Of a DNA stretch of 64,000 nucleotides, positions 1 to 64,000 are shown piece after piece. The stretch lies in contig CAIKMQ010000040.1 of assembly GCA_903828565.1 (NCBI GenBank), forward strand, positions 62,001 through 126,000. Reading direction: 5' to 3'. Below the pieces are notes generated by a model. The model was not told the origin of the DNA. It worked only from the letters and a program-made list of their open reading frames with translations, and did no database searches. The position numbers were made by a program, and so were the translations under genes. How positions within the stretch are numbered: position 1 is the stretch's first letter; the number at the start of each line of letters is the position of its first letter. This DNA is from an uncultured Leptolinea sp. (lineage in GTDB: Bacteria; Chloroflexota; Anaerolineae; Anaerolineales; Anaerolineaceae).

Positions 1-528
1 CCTGATTCCATTTTCTCTGCGCCAGAGAAGATAAAAGAGAACAACCATAAAACTGGTAAATGCTGGAATACTTTCCAGCATGATCTCAGAGGTATATTTC
101 ACATTGAATGAGTGGATAGCCTGTAGCAATCCAGCTACCGGGTTCAATAATGAAATGCCGATCGTAGAAGCTACACCAAACACAGCATTCATGATCCTGG
201 CATTTTTTACCAATGGACGCGGCAAATAGACATTCGGACCGGCTGTAGTCGGGCTATCCTTTACCAATGGGTATTCTTTTTCCGGCAACAGGCTCAATCC
301 TAGAAGGATCTTGGTCAACTGTGGATGTTCAGGGCGGTAATTCGTCTCTAAAAATCCTGAAAGATCTTTATTCTTGATGAGCGTTGAGAATTGCTGGGCA
401 GCCCGAAGATAATCATCTTCATCATAATCAATGCTCAGAGTGGTCACAGCTTTCCAGCGAACGAATCCGCTGAGGCTGACCACGAGGAGAATGAGTATGA
501 TTTTTAGTATCAGGTTGCGATATTGCAT
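1..528 (-). CDS. GT39/ArnT-like membrane glycosyltransferase, N-terminal part
   Basis: Partial gene: the 176 N-terminal residues are present and the rest runs off the left edge. It begins with a transmembrane helix (about residues 5-22), followed by an acidic loop IDYDEDDY and then RPEHPQLTK. An acidic pair after the first helix and a downstream HP motif are typical of the dolichyl-phosphate-mannose mannosyltransferase and ArnT superfamily (GT39/GT83), which moves sugars from polyprenyl carriers on the outer membrane face. It starts 4 nt after the amylase stop, so it is probably the last visible gene of the sugar operon. Acceptor and donor cannot be told. Confidence 0.7.
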   Translation of the reverse strand, partial: MQYRNLILKIILILLVVSLSGFVRWKAVTTLSIDYDEDDYLRAAQQFSTLIKNKDLSGFLETNYRPEHPQLTKILLGLSLLPEKEYPLVKDSPTTAGPNVYLPRPLVKNARIMNAVFGVASTIGISLLNPVAGLLQAIHSFNVKYTSEIMLESIPAFTSFMVVLFYLLWRRENGIR

Positions 529-532
529 AAGT

Positions 533-2179
533 TTACTTAGCCGCTTGATCAAGATGATACAAATATATCTGATGCGGACCCAACTCGACCGTTGGGGTGA
601 TCGTAAACAAGCCATCTGGAGAGATTTTCAGCGCTAAAGGGGAATTACCGCCGTAAATGGGGTTTAGCACGTAATCGCCCGGCTTCAGCTCTTCACCACC
701 ATACCTGAGGGAGATATCACGGACAGGATTCTCGGAAAGATTGATCAGAATCAGGACAGCATCAGGATCTTGCACACGTAAAGTGGCATAAATGCTCCTA
801 TTCCGGTTATCCAATTGTGCAATGCTGCCCCGTGACAATGCAGGATACTGCCCGCGGATTCGAATCAGGAACTGGTAGTAACGCAACAATGAATTGCTGT
901 CGAGCAATTCCTGCGCGACGTTCGTGCCCGGGATAATACTCTGTGGATTCCGCCAGGCTTCTCCGCTAGTAAAACCCATATCACCAGCAGCACTCCATCG
1001 CATTGGCAGGCGAATATCCTCATCCGGTTTCACGCCCTGCATCCCAATTTCCTCACCATAATAAATGAACGGGGTTCCTGGGGAGGTTAGCAGTATGGTT
1101 GCTGCTATCTTTGCTTTCTCCATACTCCCATCCAGAACGCTCATAACACGATTCTGGTCATGGTTTGTCAAAAAGGTGCCAAATCTCCAATCAGGCGCAT
1201 CCTGTTGAATAAAGGTCAGGCCGCTGTTGATGCTTGAATTTGATTCCGCTTTCACACTACTCATGATCGCGTTGGCAAATTCAAAATTAAAGATCATATC
1301 CATCTCCCGGTCCGCATATTGAGTGGTCTGACGGGTGCTGTTGCCCGCCACTTCACCGATCACAAAAGCGTCTGGTTGAATGTTTTTATAGTATTGGTAG
1401 TATTCTTTGAACCAGGCATGGGTCGCCGGCGTATTTTCCAGTTTGTCTCCATCTTCAATGAGATGCTTTGCGGCATCTATCCGAAAACCATCTACGCCAA
1501 TTTCATTTAACCAGAAAGAAGTGATCTTCTCCATCTGTACCGTTACTTCTGGGGTTAAATAATTCAAGTCCGGCATACAGTCACAGAAGTACCCGTAATA
1601 GTATTTTTCAATGCCGTTTACCTGCCTGGGATACCACTGCCGCCCGTGTGTGGTATCGGACCACACATACCAGGAAAAATACTGGGAGGTTTCACCAGCT
1701 GAAGCACTGATAAAGAATGGGTTTTGTGACGAAGTGTGATTGATCACCAGATCCATGATCACATGGATTCCCCTTGAATGGGCTTCGTCCAGAAATCTCT
1801 GAAAGTCCTGCATCGTTCCATATTCCGGATTGATCGCATAATAATTAATGACATCATATCCGTGATATGAAGGCGATGGATGGATCGGCATCAGCCAGAT
1901 CGCAGTTATTCCCAGATCATCAGATGTATCAGGGTCGCCATCATTCAGGTAATCCAATTTCTCTGTCAAACCATTGATATCCCCGATGCCATCGCCATTA
2001 CTATCGTAATAACTGCGGAGAAAAATTTCATAAAAAACTGCCTCCTGCCACCAGTGATCTGAGCCATCGCCATTGGCAGCGACTCCACCAGCCCCACTGT
2101 CAGTGAATAGATAAGGAATATTAATAGTACAAGCACTTAATACAAGTAAAATGATCAGGGAGAGTATTTTATTTTTCAT
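533..2179 (-). CDS. GH13 alpha-amylase family lipoprotein
   Basis: Secreted starch- or maltodextrin-cleaving enzyme. The start at the Met before KNKILSLIILL gives a lipoprotein signal peptide with lipobox LSAC (Cys17); an upstream in-frame Met would bury it. The (beta/alpha)8 barrel shows the GH13 regions: DLVINH, GFRIDAAKH with the nucleophile Asp near 235, VIGEV with the acid/base Glu near 276, and FLTNHD with the third Asp near 341. At 548 aa it is a normal single-barrel size. It lies downstream of two sugar permeases and a binding protein, so it likely makes maltodextrins at the cell surface for that transporter. Exact specificity (amylase, glucosidase, neopullulanase) is not decided. Confidence 0.93.
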   Translation of the reverse strand: MKNKILSLIILLVLSACTINIPYLFTDSGAGGVAANGDGSDHWWQEAVFYEIFLRSYYDSNGDGIGDINGLTEKLDYLNDGDPDTSDDLGITAIWLMPIHPSPSYHGYDVINYYAINPEYGTMQDFQRFLDEAHSRGIHVIMDLVINHTSSQNPFFISASAGETSQYFSWYVWSDTTHGRQWYPRQVNGIEKYYYGYFCDCMPDLNYLTPEVTVQMEKITSFWLNEIGVDGFRIDAAKHLIEDGDKLENTPATHAWFKEYYQYYKNIQPDAFVIGEVAGNSTRQTTQYADREMDMIFNFEFANAIMSSVKAESNSSINSGLTFIQQDAPDWRFGTFLTNHDQNRVMSVLDGSMEKAKIAATILLTSPGTPFIYYGEEIGMQGVKPDEDIRLPMRWSAAGDMGFTSGEAWRNPQSIIPGTNVAQELLDSNSLLRYYQFLIRIRGQYPALSRGSIAQLDNRNRSIYATLRVQDPDAVLILINLSENPVRDISLRYGGEELKPGDYVLNPIYGGNSPLALKISPDGLFTITPTVELGPHQIYLYHLDQAAK

Positions 2180-2187
2180 AAGAGAAA

Positions 2188-2205
2188 GGCGACCTTTCGG
2201 TCGCC
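2188..2205 (-). promoter_or_regulatory. GAAA-loop hairpin before the GH13 gene
   Basis: A 7-bp GC-rich stem (GGCGACC/GGTCGCC) capped by GAAA lies between the permease stop and the GH13 start, 8 nt before the ATG on the minus strand. It may tune translation or mRNA stability within the operon. No clear Shine-Dalgarno precedes this ATG apart from the hairpin's 3' arm. Confidence 0.45.
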
Positions 2206-2219
2206 AGTTCCTGGTAGTT

Positions 2220-3227
2220 CTATCCTTTAACACCGCCAGATGTCAACCCATTAACAATTTGTTTTTGCAGCGCTACGAACACAAGAGCAACAGGGAGCGC
2301 AACGATAATGGCCATGGCCGCAAACCGGTTCCATGGAATAGAGTTCGCATACTGCCCTGTCATATTATATAAAGTCATCGCAAGTGTATAATCCTTGGGC
2401 TGTGTCAGGAAAAGCCAAGGGAGTACAAATTCCTGCCAGTGGCCGATAAACCCGATAAAGAAGGTCACAGCCAGCTGCGGTAATGCCAGAGGTAGCACGA
2501 TCTGGAAGAATGTCTGATTCGCATCCGCCCCATCGATATAGGCGGCTTCTTCCAGTTCCTTTGGAATCGTGTCGAGATAGCCTTTCAGGTTCCATACAGC
2601 AAACGGGAGGGCGGTTGAGACCATCGCGATTCCCACGCCGATCAGAGAATCCCGTAGATTAAAAAGAACCCGCCCGGTATTGATCGGATCACATTTCACG
2701 AACGGGTAAAATGCCGTGATCCCGCTGGTACAGACTTTAACCTGCAAACTGTTCATCAGTAGGAAGAGGGGTGTTGAAAGGCCAACGGCAGGCATCAGCA
2801 GTGGAATAAATACGAGCACCATCAGGACCGTACGCAGTTTGAACTTGAACCGGGAAAAAGCATAAGCAGCCGAAACAGCGATCAATAACGAAACCAAACC
2901 GACCGAGATCGAAACGAGAAAACTGTTCCTCAGAAGTTCCACAAATGTGATTGGATTAGCCGTCGGTCGATCCAGAACCTGTTGAAAAGCCACAAATGAT
3001 ATTTCTTTCGGGAATAGTTCAAGTGCAGACGGACGATTGGATTTTGAACTGAGTGACAGGGTGACGATGTACATGATCGGGAACATCACTTCAGCAACGA
3101 TCACCAGGCAGAGAAGTTGTATCACCAGTTGCCGCCATAATGGAAGCTGCTCTGAGGTGTTGGAACTATTCGCTGTATCCTTGTTTAAAAAGCGAACGAG
3201 GAAGTTACCTTTTTCCGAAGATCTCAT
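2220..3227 (-). CDS. Sugar ABC transporter permease, MalG type
   Basis: Inner-membrane permease of a CUT1 carbohydrate importer. At 335 aa it is hydrophobic throughout, with an N-terminal helix near 35-55 and a cytoplasmic EAA loop (EAAYIDGA near 230) that docks the ATPase. The fairly long loop between early helices fits MalG relatives. It starts 11 nt after the MalF-type partner. No ATPase gene is in the operon, so a shared MsmX/MalK-type ATPase encoded elsewhere is likely. Confidence 0.92.
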   Translation of the reverse strand: MRSSEKGNFLVRFLNKDTANSSNTSEQLPLWRQLVIQLLCLVIVAEVMFPIMYIVTLSLSSKSNRPSALELFPKEISFVAFQQVLDRPTANPITFVELLRNSFLVSISVGLVSLLIAVSAAYAFSRFKFKLRTVLMVLVFIPLLMPAVGLSTPLFLLMNSLQVKVCTSGITAFYPFVKCDPINTGRVLFNLRDSLIGVGIAMVSTALPFAVWNLKGYLDTIPKELEEAAYIDGADANQTFFQIVLPLALPQLAVTFFIGFIGHWQEFVLPWLFLTQPKDYTLAMTLYNMTGQYANSIPWNRFAAMAIIVALPVALVFVALQKQIVNGLTSGGVKG

Positions 3228-3238
3228 GGTTATTTCTC

Positions 3239-4243
3239 CTAGATGTAACTTTCTGTTGCTTTTGTGACCTTGTTTGTGATCAGGAAGATTACAAGGGCGA
3301 CAACAAATATGATAACGGCAAAAGCTCCCGCTGCACCGTACAACCTCAGATTCCTCACCAGGTCATAGGCAAAGGTGACCAATAACTCCGTCATCCGGTT
3401 TGGGCCGCCGCCTGAAAGGAAATAGACGAAATTGAACAGGTTGAATGACAGTGTAAAGCCGTAAACTGCGGCGGGGATCATCGCGGGTTGCAACAGGGGT
3501 ACCGTGATATTCCAGAATTGTTTGGATTTTGAAGCCCCGTCAATTGCTGCTGCTTCATATAGTTCCTTCGGGATACTCTGCAAAGCCCCGGTTGCGACAA
3601 GCACCATGAAAGGCCAGCCAAGCCAGAAATTGGCTATCATCATCGCGTAATACGCATTTGGCAAGCCGCCGGTGGGTAATAACCAGGGGATGGGTGGGTT
3701 AATATCCAAAAGCCAACGGGTATGTATCGGGTTCCCACCAAATAACAATGATATGTCTGTTAATAATCTATTGAACGCCCCATACTGTTCATCATAAATA
3801 TTACGCCACACAGTACCGATTACGATCGGGGGAATAACAACAGGTAATACGTAGATGGCACGGTAGATGCGCTTGAACCAGATACCCTTGATATTCATCA
3901 GATTGGCGATCAAAACGCCTGCAGGGACATGCAAAATTACGTTCGTAATTGCCCACCAGAAATTATAAGAGAGCACACGAACGAAATTAAAATTCTGAAC
4001 CGGTAGCCCGCCAGTGATAATATCAATATAATTCTGGAAACCAATCCAATTCAGCTTCGGCGACCGCAACTGAAGCATTAAATCTTTGGTAGAAAAATCT
4101 GAAAACGAGATAATAACCTGAAAGATCAAAGGGTAAAAAGTGATAATTCCAAGGACAACAAATGCGGGCAATAGGTACAAATAAGGCAAAAAGGAACGAA
4201 AAGCCTTATCCTTCTTGATACTTGATGATGCAATAGCGGTCAT
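3239..4243 (-). CDS. Sugar ABC transporter permease, MalF type
   Basis: Second membrane subunit of the CUT1 importer: 334 aa, six predicted membrane segments and an EAA loop (EAAAIDGASKSKQFW). It follows the binding-protein gene after a strong hairpin and precedes the MalG-type gene. It pairs with that subunit to form the translocation path. Substrate is inferred as a maltodextrin-like oligosaccharide only from the amylase in the same operon. Confidence 0.92.
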   Translation of the reverse strand: MTAIASSSIKKDKAFRSFLPYLYLLPAFVVLGIITFYPLIFQVIISFSDFSTKDLMLQLRSPKLNWIGFQNYIDIITGGLPVQNFNFVRVLSYNFWWAITNVILHVPAGVLIANLMNIKGIWFKRIYRAIYVLPVVIPPIVIGTVWRNIYDEQYGAFNRLLTDISLLFGGNPIHTRWLLDINPPIPWLLPTGGLPNAYYAMMIANFWLGWPFMVLVATGALQSIPKELYEAAAIDGASKSKQFWNITVPLLQPAMIPAAVYGFTLSFNLFNFVYFLSGGGPNRMTELLVTFAYDLVRNLRLYGAAGAFAVIIFVVALVIFLITNKVTKATESYI

Positions 4244-4277
4244 ATGTGAGCCTTATCCTTTATGCTGAAGAATAAGA

Positions 4278-4311
4278 AAAATGGGAAGGTGCAAATGCAC
4301 CTTCCCATTTT
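4278..4311 (-). terminator. Intra-operon hairpin between binding protein and permease genes
   Basis: A near-perfect inverted repeat (about 15-bp stem, AAATGGGAAGGTGCA and complement) is followed on the minus strand by a T-rich run. It lies between the binding-protein stop and the MalF-type start, where many ABC operons carry an attenuator or mRNA-stabilising stem that keeps binding protein above permease. Confidence 0.75.
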
Positions 4312-4320
4312 AACCTGATA

Positions 4321-5502
4321 TTACTTGTTTGCGTTTGCTGCTCCGGTAGCTACCCACTCTGCGGGGGTAACCTTACCCTGGAACACATCATCCGTACCGC
4401 AGAAGTTGGACCAGTAAAGTCCAAGCTGAGGAACCTGGGGACGAATGGTGGAACCGGCATTGAATGCATCCACGAGGGACTGCATCAAAGGATCAGTGAT
4501 CTCAATGTCAGTGCGGACAGGAACGTGACCGGCTTCGGTCATCATGACGGTCTGGGAAGCCTTGTTGGTCAGATAGAGAGCGACCTCAAGAGCAGCTTCT
4601 TTGTTCTGGCTGTTGGGGTTGAAGTAGAAGCCATCCACGCCAAGTAACGGGGTTGCCGGGCCAGCGGGGCCAGCCGGCAATGGAGCTACGCCGAGTTTAT
4701 CGCCGAGCGCGGTCTTATAATCGCCCATCGCCCAGTTACCATTGGTGATAGCGACTACAGAGCCTTCCTGGAAGGGAGCCAGGCCATCGCTGTCATTCTT
4801 GGGCCAGGCATTCTCAAGGGAGATGGTGTAGAGGTTGGTCAGGTAAGTAACGGCATCCACAACACCGGTACCCTGATCGGCGACAACTTTCCAGTTCTCA
4901 TCAAAGATCTGTCCACCGTAGGCACCAAAGAAACCGTAGTGGTGGTAGCAGCCGTAGCTGATGGAAACAGGAGTTCCACCCTGCATGAGGGCGAGAAGTT
5001 CGTCAGTAGTGGCGGGCGGGGTGGGAAGGAGTTCCTTGTTGTACCAGAAAGCAACAGCTTTCAGGGTTTCAGGAATACCATAGAGTTTGCCGTCGAGGCT
5101 CATGCCATCGATACCAAGCTGGTTGACGCCATCCAGTTTTCCTGCAGCGATATCAGTGATATCGGCAAGGAAACCACCGCGAACATCATCACCGAGGCTG
5201 TCATTCGGGGCGATGAACATATCTGGTCCGGCGCCAGCGCCGACATCGGTGCGATACTTGTTGAAGATGTCATTGAATGGAACCTGCAGGACATTGATCT
5301 TGATATTCGGCATGTCGATTGCGGCCTGTTCAAGATTCTTTGTCAGGGCGAGCTCTTCAGCGGAGCCGGTACCATAAGCGTGCCAGAAGGTTACTTCTAC
5401 TATTTCAGCAGGAGCTACTTCGGCGGGTGCAGCAGGAGCGCAGGCAGCCAAAAGCATGGATGCCATGACTACTTATGCAACTAACTTCAAAATTGATTTC
5501 AT
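4321..5502 (-). CDS. Sugar ABC transporter solute-binding lipoprotein, signal peptide interrupted by in-frame TAA
   Basis: Extracellular family 1 (MalE-like) binding protein: VTFWHAYG at the N-terminus of the mature part and PLPAGPAGPATPLLGVDGFYF later. A strong ribosome-binding site (GGAGGAAG) sits 2 nt before an ATG at 5502, giving MKSILKLVA, then TAA at 5473-5475, then VVMASMLLAAC. Reading through restores a normal lipoprotein signal with lipobox LAAC; compare VVASMLLAAC in the peptide-binding protein at 54391. Restarting at the ATG at 5466 would give only MASMLLAAC, too short for export. The stop is TAA, so it is not selenocysteine. It may be a point mutation, strain polymorphism or sequence error. 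Confidence 0.8.
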
Positions 5503-5598
5503 TTCTTCCTCCAGATATTGTTATGAACGATTCTTTACAGAAAACGGTACAAACTATACTACATGGTTTCTATGATCACCTCCTCCTATATAAATATA

Positions 5599-6588
5599 TT
5601 ATACAGATTCCCTTTCAATAATATTCAATGGGAGTTCTATATGTTGAATTGTCTGAGATGGGTTCTCCAAACGTGAAACGAGTATTTTTGCGGCGATCCG
5701 GCCCGATTCGTCCAGAGGTTGATGGATCGTGGTCAATCCAAAGAAAGCTGCCATATCGATGTCATCAAAACCGATCACAGCCAGATCCTGGGGAACACGC
5801 AAGCCCATGACCCTGGCTTCCCTCAAAATGGCGATCGCCTGCAGATCTGTTGCAGCGAATATCGCTAGTGGGAGGCTATCCCGGGTCATACTGCGAAGTA
5901 TGCTGCCAATATCCATGGCATATTCGTGGATCAGGTTTTCATCCGGCACTAACTTAGCCTCATCCAATGCCTCAAGGTAACCTGCGAGCCTGCGAGCGAT
6001 CGGGTTGATTCCGAAGGTTGGTGTGGATCTGCCACCAATAAAGGCGATCCGCCTATGGCCTTTCTCTATCAGGTATCGCGTGGCGAGTTTACCCCCCGTG
6101 GTGTCATTGATCTCAAGGGATGAGAAGTAGGGGTCGGTAAACTCAATAATAACAGTTTCCAGGTGATTTTCCCGCAATCTCCTGGAGGTGGCATCTTCCA
6201 GTTGCTGTGACACAATGATCAATCCATCAACGGTCCGGCGGATCGGAATGGTCTGCAGGTAAGACTGCTCCCTGCCCTTCGTATCAACCGGCAAGATGAC
6301 CATTTCCAGGTTGTGCTGGGATAACACACTGGCAATCCCGCGCAACCGCTGTGTGAAAGACGGTTCAGTGAAGAATGGAATCAGTACCCCAATTCGCCTG
6401 GGAGTATGGGATTGTTTGGCTTTTTCGGTGGTTGCGCCAACATAAGCCAACTTATCCATGGCTTGGATGATCTTTGCGCGTGTTTCGGGGTTCACCCTTT
6501 GGGGATAATTGATGGCACGGGATACAGTCGCGATAGAAACCCCCGCTTCTCTGGCAACATCATAAATTGTAGGTGAGTTTTTTATCAT
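5599..6588 (-). CDS. LacI-family transcriptional repressor of the sugar operon
   Basis: 329 aa. N-terminal LacI helix-turn-helix TIYDVAREAGVSIATVSRAI (residues 7-26) and hinge, then a periplasmic-binding-protein-like effector domain with GVLIPFF, GLIIVSQQ and the late IGFDDIDMAAFF segment. It is the first gene of the sugar operon, ending 96 nt before the binding-protein start. A LacI-type operator overlaps its own promoter, so autoregulation and sugar-induced derepression of the whole operon are likely. The effector is inferred to be a maltooligosaccharide. Confidence 0.93.
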   Translation of the reverse strand: MIKNSPTIYDVAREAGVSIATVSRAINYPQRVNPETRAKIIQAMDKLAYVGATTEKAKQSHTPRRIGVLIPFFTEPSFTQRLRGIASVLSQHNLEMVILPVDTKGREQSYLQTIPIRRTVDGLIIVSQQLEDATSRRLRENHLETVIIEFTDPYFSSLEINDTTGGKLATRYLIEKGHRRIAFIGGRSTPTFGINPIARRLAGYLEALDEAKLVPDENLIHEYAMDIGSILRSMTRDSLPLAIFAATDLQAIAILREARVMGLRVPQDLAVIGFDDIDMAAFFGLTTIHQPLDESGRIAAKILVSRLENPSQTIQHIELPLNIIERESV

Positions 6589-6628
6589 ATCTACTTTATG
6601 AGGGGACCGCGGCTGATGTAAGTACTTT

Positions 6629-6672
6629 TATGTAACAGCTTACATAATACACCTTTTCGTTTCACAACGCAA
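6629..6672 (-). promoter_or_regulatory. Sigma-70-like promoter with LacI-type operator for the sugar operon
   Basis: On the minus strand, -35 TTGCGT (6667-6672), a 17-nt spacer and -10 TATTAT (6644-6649). A dyad TATGTAA-4nt-TTACATA (6629-6646) overlaps the -10. Its core TGTAA-N4-TTACA has the half-sites and spacing of LacI-family operators, though the usual central CG is missing. Occupancy would block RNA polymerase. Confidence 0.7.
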
Positions 6673-6706
6673 GGGTAAATACAATGATACTGAATATATC
6701 CAAAAA

Positions 6707-6735
6707 AGAGCAGCCGGTTTAAAACCGGCTGCTCT
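6707..6735 (-). terminator. Rho-independent terminator of glnS
   Basis: A 14-bp perfect stem (AGAGCAGCCGGTTT and complement) with a one-base apparent loop, followed on the minus strand by TTTTTTG. It lies 20 nt beyond the glnS stop. Confidence 0.9.
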
Positions 6736-6754
6736 AAATCAGTAAATATTCAGA

Positions 6755-8443
6755 TTACTTCTTTTGTTCGATCTTTGCCCACCCATCGCGGAGCGATACT
6801 GTCTGGTTGAAAACCAAATGACCCGCGGTCGAATCCAGGTCCGCACAGAAGAAACCCTTTCGCTCAAACTGGAAAGTCTCTCCCGGCTGGGTGAAGGCCA
6901 GGCTTGGTTCGACCTTGCATCCATGCAATACCTTCAAAGCTTCGGGATTCAGATGATCCAAAAAGCTCTTGCCTTCTTCCACTTTGTTGGGGTTGGGTTC
7001 TGTGAACAGGTGATCATATATCCGGATTTCCGCGTCCAACGCATGGTGAGCAGAGACCCAGTGGATGGTGCCCTGGACCTTACGGCCGTCCGGTGCATAC
7101 CCACCCTTCGTTTCAGGATCGTATGTACAGTGTATCTCAGTGATATTCCCACTGACCGGGTCTTTGACGAAGTCTATGCAGCGGATGATGTATCCATATC
7201 TCAGGCGTACCTCTCGCCCTGGTGCCAGGCGGAAATATTTCGGCGGTGGCTCTTCACGGAAATCCTCTGCATCAATGAAGATCTCGCGCGAGAATGGCAC
7301 CTTTCGGTTTCCTGCTGAAGGATCTTCAGGGTTATTGATGGCTTCCATCTCCTCCACCTGACCTTCAGGGTAATTAGTGATGATCACCTTGACAGGATCG
7401 AGCACTCCCAACACACGTTTGGCAGACAGATTGAGCTCATCCCGGACGAGATGCTCCAGCAGTTCGATCTCGATCAGATTTTCTTTCTTTGCCACACCTA
7501 TGGTATCAATGAAACGGCGCACAGCCTTTGCCGGGTACCCGCGCCGGCGCATACCGCAGAGGGTAGGCATCCGGGGATCATCCCAACCGGAAACGTAGGC
7601 GCCATCCACCAGCTGCTTCAGGAAACGTTTACTGAGGATCGTGTAGGTCATATTCAATCTGGCAAATTCGATCTGCCGGGTTTTGAATAAGCCCAGCTCC
7701 TCGAGGAACCACTCGTAAAGCGGCCGGTGGTCTTCGTAAGCCAGGTCGCACAGACTGTGAGTGACACCTTCGACAGAATCAGATTGGCCGTGAGCAAAAT
7801 CATACATCGGGTAAATCGGCCACTCGCTGCCTGTGCGGTGATGTGGTGTTTTCAGGATGCGGTACATGGTTGGGTCGCGCATATTGATATTGCTGGAAGC
7901 CATGTCGATCTTGGCGCGTAAAACCCGCGAGCCTTCTTCAAATTCGCCGGCCCGCATGCGCCTGAAAAGATCGAGATTCTCTTCGATGGAACGGTTTCGG
8001 AACGGGCTTTCACGGCCCGGTTCCGTCAATGTACCCCGGTATTCACGGATCTGATCGGCAGATAAGTCATCCACATAAGCCTTACCTTTAACGATCAACT
8101 GCAATGCCATCTGATATACCTGCTCAAAATAATCCGAGGCGTATAACGGGCCTTGCTCTCCCCACTTGAATCCAAGCCACTGGATGTCCTCTTGAATGGC
8201 ATCCACAAATTCCACATCTTCTTTTACCGGGTTGGTATCATCATACCGGAGGTTGCACACCCCGCCGAAAGCTTCTGCCATACCAAAATCAATGCACAGC
8301 GCTTTCGCGTGCCCTATATGCAGATAACCATTGGGTTCCGGAGGAAAGCGGGTCTGCACATACGTAAACCGGCCAGTCTGCAGATCTTCTTCGATCGCTT
8401 CGCGAATGAAATTTGTGCTTTCGGTGGTTGGTTCAACAGTCAT
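6755..8443 (-). CDS. glnS: Glutaminyl-tRNA synthetase
   Basis: Charges tRNA-Gln with glutamine in the cytoplasm. Class I synthetase signatures: [15 protein letters not shown] with HIGH at 42-45, and ILSKR (269-273) as the KMSKS equivalent; also the GlnRS-type LRYDDTNP (65-72), and a C-terminal two-barrel anticodon-binding region. The start at MTVEPTTES is chosen because AAGGAG precedes it by 7 nt; the longer frame reads back into the hairpin and tRNA. At 562 aa it is the bacterial GlnRS length. The tRNA-Gln(CUG) gene lies directly upstream on the same strand, so enzyme and substrate may share a transcript. Confidence 0.97.
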
Positions 8444-8468
8444 TGTGAAACTCCTTCTTGAGGATGAG

Positions 8469-8499
8469 CAAGCGCCCTGATCTAAATTCAGGGCGCTTG
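8469..8499 (-). promoter_or_regulatory. 12-bp hairpin between tRNA-Gln and glnS
   Basis: Perfect stem CAAGCGCCCTGA/TCAGGGCGCTTG with a 7-nt loop, 9 nt after the tRNA 3' end and about 25 nt before the glnS start. No T-run follows on the minus strand, so it is not a standard terminator. It may guide 3' processing of the tRNA, act as a weak attenuator or stabilise the glnS mRNA. Confidence 0.55.
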
Positions 8500-8508
8500 T
8501 TCCACAGG

Positions 8509-8579
8509 CTGAGGGCAAAGGATTCGAACCTCTATTGACAGATCCAGAGTCTGCAGTCCTACCATTGGACGAGCCCCCA
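8509..8579 (-). tRNA. tRNA-Gln (anticodon CTG)
   Basis: 71-nt cloverleaf: acceptor TGGGGGC/GCCCTCA, D-arm GTCC/GGAC, anticodon stem GCAGA/TCTGT with loop CTCTGGA, T-arm AGAGG/CCTTT with loop TTCGAAT. The weak U1-A72 pair and G73 are the known GlnRS identity elements. CCA is not encoded (GCCT follows the acceptor). Confidence 0.95.
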
Positions 8580-8597
8580 GTGCAATCAGCGAAACCT

Positions 8598-8627
8598 ATT
8601 TTACACGAGGAACCGCTTTAATTGCAA
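8598..8627 (-). promoter_or_regulatory. Promoter of tRNA-Gln/glnS
   Basis: Minus strand: TTGCAA (8622-8627), an 18-nt spacer, then TAAAAT (8598-8603) preceded by TG. The predicted start is about 10 nt before the tRNA. Confidence 0.55.
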
Positions 8628-8671
8628 GGGTAGGCGGGCAGATCACCCGCAGGAAGGGTCGTTCCGGTCAA

Positions 8672-9112
8672 TTACGGGCCGGTGATGATGGGATAACCCA
8701 ATGTCTGCCACTGGTTAATACCCCCGGACATGCTGGTAACCTGGTTAAATCCAGCTGCGAGAAGGATATCGCGCCCGGATTGAGAACGGTTGCCGGAGCG
8801 GCACACAACAACGATCTGCTGATCAGTGGGAATTTCTTTCACACGGTCAGCAAGTTCGCCCAACGGAATGAGGTTGGAACCGGGGATATGACGTTCGTTC
8901 CATTCTGAAGGCTCACGTACATCCAGAAAATACGCACCAGCATCCCTTAATTCAACCGCCCGGTTGGTGTTCACTTCCAGCGGTAATACCTCTGTCTGGC
9001 TCTTCGTACCAGGAAAGGCGATCATCACCACGATCAATAGAACAGCCAGAATACCAATCATCCACCAGATCCAGCTGGTGTTCTTCTTCGTTTTTTGCTT
9101 TGTCTTCGTCAT
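8672..9112 (-). CDS. Membrane-anchored rhodanese-like protein
   Basis: 146 aa. A lysine-rich N-terminus and one membrane helix (about 14-34) anchor a single rhodanese domain (about 50-140), probably outside the membrane. The domain has FLDVREPSEWNERHIPG and the active-site loop CRSGNRSQ with Cys104, the persulfide-carrying residue. Single-domain rhodaneses of this kind shuttle sulfane sulfur or detoxify sulfur species; the acceptor here is unknown. It is divergent from the CBS-ACT gene and appears to be a single-gene unit. Confidence 0.88.
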   Translation of the reverse strand: MTKTKQKTKKNTSWIWWMIGILAVLLIVVMIAFPGTKSQTEVLPLEVNTNRAVELRDAGAYFLDVREPSEWNERHIPGSNLIPLGELADRVKEIPTDQQIVVVCRSGNRSQSGRDILLAAGFNQVTSMSGGINQWQTLGYPIITGP

Positions 9113-9171
9113 GCTTCACCTCATCTTTTCATATATAGATGCCTGGCACCTGTGAATCGTTACATATTCAT

Positions 9172-9200
9172 TTGTTTTACCGGTCACAATTCTTTATAAT
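9172..9200 (+). promoter_or_regulatory. Promoter of the CBS-ACT gene
   Basis: TTGTTT (9172-9177), a 17-nt spacer and a perfect TATAAT (9195-9200), about 40 nt before the start codon. A ribosome-binding site (AAGGAG) follows at 9228-9233. Confidence 0.7.
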
Positions 9201-9241
9201 CTGATTATCAGTGCACAAGTCAAAAATAAGGAGAACACATT

Positions 9242-9880
9242 ATGTTAGTTGGCGAACGTATGACCAAACATGTATTGACCATCACACAGGAAGTCCCTGT
9301 TTCTGATGCCCTCACGTTAATGCACAAAGAAAAAATCCGCCGTCTGCCTGTAGTGGATAAGCGCAACCACCTGGTGGGTATCGTTTCTGAAAGCGACCTG
9401 CTGAACGCCCACCCATCCGAAGCCACCACCCTGAGCGTCTGGGAGATCGCATCCCTGCTCAACAAGATCACCGTGGAAAGGGTCATGTCCCGCAAAGTAG
9501 CCACCGTGACCGAAGATACTCCCATTGAGGAAGCTGCCAGGATCATGGCTGACATGAAGATCGGCGGCCTGCCGGTGATGAAGGGCGACAAGATCGTCGG
9601 CATTATCACTGAAACGAACCTCTTCCGCATCTTCCTGGAGTTACTGGGTGCACGCAGCGAAGGAACCCGTGTTTCAGTCATGGTCCGTGATGAAGTTGGC
9701 GGTTTCGCCCGGCTCACCTCCGCTGTGCGCGATTGCGGCGGGAACATCATCGCCTTCGTCAGCACTGCCGGCGATGCAGTAGGCTACGGACAGATCACCA
9801 TGAAAGTATCTGGTGTAAAAAAAGATGTACTGAAGAAAGCCCTGCTTCCTCTGGTCGACAAGATCATCGACATCCGATAA
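9242..9880 (+). CDS. CBS-pair plus ACT domain protein
   Basis: 212 aa cytoplasmic regulatory-type protein. Two CBS repeats (about 1-60 and 75-130; MTKHVLTI...RRLPVVDKRNHLVGIVSESDL and VMSRKVATVTEDTPIEEAA) are followed by an ACT-like domain (about 140-205). CBS pairs bind adenosyl ligands and ACT domains bind amino acids, an arrangement seen in AcuB-type proteins. No catalytic domain is present, so the target is unknown. It has its own promoter and terminator. Confidence 0.88.
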   Translation: MLVGERMTKHVLTITQEVPVSDALTLMHKEKIRRLPVVDKRNHLVGIVSESDLLNAHPSEATTLSVWEIASLLNKITVERVMSRKVATVTEDTPIEEAARIMADMKIGGLPVMKGDKIVGIITETNLFRIFLELLGARSEGTRVSVMVRDEVGGFARLTSAVRDCGGNIIAFVSTAGDAVGYGQITMKVSGVKKDVLKKALLPLVDKIIDIR

Positions 9881-9897
9881 TAATTCCATCATCCAAA

Positions 9898-9919
9898 AGC
9901 CGCCGACTGGCGGCTTTTT
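9898..9919 (+). terminator. Terminator of the CBS-ACT gene
   Basis: 7-bp stem AGCCGCC/GGCGGCT with loop GACT followed by TTTT, just after the CBS-ACT stop. Confidence 0.88.
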
Positions 9920-9943
9920 CAGTTAATTCAGTATTTATCATGG

Positions 9944-9975
9944 TACAATCATATTCATTCTTGTGAATATGATTG
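9944..9975 (+). promoter_or_regulatory. ArsR-type operator overlapping a -10 element
   Basis: A perfect 12-bp inverted repeat, CAATCATATTCA - TTCTTG - TGAATATGATTG (9946-9975), overlaps a -10 box TACAAT (9944-9949). ATTCA/TGAAT half-sites of this spacing are typical of ArsR/SmtB repressors. Its position over the promoter of the arsR gene indicates autorepression. Confidence 0.82.
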
Positions 9976-9986
9976 TCAGGAACATA

Positions 9987-10358
9987 ATGGAAAACACTAC
10001 CGAGCAATTGTTAAAACTCCTCGCAAGCAGCGCCAGGCTCTCCATCCTTGAAGAACTCAGGGAGGGCGAGCATTGCGTCTGCCATCTGGAAGCCCACCTC
10101 GGTATGCGGCAGGCAAAGATCTCTCAACATCTGAGCGTTTTGCGCCAGGCAGGCCTGGTGGTAGACCGCAGGGATGGGTGGAATGTGTATTATGCGCTGA
10201 CCGATCCACGCCTGCTGGATCTGATCAACCTGGCCCGTAATATGAGTGGCAGTATAAAAACAGACAAACACAGTCCGGAGGTGGATTGTCCATGCCCTCA
10301 CTGTGCAAAACAATCAAAACAAGGAGAAGAAAATGACACAGATCAAAATCCTCGGTAG
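9987..10358 (+). CDS. arsR: ArsR-family metal(loid)-responsive repressor
   Basis: 123 aa winged-helix repressor. Helix-turn-helix region RQAKISQHLSVLRQAGLV and wing RRDGWNVYYALTD. A CVCH motif (Cys30, Cys32) at the ArsR alpha-3 position is the classic As(III)/Sb(III) site; the C-terminus adds CPCPHC, a possible second metal site. The start at 9987 is preferred because a GTG at 9963 lies inside the operator and AGGA precedes the 9987 ATG. It heads an operon with a thioredoxin-like protein and a CxC permease and faces acr3, so arsenite is the most likely inducer. Confidence 0.9.
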   Translation: MENTTEQLLKLLASSARLSILEELREGEHCVCHLEAHLGMRQAKISQHLSVLRQAGLVVDRRDGWNVYYALTDPRLLDLINLARNMSGSIKTDKHSPEVDCPCPHCAKQSKQGEENDTDQNPR

Positions 10359-10572
10359 CGGATGTGCCAATTGTAAGCGGCTGGAAGCCCTCACACGGAA
10401 AGTAGTGGAAGAGAAAGGTGTTCAGGCAGAGATCGAAAAGGTCACTGAGTATCCCGAGATCATGAAGTGGAACATTCTTTCCACCCCCGGGCTGGTGATC
10501 GACGGCAAGGTCGTTTCTTACGGCCGCATCCCATCTGAGCAGGAGATCGCTGCCTGGCTGACTGCCAAATAA
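10333..10572 (+). CDS. Thioredoxin-like small redox protein (CANC)
   Basis: 79 aa, a minimal thioredoxin fold of the redox-active disulfide protein 2 (thioredoxin_3) type. Active site GSGCANCKR (Cys11, Cys14) and the cis-Pro segment STPGLVIDG. The start is set by AAGGAG 7 nt upstream and overlaps the arsR end by 26 nt, showing translational coupling. Relatives are often beside arsR and the CxC permease; a role in reducing arsenical or thiol substrates is plausible but not shown. Confidence 0.88.
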   Translation: MTQIKILGSGCANCKRLEALTRKVVEEKGVQAEIEKVTEYPEIMKWNILSTPGLVIDGKVVSYGRIPSEQEIAAWLTAK

Positions 10573-10594
10573 GCCTGCCGGTAGCGTACCATCC

Positions 10595-11629
10595 ATGAAA
10601 ACAAAACTTTCATCGCTCCGACTCTGGTTGGTCATGGCATTAGCCATCCTCCTCTGGGGTCTGGCTTACAGCGCGCTGCAACCCCTATCCAGTTGGCTGG
10701 TATATACTGCTCTGAAAATGCCGGCAGATTCCCGGCTGGCAGAATCGCTTGCATTTTTTCTGTACGATGTACCCAAAATCCTGCTGCTCCTTTCGGGCAT
10801 GATCTTTCTGATCTCCGTTCTACGCACCTTCTTCACACCAGAACGCGCTCGTGCTATGCTGGGAGGGAAGCGCCAGGGTCTCGGGAATATCCTCGCAGCC
10901 CTGCTTGGCATTGTCACCCCCTTTTGCTCCTGTTCAGCTGTCCCTCTCTTCATTGGTTTTGTGGAGAGCGGAATTCCGCTCGGGGTCACCTTCTCTTTCC
11001 TCATCGCTGCTCCGACCATCAACGAGGTTGCCATTGTCCTGCTGTTGGGCCTCTTCGGTTGGAAAACGACGCTGATCTACATCGGCTCCGGTTTGTTGAT
11101 CGCCATCTTAGCGGGTATGCTCATCGGACGATTGAAGTTGGAAAGGTATGTGGAGGATTTCGTCTGGCAGGTCCAGCTTTCTCAACCTGCCGAAGATGAT
11201 CAACTGACATGGGAAATGCGCATTCAGCGCGCGTTGGATTCTGTTCGTGACATCCTGAGGAAGGTTTGGCTGTATGTAATCCTGGGTATTGCCATCGGTG
11301 CGCTCATCCACGGCTTCGTCCCCGGTGAAGCATTGGCACAGGTGATGGGTAAAAAAGCCTGGTGGTCCGTACCGGCGGCGGTGCTTATCGGCATCCCGTT
11401 ATACTCCAACGCGGCTGGTGTCATCCCGATCGTCAGCGCATTGATGGAAAAAGGCGCTTCTCTGGGAACAGCGCTGGCTTTTATGATGGCTGTAGTTGGC
11501 CTCAGTCTGCCTGAAACGATCATCCTGCGGCGAGTGTTGAAGCCGCAACTGCTGGCAATCTTTGTCGGGACGGTAGCTATCGCCATCATCCTGATCGGTT
11601 ACCTCTTCAATCTCCTCCCATTAGCCTAA
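10595..11629 (+). CDS. CxC permease of the ArsP/DUF318 type
   Basis: 344 aa integral membrane protein with eight or more helices in two halves. The conserved segment PFCSCSAVP (Cys111, Cys113) and SFLIAAPTINEVAIVLL are hallmarks of the ArsP_1 (DUF318) permease family, some members of which export trivalent organoarsenicals. A cytoplasmic loop of charged residues (about 180-215) splits the halves. It is third in the operon after arsR and the thioredoxin-like gene. Substrate is not proved; organoarsenicals or another thiophilic metal(loid) are possible. Confidence 0.85.
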   Translation: MKTKLSSLRLWLVMALAILLWGLAYSALQPLSSWLVYTALKMPADSRLAESLAFFLYDVPKILLLLSGMIFLISVLRTFFTPERARAMLGGKRQGLGNILAALLGIVTPFCSCSAVPLFIGFVESGIPLGVTFSFLIAAPTINEVAIVLLLGLFGWKTTLIYIGSGLLIAILAGMLIGRLKLERYVEDFVWQVQLSQPAEDDQLTWEMRIQRALDSVRDILRKVWLYVILGIAIGALIHGFVPGEALAQVMGKKAWWSVPAAVLIGIPLYSNAAGVIPIVSALMEKGASLGTALAFMMAVVGLSLPETIILRRVLKPQLLAIFVGTVAIAIILIGYLFNLLPLA

Positions 11630-11652
11630 TCGCTGTATATTTTGATTAATAG

Positions 11653-11683
11653 AACAGACCGTGCCTGAAAAGCACGGTCTGTT
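11653..11683. terminator. Bidirectional terminator between permease and acr3
   Basis: 12-bp perfect stem AACAGACCGTGC/GCACGGTCTGTT with a 7-nt loop, between convergent genes. ACTTTTA follows on the plus strand. Confidence 0.85.
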
Positions 11684-11707
11684 ACTTTTATCAAGCTAAT
11701 ATCCTGG

Positions 11708-12769
11708 TCATCCTTTGGCCGGGGTGAAAAACTTATGTTTTAACCTGAAAGCTACATTCACCAGCCCAATCATCACCGGCACTTCAACCAGCGGGCCAAC
11801 CACAGCTGCGAAAGCCTGGCCGGACCCCAACCCAAAGACCGCTACTGCCACGGCAATAGCCAACTCAAAGTTATTACTGGCAGCAGTGAAGGAGAGCGTG
11901 GTGGTCTGGCTGTAATTCGCCCCGATGGCCTTACCCATAAAGAAGCTGACCAGGAACATCACCACGAAATAGATCAACAGCGGGATGGCTATGCGGACCA
12001 CATCCAGCGGGATCGAAACGATCAGATTCCCTTTGAGCGAGAACATTACCAGGATGGTGAAAAGTAGTGCCAGTAAAGTAATAGGGCTGATGCGCGGAAT
12101 GAACTTGTGGTAATACCATTCGCTGCCCTTCAAACGCGTGAGCACCTGGTTGGTGATGAAACCGGCAAGGAATGGGATGCCCAGATAGATGAAGACCGAT
12201 CGAGCGATCTCGCCAATGGTGATATGTACCACGGTGCCTGAAAGGCCAAACCAGGTGGGTAACAAGGTAATAAAAAAATAAGCATAAACACTGTAGAAAA
12301 GCACCTGGAAGATGCTGTTGAAAGCCACCAATCCGGCGGCGTAATCGGTATCTCCCTGGGCCAGTTCATTCCAAACAATGACCATGGCAATGCAGCGTGC
12401 CAGCCCGATCAGGATCAAACCTGCCATATACTCCGGGTATCCTCGCAGAAAGGCGATGGCCAGCACGAACATCAATACCGGGCCGATCAGCCAGTTCTGC
12501 ACCAGAGAGAGTCCCAGAACCTTCCAATTACGGAAGACCTTGCCCAGCTCGTTGTAGTGGACCTTTGCCAGCGGCGGGTACATCATCAGTATCAAGCCGA
12601 TCGCGATTGGTATGTTGGTCGTGCCTACTGAAACTACCCGGTTGAAACCTTCCACAGCCGCAGGTGCCAGGTATCCCAACAAGACCCCAGCCGCCATTGC
12701 CAGAAAGATCCAAAGTGTCAGGTACCTGTCCAGAAAGGATAGTTTCTTGGAAACACTGCTCGTTGTCAT
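11708..12769 (-). CDS. acr3: ACR3-type arsenite efflux transporter
   Basis: 353 aa with ten predicted membrane helices. Diagnostic ACR3 motif in helix 4: [19 protein letters not shown] with Cys126, the conserved arsenite-binding Cys; also the [15 protein letters not shown] segment near residue 300. It exports As(OH)3/AsO2- using the proton motive force. The start at 12769 is chosen because GAGG lies 6 nt upstream; another Met two codons earlier is also possible. It converges on the arsR operon. An AT-rich upstream region carries a partial ATATGATT half-site like that of the arsR operator, but no full dyad. Confidence 0.95.
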
Positions 12770-12931
12770 GGGCATCCTCACTTTTTTGTTTTCTAATAAA
12801 TAATCGACCTGCATTTGATTGGTAAGTAGATATATGATTATTATAAATATTATTTTCAAATCTATCATACAGTTGCCAGGCGTAATAATCCCCAACCCGA
12901 CCGGGGCGAAGGAGATACATTGATTAAAACG

Positions 12932-12964
12932 AAAAGCCCCGGGTTTCAACCACCTGGGACTTTC
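12932..12964 (-). terminator. Terminator of tRNA-Pro
   Basis: Stem AAAGTCCCAGGT/ACCCGGGGCTTT with mismatches, followed on the minus strand by TTCGTTTT, 6 nt after the tRNA. Confidence 0.75.
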
Positions 12965-12969
12965 TTTTG

Positions 12970-13044
12970 TCGGGGCGGGGGGATTTGAACCCCCGGTCTC
13001 ACGGTCCCGAACCGTGTGCTCTAGCCGGACTGAGCCACACCCCG
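12970..13044 (-). tRNA. tRNA-Pro (anticodon CGG)
   Basis: 75-nt cloverleaf: acceptor CGGGGTG/CGCCCCG, D-arm GCTC/GAGC, anticodon stem CACGG/CCGTG with loop TTCGGGA, T-arm GGGGG/CCCCC with loop TTCAAAT. Discriminator A; CCA is not encoded. Confidence 0.95.
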
Positions 13045-13116
13045 AACGAGCGGTATTATACCATGCAGCGGGGCTGGCGCAAGGCTAGCCTGCCAGCAAT
13101 AAGGTAAAATACCTGC

Positions 13117-13920
13117 ATGGATAAGAAACTGTCTCGGCGTGGATTCTTTCAACTGCTAGCCGGAGCTGGCCTGGCGGCCGGCACTTCCCTGCTGACACGC
13201 CGCTTAGCTCAGGCGTCTTCCCCCGCTAACGACCTGTATGCCAACCCCACTCCCACAATCGAGCCGGCAGCAATGCCGTCCATCCCCGCGGAAGAACAAG
13301 CTTTCCTCGCCAGCCATGAATTGAAAACCGGTGATACCTCCCGACCGGTCATCCTAATGTCTTATGATGACATTTTGGATCCCGCCCGGCTATCCCATCT
13401 GTTGGATGTCTATCTCGAGCACGGTGTGCATTGCACATTCTTCTTCATCGGCGTGGATCTGGCCACCAGCGCGGAGGTTCTGCCGCGATTGATAGCCGAA
13501 GGCCATGACCTGGGCTGCCACGGCTGGGTGCATGACAGCGCCTTTACCACCCTTTCTGATGACAGCATCCACCTACAATTCGGCCGTTACTTTACCCAGG
13601 TGGAAAAATACCTGCCCGGATACCGTGTGCGTTACTTCCGCGCGCCATACGGCGACCGCAATCAACATGTGCGCGACTTGGCGGCTATGTGGGGGATGCA
13701 GCATGTCCTCTGGTCACTTGAATCGGGTGGCCTCGACATGCTGACCGAACATTACGTGGTGGATCGCGCCGGTAACGGAGATATCGTCCTCAGTCATGCC
13801 CACCGGCCTTTTGACGTGTCCGAAGCGGATGTCATCGTCCGTGAATTAGCGCGCAAAGGTTACCATCTCGAGAATCTGACCGACGGCATGTCACCGACAG
13901 ACCGTTGGTCCCGGAAATAA
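13117..13920 (+). CDS. Tat-exported polysaccharide deacetylase-like protein
   Basis: 267 aa. N-terminal twin-arginine signal (SRRGFFQLLAGAGLAAG) indicates export in folded form. NodB-type carbohydrate esterase 4 motifs: SYDDI (82-86) in place of TFDDG, HGWVH (135-139) as the zinc-binding HxxxH, and RAPYGD (175-180) as motif 3. The family removes N-acetyl groups from peptidoglycan or other polysaccharides. The next gene is a second deacetylase-like lipoprotein 2 nt downstream, so they probably act together on the envelope. Confidence 0.9.
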   Translation: MDKKLSRRGFFQLLAGAGLAAGTSLLTRRLAQASSPANDLYANPTPTIEPAAMPSIPAEEQAFLASHELKTGDTSRPVILMSYDDILDPARLSHLLDVYLEHGVHCTFFFIGVDLATSAEVLPRLIAEGHDLGCHGWVHDSAFTTLSDDSIHLQFGRYFTQVEKYLPGYRVRYFRAPYGDRNQHVRDLAAMWGMQHVLWSLESGGLDMLTEHYVVDRAGNGDIVLSHAHRPFDVSEADVIVRELARKGYHLENLTDGMSPTDRWSRK

Positions 13921-13922
13921 CT

Positions 13923-15071
13923 ATGAGGGTTATGAGATTATTTACTAAAGTATCCATTGTCCTGATTATTACACAGGTCGGCCTGGCTGCTTGCAGTGTT
14001 CTGGCTCCCGCGCCTACCGCTACTCCGCTGCCTGCTGCCACCAACACGCCAGTGCCGCCCACTGCCACACCCACCCCGACGTTGACTCCTTCACCCACAC
14101 CCATCCGTACACCGCCGGCGTTGCCGGGGATGTTCCAAAGCTCGATCCTCAATCCTCTGGATACACCGCACAGCTATATCAGCGATACCTGCCAGTATCT
14201 GAGGGACCGTTGGGATCCACAGAAGAGCACACCGGGAACTGTGGTGATGGTCATTATGTACCATTCCATCACCAACGACCCGCCGCCGTACAAAGACAAC
14301 CAGATCGGGCAGGATTATCATCTTCAGACACTGCAGCATGCGGCGGAGAAAGGTTTTGCCGCTATCTCGCCGCAACAACTGCTGGGCTTTCTTGAAACGA
14401 ATGCACGTATACCGGCACGCTCTCTTCTTTTGATCTCGGATGACAGGCATCAGGCGGAATACTTCACAACCCACTTCACTCCCTATCTGCAGCAACTCGG
14501 CTGGGAGTCAGTAACCATGTCCTGGATTAGCACAGACGCAACACCGCAGGAGTATTACGACCCGTTGCGCTCATTGATCCAAGAGGGTCTGCTGGACATT
14601 CAGGCACACGGAGTGGTGCATAATATACCGATCTCAGAATACTCCACGGATGATTACATCCGGGGTGAATTGAATGGTTCCATCCAGTTCATTCAGGATC
14701 ACTTCGGTACAAAGCCTATCGCTTACATCTGGCCGGGGGGTGGTTTTACGCTCCGCGGTGTACAACTGGCAAGAGAAGCCGGCTACCAATTAGGCTTCAC
14801 CATAAATCCGCGCGGGCCGTTGATGTTCAATTGGGTTCCATTGAGCGACACAAAAGACCCCATGCGACCTTATTATCTCCCTGAAGGCGGTGTGGCCGAT
14901 CCACTGCTGGTGCTGCCACGCTACTGGAGCACAGATGCCGACCGTCGGCTGGATGAGGTCATAGCTATTGGGGATGCTGCCACAGCGGATGCCGCTGCGA
15001 CACGCGATACCGAGCTGCTATACTATGATATTGTCTGTAAGGATACTTACGGGCCGATCCCTGCACCTTGA
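13923..15071 (+). CDS. Polysaccharide deacetylase-like lipoprotein
   Basis: 382 aa. Signal peptide with lipobox LAAC (near residue 20), then a Pro/Thr-rich linker (about 25-60) of the wall-spanning kind. The catalytic part begins VMIMYHSITN; LLISDDRH takes the place of the TFDDG motif, DIQAHGVVH carries histidines like the HxxxH motif, and WPGGGF the RPP-like motif. CE4 fold is therefore likely, though the deviating motifs leave activity uncertain. The start is the first of two close ATGs (13923, 13932). It is co-transcribed with the Tat-type deacetylase before it and the HIT protein after it. Confidence 0.82.
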   Translation: MRVMRLFTKVSIVLIITQVGLAACSVLAPAPTATPLPAATNTPVPPTATPTPTLTPSPTPIRTPPALPGMFQSSILNPLDTPHSYISDTCQYLRDRWDPQKSTPGTVVMVIMYHSITNDPPPYKDNQIGQDYHLQTLQHAAEKGFAAISPQQLLGFLETNARIPARSLLLISDDRHQAEYFTTHFTPYLQQLGWESVTMSWISTDATPQEYYDPLRSLIQEGLLDIQAHGVVHNIPISEYSTDDYIRGELNGSIQFIQDHFGTKPIAYIWPGGGFTLRGVQLAREAGYQLGFTINPRGPLMFNWVPLSDTKDPMRPYYLPEGGVADPLLVLPRYWSTDADRRLDEVIAIGDAATADAAATRDTELLYYDIVCKDTYGPIPAP

Positions 15072-15080
15072 GGAGTTAAT

Positions 15081-15425
15081 ATGACTGACTGCATCTTCTG
15101 TAAGATCATCGCCGGAGAGATCCCCGGCCAGTTCGTATACCGTGATGATGAGATCGTAGTTTTTCGCGATATCAACCCTACTGCTCCGGTGCATCTATTG
15201 ATCACACCGCGTAAACATATTGCTTCCAACACCGAAGCAACATCAGCGGATGAAGCGCTGTTGGGAAAAATGTTCACAGTTGCGCGAAACCTCGCCACTG
15301 AACAGGGGCTGAACACCTCCGGTTATCGGTTGATCATCAATACCGGGGCGGGAGCCGGGCAAACGGTCTTGCATCTTCATATGCATCTGATCGCTGGTAA
15401 ACCCATGGGTGAACGCCTGCTTTGA
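15081..15425 (+). CDS. HIT-family (HINT-like) nucleotide hydrolase
   Basis: 114 aa cytoplasmic protein. N-terminal CIFCKIIAGEIP and C-terminal histidine triad HLHMHLIAG are diagnostic of the HINT branch, which hydrolyses adenosine phosphoramidates and acyl-adenylates. GAGGAG lies 6 nt before the ATG. Full length for the family. Its place behind two envelope genes looks like simple operon sharing. Confidence 0.95.
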   Translation: MTDCIFCKIIAGEIPGQFVYRDDEIVVFRDINPTAPVHLLITPRKHIASNTEATSADEALLGKMFTVARNLATEQGLNTSGYRLIINTGAGAGQTVLHLHMHLIAGKPMGERLL

Positions 15426-15453
15426 TCCACCAAAATACTCTACTCGAATATCT

Positions 15454-15483
15454 GAATGGCTCCGCTGGAGCCATTCTTTTTTT
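15454..15483 (+). terminator. Terminator after the HIT gene
   Basis: 10-bp perfect stem GAATGGCTCC/GGAGCCATTC with loop GCT, followed by seven T. Confidence 0.93.
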
Positions 15484-15577
15484 ACTTCAATGGGTATCAT
15501 ACTTGCATCTATCCTCATGATCACCGGCGGATGCTGTCAATTCAGCGTCACTGGAAATGACCTGTCTGAGGATGAAT

Positions 15578-17320
15578 ATGTCTGGATCGACTGCCCGGAA
15601 CCCAATTTCAACACACCACACAACCCGTTTTCGCCTGCTTAGCGTTCTGACTGTTCTCTGTCTGCTCCTCCCGGCCTTGACTGCCTGTGCCAATGATTAC
15701 GTATCACTCGATCAGATCCAGGAACCGTCCACATCATTACCGGCTGCGCAGCAATCTGCCAGCGAACCGGTTGCAGCTGATGTCAGCATTGATATCCAAA
15801 AGACCGCACAGGCGATCAGTTTCCCGGAAAGTGAACCGGATTCCGCCACCATCCTCATCTCTGCCCCATCAATATCCGGATCCGGCGGGAAGCCTCTCAG
15901 TGCGGCACAAGCGGAAGAGATCACCCCGGTATCAGACACCCACCCTTCAACAAGTATTGATACTCAAGTTGCCAGTACCAATACAAGGCTTACAACCTCT
16001 GTGCGTCTTCCTTACCAGTACACGATCCAATCTGGGGATACTCTGCAAGGCTTGACCCGCCGGTTTGGGGTTCAGGCCGGCGAGATCATCTCGACAGATG
16101 TCCTCCCGGAGACTGGCCTGTTGGAAACCGGCAAATTGATCACCATTCCCGCAAAAAGCACCGCACAGCTATTCTCCACCCGCTTGCTTCCAGATAGCGA
16201 ACTGGTTTTCTCACCTTCCGCGCTGGATTTTGACATGGACAGTTACATTGTTGATTCTGGAGGATACCTGGCAACCTACCGGGAATACCTGAACAGCACC
16301 GGTTGGCTAAGTGGAGCTGCCATCATTCGGAAAATCGCCACGGATAATTCCATCAACCCGCGCCTGCTGCTTTCGTTGCTGCAATATCACAGCAACTGGG
16401 TAAGCGGACAACCGGCTGATCAGGCGGCTCGTGATTATCCCCTGGGATACAAGGACCCACTGAAGAAGGGATTATATTCCCAACTCACCTGGGCAGTAAA
16501 TCAGATTTCTTATGCTTATTACGGCTGGCGTGAAGGCCAGGTGACCGAATTCACCTTCGCTGACGGCACGAGCATACCTGCTGCCCCAGACCTGAACGCG
16601 GGAACCTTCGCTTTGGAATACCTGCTCAGTCAATTGAATACACCAGCAACATTCGGTGAAGCATTATCCTCGTCCGCTGGCCTGCCGGCTAAACACCAGG
16701 CCATGTTTGGCGACCCCTGGGCCCGCGCCGTTGTATATGAGCCGGTGTACTCTTCTTCCATCAAACAACCCAGTTTGATCCTGCCGATCGAGCCGGGTGT
16801 CGAATGGTCCTTCACCGGCGGCCCGCACCCTGCATGGGGTAAGCAAGGAGCACTGGCAGCCATCGATTTTGCCCCATCAGGTGCCAGTGGATGCTCTGTT
16901 TCCAATGAATGGATACTGGCATCCGCCAGTGGCATTGTTGCCCGGTCGGGCGGCGGAGTGGTCATGCTGGACCTGGATGGCGATGGGAATGAACAAACCG
17001 GCTGGAATCTCTTGTATATGCATATTTCTTCCCAGGATCGTCCTGCTGTTGGAACCTGGTTAAAACAGGGTGACCATCTTGGCCATCCCTCGTGTGAAGG
17101 TGGAGTGTCGACAGGTACGCATTTCCACTTTGCCCGAAAATATAACGGGGAGTGGATCCAGGCTGGCGGACCGCTGCCATTCGATCTGGATGGATGGATT
17201 GCCTCAGCCGGAACTGAAGCCTATAAAGGCACACTCAGCCGGGGTGATCAGTTAATCACTGCCTGTACCTGCGGCACTTCAGAAACCTACATCTTCCGCG
17301 ACAATCCGTCTGAGAATTAA
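15578..17320 (+). CDS. LysM and M23 endopeptidase lipoprotein, copy 1
   Basis: 580 aa secreted lipoprotein. The start is the ATG at 15578, with GAGG 7 nt upstream; the signal ends in LTAC. After a Ser/Pro-rich linker comes one LysM repeat (about 145-190; YTIQSGDTLQGLTRRF), a central domain found also in the next gene, and a C-terminal LytM/M23 domain with GGPHPAWG, AIDFAP and THFHFAR supplying zinc ligands. It is expected to bind peptidoglycan and cut its peptide cross-bridges. A 25-nt gap separates it from a clear paralogue. Unusually, it includes a GDGNEQTGW segment resembling a calcium-binding loop. Confidence 0.9.
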   Translation: MSGSTARNPISTHHTTRFRLLSVLTVLCLLLPALTACANDYVSLDQIQEPSTSLPAAQQSASEPVAADVSIDIQKTAQAISFPESEPDSATILISAPSISGSGGKPLSAAQAEEITPVSDTHPSTSIDTQVASTNTRLTTSVRLPYQYTIQSGDTLQGLTRRFGVQAGEIISTDVLPETGLLETGKLITIPAKSTAQLFSTRLLPDSELVFSPSALDFDMDSYIVDSGGYLATYREYLNSTGWLSGAAIIRKIATDNSINPRLLLSLLQYHSNWVSGQPADQAARDYPLGYKDPLKKGLYSQLTWAVNQISYAYYGWREGQVTEFTFADGTSIPAAPDLNAGTFALEYLLSQLNTPATFGEALSSSAGLPAKHQAMFGDPWARAVVYEPVYSSSIKQPSLILPIEPGVEWSFTGGPHPAWGKQGALAAIDFAPSGASGCSVSNEWILASASGIVARSGGGVVMLDLDGDGNEQTGWNLLYMHISSQDRPAVGTWLKQGDHLGHPSCEGGVSTGTHFHFARKYNGEWIQAGGPLPFDLDGWIASAGTEAYKGTLSRGDQLITACTCGTSETYIFRDNPSEN

Positions 17321-17345
17321 ACGGAGTGGGTTACAATTAGCCCCG

Positions 17346-18848
17346 ATGCCTAAGAAAAAAGACCGATCACAGCGAGGGGTAGCCGAGCACCCACGTTCAT
17401 CCATAATACCAGTGATTCTGCTCGCTGCCATATTTTCTGCCTGCGCCCCGGCTTTGCCGGCCACCTCCCTACCAACCGCGACACCTTACACATCTGAAGG
17501 GCAGCCGTTACCGACACTCCTCCCTACACGCGAAGAGTTCAACCCGGGCCAGCTGGTGGATTACACAGTTCAGGATGGGGATACCGTGCCCGCACTGGCT
17601 AAACGCTTCAACACCAACATGGATGAGATCCTGACAGCCAATCCGGTCCTCCCACAATCCACCACCACGCTTCCCCCGGGATTACCACTGCAAATTCCAA
17701 TTTACTATCTTCCTCTCTGGGGTTCTTCTTATAAGATCTTACCGGATGCCTTATTCGTCAACGGCCCGGCTGCGCGTGATTTTGATACGATAAGTTATGT
17801 GGCAAAATCCAGCGGATGGCTCAAGAATTACCGGGTGTGGGCTTATGGAGGTTGGCGGGGAGGAGGGGAACTGGTGGATTACATCGCCACCAGTTACAGC
17901 ATCAGCCCGCGAGTATTGCTGGCTTTGTTGGAATACCAGCTGGGTGCTCTTACCCACCCTACCATACCAGCCGGTGTAGATAATGAAGCGCTCGGCTTTC
18001 CCCGCCTGTATCATGAAAGCCTGTATCTCCAGTTGTTGATGGCAGCAGATACACTAAATGCCGGGTACTATGGCTGGCGGACAGGGGATCTACTTTCCAC
18101 CGAATTGCAGGACGGTAGCCTGCTTCGTTTTGATCCCTGGCTGAACGCGGGTACCGTCGGTTTGCAGAACTATTTCTCGAAAACCCTTACTCCTAGCGGC
18201 TATGCGCATGCCGTATCCGGTATTGGCTTGAATTATACCTATACGGAGCTTTTCGGTTCAATCTCCGAGGAGACAGCTGAACTGATACCCGGCAGCCTGA
18301 CGCAACCCGAAATGCTGCTGCCTTTCACTCCTGGAAAAGTCTGGTCTTATACCGGCGCACCGCACCCGGCCTGGGGAGAGAATGAACCCTGGGCAGCCAT
18401 AGACTTTGCCCCGCCGGCAGAAAAAGGTGGCTGCGCTCCATCTGAAGAATGGGCCACAGCTGTTGCTGACGGTGTATTGAGCCGTACTGAACTCGGCCTG
18501 GCAATGTTGGACCTGGATCGCGATGGAGATGAACGAACCGGCTGGGTTGTGCTGTACCTTCACCTGTCCCGCTATGATGCGGCCCCGCAGGGAAGGATCG
18601 TTTCAGCTGGCTCGGTCATTGGGCATCCCTCCTGTGAACGCGGGAATGCCACGGGTACTCATATCCACATTGCACGCAAGTACAATGGTGAATGGATTCC
18701 CGCTGATGGTACTTTGCCATTCGATATGGAGGGATGGATCCCCCATTCTGCAGGTACACCCTACAAGGGAACGCTTACCCGATTCACCAAAACGCTGACA
18801 GCATGTACCTGTGCAGATGTGGATACCCAGCTTGAATCTGGTAAATAG
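17346..18848 (+). CDS. LysM and M23 endopeptidase lipoprotein, copy 2
   Basis: 500 aa paralogue of the preceding protein with the same order: lipoprotein signal (IFSAC), linker, LysM (YTVQDGDTVPALAKRF), the same central domain (NYRVWAYGGWRGGGELVDYIATSYSISPRVLLALLEYQ region), and C-terminal M23 with GAPHPAWG, AIDFAP and THIHIAR. The GDGDERTGW loop is also kept. Tandem duplication followed by divergence of the linker is the simplest account. Likely role is cell-wall remodelling. Confidence 0.9.
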   Translation: MPKKKDRSQRGVAEHPRSSIIPVILLAAIFSACAPALPATSLPTATPYTSEGQPLPTLLPTREEFNPGQLVDYTVQDGDTVPALAKRFNTNMDEILTANPVLPQSTTTLPPGLPLQIPIYYLPLWGSSYKILPDALFVNGPAARDFDTISYVAKSSGWLKNYRVWAYGGWRGGGELVDYIATSYSISPRVLLALLEYQLGALTHPTIPAGVDNEALGFPRLYHESLYLQLLMAADTLNAGYYGWRTGDLLSTELQDGSLLRFDPWLNAGTVGLQNYFSKTLTPSGYAHAVSGIGLNYTYTELFGSISEETAELIPGSLTQPEMLLPFTPGKVWSYTGAPHPAWGENEPWAAIDFAPPAEKGGCAPSEEWATAVADGVLSRTELGLAMLDLDRDGDERTGWVVLYLHLSRYDAAPQGRIVSAGSVIGHPSCERGNATGTHIHIARKYNGEWIPADGTLPFDMEGWIPHSAGTPYKGTLTRFTKTLTACTCADVDTQLESGK

Positions 18849-18902
18849 CCTTTTCCAAGATCCCAGTAAGAATCTGCATTCCAGGGACAGAATTAAATAA
18901 AT

Positions 18903-18923
18903 AGAGCGGGGGTTACCCGCTCT
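18903..18923. terminator. Bidirectional terminator between M23 copy 2 and the osmC-like gene
   Basis: 8-bp stem AGAGCGGG/CCCGCTCT with a 5-nt loop between convergent genes; AT-rich on both sides. Confidence 0.75.
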
Positions 18924-18943
18924 GAAATTTGTGGATGTTCGCA

Positions 18944-19363
18944 TCAGCCTTCACTGATCTCGTAGCGTACCTGTATCGGGAATGATTGACTGAGCATGGC
19001 GAAAGCCGGGCAGTACTTTTGATTGGATAGTTCGATCGCCCTTTCAACCGATGCGGGGTTGATGTTGGTTCCCTTCAGATGGTAAACGATCTCTGCACGG
19101 GTAAATACTTTCGGGTGTTCATCCGCACGGTCAGCATGAACAGAAACCTCGAAAGAAGTTACATCCTCTTTCTTCTTCTGCAGAATGGAGATCACATCCA
19201 TGGCTGTGCATCCCGCCAGGCTGACGGCCATCAGCTCGATCGGGCGAAAACCTGCATTCTCAGTTCCATCCTCCTCCTGGCTGCCCAGTGAAATAACCTG
19301 CCCGGTATTGGCGGTGCCATTGAAAGCCAATCCGCTATTCTTCCAGATAACCCTTGCATCCAT
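18944..19363 (-). CDS. OsmC/Ohr-family thiol peroxidase
   Basis: 139 aa. Two redox cysteines in the expected places: LAGCTAMDVISIL (near 54) and NQKYCPAFAML (near 118). The family reduces organic hydroperoxides through these thiols. It is the last gene of the selA-to-osmC directon, 20 nt after the UGA-containing oxidoreductase, which makes a shared peroxide-defence role likely. Family assignment is secure; the substrate is not. Confidence 0.92.
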   Translation of the reverse strand: MDARVIWKNSGLAFNGTANTGQVISLGSQEEDGTENAGFRPIELMAVSLAGCTAMDVISILQKKKEDVTSFEVSVHADRADEHPKVFTRAEIVYHLKGTNINPASVERAIELSNQKYCPAFAMLSQSFPIQVRYEISEG

Positions 19364-19383
19364 TTCTTTATTTCCTCCGAATA

Positions 19384-20052
19384 TTACGATTTCAATGCCC
19401 GTGTAATAGCTGCAACCAATTGCTCTTCAGGTCCGGAACCAACAACGGTTTCAGCACCGCTATTAATCGTGGTCTGCGGAACTCCACTCACATGGAACTG
19501 GTTAGATAGTTCCGGAAATTCGATCGCTTCCACCATCTCTGCCTGAATATGCGGATTTTCGATTGCGAATGCCTGTGCCAGGTTCACGGCTGGCGGGCAG
19601 TACGGTCAGGTGGGTGTAACGAACACCTGAAGAAGCACATCCTCTTTCACCCCTGCCAGAAATTCCAGCGTCTCCTTACTTAATCCACCGGTGCGGTGGG
19701 ATGCCATGATGATCGAGTTGATGAAGGAGGTAAACTCATGCCCGGATGGCATTCCCGCATAGCGCACACCGAGATCCCGAAGTTCTTCTCCTTCTTTAGC
19801 AGTGAGGACGATAGCGGGGGACTTATCCACACGGTAAGCACTTGCGAGCTCTTTGTCTTTTTCCAGGTCATGATAACTGGCGGTGAGTTTCCCGGACAGC
19901 GGGACTACTTCTTCCACCAGCTGCCGGGTCGGCTCACAATATTCACATCGTTCTTCAGAACCAAAGAACAGCAGGTGAACAGGTTGAGATAATTCCTCGG
20001 TGAACACTTCGCTCACCTGCTGCGCAACTGTATCATTCAATAATCTTTCCAT
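19384..20052 (-). CDS. PDO-type protein disulfide oxidoreductase, candidate selenoprotein (UxxC)
   Basis: Two thioredoxin folds in about 222 residues, the size of glutaredoxin-like PDO proteins. The N-terminal half has CEYC (near 44-47). At 19606-19608 an in-frame TGA stands exactly where the first Cys of the C-terminal active site belongs: VTPT-TGA-PYCPPAVNLA, so U-P-Y-C against CPYC in the family. The frame continues for 74 codons with a normal fold, including the cis-Pro segment SGVPQTTIN, to a true stop. selA lies in the same directon and tRNA-Sec is in the window, so Sec insertion is likely. The start at 20052 has GAGGTGG upstream. A conventional caller would split it into two ORFs. Confidence 0.88.
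19570..19599 (-). promoter_or_regulatory. Candidate bacterial SECIS stem-loop
   Basis: Directly downstream of the UGA, GCCAG (12-16 nt after it) pairs with CTGGC around an 8-nt loop CCGTGAAC; an outer helix TGCC/GGCA extends the stem across a small internal loop. Distance from UGA to apical loop (16 nt) is in the range known for bacterial SECIS elements. Read by eye, not folded. Confidence 0.6.
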
Positions 20053-20059
20053 AACCACC

Positions 20060-20087
20060 TCACTATTAGTGATCCTGGCACGCCAGG
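20060..20087 (-). promoter_or_regulatory. Two adjacent palindromes before the PDO gene
   Basis: TCACTATTAGTGA (20060-20072) and CCTGGCACGCCAGG (20074-20087) lie back to back in the 46-nt gap between zinc-ribbon stop and PDO start. They could be protein-binding sites or small RNA stems near the ribosome-binding site. Function unknown. Confidence 0.4.
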
Positions 20088-20098
20088 GTAAATCTCTA

Positions 20099-20287
20099 TC
20101 AGGTATAAGAACCGGTGTCAGAGTGCCCGCAGGTATTGCACACCAATTCAGCACTACAATTAAAACTCATCACAGAAGATCCACATACCGGGCAATGGAT
20201 TTTATATTTCTCAAACTCATCGCCTGTTTTGAAACTTGATGCCTGTTTGCTCACATCGGCGAGTTCCCGAGGTAGGTCAGAGCTCAC
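20099..20287 (-). CDS. Small zinc-ribbon protein
   Basis: 62 aa. A GTG start with GGGAG 8 nt upstream, overlapping the anti-sigma stop region, supports real translation. The C-terminal half has CPVC and CNTC, a four-Cys zinc ribbon; the N-terminal half is helical and charged. It sits between the anti-sigma factor and the PDO selenoprotein candidate. Four clustered cysteines in a redox operon could serve as zinc or redox sensor, but I do not recognise the family. Confidence 0.7.
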   Translation of the reverse strand: MSSDLPRELADVSKQASSFKTGDEFEKYKIHCPVCGSSVMSFNCSAELVCNTCGHSDTGSYT

Positions 20288-20289
20288 AA

Positions 20290-20547
20290 TTACTCCCTGG
20301 TTCCCGGAAGGTAATCCAGCAGGTTCAGCTCCATGTACAGGTGTTCCCGCATCTTATCCGGCATCATTTCCTGGCAGGCTTCATCATGATAGAGCGAGAT
20401 GGTCTTGCGAAGCGTGTCCACCACGATGCGGCAGTTCTGGCATCCACGCAGATGTTCTTCCAGCCTGGTGCAGACTTCAGGCTGGATATCACCATCCAGG
20501 TAATCTTCAATTGATTTGAGAAGTTCACTACAATTATCGTGATCCAT
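20290..20547 (-). CDS. Zinc-binding anti-sigma factor (ZAS/zf-HC2)
   Basis: 85 aa soluble protein. The motif HLRGCQNC with an upstream His region gives the H-x3-C-x2-C signature of zinc anti-sigma domains that hold ECF sigma factors and often release them on thiol oxidation. It starts 2 nt after the sigma stop. No membrane helix, so signal sensing is cytoplasmic. Partner is inferred from adjacency. Confidence 0.88.
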   Translation of the reverse strand: MDHDNCSELLKSIEDYLDGDIQPEVCTRLEEHLRGCQNCRIVVDTLRKTISLYHDEACQEMMPDKMREHLYMELNLLDYLPGTRE

Positions 20548-20549
20548 AC

Positions 20550-21149
20550 TTACTGTCCTTGCGAGGTACCCTGAAAATAATGGGTCAGTTCTTCCCGCAA
20601 TATCAACCGGGCGCGAAGTAAGCGGGTCTTTACTGCTGAATCTGTCAACCCGAGCACCTGCGCCGTTTCACGGATGGAGAGATCTTCCATATCTCGCAGT
20701 TGAAATACAATCCGTAGTTTTTCCGGCAATCCTGCCACCGCTTTATCCATTTCTCTGCGAAGCTCCGCATCCATCGTTTCTACTTCCGGCCTGCAACACC
20801 AATCTTCAATCTCCACCGGGTTTGTCTCACCTTCACCCATGTCAATTTCTGCATCGATGGAAACCAGGTTTCCTTTTCGTCGGCGAGTCGCCATCAAAGC
20901 CTCGTTAACGGCGATCCGGTAGATCCATGTTGCCAGGCTGCTGCGGCCTTCAAAGTTGCGAATACCGTGGAACACTTTGATGAACGTCTCCTGGATGATA
21001 TCTTCCGCGTCCTGCTCTGAGTGGAGGATATTCATAGCAATCCGGTAGACCGGGTTAGAGAACTGCTCCACCAGGGCTGCCAGTTCACCCCGATTACCCT
21101 GTTTCAGCAAATCCAGATCGATCTCTCGTTTGGTGACAGTGCTATTCAT
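20550..21149 (-). CDS. ECF-family RNA polymerase sigma factor
   Basis: 199 aa. Region 2 (NPVYRIAMNILHSEQDAEDIIQETFIKVF pattern: QDAEDIIQETF) and region 4 (LRIVFQLRDMEDLSIRETAQVLG pattern: SIRETAQVLGLT) are plain, with no region 3, as in ECF sigma factors. It starts 28 nt after tsaD and is followed by its presumed zinc anti-sigma, a zinc ribbon, the PDO selenoprotein candidate and an OsmC protein. The arrangement resembles thiol-stress sigma/anti-sigma pairs such as SigR/RsrA. Confidence 0.94.
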   Translation of the reverse strand: MNSTVTKREIDLDLLKQGNRGELAALVEQFSNPVYRIAMNILHSEQDAEDIIQETFIKVFHGIRNFEGRSSLATWIYRIAVNEALMATRRRKGNLVSIDAEIDMGEGETNPVEIEDWCCRPEVETMDAELRREMDKAVAGLPEKLRIVFQLRDMEDLSIRETAQVLGLTDSAVKTRLLRARLILREELTHYFQGTSQGQ

Positions 21150-21177
21150 TGGATGATTAATCTCGCTAATAGTTGCA

Positions 21178-22224
21178 TCAAGCCAGGCTGCTTAATGGCC
21201 AGACGGGAAGCGCATCCAGGTCCAATTGGGATCTTTGGCCCGCCATAAAACGGTAGTATCCTGCCGCTCCAATCATAGCCGCGTTATCGGTGCAAAGAGA
21301 GAACTGCGGAATATGCACTGTGAATTCAGTTTGCCCGGTAAAAGCTGCGCGTAAAGCCCGATTTGCGGAAACCCCTCCTGCGACCAACAGCTGCTTTGCG
21401 CCAAAGTGCCTGGCTGCAGCAAATGTCTTGCTGGCCAGGGTATCGACCGCCGTGTATTGGAAGCTGGCAGCAATATCCGCAACCGGCAGGGCTTTTCCTG
21501 CTTCCTCATACCCCTTGACAGTCCGCAGCACGGCTGTCTTGATACCGCTGAATGAAAAATCCCAGGGGTTGTCCAGCCGGGCTCGCGGGAATTTAAAGGC
21601 ATCAGGGTCACCGCCTTCCGCGCTTTTTTGAATGGAAGGCCCACCCGGATATGGCAGCCCGAGTAAGCGGGCAACTTTATCAAAAGCTTCGCCCGCAGCA
21701 TCATCCTGCGTTCTGCCAAGCAGCTGGTACTGTAGATGCCCACTGATCAAGATCAACTCAGTATGCCCACCAGAAGCCAGCAATGCCAGCAGGGGGAATT
21801 GCGGTTCAGCCGGAATAGCATCTGCAGAGCCATAACGATCCGCGTCATAAACCCAGGCTGAATAGATGTGCCCTTCCAGGTGATTTACTCCCACCAGTGG
21901 GATGCCCCGTGCCTGGGCAATGGCTTTTGCCATGTTCAAACCTACTACAAGTGAACCAGCCAGCCCGGGTCCCTGGGTAACAGCCACGAGGTCCACGTCC
22001 TGTGGTGTCATGTGTGCCTGTTTCAAAGCCTGATCCACCACACCGTAGATGGTTAGAATATGTTGGCGTGATGCCACCTCTGGGAAGACACCCCCATACT
22101 GAGCGTGCAGGTCGATCTGCGTGGCGATCACACTGGAATGCAATGCCCGGCCGTTCTCGAGAACTGCCGCAGCAGTTTCATCACAGGATGATTCGATCGC
22201 CAGAATACGAAGAGGTACGGGCAT
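21178..22224 (-). CDS. tsaD: tRNA threonylcarbamoyltransferase TsaD
   Basis: 348 aa. Transfers the threonylcarbamoyl group to A37 of ANN-decoding tRNAs with TsaB and TsaE. Signatures: ILAIESSCDETAAAV at the N-terminus, the metal-binding NHLEGHIYSA (HxxxH), and LLALLASGGHTELI. Full family length. It follows the M24 peptidase by 9 nt. Partners tsaB and tsaE are not in the window. Confidence 0.97.
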   Translation of the reverse strand: MPVPLRILAIESSCDETAAAVLENGRALHSSVIATQIDLHAQYGGVFPEVASRQHILTIYGVVDQALKQAHMTPQDVDLVAVTQGPGLAGSLVVGLNMAKAIAQARGIPLVGVNHLEGHIYSAWVYDADRYGSADAIPAEPQFPLLALLASGGHTELILISGHLQYQLLGRTQDDAAGEAFDKVARLLGLPYPGGPSIQKSAEGGDPDAFKFPRARLDNPWDFSFSGIKTAVLRTVKGYEEAGKALPVADIAASFQYTAVDTLASKTFAAARHFGAKQLLVAGGVSANRALRAAFTGQTEFTVHIPQFSLCTDNAAMIGAAGYYRFMAGQRSQLDLDALPVWPLSSLA

Positions 22225-22233
22225 GCAGTCCTT

Positions 22234-23439
22234 TTAGTCCTTCCTTGTCGACAGAACCAGGTTCATGGGGAAATCTGCCAGTTTGGAAAATGAACCATTG
22301 CTTTCAGCCAGGTAGGTATCTTCCAGGCGAACTCCCATCCCTTGATCCGGGTAGTAAAGACCGGGTTCAATGGTGAAGATACTACCGGGGACGAGCAGAT
22401 CATTCGTTGCCATGCTCATACTGAACCAGGGAGCTTCATGAACAGCCAATCCGAGGCCGTGTCCGAGGCTGTGAACATATCCATCGGTCGTGCCGGGATG
22501 CGTGAGAATTGTGGGATGTCCCAACTTGCTAAATAGGTCACACGTGAGGCTTTGATAGTCTTTGCACAACCTGCCGGGAGCAAGTTCCCCAACGACCGCT
22601 TGATAAACGCTGAGAACATCCTCATACAACTTCGCCACCGCGTCCGGTGCATACCCCAAACACCAGGTACGGGTAAAATCATAGAAATAACCTCCCTGCG
22701 CTTCACAGGGAAAAATATCAAAAACGATCGGCTTGCCCAATTCCAAGATATCTTCTGCTGACCCGGCGCTGTGCGGAATGCCCGCATCTCTGCCGATGGA
22801 GAAGATTGTTCCCTCCGGGTTTTCCGCCCCTTCTTCTGCCAGCCAGAGATTGATCTGTTTCTTCACCTCGCCAACCCGCAATGGATCTCCAACCGAATTT
22901 AGCAAATGATTTCCATGCACCTTCGCGGTACTCAGCATGTCTGCCACCCGGCCAACCACGCGTGTGGTTACCACACCCATCAGTCGGATGCGTTCGATCT
23001 CGCCGGGTTCTTTGGTAGTCCGCGCAGCCATCAGGATCGTATCCTGCGGTTCTCCAACGAGCTCATACTCCGGGGCTATCCGTTGTAACTCCTGCATCAC
23101 AGAAAGGAATTCGCCGGCATCCACCTGCCCGTAAAAAGCCACCCGACCGGTACGCAGTCCATTATCCTGCAGCATCCAGCGCATTTCCATAGCCAGGGAA
23201 GCCGGATCGGTCTTCAGCGTTTGGTGGAGCTTTGCCTGCAGGCCGGTACGGGCAGCTTCTTCCCGCTCCATCGGATAACAGTAAATGACAGGTTCGCTGC
23301 CCCTGGCTTTTACCAGGCTAGCTTTAAAATGCCCGCCGCCGCTCATATAGACCATGGCAGGATTGTGATCACCTGCCCCATTCACGATCACGGCATCCAG
23401 CCCACGCGCTGCCATCAATTCATCCAGTTGCTGTTTCAT
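22234..23439 (-). CDS. M24 family Xaa-Pro peptidase
   Basis: 401 aa cytoplasmic metallopeptidase. An N-terminal creatinase-like domain precedes a pita-bread C-terminal domain with the five metal ligands: FDIFP and YDFTRT (two Asp), HSLGHGLGLAVHE (His), FTIEPGLY (Glu) and RLEDT (Glu). Such enzymes remove residues next to proline. The start overlaps the selA stop by 4 nt. Aminopeptidase versus dipeptidase cannot be separated by eye. Confidence 0.92.
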   Translation of the reverse strand: MKQQLDELMAARGLDAVIVNGAGDHNPAMVYMSGGGHFKASLVKARGSEPVIYCYPMEREEAARTGLQAKLHQTLKTDPASLAMEMRWMLQDNGLRTGRVAFYGQVDAGEFLSVMQELQRIAPEYELVGEPQDTILMAARTTKEPGEIERIRLMGVVTTRVVGRVADMLSTAKVHGNHLLNSVGDPLRVGEVKKQINLWLAEEGAENPEGTIFSIGRDAGIPHSAGSAEDILELGKPIVFDIFPCEAQGGYFYDFTRTWCLGYAPDAVAKLYEDVLSVYQAVVGELAPGRLCKDYQSLTCDLFSKLGHPTILTHPGTTDGYVHSLGHGLGLAVHEAPWFSMSMATNDLLVPGSIFTIEPGLYYPDQGMGVRLEDTYLAESNGSFSKLADFPMNLVLSTRKD

Positions 23440-24797
23440 TTGCTCGTCCTGTAAGCGGGGTAGTTTTTATTCAGGGTTGCCAGCAGCATCCCTTCTTCTT
23501 CTTTCTGCACAGTGCGCGGATCAAACACTGCCCGTCCGTCAACGATCCTGGCAATCACCGGGACTTCCGCACCTCTCAACTGTTTCATAAAACGATCCAC
23601 CGAATTTACGGGAAGCGACAGCAACCAGGTTGGGAGGGTTTCTCCGGGCAGGCTGCCACCACCAACAGTGGATTCACCGGGTACCACTTCTCCGGCATTC
23701 AATTGGTCTTGCCAGTAGAGTGCTCGTTCCCGGACAACATCCACCGGCATGGAGATCATGCGCCAGATCGGGATCTGCTGCTCAGCTTCTCCAAGTAAGT
23801 AATGAGTCAATGTGGCTGCCAGTCCGGCCAGTGTCATTTTGTCCGCTCTTAGAGCCCGGGCTAGTGGATGTTTCTTGATCTTACGTATCAGCTCGGCTTT
23901 GCCGGCAATGATACCCGCCTGCGGACCACCCAGTAGTTTATCACCGGAGAAACTGACAATATCTGCCCCATCCAGGATCGATTCTTGAACCATAGATTCG
24001 TGCTGCATACCGTAAGCAGAAGTATCCAGAAAAGTTCCTGAACCGAGGTCATCAAGCAGCAGCGCGTTGGAAGCTTGCGCAGCCTTTGCCAGTTGTGCCA
24101 GAACGGGTTGATCTGTGAACCCGATGATCTTAAAGTTGGATGGATGGACGCGGATGATACTGGCAGCCCCGCCCGTCAATGCGTCTTCATAATCTGACAG
24201 GTGGACCTGGTTGGTCGTCCCGATCTCCATCATGTGGGCACCAGACTGGTGCATGACATCCGGTACGCGGAAACTGCCGCCAATTTCCACCAGTTGAGAG
24301 CGGGAGATGGCCACCCGTTTACCTTTCATTAAAGCTGAAAGTATAAGCAGGACTGCACCGGCATTATTATTCACCACCAATGCCGCTTCGGCTCCGCTCA
24401 AGCGTGTTACCAACCGTTCACAATGAACCTGTCGGGAACCCCGTACACCTGCGGTTACATCATATTCGAGGGTATTGTAAGACTGCCCGGCTTGCAGCAT
24501 GGCAGCCAGCGCAGCCGCGCTCAACGGTGCCCGCCCGAGATTGGTATGCAGGATGACACCAGTAGCATTGATCACCGGTGTGAGTGTAGGCCGGGTAAGT
24601 GTGTGGATGCGGGATTCCACCATCGCAAGGATCCCTTCCCCAGCAGGAATGACAACATCCTGCCTGTCACGCAATTCTTGCAGGATCTCCCTGAGTTGGC
24701 CCACAACAAGGGTGTGCGAGTATTGATTGATCAACTGACTGCCGGAGGGCAGCCGGAGCAGGGAATCCACGGAAGGAATCAGATGTTGGTCCTTCAT
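23436..24797 (-). CDS. selA: L-seryl-tRNA(Sec) selenium transferase
   Basis: 453 aa PLP enzyme that converts Ser-tRNA(Sec) to Sec-tRNA(Sec) with selenophosphate. Features: N-terminal dimer region LPSVDSLLRLPSG, NATGVILHTNLGRAPLS, EYDVTAGVRGSR, and the PLP-lysine segment FSGDKLLGGPQAG with Lys287. It overlaps both neighbours by 4 nt, so it is firmly inside the directon that ends with the UGA-containing PDO gene. tRNA-Sec is at 51515; selB and selD are not in the window. Confidence 0.97.
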   Translation of the reverse strand: MKDQHLIPSVDSLLRLPSGSQLINQYSHTLVVGQLREILQELRDRQDVVIPAGEGILAMVESRIHTLTRPTLTPVINATGVILHTNLGRAPLSAAALAAMLQAGQSYNTLEYDVTAGVRGSRQVHCERLVTRLSGAEAALVVNNNAGAVLLILSALMKGKRVAISRSQLVEIGGSFRVPDVMHQSGAHMMEIGTTNQVHLSDYEDALTGGAASIIRVHPSNFKIIGFTDQPVLAQLAKAAQASNALLLDDLGSGTFLDTSAYGMQHESMVQESILDGADIVSFSGDKLLGGPQAGIIAGKAELIRKIKKHPLARALRADKMTLAGLAATLTHYLLGEAEQQIPIWRMISMPVDVVRERALYWQDQLNAGEVVPGESTVGGGSLPGETLPTWLLSLPVNSVDRFMKQLRGAEVPVIARIVDGRAVFDPRTVQKEEEGMLLATLNKNYPAYRTSK

Positions 24798-25258
24798 TCT
24801 TCCTCATCCGCATCTTCTTCATCCACAACCTGTGATTGCGTCTGGTATCTGAACGGCCGGGCTGATTTCGCTTTGTTCTTCTCCCGGAAGCGGATCAACC
24901 ACTCCAGGCCAATAAAACCAGCTGCCAGGCCAACACCCAGGCCGGTATTCAACACACGCCCAAGCTGCAGCCAGGCGACCAATCCGCCGTACACACCCAC
25001 CCAGCAAGCCTGCCGGACGATCACACTGAACCCGATCGCGGGTATGGAAGGGAAGCGAAGATTAAGAAAAAAGACAACCGGTAGAAAAGTGCCAGTGAGG
25101 GCAAGAACCAGGAAGAAAAAGAATAGCCAGCGCGGCCCAAGTGTGGGCAGGGTGGCAAAAACAAGCAGGATCACCCCCAGCCAACCAGCTCCGGCCAGCC
25201 AGAGTGAAAATGGTAGTATGCTGCGAAAACCAGGTAAACGATCCGGGTTGATCATCAT
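24794..25258 (-). CDS. Four-helix membrane protein of unknown function
   Basis: 154 aa. Four hydrophobic segments (about 15-35, 42-63, 73-95, 97-118) and a charged C-terminal tail ending in an acidic run (VVDEEDADEEE). No catalytic motif seen. It is the first gene of the selA directon and its stop overlaps the selA start by 4 nt. No recognised family. Confidence 0.75.
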   Translation of the reverse strand: MMINPDRLPGFRSILPFSLWLAGAGWLGVILLVFATLPTLGPRWLFFFFLVLALTGTFLPVVFFLNLRFPSIPAIGFSVIVRQACWVGVYGGLVAWLQLGRVLNTGLGVGLAAGFIGLEWLIRFREKNKAKSARPFRYQTQSQVVDEEDADEEE

Positions 25259-25304
25259 TATTCTGATTATATCGTATATGCTTTTGCCGGCGGCCGTTAA
25301 AACA

Positions 25305-25330
25305 TTACAGGAACATCACTGTTCCTGTAA
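25305..25330 (-). terminator. Terminator of the sortase gene
   Basis: 11-bp perfect stem TTACAGGAACA/TGTTCCTGTAA with loop GTGA, then TGTTTT on the minus strand. It separates the sortase transcript from the selA directon. Confidence 0.88.
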
Positions 25331-25352
25331 GTATCATGGAAGTAAAGACTGA

Positions 25353-26012
25353 TCACAAAATCGGTTCTGCAAGGATGAATAATCTGCCCCAGGAGCTTTC
25401 GTCCCCGGAAGCGATACAGGTTTGTAGTGTCAGGTGATCTTGCCCACCGTACATTCGGGTAAACAACTCGGCTGCAGAGATCTTCTCGCCGGATTCCAAG
25501 TTAAAGAAATCGGATGTCGGGCTGGTAGGTGAGAGTGCCTGGAAACGGCTGACCTGCCGGATGAGATACCCGCGCACAGTGCCGTCCCCGTACACCAGGT
25601 GTATTGTCATCCCGACCTTCAATTGGAAGAAACTTTCCCCGGCGGCAAAATTGTGAGCAAGCATGCCAATGGACCCATACTTAGTTGCCATGCCAAACTG
25701 CGTCACAACACCATCCACCCCGGATACAAAACCCGGTTCCCCGGTTGGTTGCTGCACTACACGGTACGCCAGGGTGTCTTCCGCAAAGATACCGGTGATC
25801 TGATCTTTCTCGCCATTCCGGATAGCACTGGCAAATTTTAATAATGACTGTGGGAGGCTGGAAACAGTTACCTGGCCTTCATCCACCAGTGCCGCGTTTC
25901 CCGCTGTCACAGGGATGTAAGCAGCAGCGGAGTTAAAAGCCAACAGATTCGACCCCATAATAATAAGGGCGATGATCGATCTTAGAATGTTGGTTCGTTG
26001 GCTCGGAGCCAT
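25353..26012 (-). CDS. Sortase-family transpeptidase
   Basis: 219 aa with an N-terminal signal-anchor (about 10-32). The sortase triad is readable: His120 in MLAHN, Cys199 in LQTCIA and Arg210 in WGRLFIL. Sortases join proteins with an LPxTG-like signal to the cell surface. Only one terminal helix is present, unlike two-helix class C enzymes; class not assigned. The gene stands alone, behind its own promoter and a cyclic-di-GMP riboswitch, so surface anchoring appears to be tied to the motile/sessile signal. No substrate with a sorting signal was found in the window. Confidence 0.87.
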   Translation of the reverse strand: MAPSQRTNILRSIIALIIMGSNLLAFNSAAAYIPVTAGNAALVDEGQVTVSSLPQSLLKFASAIRNGEKDQITGIFAEDTLAYRVVQQPTGEPGFVSGVDGVVTQFGMATKYGSIGMLAHNFAAGESFFQLKVGMTIHLVYGDGTVRGYLIRQVSRFQALSPTSPTSDFFNLESGEKISAAELFTRMYGGQDHLTLQTCIASGDESSWGRLFILAEPIL

Positions 26013-26039
26013 TTGTTTCTCCCCGACAAGGGCTCCGAG
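26002..26039 (-). promoter_or_regulatory. Start-codon-sequestering helix of the sortase mRNA
   Basis: A perfect 9-bp repeat: CTCGGAGCC (26031-26039) in the leader pairs with GGCTCCGAG (26002-26010), which covers the G of the start codon and codons 2-4. The enclosed loop holds GGGGAG, the ribosome-binding site. This suggests a translational expression platform. Confidence 0.7.
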
Positions 26040-26063
26040 ATGTGCATGTTAAAAACTAACATG

Positions 26064-26150
26064 GAAGGTTTCGGTAACCTGGCCGTCATGACCCGAAGGT
26101 TTTAGACCCATGGCTTTGCGTCACCGGTTTTCACCGGTTTTGCCCTTATC
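26064..26150 (-). promoter_or_regulatory. Cyclic-di-GMP-I (GEMM-I) riboswitch
   Basis: The minus strand carries the aptamer core in order: GGGCAAAACC, a stem ACCGGT-GAAA-ACCGGT with GNRA loop, GACGCAAAGCC, ATGGGTCTAAAACC, a receptor-like arm, ATGACGGCC and GGTTACCGA. These match the conserved blocks of the c-di-GMP-I riboswitch (as in Vibrio Vc2). P1 appears short (AAGG/CCTT). A CATGTTA/TAACATG hairpin (26045-26063) follows before the start-codon helix. It lies 52 nt upstream of the sortase start. Confidence 0.93.
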
Positions 26151-26193
26151 GTATCCTATTATTAAGGCGCTAACTAAATACTAACCTGCATAT

Positions 26194-26221
26194 AGTATAT
26201 CAACTGGACAAGAATTGTCAA
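26194..26221 (-). promoter_or_regulatory. Promoter of the riboswitch-sortase transcript
   Basis: Minus strand: TTGACA (26216-26221), 16-nt spacer, TATACT (26194-26199). The predicted start near 26187 places the aptamer at the 5' end of the mRNA. Confidence 0.78.
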
Positions 26222-26301
26222 TATTGCAAAGATCATTCGATCCGTACTGTATAGACTTGTCGTTCAGTATCAGGAAATCTTATACTCCCGCGGGTTTCAT
26301 C

Positions 26302-26330
26302 TTGCGCAAAGAAAGCACTTGTACCATAAT
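26302..26330 (+). promoter_or_regulatory. Candidate promoter of fhs
   Basis: TTGCGC (26302-26307), 17-nt spacer and CATAAT (26325-26330), followed about 47 nt later by the fhs start, with AAAGGAG between. The 364 nt between sortase and fhs hold this, the riboswitch and its promoter; nothing else was seen. Confidence 0.5.
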
Positions 26331-26376
26331 TACCAAATTCAATACATTACAAATATACGCAAAGGAGCACCATCTT

Positions 26377-28296
26377 ATGAGCCCAGTGACATCCAGCAGC
26401 CGTAAATTTGTCCCCACCAAACTAAAACTGAAGACACCGGTTCCCTCAGATATTGAGATCGCCCAGGAGGCAGAGATTCATCCAATCAGCGAAATCGCCG
26501 AGATCATGGGCATCCTTCCCGCAGAACTCGAACTCTATGGCCCGTACAAAGCCAAAGTTAAGCTGGAGATACTGGATCGTTTGAAAGATACCCCAAGCGG
26601 TAAATATATTGACGTGACCGCCATTACACCCACCCCTCTGGGTGAAGGGAAAACGACGACCACCGTTGGCCTGAGCCAGGCTTTGGGAGCAGAACTGGGC
26701 AAACGTGTGATTACCTGCATCCGGCAGCCAAGCCAGGGCCCGACCTTCGGCATTAAAGGCGGCGCTGCAGGTGGCGGTTACAGCCAGGTCATACCGATGG
26801 AAGATTTCAACCTGCACCTGACCGGTGATATCCATGCCATCACTGCCGCCAACAACCTGCTTGCAGCAGCAATTGACGTGCGCATGCTGCATGAATCAGA
26901 GGCCACGGATGAACAACTGTTCGCCCGCCTCTGCCCGGCGGATAAGAAAGGTAATCGAACCTTCGGAAAAGGTTTGCAGGGAAGGCTCAAGAAACTGGGT
27001 ATTCACAAGACAAACCCGAATGACCTGACTAGTGAAGAGAAACGTAAACTTTGCCGGCTGGATATTGACCCAGAGACCGTCACATGGAAACGCGTGATGG
27101 ATACCAGTGACCGTTTCCTGCGCGGCATTACCGTGGGTACGGGCTCAGAAGAGACCGGGCATGAACGCAGCACCGGTTTTGATATCACGGTTGCCAGCGA
27201 GATTATGGCGGTTTTGGCCCTGACGACCAGCCTGAAAGATATGCGGGAACGGCTCGGCAATATGGTCGTTGCCCAAAGCCGAGATGGTGACCCGGTTTCA
27301 GCTGAAGACATCGGCATCGCCGGAGCCCTGACAGTACTGATGCGTGACGCCATCAAACCTAACTTGATGCAGACACTGGAAGGCACCCCCGTGTTCGTCC
27401 ACGCTGGTCCTTTCGCCAATATTGCGCACGGCAACAGTTCCATCCTGGCTGACCAGATGGCATTGAAACTGGCAGATTACGTTGTGACGGAATCCGGCTT
27501 TGGCGCGGACATTGGCATGGAAAAATTCTTTGATATAAAATGCCGCTACTCAGGGTTGATTCCCAATGTGGTTGTGATGGTTGCCACGGTGCGCGCGCTC
27601 AAGATGCATGGCGGCGGCCCGAAGGTTGTTGCGGGAAAACCATTGGATCCGGCCTACACCGACGAGAACCTCCCCCTGCTGGAAGCCGGTCTTCCCAACC
27701 TGCTGCATCACATCAAGACAGCCCGCAAATTCGGTATTCCTGTGGTCGTGGCGATCAACCAGTTCGCTACAGACACACCCGCAGAGCTTGAATTGATCCG
27801 CGCAGCAGCCATCAAAGCCGGCGCGGAAGATTCTGTGGTCAGCGCTCACTGGGCGCAAGGCGGTGCCGGAGCCCGCAACCTGGCGGAAGCTGTCGTCAAA
27901 GCAGCCGAAAAACCGTCTCATTTCCAGTTCTTGTATCCATTGGATAAAACGATCAAAGAAAAGATCGAAACGATTGCCACCCAGGTTTACGGCGCGGATG
28001 GCGTAGACTATACCCCTGAGGCTGAGAAACAGATCACGGATTACACCCGGATGGGCTTTGCTAAACTGCCGATCTGCATGGCCAAGACTCACCTGTCACT
28101 CACCGCTGATCCCACCCTCAAAGGCGTACCAACCGGCTTCCGCATCACTGTCCGCGAGGTCCGGGCGTCCGTTGGCGCCGGCTTCCTCTACCCACTCCTG
28201 GGTAAGATGAGCACCATGCCCGGCCTGCCTACACGCCCGGCTTTCTATGATATTGACCTGGACCTTGAAACCGGCAGAGTTCTCGGCCTGTTTTAA
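26377..28296 (+). CDS. fhs: Formate-tetrahydrofolate ligase
   Basis: 639 aa cytoplasmic enzyme that makes 10-formyl-THF from formate, THF and ATP, used in purine synthesis and in the methyl branch of the Wood-Ljungdahl pathway. P-loop [15 protein letters not shown] (84-98) and [19 protein letters not shown] are unmistakable. The ATG at 26377 is chosen for its AAAGGAG; the upstream in-frame extension is not protein-like. It is longer than the common bacterial form of about 555 aa, closer to the synthetase domain of C1-THF synthases. No other one-carbon gene is adjacent. Confidence 0.96.
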
Positions 28297-28314
28297 CCCT
28301 TTTTCGTAAAGATC

Positions 28315-28342
28315 AAAAAGGAGCCAGTCATGGCTCCTTTTT
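28315..28342. terminator. Terminator after fhs
   Basis: 12-bp stem AAAAAGGAGCCA/TGGCTCCTTTTT with loop GTCA. The A/T-tailed arms can serve both fhs and the convergent pst operon. Confidence 0.92.
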
Positions 28343-28374
28343 CATTTCTTTGGTACTTGCCAGGCTATCGGAAG

Positions 28375-29130
28375 TTAACCGATCGATCCCTGCAGGTAAG
28401 CCTTCGTCCGTTCCATCTGAGGGTTATCGAACACTTCGCGGGCAGGTCCCTGCTCCACGACCTCACCCAGGTACATAAAGACCACATGGTCTGCCAGCCG
28501 GCGTGCCTGGCGCAAAGTATGGGTTACCAGCACGATCGTATACTTCTCTTTCAATTCCTGCAGTTTTCCTTCGATGTGCTGCGCGGAGATCGGGTCTAAA
28601 GCAGAGGTAGGTTCGTCTGCCAGGATCACTTCAGGTTCAAGTGCCAGCCCTCGAGCCAGGCACAATCTCTGCTGCTGGCCAATAGATAAGGCACTTGCCG
28701 GGTCGGATAACCTGGATTTAACCTCATCCCATAAGCCAGCCAATTCCAGATAATGCCGGATGATTGGTTTTAGGTTTTTACTCTGATTGACACGATGGAT
28801 GCGCAATCCATATGCCACATTCTCATAGATCGACATGGGCAATGAATACGGGCGCTGCGCCAGTAAACCGATGCGTCGGCGGATCTCCGTCACATCCACC
28901 CCGGGAGCATAGATATTCTGTCCGTCCAAAAATACTTCACCTTCCACCCGCGAATTTTCGGTCAGGTCAAGAAAACGGTTCATACTGCGCAGCAAGGTAG
29001 TTTTCCCGCAGCCCGATGGGCCCAGAATGGCTGTAACCTGCCCGTCAGGGATATTGATATCCGCATTCTTGATGATCTCAGTGGACCCAATGCGTACCTT
29101 CAAATTCCGAATCTGGATATGATTTTCCAT
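28375..29130 (-). CDS. pstB: Phosphate ABC transporter ATPase
   Basis: 251 aa cytoplasmic ATPase. Walker A GPSGCGKT, signature ALSIGQQQRLCLARGLA, Walker B VILADEPTSALDP, switch His in VLVTHTL. SIGQQQ for SGGQQQ is a PstB-like variation. The start MENHIQIRN is used because the longer frame reads into the pstA end. Last gene of pstSCAB. The terminal phoU often found in such operons is absent here. Homologous importers for molybdate or tungstate exist, but the PstS-type binding protein favours phosphate. Confidence 0.88.
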   Translation of the reverse strand: MENHIQIRNLKVRIGSTEIIKNADINIPDGQVTAILGPSGCGKTTLLRSMNRFLDLTENSRVEGEVFLDGQNIYAPGVDVTEIRRRIGLLAQRPYSLPMSIYENVAYGLRIHRVNQSKNLKPIIRHYLELAGLWDEVKSRLSDPASALSIGQQQRLCLARGLALEPEVILADEPTSALDPISAQHIEGKLQELKEKYTIVLVTHTLRQARRLADHVVFMYLGEVVEQGPAREVFDNPQMERTKAYLQGSIG

Positions 29131-29137
29131 ATGGCAC

Positions 29138-29998
29138 CTATTTGATTGAGTAGCGTGAAAGTCTGGCAGAGATCCACCTGGAGAGGAAACTGACAAGCAA
29201 TACCAGGATGGTTAAGATCAATGCCGCTGCATATGCCCGTTTCTGGACTTCAGGGTACGGCATGGAAAGTTGAAAGAATACCGCCAGCGGAAGGGATGCG
29301 GTTGGATCCATCAATGATGTTGGGATCCTGTCTGTATATCCGGCTGTAAATAGCACGGATGCTGCATCGCCAATACCGCGACCAAAGGCTAGCATCACCG
29401 CGGTCACCAACCCTGGCAGCATCTGTGGAAGTACCACCCGTAAAGCTGTTTCGATCCGTGTGGCACCCATTGCATAAGATGCATTCTCGAGGTCTCGTGG
29501 CATCCGGCGTAATACCTCATCCATGGCGCGGACCATGATGGGCAATTCTACGAAAGCCAGCGTGATAATACCTGCCAGCAAAGAAGCCCGCATCCCCAGT
29601 GCCAGCATGAGCGTAAATCCGAAAGCGCCGTAAACAATGGATGGGATTCCCCACAGCACATCTAGTAGAGATCGTACCAGCAGTGCCCAGCGGGATTTTC
29701 GCGGAATGTAGATATTCAATCCGAGCGAGATGGGCAGGCTGAACACCAGGGCTGCGACTGTACCTCCCAGCGCCAGGTAAAGCGAACCCAGGATGGCATT
29801 CAACACCCCGCCCTCCTTACCCATATAGAAACCGCCTTTGGGTGTCTTGGTGATCATGTCCCAGGTGAGAGCGGGCGCTCCGCGCTGGATGATGGTGAAC
29901 AGAATCCAGCCAAGGCTACCGGCAACCAGTGCCAGGCTTAGAAACATCAATCCCTGAGCTATCAACTCTTCCAGGTGCCTGCGCGTCATCCGTTTCAT
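29138..29998 (-). CDS. pstA: Phosphate ABC transporter permease
   Basis: 286 aa with six membrane helices. Typical PstA features: an N-terminal helix, KGGFYMGKEGGVLNAILGS, and the ATPase-docking loop near LENASYAMGATRIETALRVVLP. It overlaps pstC by 4 nt and pairs with it in the membrane. Confidence 0.9.
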   Translation of the reverse strand: MKRMTRRHLEELIAQGLMFLSLALVAGSLGWILFTIIQRGAPALTWDMITKTPKGGFYMGKEGGVLNAILGSLYLALGGTVAALVFSLPISLGLNIYIPRKSRWALLVRSLLDVLWGIPSIVYGAFGFTLMLALGMRASLLAGIITLAFVELPIMVRAMDEVLRRMPRDLENASYAMGATRIETALRVVLPQMLPGLVTAVMLAFGRGIGDAASVLFTAGYTDRIPTSLMDPTASLPLAVFFQLSMPYPEVQKRAYAAALILTILVLLVSFLSRWISARLSRYSIK

Positions 29999-30978
29999 GC
30001 CTGCTCCCTGGCTGTGGCACGTCTTAATGCCAGTGCAGCAAAAACGTTAAACAGTAGAACAATCAGCATCAATAACAAAGCGGATGCAAGCAATGCGGAA
30101 TCGTATAACGGGATGGACATCATCTCACCGTAATTGTTTGCAATAAGGGCCGTCAGTGGGTACGCTGCATCAAAAATGGAATGCGGAATGATGGGGTTAT
30201 TCCCAACGACCATCAGCACCGCCATGGTTTCACCAAAGGCACGCGAAGTACCCAGAACAACCCCGGCGATCAAACCGCCCGCCACCCGTGGAAAAACAAC
30301 ATACCGCACGGTTTGCCAACGGGTCGCCCCGACGGCCAGGGATGCCTCATGGTAACCGCGTGGAACTGTCCGCATCACTTCATACGAGATGGCAATGATA
30401 AATGGAACGACCATGACAGCCAGTACCAGCGCTCCGGAAAGAATGGAATATCCGGTCGGATTGCTGGAGTTGAAAAGAGGAAGAAAGGGGAACCAACGGC
30501 CAAGCGCCGGTCCGACGCTCTGCTGCACCCAGGGGACGATCACAAGAACGCCCCAGAGACCGTAAACCACCGATGGGATGGCTGCCAGAATATCGATCAG
30601 CGGCTTGATCAAAGCCTTGGTGGTTGGGCGAGCGTATTCCGAAAGGAATATGGCACACAGGATGCTGACCGGAGCAGCAAAGATCATAGCCAGTACGGTT
30701 ACCCATAATGAGCCGGCAATGAATGGCAGGAAACCGAATTGTCCTTCGGATGGTCGCCAGACATCCCCTAATAACAGTCCAACCAGGCTTTTTTGTTGCA
30801 AAATCGGCCAAGCGCGCACCAGCAGCACAATCAGAATCACAACAAAAAGAGCCGCCGGAAGGGTACTTAACGCACGGAACTCAAAAGATGCGCGCCGTTC
30901 TGCACGCTGACGGGAAGCCAGGACCTTCCCGGCTTCCCTTGCATGATCGTCTTCAACTTTCTCAGGCGATTTCACCAT
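29995..30978 (-). CDS. pstC: Phosphate ABC transporter permease
   Basis: 327 aa with a cytoplasmic charged N-terminus and six helices. Typical PstC elements: FLPFIAGSLWVT, ILAAIPSVVYGLWG, and the docking loop YHEASLAVGATRWQTVRYVVFP. It follows pstS directly (start at 30978, pstS stop at 30979). Confidence 0.91.
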   Translation of the reverse strand: MVKSPEKVEDDHAREAGKVLASRQRAERRASFEFRALSTLPAALFVVILIVLLVRAWPILQQKSLVGLLLGDVWRPSEGQFGFLPFIAGSLWVTVLAMIFAAPVSILCAIFLSEYARPTTKALIKPLIDILAAIPSVVYGLWGVLVIVPWVQQSVGPALGRWFPFLPLFNSSNPTGYSILSGALVLAVMVVPFIIAISYEVMRTVPRGYHEASLAVGATRWQTVRYVVFPRVAGGLIAGVVLGTSRAFGETMAVLMVVGNNPIIPHSIFDAAYPLTALIANNYGEMMSIPLYDSALLASALLLMLIVLLFNVFAALALRRATAREQA

Positions 30979-31926
30979 TTACTTCAGCCTGCCCAGTGCC
31001 TCTGCTAACTGATCAGGTGTCAAGGCAATATATCCGCTTTCAGTCACATATTGCTGCCCATCCGCCAGGATCCAGGCAATAAAATCATTCACCGCACCAG
31101 CCGGTTGATCACGCGTGACCAGATAGAGCAATCGAGCCGGTGGGGATGGATAGCGACCGCTGCTCACCGCCTGCACAGCCTGCGTATTCGTCTGAAGCAA
31201 TTCTTCAGCGTCCACCAGGCCATTCACATTCACATCCAATGGGATGACAGCTGCACCGGTTACCGGCATTCCGGTAGTGATATCAAACGCATAGTTCAGG
31301 TTGTTATATCCAATCCCAAGGGGATCTTTGATCACAGCTTCAAGAACACCGGGGTCAGCATTCACGCCGATACCCTTTAGCTCTTCCTGCTTTTTCCCAC
31401 CCAGGTACTTTGCCCACATTTCAGCGGCACCACAGGCATCAGAGCGGGTGTACACATGGATCTCATCCGTGATGGCTGGATCTCCCAGAACTTGTCCCCA
31501 GGTAGTGATCTCGCCTGTCAGGTAGATACCCGCCAGTATCTCGCGTGTCAATCCCTGGCTCTGGATCTTCTGCAGGTAAGGGTTACTGGCACTAATCGTT
31601 CCAAAGACCGCGTCCTTGGTGACAGCGATGCCATAGGCACCTTGATCGATCTCCTCCTGAGCTATTTCACGGGAGACCATGCCAATATCCACTGCACCCG
31701 CCAGTGCGTCCGACATCCCCTTCCCGGCCCCTCCAGCAGAAATATCGATCACGACATCGGGGTTTTCTGCCTGGTACACCTCAGCCCAACGAACCATTAG
31801 TGGATACAGAGCGAATGCCCCAGATACAGAGATCTTGCTTTGCTGTACAGTATTATTGCCACAAGCTGTTAAGAACAGACTGAGGATTAAGATCACTGTA
31901 GCGACTTTCATCCATTGTGTTTTCAT
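30979..31926 (-). CDS. pstS: Phosphate-binding lipoprotein
   Basis: 315 aa. Lipoprotein signal with lipobox LTAC (Cys22). Mature part begins KISVSGAFALYPLMVRWAEVY and has DISAGGAGKGMSDAL, the PstS-type phosphate-cradle region. AAAGGAG overlaps the stop of the Rrf2 gene 10 nt upstream, indicating co-transcription. It delivers phosphate to PstCA from outside the membrane. Confidence 0.9.
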   Translation of the reverse strand: MKTQWMKVATVILILSLFLTACGNNTVQQSKISVSGAFALYPLMVRWAEVYQAENPDVVIDISAGGAGKGMSDALAGAVDIGMVSREIAQEEIDQGAYGIAVTKDAVFGTISASNPYLQKIQSQGLTREILAGIYLTGEITTWGQVLGDPAITDEIHVYTRSDACGAAEMWAKYLGGKKQEELKGIGVNADPGVLEAVIKDPLGIGYNNLNYAFDITTGMPVTGAAVIPLDVNVNGLVDAEELLQTNTQAVQAVSSGRYPSPPARLLYLVTRDQPAGAVNDFIAWILADGQQYVTESGYIALTPDQLAEALGRLK

Positions 31927-31936
31927 ATTTACTCCT

Positions 31937-32395
31937 TTAGGATTTACTCATTTCATTTAGCTTCAAGTTATTCCCTGGCTGCCCGTGAACCACATCAGCG
32001 AGAGTTTGATGATCCAAGATGTCCGCGATGGCATTACGAACATCGAACATCACGCTCCGCAATCCACAGGTGCTTTCATCCGGACAGCTGCAAGGTTCGT
32101 AAGCCATCTGGCTGACACAGCGGATCGGCGCAAGCGGGCCATCCAGTAAGCGGATGATCTGACCCAGGGTAATCTGGGCTGCTGGTTTAGCCAGGTAATA
32201 GCCACCACTGGCGCCCATACGGCTGTTCACCAGCCCGCCATTTTTCATCGCCAGCAGGATCTGCTCCAGGAACTTCACCGGGATATTCTCCCGCTCAGCG
32301 ATCGCCTTGATCGATATCACCCGCCCATCCTGCGTCCAGGATGCCAGGTCGATCATTGCGCGTAAGCCGTATTCACCTCTTTTGGATAATCTCAT
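31937..32395 (-). CDS. Rrf2-family (IscR-like) transcriptional regulator
   Basis: 152 aa winged-helix protein: MRLSKRGEYGLRAMIDLA and IPVKFLEQILLAMKNGGLV are the Rrf2 DNA-binding region. A cysteine cluster (RCVSQMAYEPCSCPDESTCG, four Cys near 98-117) could hold an Fe-S cluster, as in IscR, NsrR or RsrR. It is the first gene of the pst operon, 10 nt before pstS, rather than beside isc/suf genes, suggesting redox or iron-sulfur input to phosphate uptake. The ligand is inferred. Confidence 0.9.
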   Translation of the reverse strand: MRLSKRGEYGLRAMIDLASWTQDGRVISIKAIAERENIPVKFLEQILLAMKNGGLVNSRMGASGGYYLAKPAAQITLGQIIRLLDGPLAPIRCVSQMAYEPCSCPDESTCGLRSVMFDVRNAIADILDHQTLADVVHGQPGNNLKLNEMSKS

Positions 32396-32443
32396 GCTAA
32401 ACCTTATGTACCCTATATTCTATTGTTTTAGTAGGACATTTAT

Positions 32444-32472
32444 AGTATATCACGGTTCATTTTATATTTCAA
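32444..32472 (-). promoter_or_regulatory. Promoter of the rrf2-pst operon
   Basis: Minus strand: TTGAAA (32467-32472), 17-nt spacer, TATACT (32444-32449). A degenerate dyad CTACTAAAACAATAG lies just downstream and could be an Rrf2 operator; that part is weak. Confidence 0.6.
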
Positions 32473-32549
32473 GTGGTGAATTATAGAGCTCTCAATAATT
32501 GGCAGTACAGGTAAACAAGCAGTGCCCCTCATCTGATACAATCAAAAGG

Positions 32550-33719
32550 ATGAAACTGAAGCTTTACTTATACGGCGGTTTTGCGCTCATCCTGGCAGGT
32601 GTCGGGCTGCTGATTTTGTATTTGCTGCAGCCGGTCAGGTTGATTGTTAACGGCTCACCAATGCAGGTAAGTTCTCTGGCATTGACCGTCCGAGGGATTA
32701 CAGCAAAGGCAGGCTATCCTATCCGCTCCGGCGATTTCACCTCACCGACAGCATCTGCCCTGCTTTTGGATGGACGTACCATTCACCTGCGTCATGCCAT
32801 CCCGGTCATTTTATGGCTGGATGGCGAACGCCTGCAACTGGAAAGTACTGCCAGATACCCGGTCGACCTCCTCAACCAGTATGGAATTCCTGTATTCCCG
32901 GGGGACCTCCTGTGGACGGATGGTATGCAAACCGCACCCAGCCAGCCATTTTCCTCCACCAGCATTCATACCATCCAACTGTTGCGTGAAGCCCGGGGGT
33001 CATCCAATCTTTTACCTGAAGACACTCTTGGGCTTGGGCTTGCCCGGCGGGGAGAGCCTTTATTCGGGCTGGATAGAGTCTCTGTCGCTGAAGATAGTCC
33101 ATCTGGAACGCAACCCTTTACTATCGAGAGGGTCCAGCAGGTGTTGGATATTACTTTGACCAGCCTTCCTTATCAACAGAAACGGCAGCTCGATCCGGAG
33201 AGAGAACTGAACACCGAAACGATCATCCAATCGGGTATGCAGGGATTGGCGGTTGATCTGAAACGTACCCGTCTGGTCAATGGCGTTGAAGTCAGCAGCG
33301 ATTCGCGTAAATCTCTGCAATTGGCCGCCCCGGTGGATGAGATCATCCGCATAGGGACGCAGGCAGTTGTGAAGACCACAACGGTCGAAGGTACGACTTT
33401 CAATTACTGGTATTCCGTCCCGATGTATGCCACAACCTACGCCCCGACCGAAGGCGGTGGCGGAACTACGTACAGCGGGAAGCCAGTCACCCAGGGAGTG
33501 GCAGCGGTGATCCGAGCCTGGTATCCGGCCATGTCCGGTCAGCCAATCTATGTCACCGGATACGGTTATGCAACAATCGAAGACATTGGCGGTGGTATTC
33601 CGGGAAAACCGTGGATCGATCTGGCGTATGATGATGCCACCTATCAAGCCTGGTCCGGCTGGGTGACGGTTTACTTCCTGCCGCCTGTTGCGCCAGCCAT
33701 TATTGAGATCCTGAATTAA
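32550..33719 (+). CDS. Membrane-anchored 3D-domain protein
   Basis: 389 aa. One N-terminal helix (about 7-28) anchors an extracellular region. A middle segment (LVNGVEVSSDSRKSLQLAAPVDEIIRIGT pattern: near 235-265) looks like a G5 domain, and the C-terminus (YATTYAPTEGGG to GYGYATIEDIGGGIPGKPWIDLAYDD) is a 3D domain, named for three Asp and related to the lytic fold of YabE/RpfB-like wall proteins. A role in peptidoglycan turnover is likely. The ATG at 32550 gives the clean signal anchor. It stops 2 nt before rsmA. Confidence 0.82.
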   Translation: MKLKLYLYGGFALILAGVGLLILYLLQPVRLIVNGSPMQVSSLALTVRGITAKAGYPIRSGDFTSPTASALLLDGRTIHLRHAIPVILWLDGERLQLESTARYPVDLLNQYGIPVFPGDLLWTDGMQTAPSQPFSSTSIHTIQLLREARGSSNLLPEDTLGLGLARRGEPLFGLDRVSVAEDSPSGTQPFTIERVQQVLDITLTSLPYQQKRQLDPERELNTETIIQSGMQGLAVDLKRTRLVNGVEVSSDSRKSLQLAAPVDEIIRIGTQAVVKTTTVEGTTFNYWYSVPMYATTYAPTEGGGGTTYSGKPVTQGVAAVIRAWYPAMSGQPIYVTGYGYATIEDIGGGIPGKPWIDLAYDDATYQAWSGWVTVYFLPPVAPAIIEILN

Positions 33720-33721
33720 CG

Positions 33722-34576
33722 ATGACTGAAATTCCCTCACTTCATCCACTTGATATCCCCGGCTTGCTCCGTCAGGCAGGTATCACTCCTTCCCGCGGTC
33801 TCGGTCAGAACTTCCTTTCTGATGATCGGGTTCTGGCCAGAATTGTCGAGGCAGCATCCGTTGGGTTGGGCGATACTGTGTTGGAGATTGGCCCCGGATT
33901 GGGTAGCCTCACCCGCCACCTTGCTCGTTCTGCGAATCAGGTTGTGGCAGTTGAACTAGATCGAAAGCTGATTCCGTTACTCGAACAAACCCTCGCCTCG
34001 CATCCCAACATCACCGTGGTCTGCGGTGATATATTGGAAGTAAACATGCGTGACCTTGGGTTACCGCCGGGGTATCTGGTTGTTGCAAATATCCCCTACT
34101 ACATCACATCCGCAGTGATCCGCCACCTGCTGGAAGGTGAGATCCGCCCTGCACGGGTTGCACTGACAGTCCAGATGGAAGTAGCGCAGCGCATCTGTGC
34201 CGGCACTGGTGATATGAACCTGCTGGCATTGAGCGTCCAGGTGTATGGCGCTCCGCGAGTGATGTCGCGGATACCCGCAGGAGCCTTCTATCCATCGCCT
34301 AAGATTGATTCAGCCGTAGTGCGGATCGATCTCTACCCGCAACCATTGGTACCTGAAAACGACCTGGCTCGCTTCTTCCAACTCTGCAAAGCCGGTTTCA
34401 GCCAAAAACGCAAGACAGTGCGCAACAGCCTATCCGCCGGGTTACGTCTGCCGGCAACCAGCGTAGAAAACCTGCTGACGGCAGCTGCCATTGACCCCAC
34501 CCGGCGTGCCGAAACTCTCTCGATAGATGAATGGGGTAAACTCGTCACCTTCTCAAAACAAATGGGAATTAAATAA
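33722..34576 (+). CDS. rsmA: 16S rRNA dimethyladenosine transferase
   Basis: 284 aa. Dimethylates two adjacent adenines in helix 45 of 16S rRNA during ribosome assembly. SAM site VLEIGPGLGSLT, acidic VVAVELD, and catalytic motif NIPYYITS; C-terminal helical domain with FSQKRKTVRNSL. Full length for KsgA. It follows the 3D-domain gene by 2 nt, a pairing also seen in Firmicutes where YabE lies near ksgA. Confidence 0.97.
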   Translation: MTEIPSLHPLDIPGLLRQAGITPSRGLGQNFLSDDRVLARIVEAASVGLGDTVLEIGPGLGSLTRHLARSANQVVAVELDRKLIPLLEQTLASHPNITVVCGDILEVNMRDLGLPPGYLVVANIPYYITSAVIRHLLEGEIRPARVALTVQMEVAQRICAGTGDMNLLALSVQVYGAPRVMSRIPAGAFYPSPKIDSAVVRIDLYPQPLVPENDLARFFQLCKAGFSQKRKTVRNSLSAGLRLPATSVENLLTAAAIDPTRRAETLSIDEWGKLVTFSKQMGIK

Positions 34577-34578
34577 AA

Positions 34579-34605
34579 CAGCCCCGGTATTCCGGGGCTG
34601 CTTTT
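34579..34605 (+). terminator. Terminator of rsmA
   Basis: 9-bp stem CAGCCCCGG/CCGGGGCTG with loop TATT and then CTTTTT. Confidence 0.9.
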
Positions 34606-34608
34606 TCT

Positions 34609-35106
34609 TCAGTCAATCTTTATAAATTTGGAACCTGGCGCTCCACATACCGGGCACTTCTCAGGTGGTGTGCCGACATGGGTATGGCCGCAGAATGGGC
34701 AGACGTAGTAATCCACATCTTCCTGGGCTTTCCCAAGCAGCTCCAGCGCCTGGGTGTACAGCTTTTCATGGGTCTTTTCTACTTCCCATGCCCATTTGAA
34801 GCTTTGCTCGGCCTTGGCTTCTCCTTCCGCCTGTGCGGCGGCGATGAAATCAGGATACATGACGGTAACTTCGTAATTCTCTCCCTTGATGGCTGCCTGT
34901 AAATTTTCGGCGGTTGTACCGACACCACCGGCAGTCTTCAGGTGCTTTCCGGCATGAACGGTTTCAGCCATGGCAGCAGCACGGAACAACTTGGCCACCT
35001 GCGGGAAACCATCCAGGTCTGCCTTCACAGCAAAGTGATGATACTTGCGTGAAGCCTGCGATTCACCTGCAAAAGCGGCTTCGAGATTTTTTTGTGTTTT
35101 GCTCAT
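34609..35106 (-). CDS. Rubrerythrin
   Basis: 165 aa. N-terminal four-helix diiron domain with the ExxH-type ligands (AFAGESQASRKYHHF, AETVHAGKH, EVEKTHEKLY) and a C-terminal rubredoxin domain with CPFC and CPVC. It reduces hydrogen peroxide in anaerobes. Its start overlaps the stop of the upstream GT2 gene by 3 nt (ATGA). Confidence 0.95.
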   Translation of the reverse strand: MSKTQKNLEAAFAGESQASRKYHHFAVKADLDGFPQVAKLFRAAAMAETVHAGKHLKTAGGVGTTAENLQAAIKGENYEVTVMYPDFIAAAQAEGEAKAEQSFKWAWEVEKTHEKLYTQALELLGKAQEDVDYYVCPFCGHTHVGTPPEKCPVCGAPGSKFIKID

Positions 35107-35840
35107 TTCTCCTCCAGTAATCGAATGTGTTTATGAATATTCAGCAGACGCCAGACATTGATGGCGGCTTCAACCTGTATTTTAGCAGACATCTTCGATC
35201 TGCCCAGCTTCCGGTCCGCAAAGTAGAAAGGGATTTCCCGATATTTCGCACCGAGCAGGTAAGCTACATAAGCCATCTCTACCTGAAAGATATAGCCGTT
35301 CGAGCGAATGGCATCCAATGGCATGCGAGCCAGCAAGGACCGCTTCCATAAACGAAAACCACCGGTCACATCTCGGATTGGTAATCGCAGTATGGTACGG
35401 GCGTAGAAGTTGCCAAAACCGGAAAGGAATTTTCTCCAGGCGGGCCAAGCTTCATCCAGGCTGCCACCAGGTATGTAGCGGGAACCGATCGCCAATTCCA
35501 CACTCCCCTGCAATGCATTGAGGAAAACCGGCACTTTATCGACCGGGTGCGAGAAATCCGCGTCCATCTGCCCGATGACATCATACCCATTTGCAAGGCC
35601 ATACTTAAAACCGGTGATATATGCTGTTCCCAGCCCAAGTTTTCCTGTTCGGTGCAACACGAACATCCTACCGGTATTCTGCTGTGCCAGATCATCTGCC
35701 AGCTGACCGGTGCCATCCGGGCTGTTATCATCCACAATCAACACGGATAGCCCCAGTACCGGCAGGGCCAGTAATGCAGCTGTGATGAGCGGGAGATTCT
35801 CTGATTCGTTGTAGGTCGGAATGATGATCAGGATTTTCAA
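35103..35840 (-). CDS. Polyprenol-phosphate mannosyltransferase-like GT2 enzyme
   Basis: 246 aa GT2 enzyme. KILIIIPTYNESENLP and IVDDNSPDGT form the nucleotide-sugar site, and QMDADFSHP is the DxD-type metal site; GSRYIPGGSLDEW-like and the RDVTGGFRLWKR segment match dolichyl-phosphate mannose synthases. It lacks C-terminal membrane helices, like the soluble DPM1 type. A TTG start at 35840 with AAGGA upstream is used because the longer frame is not protein-like. Its product could feed GT39-type enzymes such as the one at the left edge. Confidence 0.88.
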   Translation of the reverse strand: MKILIIIPTYNESENLPLITAALLALPVLGLSVLIVDDNSPDGTGQLADDLAQQNTGRMFVLHRTGKLGLGTAYITGFKYGLANGYDVIGQMDADFSHPVDKVPVFLNALQGSVELAIGSRYIPGGSLDEAWPAWRKFLSGFGNFYARTILRLPIRDVTGGFRLWKRSLLARMPLDAIRSNGYIFQVEMAYVAYLLGAKYREIPFYFADRKLGRSKMSAKIQVEAAINVWRLLNIHKHIRLLEEK

Positions 35841-35949
35841 GTGCGTTTTTCCTTCAATTGTGTATTGTAACATCAGGTTGAACTGGTTATACCTCATCCC
35901 GGGCATCAGTAGATATTTGATACAATTATCCCCACTGAAGGAAAATGAA

Positions 35950-37110
35950 ATGAAGAAGATCGCGATTCTACTTATCACACTTACCTGGTGGATGCCTCAA
36001 CCTGGTAGTGTTTTTGCCCAATCCGAATCCACACCCATGGGTGATTATGCTCCTGAAGCACTCTGCGTACCAGGTATATATTCCGGTGATCAAAACTGCC
36101 TGGCTCTGGGGGCTTCAGAGACGCTCAAAAATCTATCAGAAACCGGAATGGAGTACCCGCTGAAAGGGTTACCGGCCTACGCTCTGGATGAAGATGCCTC
36201 AAAAATGCCTTTCCGTTATGCCAAGCTCAACGTAGACCCCACCAAACAGGTGAACACCTTCCCATCCCTGGATGCGGCCGTAGCCAATCAGGGAGCCAGC
36301 GGATATATTCCGCCTGGCGCAACCAGATATATCGCATATACCGGAACTGTGGATGTAAATGGCGGTCATTATGTGGAATTGGCTGAAAGTGGCGAGTGGG
36401 TGCGCGCTTCCCCGTCAGACTATTCCCGCTTCCGCGGGCTGGTATTCTGGCGCACTCCCGAAAATGATTTCGGCTGGCTGGTAGATGTCGGCCGCTCACG
36501 CACCGGCCCGGGCTTGGAGTATCCCGAAACAGGGTTAAGCTACCCCCGCGATACCCTGATGCAGGTCTATGAGACCGCGCAAGCCAATCAGACCACCTGG
36601 TACCGCATCGGCATCCATGAATGGATGGAAAGACGGGTGATGCGTGTGGTAACGGTCAATACGGATGCGCCTGAAGGTGTCAACGGCAACCGCTGGATTG
36701 AAGTGAATCTTTACGAGCAGACATTATCCGTGTACGAAAACGGTCAACTTGCCTATGCTGCCCTGGTTGCCACTGGAATGGATCCATTCTTTACCCGCCC
36801 GGGGTTATTCCAGATCCGTGAGAAGAAAGAGACCGAAACGATGACCGGCGCTTTCACGGCTGATAAATCCGACTACTACTACTTTGAACAGGTTCCCTGG
36901 ACTATGTATTTTGACGGGTCCCGTGCCTTGCACGCTGCTTACTGGCGGACCCTCTTCGGGTATGAGGCCAGCCATGGATGCGTCAATCTGGCACCTGCTG
37001 ATGCGCACTGGTTGTTCGACTGGGCAGCGGTCGGTGACTGGGTTTATGTCTGGGATCCCTCCGGGCAGACACCCACGGACCCGTCTTTATACACTGATGG
37101 CGGCGCTTAA
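35950..37110 (+). CDS. L,D-transpeptidase (YkuD domain)
   Basis: 386 aa secreted protein. Signal peptide (MKKIAILLITLTWWMPQPG...FAQ), an N-terminal region with SH3-like features, and a C-terminal YkuD domain (about 255-385) beginning WIEVNLYEQTLSVYENGQ and ending in the catalytic ASHGCVNL with its Cys. The family forms 3-3 peptidoglycan cross-links or attaches proteins to the wall. The ATG at 35950 has AAGGA at proper spacing. A terminator stem lies 22 nt after the stop, inside the end of the convergent gene. Confidence 0.92.
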   Translation: MKKIAILLITLTWWMPQPGSVFAQSESTPMGDYAPEALCVPGIYSGDQNCLALGASETLKNLSETGMEYPLKGLPAYALDEDASKMPFRYAKLNVDPTKQVNTFPSLDAAVANQGASGYIPPGATRYIAYTGTVDVNGGHYVELAESGEWVRASPSDYSRFRGLVFWRTPENDFGWLVDVGRSRTGPGLEYPETGLSYPRDTLMQVYETAQANQTTWYRIGIHEWMERRVMRVVTVNTDAPEGVNGNRWIEVNLYEQTLSVYENGQLAYAALVATGMDPFFTRPGLFQIREKKETETMTGAFTADKSDYYYFEQVPWTMYFDGSRALHAAYWRTLFGYEASHGCVNLAPADAHWLFDWAAVGDWVYVWDPSGQTPTDPSLYTDGGA

Positions 37111-37114
37111 ACTC

Positions 37115-37864
37115 TCAAGGGTAAAGGATCACAACCTGGCTAAACACAGCCAGGTTTTCTTTTGTTTCCGGGTCGATGAAACGCAAGGTCAAGCGGGCAG
37201 AGGTTTTCTTCTGTACCTGAAACTGTAAATCCATTGAGAGCGGCATAAACTCTCTTGCGGCTTGAAAATCCTCAACGAGTTGGATCCCGCTAATCGCGGT
37301 TCCATCCGGACCTACCACCTCAATGATCAGCAAAGCATCCTTCATGGGGCGCACACTCCCGCGTATCTGGATCACCCCGTGATGGATGTTTTCTTCAGGC
37401 AGTGGTTGGAATATTTGGAATGGTTCCAATAAATCGCCCGCTTCATTCAATTTGGTCTTGCCAATACCCAGCAGGAGGATATCTTCGCTCGACAGTGCAA
37501 TCAATCGGCCTTCAGCATCCCTGGTAAATATCACCAACCTGGCTGCTTCCGCAACACCATCCACAGAAAAGGGAAAACTCTGGTCAATGGTAATCCGGTT
37601 CCCGCCCACTGTAGTGAAAGCCCACTCCTTCTGGGCAACCGTCCGCCCGGTTTCACTGACGACTCGCAGGCTTACCTTCCCGCCAGCCCCTGGCGAGACA
37701 CTTGCCAGCACATGCAGCGGGCTTTTCACCATAGACCCGCTGGCGGGCGCGTAGATTTTGATCAACGCATCTTGAGGGACTGGTGCTGGGCTGACTGCCA
37801 GCAACAGCAAAGGGGCTAACCCAAGCAGAATGGCCAGGATCCGTTTAGTCCTGAGTGTTCTCAA
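37115..37864 (-). CDS. Exported beta-rich protein of unknown function
   Basis: 249 aa. N-terminal signal peptide or anchor (about 8-27), then two repeated-looking beta-sandwich stretches, one starting IKIYAPASGSMVKSPLHVLASVSPG and one GVIQIRGSVRPMKDALLIIEVVG (both read as opening strands of Ig-like modules). No catalytic motif. It overlaps the upstream response-regulator gene by 4 nt. I do not recognise the family; an adhesive or structural envelope role is only a guess. Confidence 0.7.
   Translation of the reverse strand: MRTLRTKRILAILLGLAPLLLLAVSPAPVPQDALIKIYAPASGSMVKSPLHVLASVSPGAGGKVSLRVVSETGRTVAQKEWAFTTVGGNRITIDQSFPFSVDGVAEAARLVIFTRDAEGRLIALSSEDILLLGIGKTKLNEAGDLLEPFQIFQPLPEENIHHGVIQIRGSVRPMKDALLIIEVVGPDGTAISGIQLVEDFQAAREFMPLSMDLQFQVQKKTSARLTLRFIDPETKENLAVFSQVVILYP
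37133..37156 (+). terminator. Terminator of the L,D-transpeptidase gene
   Basis: 8-bp stem AACCTGGC/GCCAGGTT followed by TTCTTTTG. It overlaps the 3' coding end of the convergent gene. Confidence 0.75.
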
Positions 37865-38217
37865 TGCAAGCCTTTGATCAGGTCATTGAAAGCCTGGATC
37901 CCCAATGGCTTTTGTATGACAGCATCCGCGCCAGCTGATAGGACGGTGCCTTCATCTACTAGCGGCATGGCGGTGAGGATCACCACGCAGGTGACACGCG
38001 GTATTTGTAAAGCCCGCAACCTGCGGGTAAATTCGATGCCATCCATTCCTGGTAGGCGCAGATCCACCAGCGCCAGAACTGGGGCTTCCCTGACTGCGAG
38101 AGCCAGCGCGGTTTGACCATCCGCGGCAGATATACCCTTCACCTGCGCGAAATCGCAGTACTGCATCAGCAGGTCGCGGGTATCCGGGTCATCATCCAGA
38201 ATAAGAATTGTTAGCAT
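37861..38217 (-). CDS. Single-domain response regulator (CheY-like)
   Basis: 118 aa receiver domain only. Acidic pocket LILDDDPDTRD, phosphoacceptor Asp in LALVDLRLPGMDG (near 53), Thr in VILTAMP and Lys in VIQKPLG. No output domain, so it must act through a partner; no histidine kinase is nearby. It overlaps the exported protein gene downstream by 4 nt. Confidence 0.92.
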   Translation of the reverse strand: MLTILILDDDPDTRDLLMQYCDFAQVKGISAADGQTALALAVREAPVLALVDLRLPGMDGIEFTRRLRALQIPRVTCVVILTAMPLVDEGTVLSAGADAVIQKPLGIQAFNDLIKGLH

Positions 38218-38236
38218 ATCAATGAGTATACAAAAA

Positions 38237-38264
38237 CCGGTGCAATCTGACTAGATTGCACCGG
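38237..38264 (-). terminator. Terminator of the serA-carboxypeptidase operon
   Basis: 12-bp perfect stem CCGGTGCAATCT/AGATTGCACCGG with loop AGTC on the minus strand, then TTTTTG. Confidence 0.92.
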
Positions 38265-38273
38265 GGGGTTTTA

Positions 38274-39773
38274 TTACAGCCCGTAGATCTCGCTGTACTT
38301 TTTCTTAAGATACCGGATGTATGGCTCCGGCGTGATGCGTGATCCAGAGACCTTCATCACCATCTCCTGCGGTTCGTATTTACAACCGTGCTGGTGAATA
38401 TTAGTACGCAGCCAACCAAGCAGCTCCCCAAACTGGCCGGCGCGGATCTGGCTTGAAAGGTCTGGCATCTGTTCCTGGATCTTTTCCCACAACTGCACAG
38501 AGACCAAGTTGCCAAGAGCGTATGTCGGGAAATAGCCGACATAACCGGATGACCAGTGGACATCCTGTAGAACACCCTGGGCATCATTCTTGGGTGTTAC
38601 TCCCAGGTATTCCTGCATCTTGGAGTTCCAGTAAGCCGGAAGGTCCTGCACCTTGATGCTGCCTTCAAGTAATGCGATCTCAATTTCCAGGCGAAGCATC
38701 ACGTGCAGGTTATAAGTGGCTTCATCGGCTTCCACCCGAATGAGGGAAGGCTGGACGCGATTGATCCCCTTATAGAAGGTTTCAAGGGATACATTGCCCA
38801 ACTGTGACGGGAATGCAGCCTGGAATTTGGGATAGAAGAAGGTCCAAAAATCACGTGAACGTCCGACCAGGTTTTCCCACATTCGGCTCTGGGATTCATG
38901 TATCGCCATGGATGCACCGGTGAACAATGATGATCGGCGCAGTTTTTCACTGATACCCTGTTCGTACATAGCGTGGCCGCTCTCATGCATGGATGAGAAC
39001 AAACCCGAAGCCCCGTCATCATCCAGGAAACGGGTGGTGATGCGTACATCCCCATACCCGAAGGTCGTGGAGAATGGGTGTGCCGCCAAATCCTGCCTGC
39101 CCATATTAAAGTTATAACCGAAAAGTTTAATGACTTCCATGCCAAAGGCTTTTTGTTTTTCAATGTCGTAGTATGTCTTCAGGAAAGAATTATCCACCTG
39201 TGGACGTGCGGCGATCGCGCGGATCAGCTTTACCTGTTCTTCACGCAGAACCGCAAAGATCTGCTGAACTTCGCTGGTCTTCAACCCCGGCTCAAAATCA
39301 TCCAGCAGCGGATCATAGATATGGTCATACGGTTTGAAAAACTCTGCGTACTCCTGCCGCATGGCAATCACTTTTTCAAGATGCGGTTGGAATTTACTAA
39401 AATTCGATTCATGCCGGGCAGCCACCCAGGCATCCTGCGCGATGGTGGTTACCTGAGCGTACTCAGAAACCCAGGCAGAAGTCACTTTCTTTGCCTTCTC
39501 GTAATCGCGCAGCACCACCTTTACCAGGCGGGCATCATCTGAATCGGGATCCGCAAAACCGTGGGCAGCCAACTTCGCTGCAAGTTCACCCACCCGGGGA
39601 TGGGTCAATTTATCGTGGCTGAGCTTTGCCAGTGTTCCCAGTTGCTCTCCGCGGGTTTCAGCCCCGCCGGTAGGCATGTAGGTCTGCTGATCCCATCCCA
39701 GTACAGCGATGGCACCATTCAGATCAGCCACCTCAGCCAGTAACTCTTTAAATTCCTGCATATCATTGCTCAT
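38274..39773 (-). CDS. Carboxypeptidase Taq, M32 family
   Basis: 499 aa cytoplasmic zinc carboxypeptidase. Catalytic HESGH in FSSMHESGHAMYEQG with following MAIHESQSRMWENLVGRS, both M32 hallmarks. The start MSNDMQEF is preceded by AGGAG; the longer frame overlaps the upstream gene. It trims C-terminal residues from peptides. It lies 14 nt after the dehydrogenase gene. Confidence 0.95.
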   Translation of the reverse strand: MSNDMQEFKELLAEVADLNGAIAVLGWDQQTYMPTGGAETRGEQLGTLAKLSHDKLTHPRVGELAAKLAAHGFADPDSDDARLVKVVLRDYEKAKKVTSAWVSEYAQVTTIAQDAWVAARHESNFSKFQPHLEKVIAMRQEYAEFFKPYDHIYDPLLDDFEPGLKTSEVQQIFAVLREEQVKLIRAIAARPQVDNSFLKTYYDIEKQKAFGMEVIKLFGYNFNMGRQDLAAHPFSTTFGYGDVRITTRFLDDDGASGLFSSMHESGHAMYEQGISEKLRRSSLFTGASMAIHESQSRMWENLVGRSRDFWTFFYPKFQAAFPSQLGNVSLETFYKGINRVQPSLIRVEADEATYNLHVMLRLEIEIALLEGSIKVQDLPAYWNSKMQEYLGVTPKNDAQGVLQDVHWSSGYVGYFPTYALGNLVSVQLWEKIQEQMPDLSSQIRAGQFGELLGWLRTNIHQHGCKYEPQEMVMKVSGSRITPEPYIRYLKKKYSEIYGL

Positions 39774-39787
39774 GCCAATCTCCTGAT

Positions 39788-40729
39788 CTATGCAACTTTC
39801 CAACGTAAGGGTTCATTGTTCAACGCGCGCAAGATCTCTGTAGAAATATCATTGGCTGCGCGTCCCTGGGCTTCCATTGTCTGTGCCCCGATATGCGGAA
39901 TGGCGATGACTTTCGGGTGCTTAACCAGGTCTGTCAATCCGGGTGGTTCGACCGAGAAGACATCCAGCGCGGCACCGGCTACCTGGCCGGAATTGAGCGC
40001 GGCCAGAAGCGCTTCTTCATCTATGACACCACCGCGGGCAGCGCACACCACCAGGACGCCTTTTTTCATCTTTTCGAAGCTGCCGGCATTCAGTAGATTC
40101 TTGGATTCGGCCGTGAGCGGAATGTGCAGGGTGATCATATCCGACTGGCGATAAAGTTCATCCAGGCTGACCGGTTCAGCACCACGGGATTTGATCTCAT
40201 CTGCCGGGATCAGCGGGTCGTAGCCTAACAACTTCATACCAAAAGCAGCTGCCCGCGCACCAACGGAAGCCCCAATCCTTCCCATTCCAATGATGCCCAG
40301 CGTCTTCCCGTTCAACTCGCTGCCTTCAAATTCCTTTTTCAGCCACTTTCCATCTTTCATAGAATGATCTGCCCGGGGAATCTCACGCACCAGCGCCAGC
40401 ATCATCCCGAGGGTCAATTCAGCCACGGCAACGGTTGTCGCGAGGGGGGAGTTCACAACGGTCACGCCTGCTGCTTTGGCAGCGGCTAGGTCGATATTAT
40501 CCACACCTACGCCAGCACGGCCAACTACCTTCAGGTTCTTCCCGGCTGCAAAAACTGCAGCATTGACTTTCGTGCGGCCGCGGACAATCAATGCGTCGTA
40601 ATCGCCCACAATCTGCAGCAGATCTTCCGCGCTGATACCAGTTCGGTCATCCACTGCCAGACTCTGGCCCATGAGCGCCTGTCCGCTTTCTTCCAACCCA
40701 TCGGTTAGTAATACTTTATGATTACCCAT
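39788..40729 (-). CDS. D-3-phosphoglycerate dehydrogenase-like 2-hydroxyacid dehydrogenase
   Basis: 313 aa. NAD-binding LGIIGMGRIGASVG, active-site Arg in VVCAARGGVID, Glu in FSVEPP and His in AIPHIGAQT. GRAGVGVDNIDLAAAKAAGV is typical of SerA. It lacks the C-terminal ACT domain of longer forms, fitting the short SerA type that starts serine synthesis; another 2-hydroxyacid dehydrogenase role is possible. First gene of the pair with the M32 peptidase. Confidence 0.88.
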   Translation of the reverse strand: MGNHKVLLTDGLEESGQALMGQSLAVDDRTGISAEDLLQIVGDYDALIVRGRTKVNAAVFAAGKNLKVVGRAGVGVDNIDLAAAKAAGVTVVNSPLATTVAVAELTLGMMLALVREIPRADHSMKDGKWLKKEFEGSELNGKTLGIIGMGRIGASVGARAAAFGMKLLGYDPLIPADEIKSRGAEPVSLDELYRQSDMITLHIPLTAESKNLLNAGSFEKMKKGVLVVCAARGGVIDEEALLAALNSGQVAGAALDVFSVEPPGLTDLVKHPKVIAIPHIGAQTMEAQGRAANDISTEILRALNNEPLRWKVA

Positions 40730-40811
40730 GTAGGATCCTCCAGGAGATAGTAATTAGTGGTATTTAAATATATTTTACCTGATAATCAAACCCTATCTTT
40801 CGGGTAAAACA

Positions 40812-42041
40812 TCACTCATAGCGCAAAGCTTCAACCGGCTCAAGAGCCGCCGCCCGATTCGCAGGGTAGATACCAAAGAACAATCCCACGGCGGTTGAGA
40901 AGATGGTGGCCATCAATACCGAATTGAAAGACACGCTCGGTGTAAATGGCGTGCCGCTCGCCAGGGCGATACGGCCGACAATTGTTGCGATCAGGAACCC
41001 CAGGGCGATACCTATCAAGCCCCCGATCATCGACAGCAGTGAAGATTCTGTTAGGAATTGGGTCAGGATATCGCGGCGCCTGGCGCCAAGCGCCTTTCGC
41101 AAGCCGATTTCACGCGTTCGTTCTGTCACGGACACCAGCATGATATTCATAATGCCGATCCCACCCACCAGCAGGGAAATCGCCGCAATGCCCCCCAGGA
41201 AAATGGTGAGAACGCCGGTGATCGATTGTGCCGTTGCCACAAAATCCTGCTGCGAGAAAACCGTGAAGTCATCTTCGCCCAGGTTGGTGCGGTGTCTGGT
41301 TCGTAAGATCTGAGATACCTCATCAGAAGCAGCCATGACAGAATCTGCGCTGGTTGCCTGCACCAGTAACAGATCGACCTCTTCACGGTTGGTGTTGCGG
41401 ATCAGGCGCGCCTGCGCTGTAGTGAAAGGCACCAGCACCAGGTCATCCTGACTGCCGAAGCTGCCTCCGCCTTTTTTACCCAGCACGCCGACCACACGGA
41501 AGGGGGAACCATCAATGCGAACTGTCTCACCAACTACACCCTCTTCCCGGCCGAATAGTTTCGTGACCACGTCATTCCCCAACACGACAACCGAAGCATT
41601 ACCATACAGATTTTCATCATTGATGAAAGAGCCTTCCACCAGGTCAAAATTCCGCATAGTCTGATAATTGGGTGTGATACCGATCACCGAAGTATTCTTC
41701 TGCTCGCTGCCGAAAACAATTTCTGTCTGCCCGGTAATAGCAGCTGACACATCTTCCACAGATGGCGCCTGGAATTGATCCAGTAATGCCTGGGCATCCG
41801 TTATGGTAATGGGCTTCGGGTTACGCACGTCAAGGCTGGTATTCCCTTCAAAAATGAAGAGCAGGTTCGTTCCGATGCCGCTAATCGAGCCGGTGATCGA
41901 ATCTTGTGCGCCTTGACCAACCGCCAGCATGGCAATGACCGCTGCCACACCAATCACAATTCCTAAGATCGTCAGCCCGCTCCGAAGTTTATTCGAGCGC
42001 AGGCTTTCCATTGCTTCTATAATCGCCTGTCCGAGGTTCAT
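40812..42041 (-). CDS. MacB-type ABC transporter permease
   Basis: 409 aa with one N-terminal helix, a large extracytoplasmic MacB periplasmic-core domain (about 45-245) and three C-terminal helices, the FtsX/MacB topology. Motifs: LRSGLTILGIVIGVAAVIAM near the N-terminus and ERTREIGLRKALGARRRDIL before the late helices. It overlaps its ATPase partner by 4 nt and forms, with the adaptor, a mechanotransmission-type exporter of peptides or drugs. Substrate unknown. Confidence 0.93.
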   Translation of the reverse strand: MNLGQAIIEAMESLRSNKLRSGLTILGIVIGVAAVIAMLAVGQGAQDSITGSISGIGTNLLFIFEGNTSLDVRNPKPITITDAQALLDQFQAPSVEDVSAAITGQTEIVFGSEQKNTSVIGITPNYQTMRNFDLVEGSFINDENLYGNASVVVLGNDVVTKLFGREEGVVGETVRIDGSPFRVVGVLGKKGGGSFGSQDDLVLVPFTTAQARLIRNTNREEVDLLLVQATSADSVMAASDEVSQILRTRHRTNLGEDDFTVFSQQDFVATAQSITGVLTIFLGGIAAISLLVGGIGIMNIMLVSVTERTREIGLRKALGARRRDILTQFLTESSLLSMIGGLIGIALGFLIATIVGRIALASGTPFTPSVSFNSVLMATIFSTAVGLFFGIYPANRAAALEPVEALRYE

Positions 42042-42718
42042 GCTTCTACCTCCACCAGGCCATCTTTCAACCTGACCACCCGTTGCGTCTGAGAAGACAC
42101 ATTAGAGTCGTGGGTCACAATGATCAGAGTAGTTCCACGCTCGCTGTTTAGTTTCAAAAGCAATTCCATAATCTCCCTACCGGAGCGGGAATCCAGATTT
42201 CCGGTGGGTTCATCCGCCATGATGATCGCAGGGTCATTCACCAGAGATCTCGCAATCGCTACCCGCTGCTGCTGTCCGCCCGAAAGTTCCGCCGGACGGT
42301 GGGTCAGCCGGTCTCCCAGGCCTACCAGTTTTAATGCATCAATCGCGCGTTCCTTCCGGCCTTCAGTGATTCCGGCATACCTCATTGGTAGTTCTACATT
42401 CGCAATGGCAGTCTGCCGCGGAAGGAGATTGAAGTTCTGAAAGATAAAACCGACTTTACGGTTGCGGATGCCAGCCAGCTGGTCATCCCGTAGATGCGCC
42501 ACCTGTTCACCATCCAGGGTATAGCTACCTTCGGTAGGATGGTCCAGGCAGCCTAATATATTCATCAGCGTAGACTTTCCAGAACCGCTCGGCCCCATGA
42601 TCGAAATGACTTCTCCGCGGGTAATGCACAGATCCACACCGGCCAGGGCATTTACCTGTACTTCACCCATCTGGTAAGTCTTCGTTACACCCGTTGCTTG
42701 GATAATGCAATCAGGCAT
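42038..42718 (-). CDS. MacB/LolD-type ABC transporter ATPase
   Basis: 226 aa. Walker A GPSGSGKST, signature LSGGQQQRVAIARSL, Walker B IIMADEPTGNLDS, switch His in IIVTHDS. The ELPMRYAG element and length fit the LolD/MacB group. It lies between the adaptor and the permease genes. Confidence 0.95.
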   Translation of the reverse strand: MPDCIIQATGVTKTYQMGEVQVNALAGVDLCITRGEVISIMGPSGSGKSTLMNILGCLDHPTEGSYTLDGEQVAHLRDDQLAGIRNRKVGFIFQNFNLLPRQTAIANVELPMRYAGITEGRKERAIDALKLVGLGDRLTHRPAELSGGQQQRVAIARSLVNDPAIIMADEPTGNLDSRSGREIMELLLKLNSERGTTLIIVTHDSNVSSQTQRVVRLKDGLVEVEA

Positions 42719-42721
42719 CGC

Positions 42722-43987
42722 TTACCTGCCAATCTGCATGCCGGCGCCAGGCCCCATGAAGAAGTTCGTCGGTGGATTTAGAACGACCTGATCGCCCACT
42801 TTCACGTCTCCTGAAAGCAGCTCGCTCATCAAGTCACTGCTGCTGCCGAGTTCGATCTCAACCATTTCCGGTTGGCCATCCTTCAGCAGGTAAACGACCC
42901 GCTGGCCATCCACCAGTCGGACAGCCCGATTGGGGATGAGAATAACATTCTCGAGCTGCACCACTACGATATTGACGGCAGCAGTCATCTGCGGAAGTAC
43001 CTGATCATCCGCGTCCTGGATCTCCACCGTAATATTAAAATTCACCACCCCAGCCTGGGAAGTGCCTACTCGGGCAACCTCGGTAACGATGCCGTGATAT
43101 TCCTGCGTAGGAATGGCATCAAAGGTTAATGTGACCACCTGACCGGGTTTGACCTGATTGACATCGATCTCTGAGATCTCCACATCCACCAGCAAACGTC
43201 CGAGGTTATCCAAACGGAAACCGCGGGTGCCAACTGAAACCACATCACCCTTTTGGATGCTTGCATCCGTGACCACGCCATCGAACGGCGCGATCAAGGA
43301 TTGTAAATTAATGGTTGCCTGAGCAGCTGCCACCCTGGCTTCAGCTGCTGCCAAATCACGTGGATCCGGCCCGTCTTTCAACCGATCCCATTCGCGCTGT
43401 GCATCTTCCAACTCAGCGGCGGCAACCGCCAGGTTCGCATCTGCTTCTGCGATCTCTTTCGGGGTCGCATCACGTTCAATCTTCGATTCACTCGGTCCCA
43501 TGGCTGTCATCTTATAAGTACTATAAGTGACCTTGTAATTCAGGGCTTTGCGTTTCTGAAGCTTGTCATCATATTTTTCCTGCGCATTGACAACTGCCAG
43601 TTGAGCTTTCGCTGCAGCCAGGTCCGATTCTCGCAGGTTCTCCAGGGCTTTTTCTGCTGTCACCAGGTCTGCCTCTGCCAGAATAATATTTGGCGACAGG
43701 CTTGTTTTTTGCAGGGAAGCCAGTATGTCACCAGCTTTCACGGAATCGCCAGTATCAAAGAAAACCTTCTCTACCGTTCCACCTGTTTGCCAGGTAATAT
43801 ATGCAGACTGATCTGCCCGTACTGTACCCGTCGCCCCTACCATTCCAATCAGCTCTCCCTTTTCAACCAGGGAAGTCTGATATGTGCTTGCTTGAGCCTT
43901 CTGCGCAGCCGTGATGCGGATATAGCCAAATATCGCCAGACCGATGACCACGACAACAATTATTCCAATCATCCACTTTTTCTTCAT
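42722..43987 (-). CDS. MacA/HlyD-type efflux adaptor
   Basis: 421 aa. N-terminal anchor helix (KKWMIGIIVVVVIGLAIFGYI region), biotinyl-lipoyl domain halves (AYITWQTGGTVEKVFFDTGD and LIAPFDGVVTDASIQKGDVV), a coiled-coil hairpin rich in Ala/Glu (about 105-215) and a beta-barrel domain. It links the MacB-type permease to the cell exterior. Two ATGs (44002, 43987) are possible; the inner one has a purine-rich upstream. First gene of the three-gene exporter. Confidence 0.9.
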   Translation of the reverse strand: MKKKWMIGIIVVVVIGLAIFGYIRITAAQKAQASTYQTSLVEKGELIGMVGATGTVRADQSAYITWQTGGTVEKVFFDTGDSVKAGDILASLQKTSLSPNIILAEADLVTAEKALENLRESDLAAAKAQLAVVNAQEKYDDKLQKRKALNYKVTYSTYKMTAMGPSESKIERDATPKEIAEADANLAVAAAELEDAQREWDRLKDGPDPRDLAAAEARVAAAQATINLQSLIAPFDGVVTDASIQKGDVVSVGTRGFRLDNLGRLLVDVEISEIDVNQVKPGQVVTLTFDAIPTQEYHGIVTEVARVGTSQAGVVNFNITVEIQDADDQVLPQMTAAVNIVVVQLENVILIPNRAVRLVDGQRVVYLLKDGQPEMVEIELGSSSDLMSELLSGDVKVGDQVVLNPPTNFFMGPGAGMQIGR

Positions 43988-44093
43988 CTTCTCTTCTTTC
44001 ATCTTTTGAACGGATATGTCTGTACCATACCTATTATAATTACCCACCGCATATTGGGTATGTAGAATATGTAAGAATCACCTGGAAATTACC

Positions 44094-45344
44094 GTGAAAA
44101 TCGTCCAAATTGGCTTTTTTACTATTATTTCTCTAACGTGCGCCTCCTGGCTTCAGCGAAGTGTTGTACCGGCAAGTGATATCCTCGAAAGTATCCGGGC
44201 ATACACCCGGCAGGAGGAGTTCGATTTTACATCTTGGACTGTGGATGCAGCGTTGATCAAGGTGAGCCAGGGAGTATCCGGGGAGGAATCAGCCATCCCC
44301 CCTGTCGCTGCGCATGATCTGGTACTTGGATATCTTTCTCAGGTGGAGAGAAACCAGGTTATTACCTACACACTGGAAAACATCTACGCCGACCCGGCTG
44401 TAACAGACCCTGCTGCCGTTTCTGAACCTTTACGCTTGGAACAACAACAGCTGGCACAACAAATACATCGATCTGCTCCGGTGGCTGAAGCCATTTTACA
44501 GCATCAGATAACATCCGTCTTGCAAAGTCAGAGGTTGACCACCCTGAGTAACCCATTGCCCCCGGTACTGTTCCATTTTTCACCCCTTCCCTTCGGCCTG
44601 ATCATCTCTCCGCGTGAAACGATCCGCCAGGACGCATTCATCTCTTTGAATACCGATCTGCCTATCGAGGACAGGATATCACTGGAGCATGTGATTGAAA
44701 ACGGGCTGGATGTTTCAGCGCTCGTCGAAGAAATCGGCGGCATCGGTACTTACCCGACTATGGTGCAACAAGACAGCGATATAAGCTGGTTGATCGAAGT
44801 GATAGCCCATGAGTGGATCCATAATTACCTCGAATGGCACCCATTGGGGTTCGGGTATGATAGTTCTCCTGAAATGCGTACGATGAATGAAACGGCTTCC
44901 TCAATTGCTGGCAAAGAGATCGCTGCACTTGTGATCGCGCAATATTACCCGGAATTTATTCCTGCCGTAGTTCAACCATCTCCTGCGGGAAGTGAAACCT
45001 CACCCATCCCTGTAGAACCTGCATTCGATTTTCGCGCTGAGATGCATATCACCAGAGTGCGGGTGGATGAATTGCTTTCCGAAGGAAACATGGCCGAGGC
45101 AGAAACTTACATGGAAGAACGGCGCCAGGTCTTCTGGCAAAATGGATACCAGCTGCGCCGGTTGAACCAGGCATACTTCGCTTTCCATGGAGCTTATGCT
45201 GAATCTCCCGGCGGGGCTGCCGGTGAGGATCCGGTCGGCCCGGCAGTCCGGGAGTTGAGAAGCAAAAGCCCCACATTGGCTGCTTTTATGAAACAGATGG
45301 CGGGGCTTTCATCCTACCCAGAATTGCTAGAATTACTATACTAG
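44094..45344 (+). CDS. Putative exported zinc metallopeptidase-like protein
   Basis: 416 aa, GTG start. An N-terminal hydrophobic stretch (4-20) looks like a signal or lipoprotein leader (SLTCAS). Residues 239-243 are HEWIH, an HExxH zinc site, followed by NETASS with Glu266 as a possible third ligand, the gluzincin spacing. C-terminal helices with RRQVFWQNGYQLRRLNQAYFAFHGAY follow. I know no named family for it. It is divergent from the MacA-type gene and convergent with the FmdB-like gene, whose end it overlaps by 9 nt. Confidence 0.72.
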   Translation: MKIVQIGFFTIISLTCASWLQRSVVPASDILESIRAYTRQEEFDFTSWTVDAALIKVSQGVSGEESAIPPVAAHDLVLGYLSQVERNQVITYTLENIYADPAVTDPAAVSEPLRLEQQQLAQQIHRSAPVAEAILQHQITSVLQSQRLTTLSNPLPPVLFHFSPLPFGLIISPRETIRQDAFISLNTDLPIEDRISLEHVIENGLDVSALVEEIGGIGTYPTMVQQDSDISWLIEVIAHEWIHNYLEWHPLGFGYDSSPEMRTMNETASSIAGKEIAALVIAQYYPEFIPAVVQPSPAGSETSPIPVEPAFDFRAEMHITRVRVDELLSEGNMAEAETYMEERRQVFWQNGYQLRRLNQAYFAFHGAYAESPGGAAGEDPVGPAVRELRSKSPTLAAFMKQMAGLSSYPELLELLY

Positions 45345-45707
45345 GTCAGAGCCGGATGGGCCTTCATTGCCCAGATCCGGCATGTGTTTTTCGATCTCGT
45401 GAATGCTTTCTCCGCGCTCCATTCGATTAACCATTTCGTTCATTTCCTCAGGCATCGGTTCTCCGGATTCCTGTGACATCTGGCGCATCATACGCGCCAT
45501 ACTGCCCGGATCGGGTTCCTCACCTCCGGGTATGTTAGCAACATCCGACCGACCCGCTCGGGCGATCCGTATCCTGCTGATCTTTCTTTCAACCTGATCA
45601 CTACCGCAATGGCTGCATTTAACGATCGTGCTATCATATTCCTGGTATGTCAAAAAGAGATTGAAACGCTTTCTGCAGGCAATGCAGGTATATTCATAGG
45701 TGGGCAT
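45336..45707 (-). CDS. FmdB-like zinc-ribbon protein
   Basis: 123 aa. MPTYEYTCIACRKRF and CSHCGSDQVERKIS form the FmdB/CxxC-CxxC zinc ribbon; the rest is acidic, Met-rich and probably disordered or helical. The family is of uncertain function and has been called a regulatory protein from its link to formamidase. It converges on the HEWIH gene. Confidence 0.85.
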   Translation of the reverse strand: MPTYEYTCIACRKRFNLFLTYQEYDSTIVKCSHCGSDQVERKISRIRIARAGRSDVANIPGGEEPDPGSMARMMRQMSQESGEPMPEEMNEMVNRMERGESIHEIEKHMPDLGNEGPSGSDLV

Positions 45708-45786
45708 GCTTCTACCTCCATCGCCGATTATAACCAGCTTGGAGCGAAATCAGTTAGAATATCTGCATACTTTATCAAAGGGAATT

Positions 45787-46413
45787 ATGAGCCATAATAC
45801 GATCGACTTCAACATTCTCAAACCACGCCCCCTCTTGATCATCATCTCAGGTCCATCCGGGGTGGGTAAAGATGCGGTGGTGCGTGAATTGATCCGACAC
45901 GATCCACGCCTGGATTTTGCCGTGACTACCACGGACCGCGCTCCCCGGGCTACCGAAGTCCACGGTGTGGATTACTATTTCATCTCCACCGATGAATTCA
46001 AACGGCTGGTCGCCCATGGTGAATTCATAGAACATTCCGAAGTCTATGGACAATTAAAAGGTGTCAGCCGTAAAGAAGTAAAAGAAAAATGGGCTCAAGG
46101 GAAAGATGTCATCCTACGGGTAGATTATCAGGGTGCCGCAAAATTCAAGGCGCTCATACCGCAAGTATTGACCATCTTTTTACTGCCAACTAGTGAGCAG
46201 GAGCTGCTGCAGCGATTGAAGGATCGCGGTACAGAAAATCCCGATACCATCATCCATCGGATGGCTACCACGCGGGTTGAAATGGATAACCTCTCTGCTT
46301 TTGAATACCTTGTCTATAACCCGCAGGGGAAAATGGATGAAGCAGTGGCTGAAATTCAGGCGATCATCAGTGCTGAGCATCACCGCCGCAATCAAAGGCA
46401 AATAGACATCTAA
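45787..46413 (+). CDS. gmk: Guanylate kinase
   Basis: 208 aa. Phosphorylates GMP to GDP. P-loop ISGPSGVGKDAVV, GMP-binding TTTDRAPRATEVHGVDYYF and FIEHSEVYG, lid region RLKDRGTE. The P-loop has Asp where the family usually has Ser or Thr after GK. The start MSHNTIDF gives the normal length. Leads a run of plus-strand genes and lies 1 nt before the rhomboid gene. Confidence 0.94.
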   Translation: MSHNTIDFNILKPRPLLIIISGPSGVGKDAVVRELIRHDPRLDFAVTTTDRAPRATEVHGVDYYFISTDEFKRLVAHGEFIEHSEVYGQLKGVSRKEVKEKWAQGKDVILRVDYQGAAKFKALIPQVLTIFLLPTSEQELLQRLKDRGTENPDTIIHRMATTRVEMDNLSAFEYLVYNPQGKMDEAVAEIQAIISAEHHRRNQRQIDI

Positions 46414-46414
46414 T

Positions 46415-47194
46415 ATGGCCACACCTCCACCAATTTTCGAACCTGCAGGCGGGCAGGCAATCCCTGCATCCCCACAGGTACCGGTTTCTCTGAAATTCCA
46501 CGGCTCCAGGTCGCATGTCACCTATACCTTCCTCGGGATCTGTGTGATTCTGTATGCCGGCCAGTACCTTTCCCAACTGCTGACAGGTTACGATATTCCT
46601 TTTGCCCTGGGCGGAAAGATCAATGAATTGATCTCCGCTGGTCAGTTCTGGCGCCTGTTCACCCCCATGCTGCTGCACGGGTCCATATTCCACCTGGGGT
46701 TGAATATGTATGCCCTGTTAATTCTGGGTAGAAATATGGAATACCACTTCGGACATACCCGGTTTACGGCTCTCTTCATTGCAGCTGGATTTGCCGGAAA
46801 CACCCTGTCTTACCTGTTTTCCCCCACCCCATCTCTGGGATCATCCACAGCGATTTTCGGGTTACTAGGCGCTGAGGTAGTCTTTGTATATCTGAATCGC
46901 AGGTTCTACGGATCGCGTTCACGGCCCATCCTGATCAATGCCGCCATCGTTGCAGGCATCAATCTGGTGCTGGGATTAAGCCCCGGTATAGATAACTGGG
47001 GTCACCTCGGAGGTTTGTTGGGTGGGATGATATTTGCCTTCGTTGCCGGTCCCCGTTGGCAAGTTGCAGGTTCTTTCCCTGAACTTACCATCGTCGATAG
47101 CCGTCCCCGGTATACCGTCTGGTTGGGTTTCGTTTTTGTCCTTGCTGTATTCTCTACTGCCATCATCATCCACCGCCTGATTACCCCGCAATAA
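46415..47194 (+). CDS. Rhomboid family intramembrane serine protease
   Basis: 259 aa with six or seven helices. Catalytic Ser in GSSTAIFG and His in NWGHLGGLLGG; oxyanion-region HLGLNMYAL in the second helix. A proline-rich cytoplasmic N-terminus (1-30) precedes. It cuts membrane proteins near or within their helices. Co-transcribed with gmk; no functional link is known. Confidence 0.94.
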   Translation: MATPPPIFEPAGGQAIPASPQVPVSLKFHGSRSHVTYTFLGICVILYAGQYLSQLLTGYDIPFALGGKINELISAGQFWRLFTPMLLHGSIFHLGLNMYALLILGRNMEYHFGHTRFTALFIAAGFAGNTLSYLFSPTPSLGSSTAIFGLLGAEVVFVYLNRRFYGSRSRPILINAAIVAGINLVLGLSPGIDNWGHLGGLLGGMIFAFVAGPRWQVAGSFPELTIVDSRPRYTVWLGFVFVLAVFSTAIIIHRLITPQ

Positions 47195-47263
47195 GACACC
47201 GGATACTTCACATCGGGTTCTCAGTTGGGGTATACTTTGCCGTTGTTAATCGAGGAGAAGAAA

Positions 47264-48184
47264 ATGAAAAGAGCCGTCAGTATCAGCATCGGGTCATCAA
47301 AACGTGATAAAGCGGTTGAGGTCGAACTGCTTGGTGAAAAGGTTAGCATTGAACGGATTGGTACAGACGGCGATATGGAAAAAGCCGCCCTCTTGTACCG
47401 CGACCTGGATGGGAAGGTGGACGCATTCGGGGTTGGCGGTGCCAACCTGGGAATCTTTGTGGATCGGAAATGGTATCCCCTTTATTCTGTCGCATCCCTC
47501 ACCCGTTACGTGCGGCAAACACCGGTATTGGATGGCACTGGGTTAAAAACTACGCTCGAAGCGAAAGCCGGTCCAACACTTGAAAACCTGATTGGCAGCA
47601 AGATCAACTCTCGCAAGGTTTTCCATGTCACCGGTGTAGACCGGTTCGGTCTGTTAGAAGGATTTCAAGACTCGCGTTATGAAAACATCTATGGCGATTT
47701 GATGTTCACCCTCGGTATTCCCAGGGCTATCAAGACTGTCAAAGGTCTAAAGACCATGGCCGATATCCTCATGCCAATCGCAGGACGCATCCCATTTAGC
47801 TGGGTCTATCCCATCGGTGAAGCACAGGAAAAGCGCACGCCGAAATGGACAGAGTATTTCGACTGGGCAGGCATCATTGCCGGTGATTGTCATTACATCA
47901 CGCGTTATATGCCTGAAAGGCTGGAAGGGAAGATCATCATTACCAATACCACCACAGCAGCGGATATGCAGCTCTTCAAAACTGCCGGCGTGAAATATGT
48001 GATGACCACCACCCCCGTGTTGGATGGGCGCTCCTTTGGTACGAATATGATGGAAGCTGCTATTGCCGCTGCTGTTGGCCGGAAAGAACCGATTGACTAC
48101 TCCCGTCCGGGGGCTTACTTTGAAGAACTTGAAACAACCATCCGCAAGATCGGCCTGACTCCACAGCTTCAGGAGATCAACTAG
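47264..48184 (+). CDS. Conserved protein of unknown function, possibly dehydrogenase-like
   Basis: 306 aa soluble protein. AAGGAG-like GAGGAGAAG precedes the ATG at 47264. N-terminal KRAVSISIGSSKRDKAVEVELLG, then GVGGANLGIFVDRKWYPLYS; the C-terminal half ends with GVKYVMTTTPVLDGRSFGTNMMEAA. Such proteins have sometimes been labelled quinate 5-dehydrogenase in public annotation; I see no clear GxGxxG motif to confirm that. It leads the nucleotidyltransferase gene by 1 nt, so a joint role is possible. Confidence 0.7.
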   Translation: MKRAVSISIGSSKRDKAVEVELLGEKVSIERIGTDGDMEKAALLYRDLDGKVDAFGVGGANLGIFVDRKWYPLYSVASLTRYVRQTPVLDGTGLKTTLEAKAGPTLENLIGSKINSRKVFHVTGVDRFGLLEGFQDSRYENIYGDLMFTLGIPRAIKTVKGLKTMADILMPIAGRIPFSWVYPIGEAQEKRTPKWTEYFDWAGIIAGDCHYITRYMPERLEGKIIITNTTTAADMQLFKTAGVKYVMTTTPVLDGRSFGTNMMEAAIAAAVGRKEPIDYSRPGAYFEELETTIRKIGLTPQLQEIN

Positions 48185-48185
48185 C

Positions 48186-48956
48186 ATGGAAGCTCTGATC
48201 ACCGCTGGCGGCATCCCCTTGCCAGGTGAACCCCTGTACGAGTACACCCGGGGAGGTCCGAAAGCATTGCTTTCTGTCTCCGGTCAACCCATGCTGCAAA
48301 GAGTCATCAACGCGCTTGCCGGTTCACGAAAAATTACGCATATCACCATCATCGGCCTAAAAGAACTCTCGGGCCTGACCTGCCCATTACCTTTCACTCT
48401 CCTCCCCAACCAGTCAGATATGCTGGCAAACATCCTCACCGGTATGCGAGAGATTACCAGCAGAAATCCCGGTGCAGAGCAAGTACTGCTCGTTGCATCC
48501 GATATCCCGGCATTGACGAGCGAGATGGTCGACTGGATGGTGGATATTGTTGAAAAAAGTGATGCCGATCTGTTTTATAACGTAATTTCCCGCCAGGTCA
48601 TGGAATCCAGGTATCCCGGTTCACGCCGAACCTATACCCGGCTGAAAGACATGGAGATCTGTGGCGGCGACCTAAGCGCTTTACGCCTGGACGTCCTCAA
48701 TAATCTCTCAGATCTCTGGGGCAGGTTGATCGCATCCAGAAAGAATCCCCTCAAACAGGCTTCCATCATGGGCTTCGGGCTGCTTTTCCAGCTGCTGACA
48801 CGCCAGGCTACCCTGGAGGATGCCGCTCGAATAATCAGCGACCGACTGGGTGTCAAAGGTAAAGTGATCATCAGCCCGTACGCAGAACTTGGCATGGATG
48901 CGGATAAACCCTTCCAGCTTGAGATCCTGCAGAAAGACCTGGCTGCCCGTGGGTAA
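48186..48956 (+). CDS. MobA-like nucleotidyltransferase
   Basis: 256 aa. N-terminal EALITAGGIPLPGEPLYEYTRGG with GGPKALLSVSGQPMLQRVI is the nucleotide and sugar/cofactor-binding start of NTP-transferase domains; LVASDIPALTSEMVDWMVD holds the metal-binding Asp. The later half lacks obvious motifs. Activated substrate (molybdopterin, sugar phosphate or other) cannot be named. It overlaps the PAP2 gene by 8 nt. Confidence 0.85.
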   Translation: MEALITAGGIPLPGEPLYEYTRGGPKALLSVSGQPMLQRVINALAGSRKITHITIIGLKELSGLTCPLPFTLLPNQSDMLANILTGMREITSRNPGAEQVLLVASDIPALTSEMVDWMVDIVEKSDADLFYNVISRQVMESRYPGSRRTYTRLKDMEICGGDLSALRLDVLNNLSDLWGRLIASRKNPLKQASIMGFGLLFQLLTRQATLEDAARIISDRLGVKGKVIISPYAELGMDADKPFQLEILQKDLAARG

Positions 48957-49506
48957 AGATACCCTGGAAAAACTGCTGGAAGTAGATGCCAGGCTCTCGA
49001 AGGCTGTCAGGGTACTTGAAAACTCCCGCATCAAACCCTGGGCAGCATTCTTCGCGCATTCAGGGGATTCCTGGTTCTGGCTGGCGGGGTTGCTTCTTAT
49101 TGCTTTCACCGGGAATGAATTTTGGAAGCGCTGGGCGATCATTTTGACCTTCAGTTTGCTGATCTTGGCTGTGTTTGTTTTGAGCTTAAAATTCCTCATC
49201 CGCCGGCGCAGACCGGAAGGAGAGTGGGGGCAGATCTACCGGGCGACTGACCCACATTCTTTCCCTTCGGGGCATGCGGCCAGAGCTTTTCTCTTTCTCG
49301 TTCTTATACTCGGTCTGGGGCCGACTTGGCTTGCCTGGGTGATGGTCTTTTGGGCGCCGCTGATTAGTATGGCGCGCGTGATGATGGGGGTGCATTATGT
49401 CTCAGATGTGGTTGCCGGGGTAATCATCGGTACAATTTTCGGAGTGGTTTTGCTCGTTCTGCTGCCCCTGTACCAACCGTGGATCCTTCTTTTGATTGCC
49501 CGCTAA
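48949..49506 (+). CDS. PAP2-family membrane phosphatase
   Basis: 185 aa, several helices. The three phosphatase motifs are present: KFLIRRRRPEG, PSGHA (SFPSGHAARAF) and RVMMGVHYVSDV. Probably dephosphorylates lipid phosphates such as undecaprenyl pyrophosphate or phosphatidic acid on the outer face. A GTG at 48949 is preferred over an upstream ATG that lies deep in the previous gene. Confidence 0.9.
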   Translation: MGKDTLEKLLEVDARLSKAVRVLENSRIKPWAAFFAHSGDSWFWLAGLLLIAFTGNEFWKRWAIILTFSLLILAVFVLSLKFLIRRRRPEGEWGQIYRATDPHSFPSGHAARAFLFLVLILGLGPTWLAWVMVFWAPLISMARVMMGVHYVSDVVAGVIIGTIFGVVLLVLLPLYQPWILLLIAR

Positions 49507-49549
49507 AGCGATCCATTAGGTTTATTCCCTAGATTTCTCTACGCTGAGA

Positions 49550-49990
49550 TCATCTTCTTCTTTCGATCTGCTCGCGAACGAGCGTATCCACCCGTTCGTT
49601 GTTCAGGTTCCCGGCATGGCCTTTTACCCAGCTCCAGGTAATCTTCCTAGTGGAATTCAATGTATCCAGTTCCATCCAAAGATCCTGGTTGAGCAGCACA
49701 CCGGTTTTCCGTTTCCATCCTCTGGCACGCCAGCCCGGTATCCAGGTCGTGATTCCATTCTTCACGTATTCAGAATCCGTGAAGACACTGGCTGTACTTC
49801 CTGCAGGGATGTGCCGTAACCCTTGTATCGCTGCCATCAATTCCATGCGGTTATTTGTGGTTGCGGGTTCAAAACCTGCAAGCTCAACTTTTCTATCAGG
49901 ATAGATGATCAGTGCCGCCCATCCCCCGGCTCCGGGATTGGGTACACAACCCCCATCCGTATAGATCAAACAACCGCCCGAATGTTCCAT
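49550..49990 (-). CDS. rnhA: Ribonuclease HI
   Basis: 146 aa. Cuts RNA in RNA-DNA hybrids. Catalytic acids: Asp in IYTDGGCVPNPGAGGWA, Glu in NNRMELMAAI, Asp in VFTDSEYVKNGI and Asp near NNERVD in the C-terminus. WVKGHAGN is the flexible His loop. Shares one nucleotide with the binding-protein gene upstream. Confidence 0.96.
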   Translation of the reverse strand: MEHSGGCLIYTDGGCVPNPGAGGWAALIIYPDRKVELAGFEPATTNNRMELMAAIQGLRHIPAGSTASVFTDSEYVKNGITTWIPGWRARGWKRKTGVLLNQDLWMELDTLNSTRKITWSWVKGHAGNLNNERVDTLVREQIERRR

Positions 49991-51375
49991 TAATCTCCAA
50001 ACTCCAAAAAAAGTTGTTCCATTGTATCGCGTATTCCGGGTAGGTCATCCACCAGTATTTGCGGCAGCATCACCTGGTGGATTGCATCGCGCATGATCTG
50101 GCGGAAAACTGGCCAACTGCTTCCTCCGGGATAGATTCCTCTCCCGGCCAGCGCGCGCGTCGCATCTTCTGCCAGCCGTGGATAACCGGCGGTCAGCAGC
50201 CAGTCTGCCTGAGTCGCAGGGAGGATCGGTAGGGCGAATTCCGCATCCGCCAGCGCGGCTTGCCTGTGTGGATCCAGTAACCATTGGATGAACAGCCATG
50301 CGGCCATCTGGCTGCCTGGGTCCTGCGAGAGGATGGCATACCCGTAATCGTTGCCGATGTTCGTCCTGCCCTCCGGCAGGGGAAATGGGATGATGCTCCA
50401 CTCATCGGGCATATTTAATGCCACCAGGTGAGAAAGAAATCCTGGCATCTCCCGGCTGGGGACAGTGACAAACAGCGCCTGGCGGTCAACAAAATACCCG
50501 GCCGGATCCGTGTTTTTGCCAACCCAGGCAAATCCCTGCTCCTGCCACATCTTCAATCGCGCAAATGTGGCCACTGCTTCGGGATCAGTAAAGAAATCCC
50601 AGGAATTTGCGCCAGATGGAACGCCCATCCACGAAAGAATCGTTTCCGGGTTCGCATCGAATAACCAGCCTCCGGTTCCCCGCATGGCTTTATTGCTGTG
50701 AAAGATGTTGACATTAAAAGCGGCTGCTGCTTGCAACTCCCAATTCCCCAGGGTTGCCGGCGCATCCGGGAAACCAAGCTCTCTGGCCCAGGTATTGTTA
50801 TATAGAAGAAAGACGCCTTCACGGTGAGCAGGAATGGCATACAGGTAACCATCCCTGGTGAAATTCACACTGCTTTCAATAATGGCTGTGTTCATCAGCT
50901 CTGGTTGTTCATCCCTGGCGTAGGGAGAAAGGTCAACCAGTAAATGCTGATCCTCGAGCGTAAATATCAGGCTGCTGTCAGCCAGAATAACCTGAGGTTG
51001 TCCATCCTGCCCGTCAGATACAAAAGCATTTTGCAATTGGTCATCCGTCAAAAATCCCCTGGCTTCTACATTAATCCCATATTCATTTATCTGATTGAAC
51101 TCTGCGGTGTACTGATCGATCAATGGGACTGCATGGGTGGAATAGGCGTGCCAGAAAATTACCTGTTGACCGCTGGCAAGCTCCTTAGGTGATAGGGTCG
51201 CGGCCGGAGAGGGTTCCTCTAGAATCACCTGTGGCGTCTCACAGTTATCAGTACAGCCCAGTTGAGGAGTTGAGGAAGGAATCACTGCAGCCGGTATTTC
51301 TACCTGGGGCACACAGGCAGCCAGCAGGGCGAGGCTGGTTAAAACTAAAAGGGAACGAAACAGGTTCATCTTCAT
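49990..51375 (-). CDS. Extracellular solute-binding lipoprotein (family 1)
   Basis: 461 aa. Lipobox LLAAC (Cys21), a Pro/Ser-rich linker, then a CUT1-type binding fold beginning VIFWHAYSTHAVPLIDQYTAEFN, with AMRGTGGWLFDANPETIL and NDYGYAILSQDP. No permease or ATPase genes are adjacent; it lies before rnhA, so it is an orphan binding protein that may serve a permease elsewhere. Substrate probably a sugar. Confidence 0.9.
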   Translation of the reverse strand: MKMNLFRSLLVLTSLALLAACVPQVEIPAAVIPSSTPQLGCTDNCETPQVILEEPSPAATLSPKELASGQQVIFWHAYSTHAVPLIDQYTAEFNQINEYGINVEARGFLTDDQLQNAFVSDGQDGQPQVILADSSLIFTLEDQHLLVDLSPYARDEQPELMNTAIIESSVNFTRDGYLYAIPAHREGVFLLYNNTWARELGFPDAPATLGNWELQAAAAFNVNIFHSNKAMRGTGGWLFDANPETILSWMGVPSGANSWDFFTDPEAVATFARLKMWQEQGFAWVGKNTDPAGYFVDRQALFVTVPSREMPGFLSHLVALNMPDEWSIIPFPLPEGRTNIGNDYGYAILSQDPGSQMAAWLFIQWLLDPHRQAALADAEFALPILPATQADWLLTAGYPRLAEDATRALAGRGIYPGGSSWPVFRQIMRDAIHQVMLPQILVDDLPGIRDTMEQLFLEFGD

Positions 51376-51514
51376 GGGTTCACATTGTATGCATTGAATA
51401 TGACACGGGGATTCCGGGCTGCACCAGGTTGGCTGATTTTTATATCCATCGACCTGATTACCATCTCAGAATTACTACGCTCTTGTACGAGGAATGTCCT
51501 CGTTAATAATCAGG

Positions 51515-51608
51515 CGGGAATGGATGGGTGTCGAACCCACAGCGGCCCGCAACGCGACCCGCCACCGGTTTTGAAGACCGGGGAGCCCACCGGGACTCAA
51601 CCACTCCC
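51515..51608 (-). tRNA. selC: tRNA-Sec (anticodon TCA)
   Basis: 94 nt. An 8-bp acceptor stem GGGAGTGG/CCATTCCC, anticodon stem CCGGT with loop containing TCA, a long variable arm (GGCGGGTCGCG...CGGGCCGC), and T-arm TGGG/CCCA around TTCGACA-type loop. G73, then CCT, so CCA is not encoded. The long acceptor and variable arm identify tRNA(Sec), which decodes UGA with SelB. selA is at 23436. Confidence 0.95.
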
Positions 51609-51614
51609 AGATTA

Positions 51615-51643
51615 AGGATACCCCAGCCTTGCCCCTTTGACAA
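51615..51643 (-). promoter_or_regulatory. Promoter of selC
   Basis: Minus strand: TTGTCA (51638-51643), 17-nt spacer, TATCCT (51615-51620). The expected start, about 7 nt beyond, is position 51608, the first base of the tRNA, so transcription may begin at G1 without a 5' leader. Confidence 0.68.
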
Positions 51644-51746
51644 GGAATTGGATGAGGTCTGAAGGGCGAGAGTAGAGTTTTAAGCAAAAATCTTCAAACC
51701 CTTGCATTATAGATAAAAGGTTTTATACTATTTTTGAAGGAATTAA

Positions 51747-53006
51747 ATGGAGAATAAAATGGATGATGTATTGCTTTACGGTAACGAAAGCGAAGAAAGC
51801 GACAAGCCTCCCAGTTGTAAACCGCGACCGGTAAGGCCGTGGCGGGTAGCTGTGGTTGCCAATGTTCGGGGAGAAGGCACAATACCCGGAAGCGGACCTG
51901 AAGACGCCGGCGCGGAGTTTGACAAGATGGAAACGATCCAGGCCATTCAGGCCGCGATCCAATCCGATGGTCATCACACCGTCTTCATCCCAGCCGATAT
52001 AAACCTGCCGAATAACCTGCGCGATGTCGTCCCCGACATCTGTTTCAACATATCTGAAGGGCTTGGCGGTGATGGGCGCGAAGCCCAGGCGCCGGCATTG
52101 TTCGAGATGATGCACATTCCGTACACTGCCTCGCGAGTTACTGCCAATGCCATCGCCCTGGATAAGACTCTCACGAAACGCATCTGGCGAGATTGCGGTC
52201 TGCCCGTTGCTCCTTTCCAGGAGTTTTCAACCGGGTACGAACAGATCGATCCTACCCTGCGGTATCCCATGTTCGTCAAGCCAGCGCGTGAAGGTACCGG
52301 CATGGGGATGGGTACGCAATCCATCTGCTACAACAGCCGGCAATTGCGGGAACGGGTTCACTGGATCATTCAAAAATATAATCAACCCGCCCTCGTGGAA
52401 GAATACCTCTCCGGCCGTGAATTCACAGTAGGCATCCTCGGGCGCACCGATGCAGCCGGTTTCAGCCTGCACCCGGAATACTACCAATCCGATGGTTTCC
52501 ACCGGATGCCGGTTTTGGAAGTGGATAATGACAATTCCATCACACCGGGTGTGTACGGACACGATGCAAAGACCCTGGTGGTTGGCGAAGCCGGGGTACC
52601 GGACTTTATCTGTCCGGCGCACATCTCTGCAAGTTTCTCGCGCACCCTTCAAAATCTGGCTATCCGCGGCCATCAGGCTGTCGGTGCGTTGGATGTTTCG
52701 CGGATCGATTTCCGTTGTGATGGAGAGGGTAAACCCTTCCTGTTGGAGATCAATTCACTTCCCGGCCTTTCACCCGGTTTCAGCGACCTGTGCGTGATCG
52801 CCAATGCAGAAAGTGTTTCCTACAGAGATCTGATACTTGAGATCCTCTACCTCGGAGCATCGCGCTTTGGACTGGTGGAGAAAGCCATAGATAACCAGCC
52901 GGAGATCGAGATTAGCCTGCCTATGCCTGGCGTTAAAAGCCATCGCACTGCACGCGTTCAGAGCCGTCAATCCCTGTCTCTCAGAGCACGAACTCAATTG
53001 CGGTAA
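51747..53006 (+). CDS. D-alanine--D-alanine ligase-like ATP-grasp protein
   Basis: 419 aa. N-terminal domain RVAVVANVRGEG..., central and C-terminal ATP-grasp parts: NISEGLGGDGREAQAPALFEM, the loop PAREGTGMGMG, VEEYLSGREFTVGILG, and metal-binding LLEINSLPGLSPGFSDL. It resembles Ddl but has an N-terminal extension and a basic C-terminal tail, and lies alone. It may join D-Ala to D-Ala or to another amino or hydroxy acid; substrate not determined. AAGGA precedes the ATG at 51747. Confidence 0.85.
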   Translation: MENKMDDVLLYGNESEESDKPPSCKPRPVRPWRVAVVANVRGEGTIPGSGPEDAGAEFDKMETIQAIQAAIQSDGHHTVFIPADINLPNNLRDVVPDICFNISEGLGGDGREAQAPALFEMMHIPYTASRVTANAIALDKTLTKRIWRDCGLPVAPFQEFSTGYEQIDPTLRYPMFVKPAREGTGMGMGTQSICYNSRQLRERVHWIIQKYNQPALVEEYLSGREFTVGILGRTDAAGFSLHPEYYQSDGFHRMPVLEVDNDNSITPGVYGHDAKTLVVGEAGVPDFICPAHISASFSRTLQNLAIRGHQAVGALDVSRIDFRCDGEGKPFLLEINSLPGLSPGFSDLCVIANAESVSYRDLILEILYLGASRFGLVEKAIDNQPEIEISLPMPGVKSHRTARVQSRQSLSLRARTQLR

Positions 53007-53021
53007 ACGATAATACACAGC

Positions 53022-53047
53022 AAAGCCACCGTGAAAGCGGTGGCTTT
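53022..53047 (+). terminator. Terminator of the ATP-grasp gene
   Basis: 10-bp stem AAAGCCACCG/CGGTGGCTTT with a 6-nt loop and T-run. Confidence 0.88.
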
Positions 53048-53101
53048 TTTATTGCCTTAATACTATCTGCGCAGAAAATGAATAACCCATTAAATAAAAA
53101 G

Positions 53102-53172
53102 AGGCGACGAGGGGATTTGAACCCCTGATGAGGGTTTTGCAGACCCTTGCCTTGCCACTTGGCCACGTCGCC
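53102..53172 (-). tRNA. tRNA-Cys (anticodon GCA)
   Basis: 71 nt: acceptor GGCGACG/CGTCGCC, D-arm GCCA/GGC region, anticodon stem AGGGT/ACCCT with loop CTGCAAA, T-arm AGGGG/CCCCT. Discriminator U, the CysRS identity base. Confidence 0.95.
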
Positions 53173-53228
53173 TAAATAATCGGCTGATAGCGGCTCCGGT
53201 AGGCACCTCTATCAGCCTTTGAATTCTG

Positions 53229-53301
<73 letters not shown>

Positions 53302-53641
53302 GACTTACGCCAAGATGGGTGAAACTGTTGGTAACCCATCCGTTCACCTTTGCAGACGAACGACAAGATTATAATTGATTCGACAAGCAGCGTCAATACT
53401 TTTTACCAACCAAATTCTCCATACCACCTCTACCAGTAATGATTACTCCACCAGTGAATTTGTGCATCGACCGCCCTTCCTTATATGGCCAGAGTCTCCT
53501 GGAAACTGAATAACCGTGAAGTTGGTACAAACATTATATAGAAGAAGTAATCATCTTTTTGATAATGATCTAAGCCAAGGCAACCAATCTCTATGGTTGT
53601 GGGTAATAGCATTTTCGTCAAGGCGTACCTTTAAAAATATT
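53302..53641. other. 340-nt intergenic region upstream of tRNA-Gly
   Basis: Holds the tRNA-Gly/Cys promoter near its left end and no convincing ORF. AT-rich in the middle. No repeat or RNA gene recognised in the rest. Confidence 0.6.
53368..53396 (-). promoter_or_regulatory. Promoter of tRNA-Gly-tRNA-Cys
   Basis: Minus strand: TTGACG (53391-53396), 17-nt spacer, perfect TATAAT (53368-53373). About 67 nt before tRNA-Gly. Confidence 0.85.
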
Positions 53642-53666
53642 AGCAGGCACCTTTCGGGTGCCTGCT
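53642..53666 (-). terminator. Terminator of tRNA-Phe
   Basis: 10-bp stem AGCAGGCACC/GGTGCCTGCT with a 5-nt loop, then AATATTTTTA on the minus strand. Confidence 0.82.
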
Positions 53667-53668
53667 TG

Positions 53669-53741
53669 TGCCGAGAGCCAGGCTCGGACTGGCGACCCTG
53701 CGATTTTCAGTCGCATGCTCTACCAACTGAGCTATCTCGGC
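53669..53741 (-). tRNA. tRNA-Phe (anticodon GAA)
   Basis: 73 nt: acceptor GCCGAGA/TCTCGGC, D-arm GCTC/GAGC, anticodon stem GCGAC/ATCGC region with loop CTGAAAA, T-arm GCCAG/CTGGC. The T-loop reads TCCGAGC, so the nearly invariant T55 (pseudouridine) is C. Confidence 0.92.
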
Positions 53742-53872
53742 ATGCATCCTTTTCGAATGCGCAGTGATTTTACTTGGTGTGAGCTTGATTGTCAAGCAAC
53801 TGAAGCATCCCCACAGTCGTGGAGATCAGAGCCAGAGATTGCTCTGGTGTCCCATGCCAACGGGTATTCGAA

Positions 53873-53973
53873 TTGACTATATAAAATGGACTCTGTATAA
53901 TGAATTAACTTGTCTGAATGATTTACCCTTTCTAGACATGCGATTGACAAAGGGTCGTTTTGGGTAGTAAAAT
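53873..53973 (+). promoter_or_regulatory. Tandem promoters upstream of the peptide ABC operon
   Basis: P1: TTGACT (53873-53878), 17-nt spacer, TATAAT (53896-53901). P2: TTGACA (53944-53949), 18-nt spacer, TAAAAT (53968-53973). Both point at the peptide-binding-protein gene 420-490 nt away. Confidence 0.78.
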
Positions 53974-54390
53974 ACTATGATGTTAAAGAGAATATATTTA
54001 CCGGCTGTCATCCTGAAATAAGGAGATGCATACCAGTGCTTTCTTCGGAATCTCAATTTGCAGTTCGGCTTCACCCCAGCAAGGTAAACGTAGGGCAGAT
54101 CGCATCACCTGCCTGTTTTTCCCAACCCGGGTCCTGCCACACACGCTGTCTTTTCCACCCAAAACATCCTAAATTCATACGAATACGTCCGGATCAGTCG
54201 GTAACACACACCGGGTGATCGCCTGAAAGGGTTATATCCAGTTTTTTGGGAATTCTCCAGGTAATTCTTTTACCAGGATAATGTGAAAGTAATTCCAATT
54301 CACTGAGAGGAGGTGGTTACCCGAAAGGAATAAGTTGTTAATTCAGTGCACCATCAATCCACACCCAAATCTTATTTAGGAGGAAGAAGC
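53974..54390 (+). other. Long untranslated leader of the peptide ABC operon
   Basis: About 410 nt without a convincing gene. A GGCAG/CTGCC stem followed by TGTTTTT (54092-54120) could be a weak attenuator. Near the end, CACTGA (54301-54306) pairs with TCAGTG (54343-54348) around GGAGGTGGTTACCCGAAAGG, hinting at a structured element before the real ribosome-binding site AGGAGGAAG. A short frame starting with ATG after AAGGAG (54025) is not protein-like. No known riboswitch class recognised. Confidence 0.45.
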
Positions 54391-56919
54391 ATGTTTAAGA
54401 AGCAAATCATGTTCGTAATCGCACTACTCGTAGTAGCCTCTATGCTGCTCGCCGCCTGCCAGCCCGCTGCCGAAGCGCCCGCCGCTGAAGCCCCTGCTGA
54501 GGCCCCTGTAGTAGAAGCTCCTGCTGAACCTACCGCCGTCCCCGTCACCCGCAAGGGTGGTTGGCTGGATGAAGTTGTGTTCTCCGTGATCGACTCTGGC
54601 TCCGCCCTGACCCAAATCCAGGCCGGCGCTGTCGATATCTACGCGGACTCACTGTCCTCCGCTGACCTGCCGGCGATCAAAGAAGCTGGGGTTAAGTACT
54701 CGACCTCCAATGGCCTGTACTACGACATCCTCTTCAACCCGGCTGTCTTCGCTGATGGTAGATTGAACCCCTTCGTGAACCACAAAGTCCGCGAAGCAAT
54801 GAACTGGCTGATCGACCGCAATTACATCAACCAGGAAGTCTACAACGGTGGTGCATTGGCCAAGTTCTTCGCCATCCAGACCCAGGGCCCGGACTATGTT
54901 GACCTGATTGACACCGCCCGCTCCCTCGAAACCAAGTACGCCTACAACTTCGACAAGGCTAAAGAAGTCATTTCAGCCGAAATGGAAGGCATGGGCGCTA
55001 CACTCGGTGCCGATGGCAAATGGCAATACAATGGTGCTCCTGTAACCCTCACATTCATCATCCGCAACGACTCTGACAAGACTCGTCTGCCGATTGGTGA
55101 TTATGTGGCCTCCCAGCTCGAAGCCATCGGCTTCACCGTGGATCGCCAGTACAAGAAGGGTTCAGAAGCTTCCCCGATCTGGATCGGTTCCGTCCCCGAA
55201 GAAGGCCAGTGGTCTCTCTACACCGCTGCATGGTCTTCCACGATCATCGACCGCGACGAAGCCAACATGTTCCAGGAAATGTACCTGCCCTCCAGCCTCC
55301 AGGGTATCCCTGCCTGGTTCTCCAACGTAGCTGATCCTGAGTTCCAGGCACTCGGTGACGACCTGTTCGCCGCCAAGTACACTGACCTCGCCCAGCGCAA
55401 GGAAATGATGAAGCGCGCCATGGAACTGTCCCTCCAGGACTCCCTCCAGGTGTGGCTGATCGACGGCAAGGGCTTCATCCCCTACGCCCAGAACGTTGTT
55501 GCAACAGCTGACCTGGCTGCCGGTGTTCAAGGCGCTCAGATCTGGCCATACACCCTGCGCTTTGAAGGCCAGGAAGGTGGCACGCTGAAATGGGCAACCC
55601 AGGATCTGTTTGGTCAGGCCTGGAACCCGATCGCTGGCTCTAACTGGGCCTTTGATGCTGGCGCTTACCGCGGCACCATGTCCGGCGATGTCATGTACGA
55701 TCCGTTCACCGGTCTTGTTTGGCCGCTGCGCATCGAATCCGCTGACGTGACCGTCCTCGACGGCATGGCTGTCGGTAAGACCCTCGACTGGGTCAACCTT
55801 GCTTTCGCTCCCGAAATCAAGGTCCCTGGTGATGTCTGGGTCGACTGGGATGCAACAACCCAAACCTTTGTAACCGCTGACACCAAGAACCCCGAAGGCC
55901 TCACCGCCAAGCGCAAGACCACCGTCTACTACCCGGCTGACCTCTATCAGACCGTGAAATGGCACGATGGTTCCAGCTTCTCCATCGGTGATGTTGTCAT
56001 GGGCATGATCATGACCTTCGACCGCGCAAAGACCGAATCCGCCATCTATGACGAACAGGCCGTACCGCAGTTCGAAACCTTCATGAGCACCTACAAGGGT
56101 ATGAAGATCGTCTCCGCTGATCCGTTGGTAGTGGACTACTACTCTGACACCGTACTGACCGATGCCGAACTTCTCGTTCCTGCGATCTGGCCGACCTTCT
56201 CCTTCGGTGAAGGTGCCTGGCACGAACTTGCTCTCGGTAATCAGGCTGAAGCCGCTGGCGAACTGGCCTACTCGATCGACAAGGCCGAACCCGCTGGTAT
56301 CGAGGAAACCTCCTACATTGGTGGTCCTTCCCTCGAGATCCTCGCCAAATACCTGGATCAGGACGTTTCTGACAATTACATCCCCTACGCTCCTACTATG
56401 AGCCAGTACGTCACTACCGAAGAAGCTGCCGCCCGCTACGCCAACTACAAGGCGTTCTACGGTGAACACGGCCACTTCTGGCTCGGTACCGGCCCCTACA
56501 TGCTCGACAAAGTCTTCATGACTGAGAAGACCCTGACCCTCAAACACTTCGCAGATTACCCCGATCTGGCTGACCGCTGGTCTAACTACGGTGAGCCCAA
56601 AGTCGCGACCGCTGAAGTTGAAGGCCCCGCGTCTGTCACCATCGGCCAGGAAGCTTCCTTTGATGTGTTTGTAACCTTCAATGGCGAGCCGTATGCCAAC
56701 GCTGACGTGAAATACGTCAAAGCCATTCTCTACAATGCCGCCGGCGATACCGTCCTGGTTTCCGAAGCGACCGCTGTTGAGGAAGGTCATTTCGTCTTCA
56801 CTCTCACCGCTGAAGAATCTGCCAAGCTCGTAGCCGGCTCCAACAAGCTCGAGATCGCAGTAGTTCCCAGTGTTGTGAATCAGCCTACCTTCACCGCTCT
56901 TGAGTTCGTAACTCAATAA
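54391..56919 (+). CDS. Peptide/substrate-binding lipoprotein (SBP family 5)
   Basis: 842 aa. Lipobox LLAAC (Cys22) followed by an Ala/Pro/Glu repeat linker (22-60). The family 5 fold is visible in HKVREAMNWLIDRNYINQEVYNGGA-type text near 130 and in TVKWHDGSSFSIGDVVMGM near 520, the usual KWHDG motif in an unusual late position. With about 550 aa normal for OppA/DppA, it is enlarged, and a C-terminal beta-domain (about 740-842) is added. Codon use is strongly C-ending, suggesting high expression. AGGAGGAAG precedes the ATG. Heads a five-gene transporter operon. Confidence 0.9.
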   Translation: MFKKQIMFVIALLVVASMLLAACQPAAEAPAAEAPAEAPVVEAPAEPTAVPVTRKGGWLDEVVFSVIDSGSALTQIQAGAVDIYADSLSSADLPAIKEAGVKYSTSNGLYYDILFNPAVFADGRLNPFVNHKVREAMNWLIDRNYINQEVYNGGALAKFFAIQTQGPDYVDLIDTARSLETKYAYNFDKAKEVISAEMEGMGATLGADGKWQYNGAPVTLTFIIRNDSDKTRLPIGDYVASQLEAIGFTVDRQYKKGSEASPIWIGSVPEEGQWSLYTAAWSSTIIDRDEANMFQEMYLPSSLQGIPAWFSNVADPEFQALGDDLFAAKYTDLAQRKEMMKRAMELSLQDSLQVWLIDGKGFIPYAQNVVATADLAAGVQGAQIWPYTLRFEGQEGGTLKWATQDLFGQAWNPIAGSNWAFDAGAYRGTMSGDVMYDPFTGLVWPLRIESADVTVLDGMAVGKTLDWVNLAFAPEIKVPGDVWVDWDATTQTFVTADTKNPEGLTAKRKTTVYYPADLYQTVKWHDGSSFSIGDVVMGMIMTFDRAKTESAIYDEQAVPQFETFMSTYKGMKIVSADPLVVDYYSDTVLTDAELLVPAIWPTFSFGEGAWHELALGNQAEAAGELAYSIDKAEPAGIEETSYIGGPSLEILAKYLDQDVSDNYIPYAPTMSQYVTTEEAAARYANYKAFYGEHGHFWLGTGPYMLDKVFMTEKTLTLKHFADYPDLADRWSNYGEPKVATAEVEGPASVTIGQEASFDVFVTFNGEPYANADVKYVKAILYNAAGDTVLVSEATAVEEGHFVFTLTAEESAKLVAGSNKLEIAVVPSVVNQPTFTALEFVTQ

Positions 56920-56942
56920 GGTGTAAGTAAGCAAGAAAGAAG

Positions 56943-56975
56943 ATAGGGGCAAGTACAATGAGTACTTGCCCCTAT
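56943..56975 (+). terminator. Intra-operon hairpin after the binding-protein gene
   Basis: 14-bp perfect stem ATAGGGGCAAGTAC/GTACTTGCCCCTAT with a 5-nt loop and TTATCC after it, between binding protein and first permease. It may limit readthrough or protect the upstream mRNA. Confidence 0.75.
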
Positions 56976-57000
56976 TTATCCTAAATAATGAGGAATGGAA

Positions 57001-58125
57001 ATGACTTCCGAAACCCCATCAAAAGAGAACCTCCAGATAAAATCCACGGCAGCAGACACGTTTAAAAGGCTGATGCGTTTCATGTCTTTTCGCGTGTTGA
57101 TGCTTGTGGTGACGATCGTTGTGGCTGTTTACAGCACAATTATGATCGCCAATATGGGTGGTTACGTGGATACGATCATGAGAAATGATATCCGCGAGTC
57201 CACCATCATGAAGGTAGCCGCAATGACCGCCAATAAACCGATCTCCGGTGATGCCCGGCGGCAAATGCAAGAGGAAATGATCGCCCTGGAAGAGAAGCGC
57301 CTGGGATTGGATACACCTTTCATCATCCGCTCTTTTAGATACCTGGGTAATGCCCTCACGCTGAATCTCGGCCGCGCTATCTACATGGTTAGTGATCATG
57401 GGTCAAAAGCCGTACGCGCCATCATACTGGAGCGGTTGCCTGCAACCTTATTGTTGATGGGCACCGCCGAACTCTTCCTGTTCTTTACCAGTGTGTTCCT
57501 AGCCCTTATGCTCTCGCGCTCGTATGGAAGTTTTTGGGACAAGTTGGTGATAACCCTTTCACCTACGTCAGCTGCCCCGCCCTGGTTCTATGGCATTTTC
57601 TTCATTCTTATATTCGCTGCAGTCCTCAAGATCCTGCCTTTCGGCGGTATGGTCTCATCGCCCCCGCCCGAAACGACAATTGGTTATTCCCTCGACTTAC
57701 TGAAACACATGATCTTGCCTGCTTCATCTCTGGTGATCAGCGCTTTCTTCATCAGCCTGTATAACTGGAGGACCTTCTTCCTGATCTACTCCAGTGAAGA
57801 TTATGTGGATATGGCCAAGGCTAAGGGTTTAACCTCCCGTGACATTGAACGCCGTTACATTCTTCGCCCCACCCTGCCCACCATTATTACAAACTTCGCG
57901 CTGCTGATCATCAGCCTCTGGACAGGCGCAACCATCACAGAAACGGTCTTCCTCTGGCCAGGCCTGGGTCGCACGATCTTCCGAGCCATTGGTTTCTACG
58001 ACACTCCCGTAATCGTTGGAACGACCATCATCTATGCTTACCTGCTGGCCATTACTGTGTTCCTGTTGGACTTTGTTTATGCCATAGTGGATCCCCGGGT
58101 TAAAGTCGGCGGAGGGAACAAATAA
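57001..58125 (+). CDS. Peptide ABC transporter permease, DppB type
   Basis: 374 aa. One N-terminal helix (about 25-45), an extracytoplasmic stretch to about 105, then five helices and the docking loop YVDMAKAKGLTSRDIERRYILRPTLP pattern (AKAKGLTSRDI). The ATG at 57001 has GAGG 7 nt upstream; another ATG two codons earlier is less well placed. Forms the membrane pore with the DppC-type subunit. Confidence 0.92.
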   Translation: MTSETPSKENLQIKSTAADTFKRLMRFMSFRVLMLVVTIVVAVYSTIMIANMGGYVDTIMRNDIRESTIMKVAAMTANKPISGDARRQMQEEMIALEEKRLGLDTPFIIRSFRYLGNALTLNLGRAIYMVSDHGSKAVRAIILERLPATLLLMGTAELFLFFTSVFLALMLSRSYGSFWDKLVITLSPTSAAPPWFYGIFFILIFAAVLKILPFGGMVSSPPPETTIGYSLDLLKHMILPASSLVISAFFISLYNWRTFFLIYSSEDYVDMAKAKGLTSRDIERRYILRPTLPTIITNFALLIISLWTGATITETVFLWPGLGRTIFRAIGFYDTPVIVGTTIIYAYLLAITVFLLDFVYAIVDPRVKVGGGNK

Positions 58126-58126
58126 T

Positions 58127-59491
58127 ATGAACAACCTGAAAAACACCTTCCGAGAAATCTCCCGTTACCCGTCTGCCATCTTTGGCGGGATTATTGTGCT
58201 GTTCCTGGTAGGTCTGGCTATCTTTGCCATGATCAAAATCCCCTACTCCGAGGCTATCCGCCTCTGGCGTGGCGGTGAAGAGGTCTGGTACCAGAATCCC
58301 AAAAATGTACCGCCTACCTGGTACAACTACTTCACAAAAACGAAACTGCCTGAATCATTTGCCGTGAAGGCAAGTGAAGATGGTGAATTTTCTAAGACCA
58401 TCACACAGAATGCGGATGGTACAGCCTTCATCGACTATGAGTATAAGTTTGATTTCGAAGCTGATGATTTCCCGCAGGAAATGTTCTTCTACTTCGACGC
58501 AGCTTACGAATCAAAATCTCCCTTTGTAACCGTAACCTTGTTCCGACCTGATGGATCAGACATCAAGATCGGCGATTTCGGCGTCACGCATCAGCTTACC
58601 TATCGATTCTCTCAGGATGAACGCCTGATTAAACGCGTAGATCGTCTGATGCACCGCGAGATCATCAACCCGGTGGAAGGACTCTTTGCTGTCCTTGAAT
58701 CTAAACCTTCGCAACCCCTCAAAGGCACGTACAAGCTGGTCATGCATGCTACAACCTTTGAGAAGGATAGCGACCTGAATATCGAGTTCGTCTCCCACGG
58801 CCAGGTTTCTGGCCTTTTCGGAACCGACCATGCCCGGCGCGACCTGACCGTCCCCATGCTTTGGGGTGCCCCGATCGCGCTCGCATTCGGCCTGCTGGCG
58901 GCACTGGGTACTTCAGTACTGTCCATGATCATAGCTGCAATCGGCGCCTGGTTCGGCGGCTGGCTGGATGAGCTCATCCAGCGCATCACTGAGATCAACC
59001 TGGTTCTGCCCTTCCTGGCCATCCTCATCATGATCGGCACGTTCTACTCGCGCAGTATCTGGGTGATACTTGGTGTCACGATCGCACTCAGTATTTTTAC
59101 AGGTGCGATCAAGACCAACCGTGCTATCTTCCTGCAGGTGAAAGAATCCACCTACATTGAAGCTGCCCGTGCTTATGGCGCTACCGATTGGCGGATCATC
59201 TTCAAGTACCTCATCCCGCGTATCATCCCCCTGTTGATCCCCGCGCTGGTCTCTGCGGTTCCCGGTTACGTCTTCCTGGAAGCTTCTCTGGCCGTCCTCG
59301 GCCTGGGTGACCCGGTATTGCCGACCTGGGGCAAAATCATCAACGACGCTGAAACCTACAATGCTCTCTACAAGGGATACTATTACTGGATCCTTGAACC
59401 CGCGGTCTTGTTAATGTTCACCGGCCTGGGATTTGCCATGCTCGGTTTTTCTCTCGACCGTATCTTCAACCCGAAACTGAGAGGGATGTAA
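58127..59491 (+). CDS. Peptide ABC transporter permease, DppC type, with long external domain
   Basis: 454 aa, longer than the usual 290-310 of DppC. The first helix (about 18-38) is followed by about 200 residues that look extracytoplasmic (from RLWRGGEEVWYQNPKN to FGTDHARRDLTVPM), after which the normal permease core begins, with docking loop YIEAARAYGATDWRIIFKYLIP. The added domain may contact the enlarged binding protein. Starts 1 nt after the DppB stop. Confidence 0.9.
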   Translation: MNNLKNTFREISRYPSAIFGGIIVLFLVGLAIFAMIKIPYSEAIRLWRGGEEVWYQNPKNVPPTWYNYFTKTKLPESFAVKASEDGEFSKTITQNADGTAFIDYEYKFDFEADDFPQEMFFYFDAAYESKSPFVTVTLFRPDGSDIKIGDFGVTHQLTYRFSQDERLIKRVDRLMHREIINPVEGLFAVLESKPSQPLKGTYKLVMHATTFEKDSDLNIEFVSHGQVSGLFGTDHARRDLTVPMLWGAPIALAFGLLAALGTSVLSMIIAAIGAWFGGWLDELIQRITEINLVLPFLAILIMIGTFYSRSIWVILGVTIALSIFTGAIKTNRAIFLQVKESTYIEAARAYGATDWRIIFKYLIPRIIPLLIPALVSAVPGYVFLEASLAVLGLGDPVLPTWGKIINDAETYNALYKGYYYWILEPAVLLMFTGLGFAMLGFSLDRIFNPKLRGM

Positions 59492-59494
59492 GCC

Positions 59495-60457
59495 ATGGCG
59501 AACAATGCACAATACTTACTTGATATTCAAGAGTTAAAACTTCACTTCCGCACTACAAAGGGTGTGGTTCAGGCTGTGGATGGCGTCAACTTCCAGCTGA
59601 AACCAAACCAGGCTGTGGTGGTTGTGGGTGAATCCGGATGCGGAAAAACCTCACTCGCTAAGGCGATCCTTCGCCTGCTGCCGCGCAATGTGTTCCACTA
59701 TGGTGGAAAGGTCTACTTGAATGACCTGGAAACCATGGGGCTCTCTGATGAGGAATACCGCAAACAGGTCCGCTGGATCAAAATGTCCCTGGTTCCTCAG
59801 GCAGCCATGAACTCCCTCAACCCCGTTCTGCGGGTTGGCGACCAGGTGGCTGAGCCCATGATGATCCACTATGGTGTGAAAAAAGATGAAGCCATGCAGC
59901 AGGCAATCAAGATGTTCCAGCATGTTGGCGTTCCGGTGGATTTTATCAACCGCTATGCTTTTGAGCTGTCTGGCGGAATGCGCCAGCGTGTTGCCATAGC
60001 CATGTCACTGGTCACCGCCCCCGCGCTCGTAATGCTGGATGAGCCTACTTCCGCGCTGGATGTTCTCACCCAGGCCAACATCTTTAACCTGCTCAAACGC
60101 ATTAAATCTGAAATGGCTACCAGCTTCGTACTGATCACGCATGACATCGCAACATCCAGTGAATTAGCCGACCGGGTGGCAGTGATGTATGCCGGCCAGA
60201 TCGTAGAAGTGGCAGACGCATTCACCTTCTTCAAGCAACCCCGCCACCCCTACTCTGCCAAATTGATGGCCAGTGTACCCAAGCTGCGCGGAAATGATGA
60301 GCCTGATTTCATCACCGGTCAGCCGCCGAGCCTAATCAACCCACCCACCGGTTGCCGTTTTGCCGCTCGCTGCCCCAAACGCTTCGGCAAATGCAACGAG
60401 GAACCACCAACGGTTACACTCGGTGAAGATAAAGTCAAGTGCTGGCTGCACGTTTAG
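59495..60457 (+). CDS. Peptide ABC transporter ATPase, DppD type
   Basis: 320 aa. Walker A GESGCGKTS, signature ELSGGMRQRVAIAMSL, Walker B LVMLDEPTSALD, His in LITHDIATS. C-terminal oligopeptide domain with CRFAARCPKRFGKC, a Cys set that binds an Fe-S cluster in some relatives. GMRQR is usual for DppD. Starts 3 nt after the permease stop. Confidence 0.94.
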   Translation: MANNAQYLLDIQELKLHFRTTKGVVQAVDGVNFQLKPNQAVVVVGESGCGKTSLAKAILRLLPRNVFHYGGKVYLNDLETMGLSDEEYRKQVRWIKMSLVPQAAMNSLNPVLRVGDQVAEPMMIHYGVKKDEAMQQAIKMFQHVGVPVDFINRYAFELSGGMRQRVAIAMSLVTAPALVMLDEPTSALDVLTQANIFNLLKRIKSEMATSFVLITHDIATSSELADRVAVMYAGQIVEVADAFTFFKQPRHPYSAKLMASVPKLRGNDEPDFITGQPPSLINPPTGCRFAARCPKRFGKCNEEPPTVTLGEDKVKCWLHV

Positions 60458-60467
60458 GGAGCAGAAA

Positions 60468-61517
60468 ATGACTACTAAGGATAAAACCAAAGAAATGAAG
60501 ACTTCTTCTCCCGCAAAGGCACAAACCAGCCGGTCTCTGATCTCGGATGTACTTCTCAACATCAAAGACCTGCATGTCTGGTTCGAACTGCGCAAATGGG
60601 GTTTCAGACACGCCGGTTACGTCCGCGCTGTAGATGGAATTAGTTTCGAATTGACTAACAGTGAAACTATTGCCATCGTGGGTGAATCTGGGTGCGGTAA
60701 AACCAGCCTGATGCGTACCGTCCTTCTGTTGAACCGCCCAACCAAGGGTACCGTGACTTTTGAAAGTAAGGTCATCAACGACCTGAAGGCAGATGATCTC
60801 AAGAACTACCGGTCCCACGTCGGTTATGTACAACAGGATCCATACGGAGCCATGCCGCCTTTCATGAGCATTCAGGCTATCCTGGAAGAACCGCTCAAGA
60901 TCAACGGTGTGAAAGATCCGGTAGAACGTTTCAACCGCGTCAAGAAGGCTCTGGAAGAAGTTAAGATGAGCCCGGCTGAAGAATTCATGGCGAAATTCCC
61001 CCACATGCTCAGCGGTGGACAGCAGCAACGTGTGGTGATCGCCCGCGCCATGATCATGGAACCCCGTCTGCTCATCGCCGACGAGCCGGTTTCTATGTTG
61101 GATGCCTCGGTGCGTGTGGAGATCCTCAAATTACTGCGTGGCCTTCAAAAGAAGCATAATTTGGGTGTCATCTACATCACCCATGACCTTTCGACAGTTA
61201 GGTACTTCTCTGAACAGATCTTTGTCATGTATGCCGGGCAGGTGATCGAAAAAGGTAATGTGAAACAGGTGCTGCAAGCTACCAGTCACCCCTACACATT
61301 CGCCCTGCTCGAGGCAACCTCCGACCCGGATGCCCACAATGCCACCGTTCAGAAGGAAGTTCCCCCCGGAGAGCCCCCCAGCCTTGTGAATCCGCCCAAA
61401 GGCTGCCGCTTCCATCCACGCTGCCCGAAGATGATCGATGGGTTATGCAATGCTGAAATGCCGCCGGACTTTGAACCTGAACCCGGACACTTTGTGAAAT
61501 GCTGGTTGCTGAAATGA
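60468..61517 (+). CDS. Peptide ABC transporter ATPase, DppF type
   Basis: 349 aa. A charged N-terminal extension (1-35) precedes the ATPase core: GESGCGKTSLMR, HMLSGGQQQRVVIARAM, LLIADEPVSMLD, YITHDLST, and C-terminal CRFHPRCPKMIDGLC. The start MTTKDKTK follows the DppD stop by 10 nt with GGGAGCAG between. With the DppD type it powers the importer. Confidence 0.94.
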   Translation: MTTKDKTKEMKTSSPAKAQTSRSLISDVLLNIKDLHVWFELRKWGFRHAGYVRAVDGISFELTNSETIAIVGESGCGKTSLMRTVLLLNRPTKGTVTFESKVINDLKADDLKNYRSHVGYVQQDPYGAMPPFMSIQAILEEPLKINGVKDPVERFNRVKKALEEVKMSPAEEFMAKFPHMLSGGQQQRVVIARAMIMEPRLLIADEPVSMLDASVRVEILKLLRGLQKKHNLGVIYITHDLSTVRYFSEQIFVMYAGQVIEKGNVKQVLQATSHPYTFALLEATSDPDAHNATVQKEVPPGEPPSLVNPPKGCRFHPRCPKMIDGLCNAEMPPDFEPEPGHFVKCWLLK

Positions 61518-61723
61518 GATGGCTCAGCCCGAAAGCCATGATCTGGGTCGGTGCCCTGTTGATGGTAATGGGCGTGGTTCTTCCATTTTTGATGGTCATC
61601 AAAAAGCTGGAATCCACCTTTTTCCTCAACTTCCTGTCTTATGGCGCGTCCGTGGCAGGTATGCTGATGGCCACAGTCGGGCTGGCATACACAGCCATAT
61701 CAAACCGTAACAAACGCAGATAA
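61514..61723 (+). CDS. Small two-helix membrane protein at the end of the peptide ABC operon
   Basis: 69 aa. Two hydrophobic segments (about 8-27 and 36-60) and a basic end SNRNKRR. The ATG overlaps the DppF-type stop (ATGA), which argues that it is really translated. No recognised family; it may be a transporter accessory. Confidence 0.7.
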   Translation: MRWLSPKAMIWVGALLMVMGVVLPFLMVIKKLESTFFLNFLSYGASVAGMLMATVGLAYTAISNRNKRR

Positions 61724-61735
61724 CATCTTACAAGC

Positions 61736-61769
61736 AGAAGCCCTGTGGGTGAAAATCCACAGGGCTTCT
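61736..61769. terminator. Terminator of the peptide ABC operon
   Basis: 13-bp perfect stem AGAAGCCCTGTGG/CCACAGGGCTTCT with an 8-nt loop, then TTGTTTATT. Also lies at the 3' side of the convergent MFS gene. Confidence 0.93.
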
Positions 61770-61794
61770 TTGTTTATTACAACTTTCTATGCAA

Positions 61795-63024
61795 TTACTG
61801 TTCGTATTTCAAAGTCGGCATAAAGACTGCCAATAGAAAGGTGGCAAGCAGAGCCAATCCGCCGCCGAATAGGAAAGGCGCGGATGGGCCAAAACCCGCC
61901 CATTTGCCCGCACCCTGCCAGAGAATGCCGGCGATCAGGGAGGATGGAAATGCCAGCAGGCCGATCACCGCATGGTACGTGCCATAAGCGGTACCCCGCA
62001 TTTCTACAGGCACCAGGTCAGCTACCATCGCATTGGCTGTACCAAACGCCAGGCTGTAATACACCCCGTAGGCTGCGTACAATGCCCAGGCATGCCAGGC
62101 CTGGTTTGCCAGCCCAAACCCCAAATAGATGGCCGCATACACCAGCCATCCGCCGATGATCACACGTTTCCTGCCGACCCTGTCGGAAAGACCGCCTGAA
62201 TGTGTGGATAAAAGCGTAACTACCAGATTATAGACAGCCAGGATGACGAGAATGCCGGTGACCGACACCCCCAGGTTCTGTGTCCGTAAGATCAGGAAGG
62301 AGTCGGATGAGTTTCCCAGGGTAAAGATGCTGACGATCGCCAGAAAGATCAGGAAGGGCTTCCCCATTTGCTTCAGCTGGATGCGTGGAGCCTGCCTGCG
62401 TCCTTCCACACGGGTTTCACGCGCACCCGCAGCCAATGTGACGACTGCCAGTATCGCTGGTACCAGGCTGATCAAAACCAGTGTCTGGAAGGTCTTCCGG
62501 CTGATATCCAGGGATGTGCGCTGCGCCATCCACACGACGGCCGCACTGATCAATATCCCAATGACAGCTCCGCCATGATCCATGGCGCGATGTAAGCCGA
62601 AAGCCCGTCCACGTTGGGCTGCTGGCGTAGAATCAGCCAACAGCGCATCGCGTGGAGCTGTGCGCACGCCTTTGCCCACCCGGTCCGCCCAACGCACCCC
62701 TGCGATCAAACCCCAGCTAGATGCAATGTAGAAGAAAGGCTTCGAAATGGCTGATATGCTGTAACCCGCAACCGCCAGCCATTTACGATTCCCGATCCTG
62801 TCTGAAAACCATCCTGAGACCATCTTTAGCAGGCTTGCGGTTGCCTCAGCCACCCCTTCGATCAAGCCGATCAACGCGGTGTGAACCCCCAGCACGTTTG
62901 CCAGGAATAATGGCAATATATTGATCACCATTTCACTGGATACATCCATGAAGAAGGATGTGATCCCTACCACCCAGACATTACGCGGTAGATCGGTGAT
63001 CTTCGTGTACTGCTCATTCTCCAT
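61795..63024 (-). CDS. Major facilitator superfamily transporter
   Basis: 409 aa with about twelve helices. MFS loop motif D(X)GxxxDRxGR-like sequences at GWFSDRIGNRKW (loop 2-3) and GGLSDRVGRKRV (loop 8-9); RGRAFGLHRAMDHGGAVIG is typical of a subgroup annotated as drug or sugar exporters. Start at 63024. Substrate unknown. Convergent with the peptide operon. Confidence 0.9.
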   Translation of the reverse strand: MENEQYTKITDLPRNVWVVGITSFFMDVSSEMVINILPLFLANVLGVHTALIGLIEGVAEATASLLKMVSGWFSDRIGNRKWLAVAGYSISAISKPFFYIASSWGLIAGVRWADRVGKGVRTAPRDALLADSTPAAQRGRAFGLHRAMDHGGAVIGILISAAVVWMAQRTSLDISRKTFQTLVLISLVPAILAVVTLAAGARETRVEGRRQAPRIQLKQMGKPFLIFLAIVSIFTLGNSSDSFLILRTQNLGVSVTGILVILAVYNLVVTLLSTHSGGLSDRVGRKRVIIGGWLVYAAIYLGFGLANQAWHAWALYAAYGVYYSLAFGTANAMVADLVPVEMRGTAYGTYHAVIGLLAFPSSLIAGILWQGAGKWAGFGPSAPFLFGGGLALLATFLLAVFMPTLKYEQ

Positions 63025-63073
63025 GTAACTCTCCTAAGCCTGCTGTTGTGAATTGCTTGGTTGATTATAGCCC

Positions 63074-64000
63074 TTAGCTCGACCACTCTGCGTCCATCAG
63101 CACCAACCCGTCCCGCGCGCTCAGATCCTTTTTTACCAGGTGCCCGCCGCGGTCGATCTGGCCGAGGTAGGCATCCGGTACATGCTGGATCAGGCGGCCA
63201 TTGTCTTCGAGGTAGAGCGAGATGCGGATGCTGCCAGGCATCAAGGGTAACTTATTGATCCGACAGGTAAGGCTTCCGTTCTTTCCCACCGCCAGCTCGC
63301 TGTTCAGATTGGTGAGAATTTCACCGTTCATTGTTTGGATGAGAATGGAAAGCTGCGTTCTTTTCAGCGCACTGCCTGCCGGTGCTTCAAATAACGAGTG
63401 CAGCAGGATCGGCGCACCACTGGTAAGGTGATCCACCGCAAAGCCGTTCTCGTCCAGTAATTCGAAACCGGTCAACCTGACCGTAGCCTTTTCGGCTGCG
63501 TAATCGCTCTTTAATTCATCCGGTGCGCGATGCTGCTTGCCAACTTCATCATAATAGCGGATGGCTTCAGCCACCGGAGATAAGTGATAGGCAAGCTTGC
63601 CGTGATCCAGTACCAGCGCTCGATTGCAGATGGCAGCGACCGTAGTCATATTATGGCTGACGAACAACACCGTGCCCCCGTTCCGTCCAACCTGGCGGAT
63701 CTTTTCCAGGCTCTTTTGTTGGAAGGCTGCATCCCCCACCGAAAGGACCTCATCCACCAGCAGCAATTCCGGTTCCAGGTGGATGGCAACAGAAAAAGCC
63801 AACCGTACTTCCATGCCGGTTGAAAACCGTTTAACCGGTGTATCTAAAAACTCCTGTACTCCGGCAAAGTCCACAATCTCATCAAACTTTTGCTTCACTT
63901 CAGCCCGCGTCATGCCGATGATGGCACCGCTGATAAAGATGTTCTCGCGGCCGGTCAATTCCGAATGAAAACCGGAACCCGCCTCCAATAGTGAGCCCAC
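63074..64000 (-). CDS. Polysaccharide/teichoic acid exporter ATPase (Wzt/TagH-like), partial
   Basis: 308 aa visible; the N-terminus with Walker A lies beyond the right edge. Present are the Q-loop region [19 protein letters not shown], signature [15 protein letters not shown], Walker [13 protein letters not shown] and switch His in LFVSHNM. After about residue 170 comes a beta-rich C-terminal domain like Wzt_C that recognises the glycan end. Such ATPases drive export of O-antigen or related glycans with a two-gene transporter; the permease partner is probably just outside the window. Confidence 0.9.

Follow-up and report, generated by a model that had tools for sequence, protein, structure and literature searches.

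A protein disulfide oxidoreductase with a predicted selenocysteine in its C-terminal active site, and alternating selenocysteine and cysteine forms among relatives, in an Anaerolineaceae genome

The stretch of 64,000 nucleotides analyzed here (hereafter, the window) derives from an uncultured Leptolinea sp. and carries, on its minus strand, a gene for a protein disulfide oxidoreductase (PDO) whose reading frame is interrupted by a single TGA. This gene, two components of the selenocysteine (Sec) machinery and the conserved neighbors of the locus are as follows.

18944..19363, minus strand: OsmC-family protein, Cys form, a conserved neighbor downstream of the PDO gene in the same direction (PF02566, E 4.6e-19)
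19384..20052, minus strand: predicted Sec-containing PDO gene, 222 aa, with UGA read as Sec149 (TIGR02187 and 1a8l matches, AlphaFold2 model)
19386-19384, minus strand: TAA stop codon of the PDO gene (reading frame)
19570..19599, minus strand: SECIS-like hairpin, 7-36 nt past the UGA (folding, covariation, bSECIS rules)
19597..19599, minus strand: TGC, Cys152, predicted resolving residue at the C-terminal site (no variation among 57 aligned sequences)
19606..19608, minus strand: in-frame TGA, predicted Sec149 at the start of the C-terminal U-P-Y-C (codon alignment with relatives)
19936..19947, minus strand: N-terminal active site C36-E-Y-C39 (translation and alignment)
20099..20293, minus strand, start approximate: small putative zinc-ribbon ORF (CPVC...CNTC) between the anti-sigma and PDO genes, absent from the ORF list (sub-threshold Pfam matches only)
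20290..20547, minus strand: zinc-finger (zf-HC2) anti-sigma-like protein with HLRGCQNC (PF13490, E 5.8e-10)
20550..21149, minus strand: ECF-type sigma factor (PF04542, E 5e-19; PF08281, E 6.5e-15)
23436..24797, minus strand: selA, upstream of the PDO gene in the same direction (TIGR00474, E 1e-154, over cut-off)
51513..51608, minus strand: selC, tRNA-Sec with anticodon tca (ARAGORN; RF01852, 70.8 bits)

A preliminary description of this DNA had joined two abutting ORFs (19606-20052 and 19384-19605) across the TGA, placed the TGA at the first Cys of a C-terminal CPYC motif and attributed both flanks to one PDO with CEYC in its first half, and all of this was borne out. With the TGA taken as a residue, 19384-20052 is an unbroken frame of 222 aa whose only TGA falls at residue 149 (VTPT-U-PYCPPAV), and its translation places the redox sites at residues 36-39 (CEYC) and 149-152 (U-P-Y-C). 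Comparison of the joined translation with protein families, proposed at the time as a check, returned TIGR02187 at E 9.8e-76 (253.7 bits against a curated cut-off of 185; residues 7-218 of 222). In a phmmer search, residues 4-216 aligned with 1a8l, the PDO of Pyrococcus furiosus (E 3.2e-45), in which the first Cys of CPYC faces the UGA. A single-sequence AlphaFold2 model was poor (pLDDT 42), and the alignment-based model (57 homologues; pLDDT 97.9) was used instead. Foldseek ranked PDOs at positions 1 to 8 for this model, with TM scores to the query of 0.86-0.93 (0.92 for 1a8l). The model comprises two thioredoxin folds, both bearing a site of CxxC type, and the second fold is complete and confident. 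The joined frame is thus one two-thioredoxin-fold PDO with UGA at its C-terminal Cys.

The position of the UGA is strictly shared. It occupies one identical codon in 39/39 UGA-bearing PDOs, each from a different genome of the class, and such placement cannot be attributed to chance; 51 other PDOs have a Cys codon (TGC or TGT) in that column. A search of 61 related genomes gave 31 PDO matches, 8 of them with one TGA and none with another stop, and in a broader sample from the class (298 genomes) 33 among the matches listed had one TGA each. TAA or TAG inside PDO matches was reported in neither draw among the matches listed. Residue 149 (Sec or Cys) and C152 never vary in the PDO alignment, nor do P79 and P192, presumably the cis-prolines; the N-terminal cysteines are nearly, not fully, invariant. 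The N-terminal CxxC pair has been lost, and the C-terminal site kept, in one Sec form (L026, UPYC) and one Cys form (L024, CPAC); since these two proteins dispense with the N-terminal pair, it is the C-terminal site that seems to be essential.

Selection on the PDO appears equally strong past the TGA. Against a same-genus relative (64% identical), dN/dS was 0.171 before the UGA and 0.142 after it, ratios that are rough because synonymous changes approach saturation (dS about 1.7). These data bear on whether the TGA is an artifact of sequencing or assembly, or a nonsense mutation that recently turned the gene into a pseudogene. In favor of this, the source is a draft assembly of 48 contigs and a single base separates TGA from TGC or TGT. 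Yet TGA stands at the same codon in the separate assembly of that same-genus relative (MAG 'Anaerolinea sp. SW.3.17'), which speaks against the earlier doubt over a TGC misread as TGA, and at the same codon in 37 further genomes; the sequence downstream retains a dN/dS of 0.14, and TGA is the only stop reported inside the PDO matches listed. The repeated presence of UGA at a single codon of a gene under purifying selection refutes error or pseudogenization, whose remaining probability we regard as negligible.

The same conservation argues against the UGA being a genuine stop, which would yield a 148-residue, one-and-a-half-domain protein, perhaps accompanied by a separate C-terminal piece. Ribosomes would halt at the UGA if no Sec were loaded, and some truncated product is to be expected at low selenium. 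However, the C-terminal part shows no weaker conservation than the N-terminal part, has neither a ribosome-binding site nor an early start before the active site, and as a separate piece would be devoid of the active-site residue; moreover, the second thioredoxin fold is complete and confident in the full-length model. Termination as the normal fate of this mRNA is therefore very unlikely.

A tree of 90 PDO sequences requires, by parsimony, at least 17 changes between Sec and Cys labels, at least 9 of which are forced by well-supported branches, with bootstrap support not fully settled (an earlier quick tree gave 15 changes, 6 forced) and with gains and losses not separated by the method. The gene order selA-M24 peptidase-TsaD-ECF sigma-zinc anti-sigma-PDO-OsmC recurs, in the same direction, in Sec relatives (L065, L067 and L071) and Cys relatives (L073, L074 and L075) of the family, so that Sec and Cys alternate in one true orthologue. 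In another Sec relative, L066, the neighborhood search did not find the sigma and anti-sigma genes. Beyond the operon, two adjacent, similar LysM/M23-like peptidase ORFs lie on the plus strand (15557-18848), and up to three copies stand beside the PDO operon in relatives. Farther off, the adjacent genes at 9963-12949 read like a metalloid-handling cluster; they encode an ArsR-like regulator, an Acr3-like transporter, a permease and a small thioredoxin-like protein with CxxC (10303-10572).

The genome is fully equipped for Sec synthesis and insertion. The presence of selA in the direction of the PDO gene and of selC within the window, both noted in the preliminary description, was confirmed. 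The selB and selD genes, whose absence would have counted against a selenoprotein, were found elsewhere in the genome, SelB on contig 10 (331 bits, over cut-off) and SelD on contig 9 (L114, 15133-16065; 354 bits). The selD gene has an in-frame UGA at NCAGUASK, and the selenophosphate synthetase gene is hence itself a selenoprotein gene. With selA, selB, selC and selD all present, the Sec machinery is complete. Among the 39 genomes with a UGA-bearing PDO, 38 give a strong match to tRNA-Sec or SelB, and the remaining one is an 87% complete assembly in 690 contigs. Most genomes with a Cys-form PDO also have tRNA-Sec, which removes a further objection raised at the outset, namely, TGC homologues confined to genomes devoid of Sec genes. 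Since many Cys-form genomes have Sec genes, the machinery is necessary for, and not predictive of, UGA in the PDO. Strong tRNA-Sec matches were not enriched in UGA genomes over Cys genomes (26/39 versus 63/80), and we accordingly used Sec-gene co-occurrence only as a necessary condition. A whole-window scan for other UGA/Cys-motif candidates, judged by eye, gave no further convincing one.

Selenocysteine insertion in bacteria would also call for a recoding hairpin, and the preliminary description had pointed to a plausible SECIS stem after the UGA. The stem is there: an inner stem pairs 19594-19590 with 19581-19577 (GCCAG/CUGGC), an outer stem pairs UGCC with GGCA, and the apical loop (19589-19582) reads CCGUGAAC, with G in third place. 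As a single sequence its folding energy is unremarkable (z -0.3 to -1.2), and UGA genes are not distinguished from Cys PDO genes by their unrestricted best-hairpin energy (p 0.59); the two groups are told apart only by fixed-position, codon and covariation tests. The hairpin thus becomes convincing by comparison with relatives and not from the window sequence alone. In the register common to 16 UGA genes, 96.9% of cells are paired, against 14-54% in slid registers, and the hairpin is less regular in Cys PDO genes. The third pair is GC in 11 of the 16 genes, CG in 3 and AU in 2, with 5 compensatory cells and the codon pairs CGA/CTC, CCA/CTG and CAA/CTT. None of 500 shuffles reached the covariation score; shared ancestry can inflate such counts, and the three pair types are nonetheless scattered over the tree. 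Codon choice in UGA versus Cys genes favors the stem as well (CTC Leu, p 0.005; CGA Arg, p 0.005; GCC Ala, p 0.008; all uncorrected for several tests and relatedness).

Published bSECIS rules ask for a loop of 3-9 nt, a stem of 4-16 bp, a spacing of 16-37 nt, a minimum free energy of at most -7.5 and a G in the first two loop positions (PMC13188914). The window hairpin fits in loop (8), stem (5), spacing (16) and energy (-12.9) and misses the last rule, its G being third in the loop, while a weaker alternative hairpin (-9.3) fits all of them. The rules hold for 33/39 UGA genes versus 24/51 Cys genes (Fisher p 0.0003), the 6 failing UGA genes including that of the congener of the window's genome. 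In other lineages, some UGA PDOs (L076, L080, L097, L105 and relatives) do not form the +17 hairpin; theirs has its loop, with GGU, at +22, so that one gene family has two recoding-signal geometries.

Decoding of the UGA as Cys or Trp, through a changed code or a suppressor, would likewise give a full-length protein, and Cys, present at this site in the homologues, is chemically workable. Against this, TGA ends 11/46 frames of >=250 codons in the window and is therefore a normal stop, not a sense codon, here; the window's tRNA-Cys has the anticodon gca; the genome has SelA, SelB, SelD and a tRNA-Sec with the anticodon tca; and this redox site, with a conserved hairpin behind it, is the only place where the UGA recurs. 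We consider insertion of another amino acid to be extremely unlikely.

The evidence for a selenoprotein is sequence-based, comprising the gene, the UGA position, homology, selection past the UGA, Sec genes, the covarying hairpin and the fold, and from it we infer actual Sec insertion. The UPYC selenoprotein first put forward as a candidate is well supported by the UGA/Cys alignment, the complete Sec genes and the conserved hairpin, and the gene very probably encodes a two-site thiol/selenol redox protein into which Sec149 would be inserted under the direction of SelB and the hairpin. As the UGA sits exactly at the reactive Cys position, the cell almost certainly inserts Sec there. SelD and SelA would make Sec-tRNA-Sec, SelB would carry it, and the hairpin just 3' of the UGA would recruit loaded SelB for insertion of Sec149. 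In the mature two-thioredoxin-fold protein, the CEYC and UPYC sites may form a dithiol/selenol-thiol relay, with Sec149 as the predicted attacking residue and Cys152 as the resolving one. Archaeal PDOs are reduced by NADPH-thioredoxin reductase, and one of them reduces the redox regulator SurR (PMC7278568). As to redox direction, partner and substrates, we infer that electrons would most likely come from the cell's NADPH-thioredoxin reductase, a thioredoxin reductase gene being present in the same genome, and that the PDO would reduce protein disulfides.

An ECF sigma factor and a zinc anti-sigma factor stand at the head of the operon, and we therefore propose that thiol oxidation probably induces its expression. 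The pair resembles the sigmaR/RsrA thiol-stress switch (PMC4960319), and may by analogy sense redox state. A feedback loop is conceivable, if rather doubtful, in which thiol oxidation would free the sigma factor and raise Sec-PDO (possibly also SelA) levels, Sec-PDO would reset the anti-sigma factor, and lineages would tune this one orthologous enzyme through repeated exchanges of Sec and Cys, the hairpin being gained or lost in step.

Whether PDO-type selenoproteins had been described before, left open in the preliminary description, can be answered: Sec proteins of TIGR02187 were predicted in 2006. That survey listed a 'homolog of AhpF, amino-terminal domain' as a selenoprotein family in Carboxydothermus and Symbiobacterium (PMC1794560), reviews of 2022 and 2026 enter the same family as TIGR02187, UxxC (PMC9312934, PMC13188914), and the NCBIfam model bears the name PDO_seleno_TRX. 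The window's protein shares with these 'homolog of AhpF N-terminal domain / Grx-like domain protein' selenoproteins (Carboxydothermus hydrogenoformans ABB15282.1, Symbiobacterium thermophilum) the NCBIfam family, a single Sec and the UxxC motif, a likeness at the level of family, Sec number and motif. Whereas the published examples come from Clostridia and Symbiobacterium, ours belongs to an Anaerolinea-like Chloroflexota lineage with many alternating Cys and Sec forms; a search of the open-licence literature found no paper on the Sec-TIGR02187 family in Chloroflexota. Archaeal and Aquifex PDOs (1a8l of P. furiosus, 1j08 of Pyrococcus horikoshii, 2ayt/2ywm of Aquifex aeolicus) are homologous over the full length, with both CxxC sites and TM scores of 0.91-0.93, but have Cys where the window's PDO has UGA. 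The AhpF N-terminal domain (1zyn, 5h29) has the same two-thioredoxin-fold architecture (TM 0.76-0.85); it is fused to a flavoprotein, whereas the window's PDO stands alone and scores far below the AhpF profile cut-off. Sec-containing glutaredoxins and thioredoxins (UxxC) similarly have Sec for the attacking Cys of a thioredoxin-fold CxxC (PMC13188914), yet these are single-domain proteins, and here Sec lies in the second of two domains. The TIGR02187 family being already listed as a selenoprotein family, this PDO is a well-supported new example and not a new kind.

To conclude, this PDO gene alone solves no long-standing puzzle, and gene callers cut it before its active site in such genomes. 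Within the class of this genome it is one orthologous gene, at one conserved locus in several lineages, with Sec and Cys forms in close relatives nearly all of which keep the Sec machinery. With the same protein, the same neighbors, the same position and many independent switches, it offers a clean natural set for asking why lineages keep or drop Sec.
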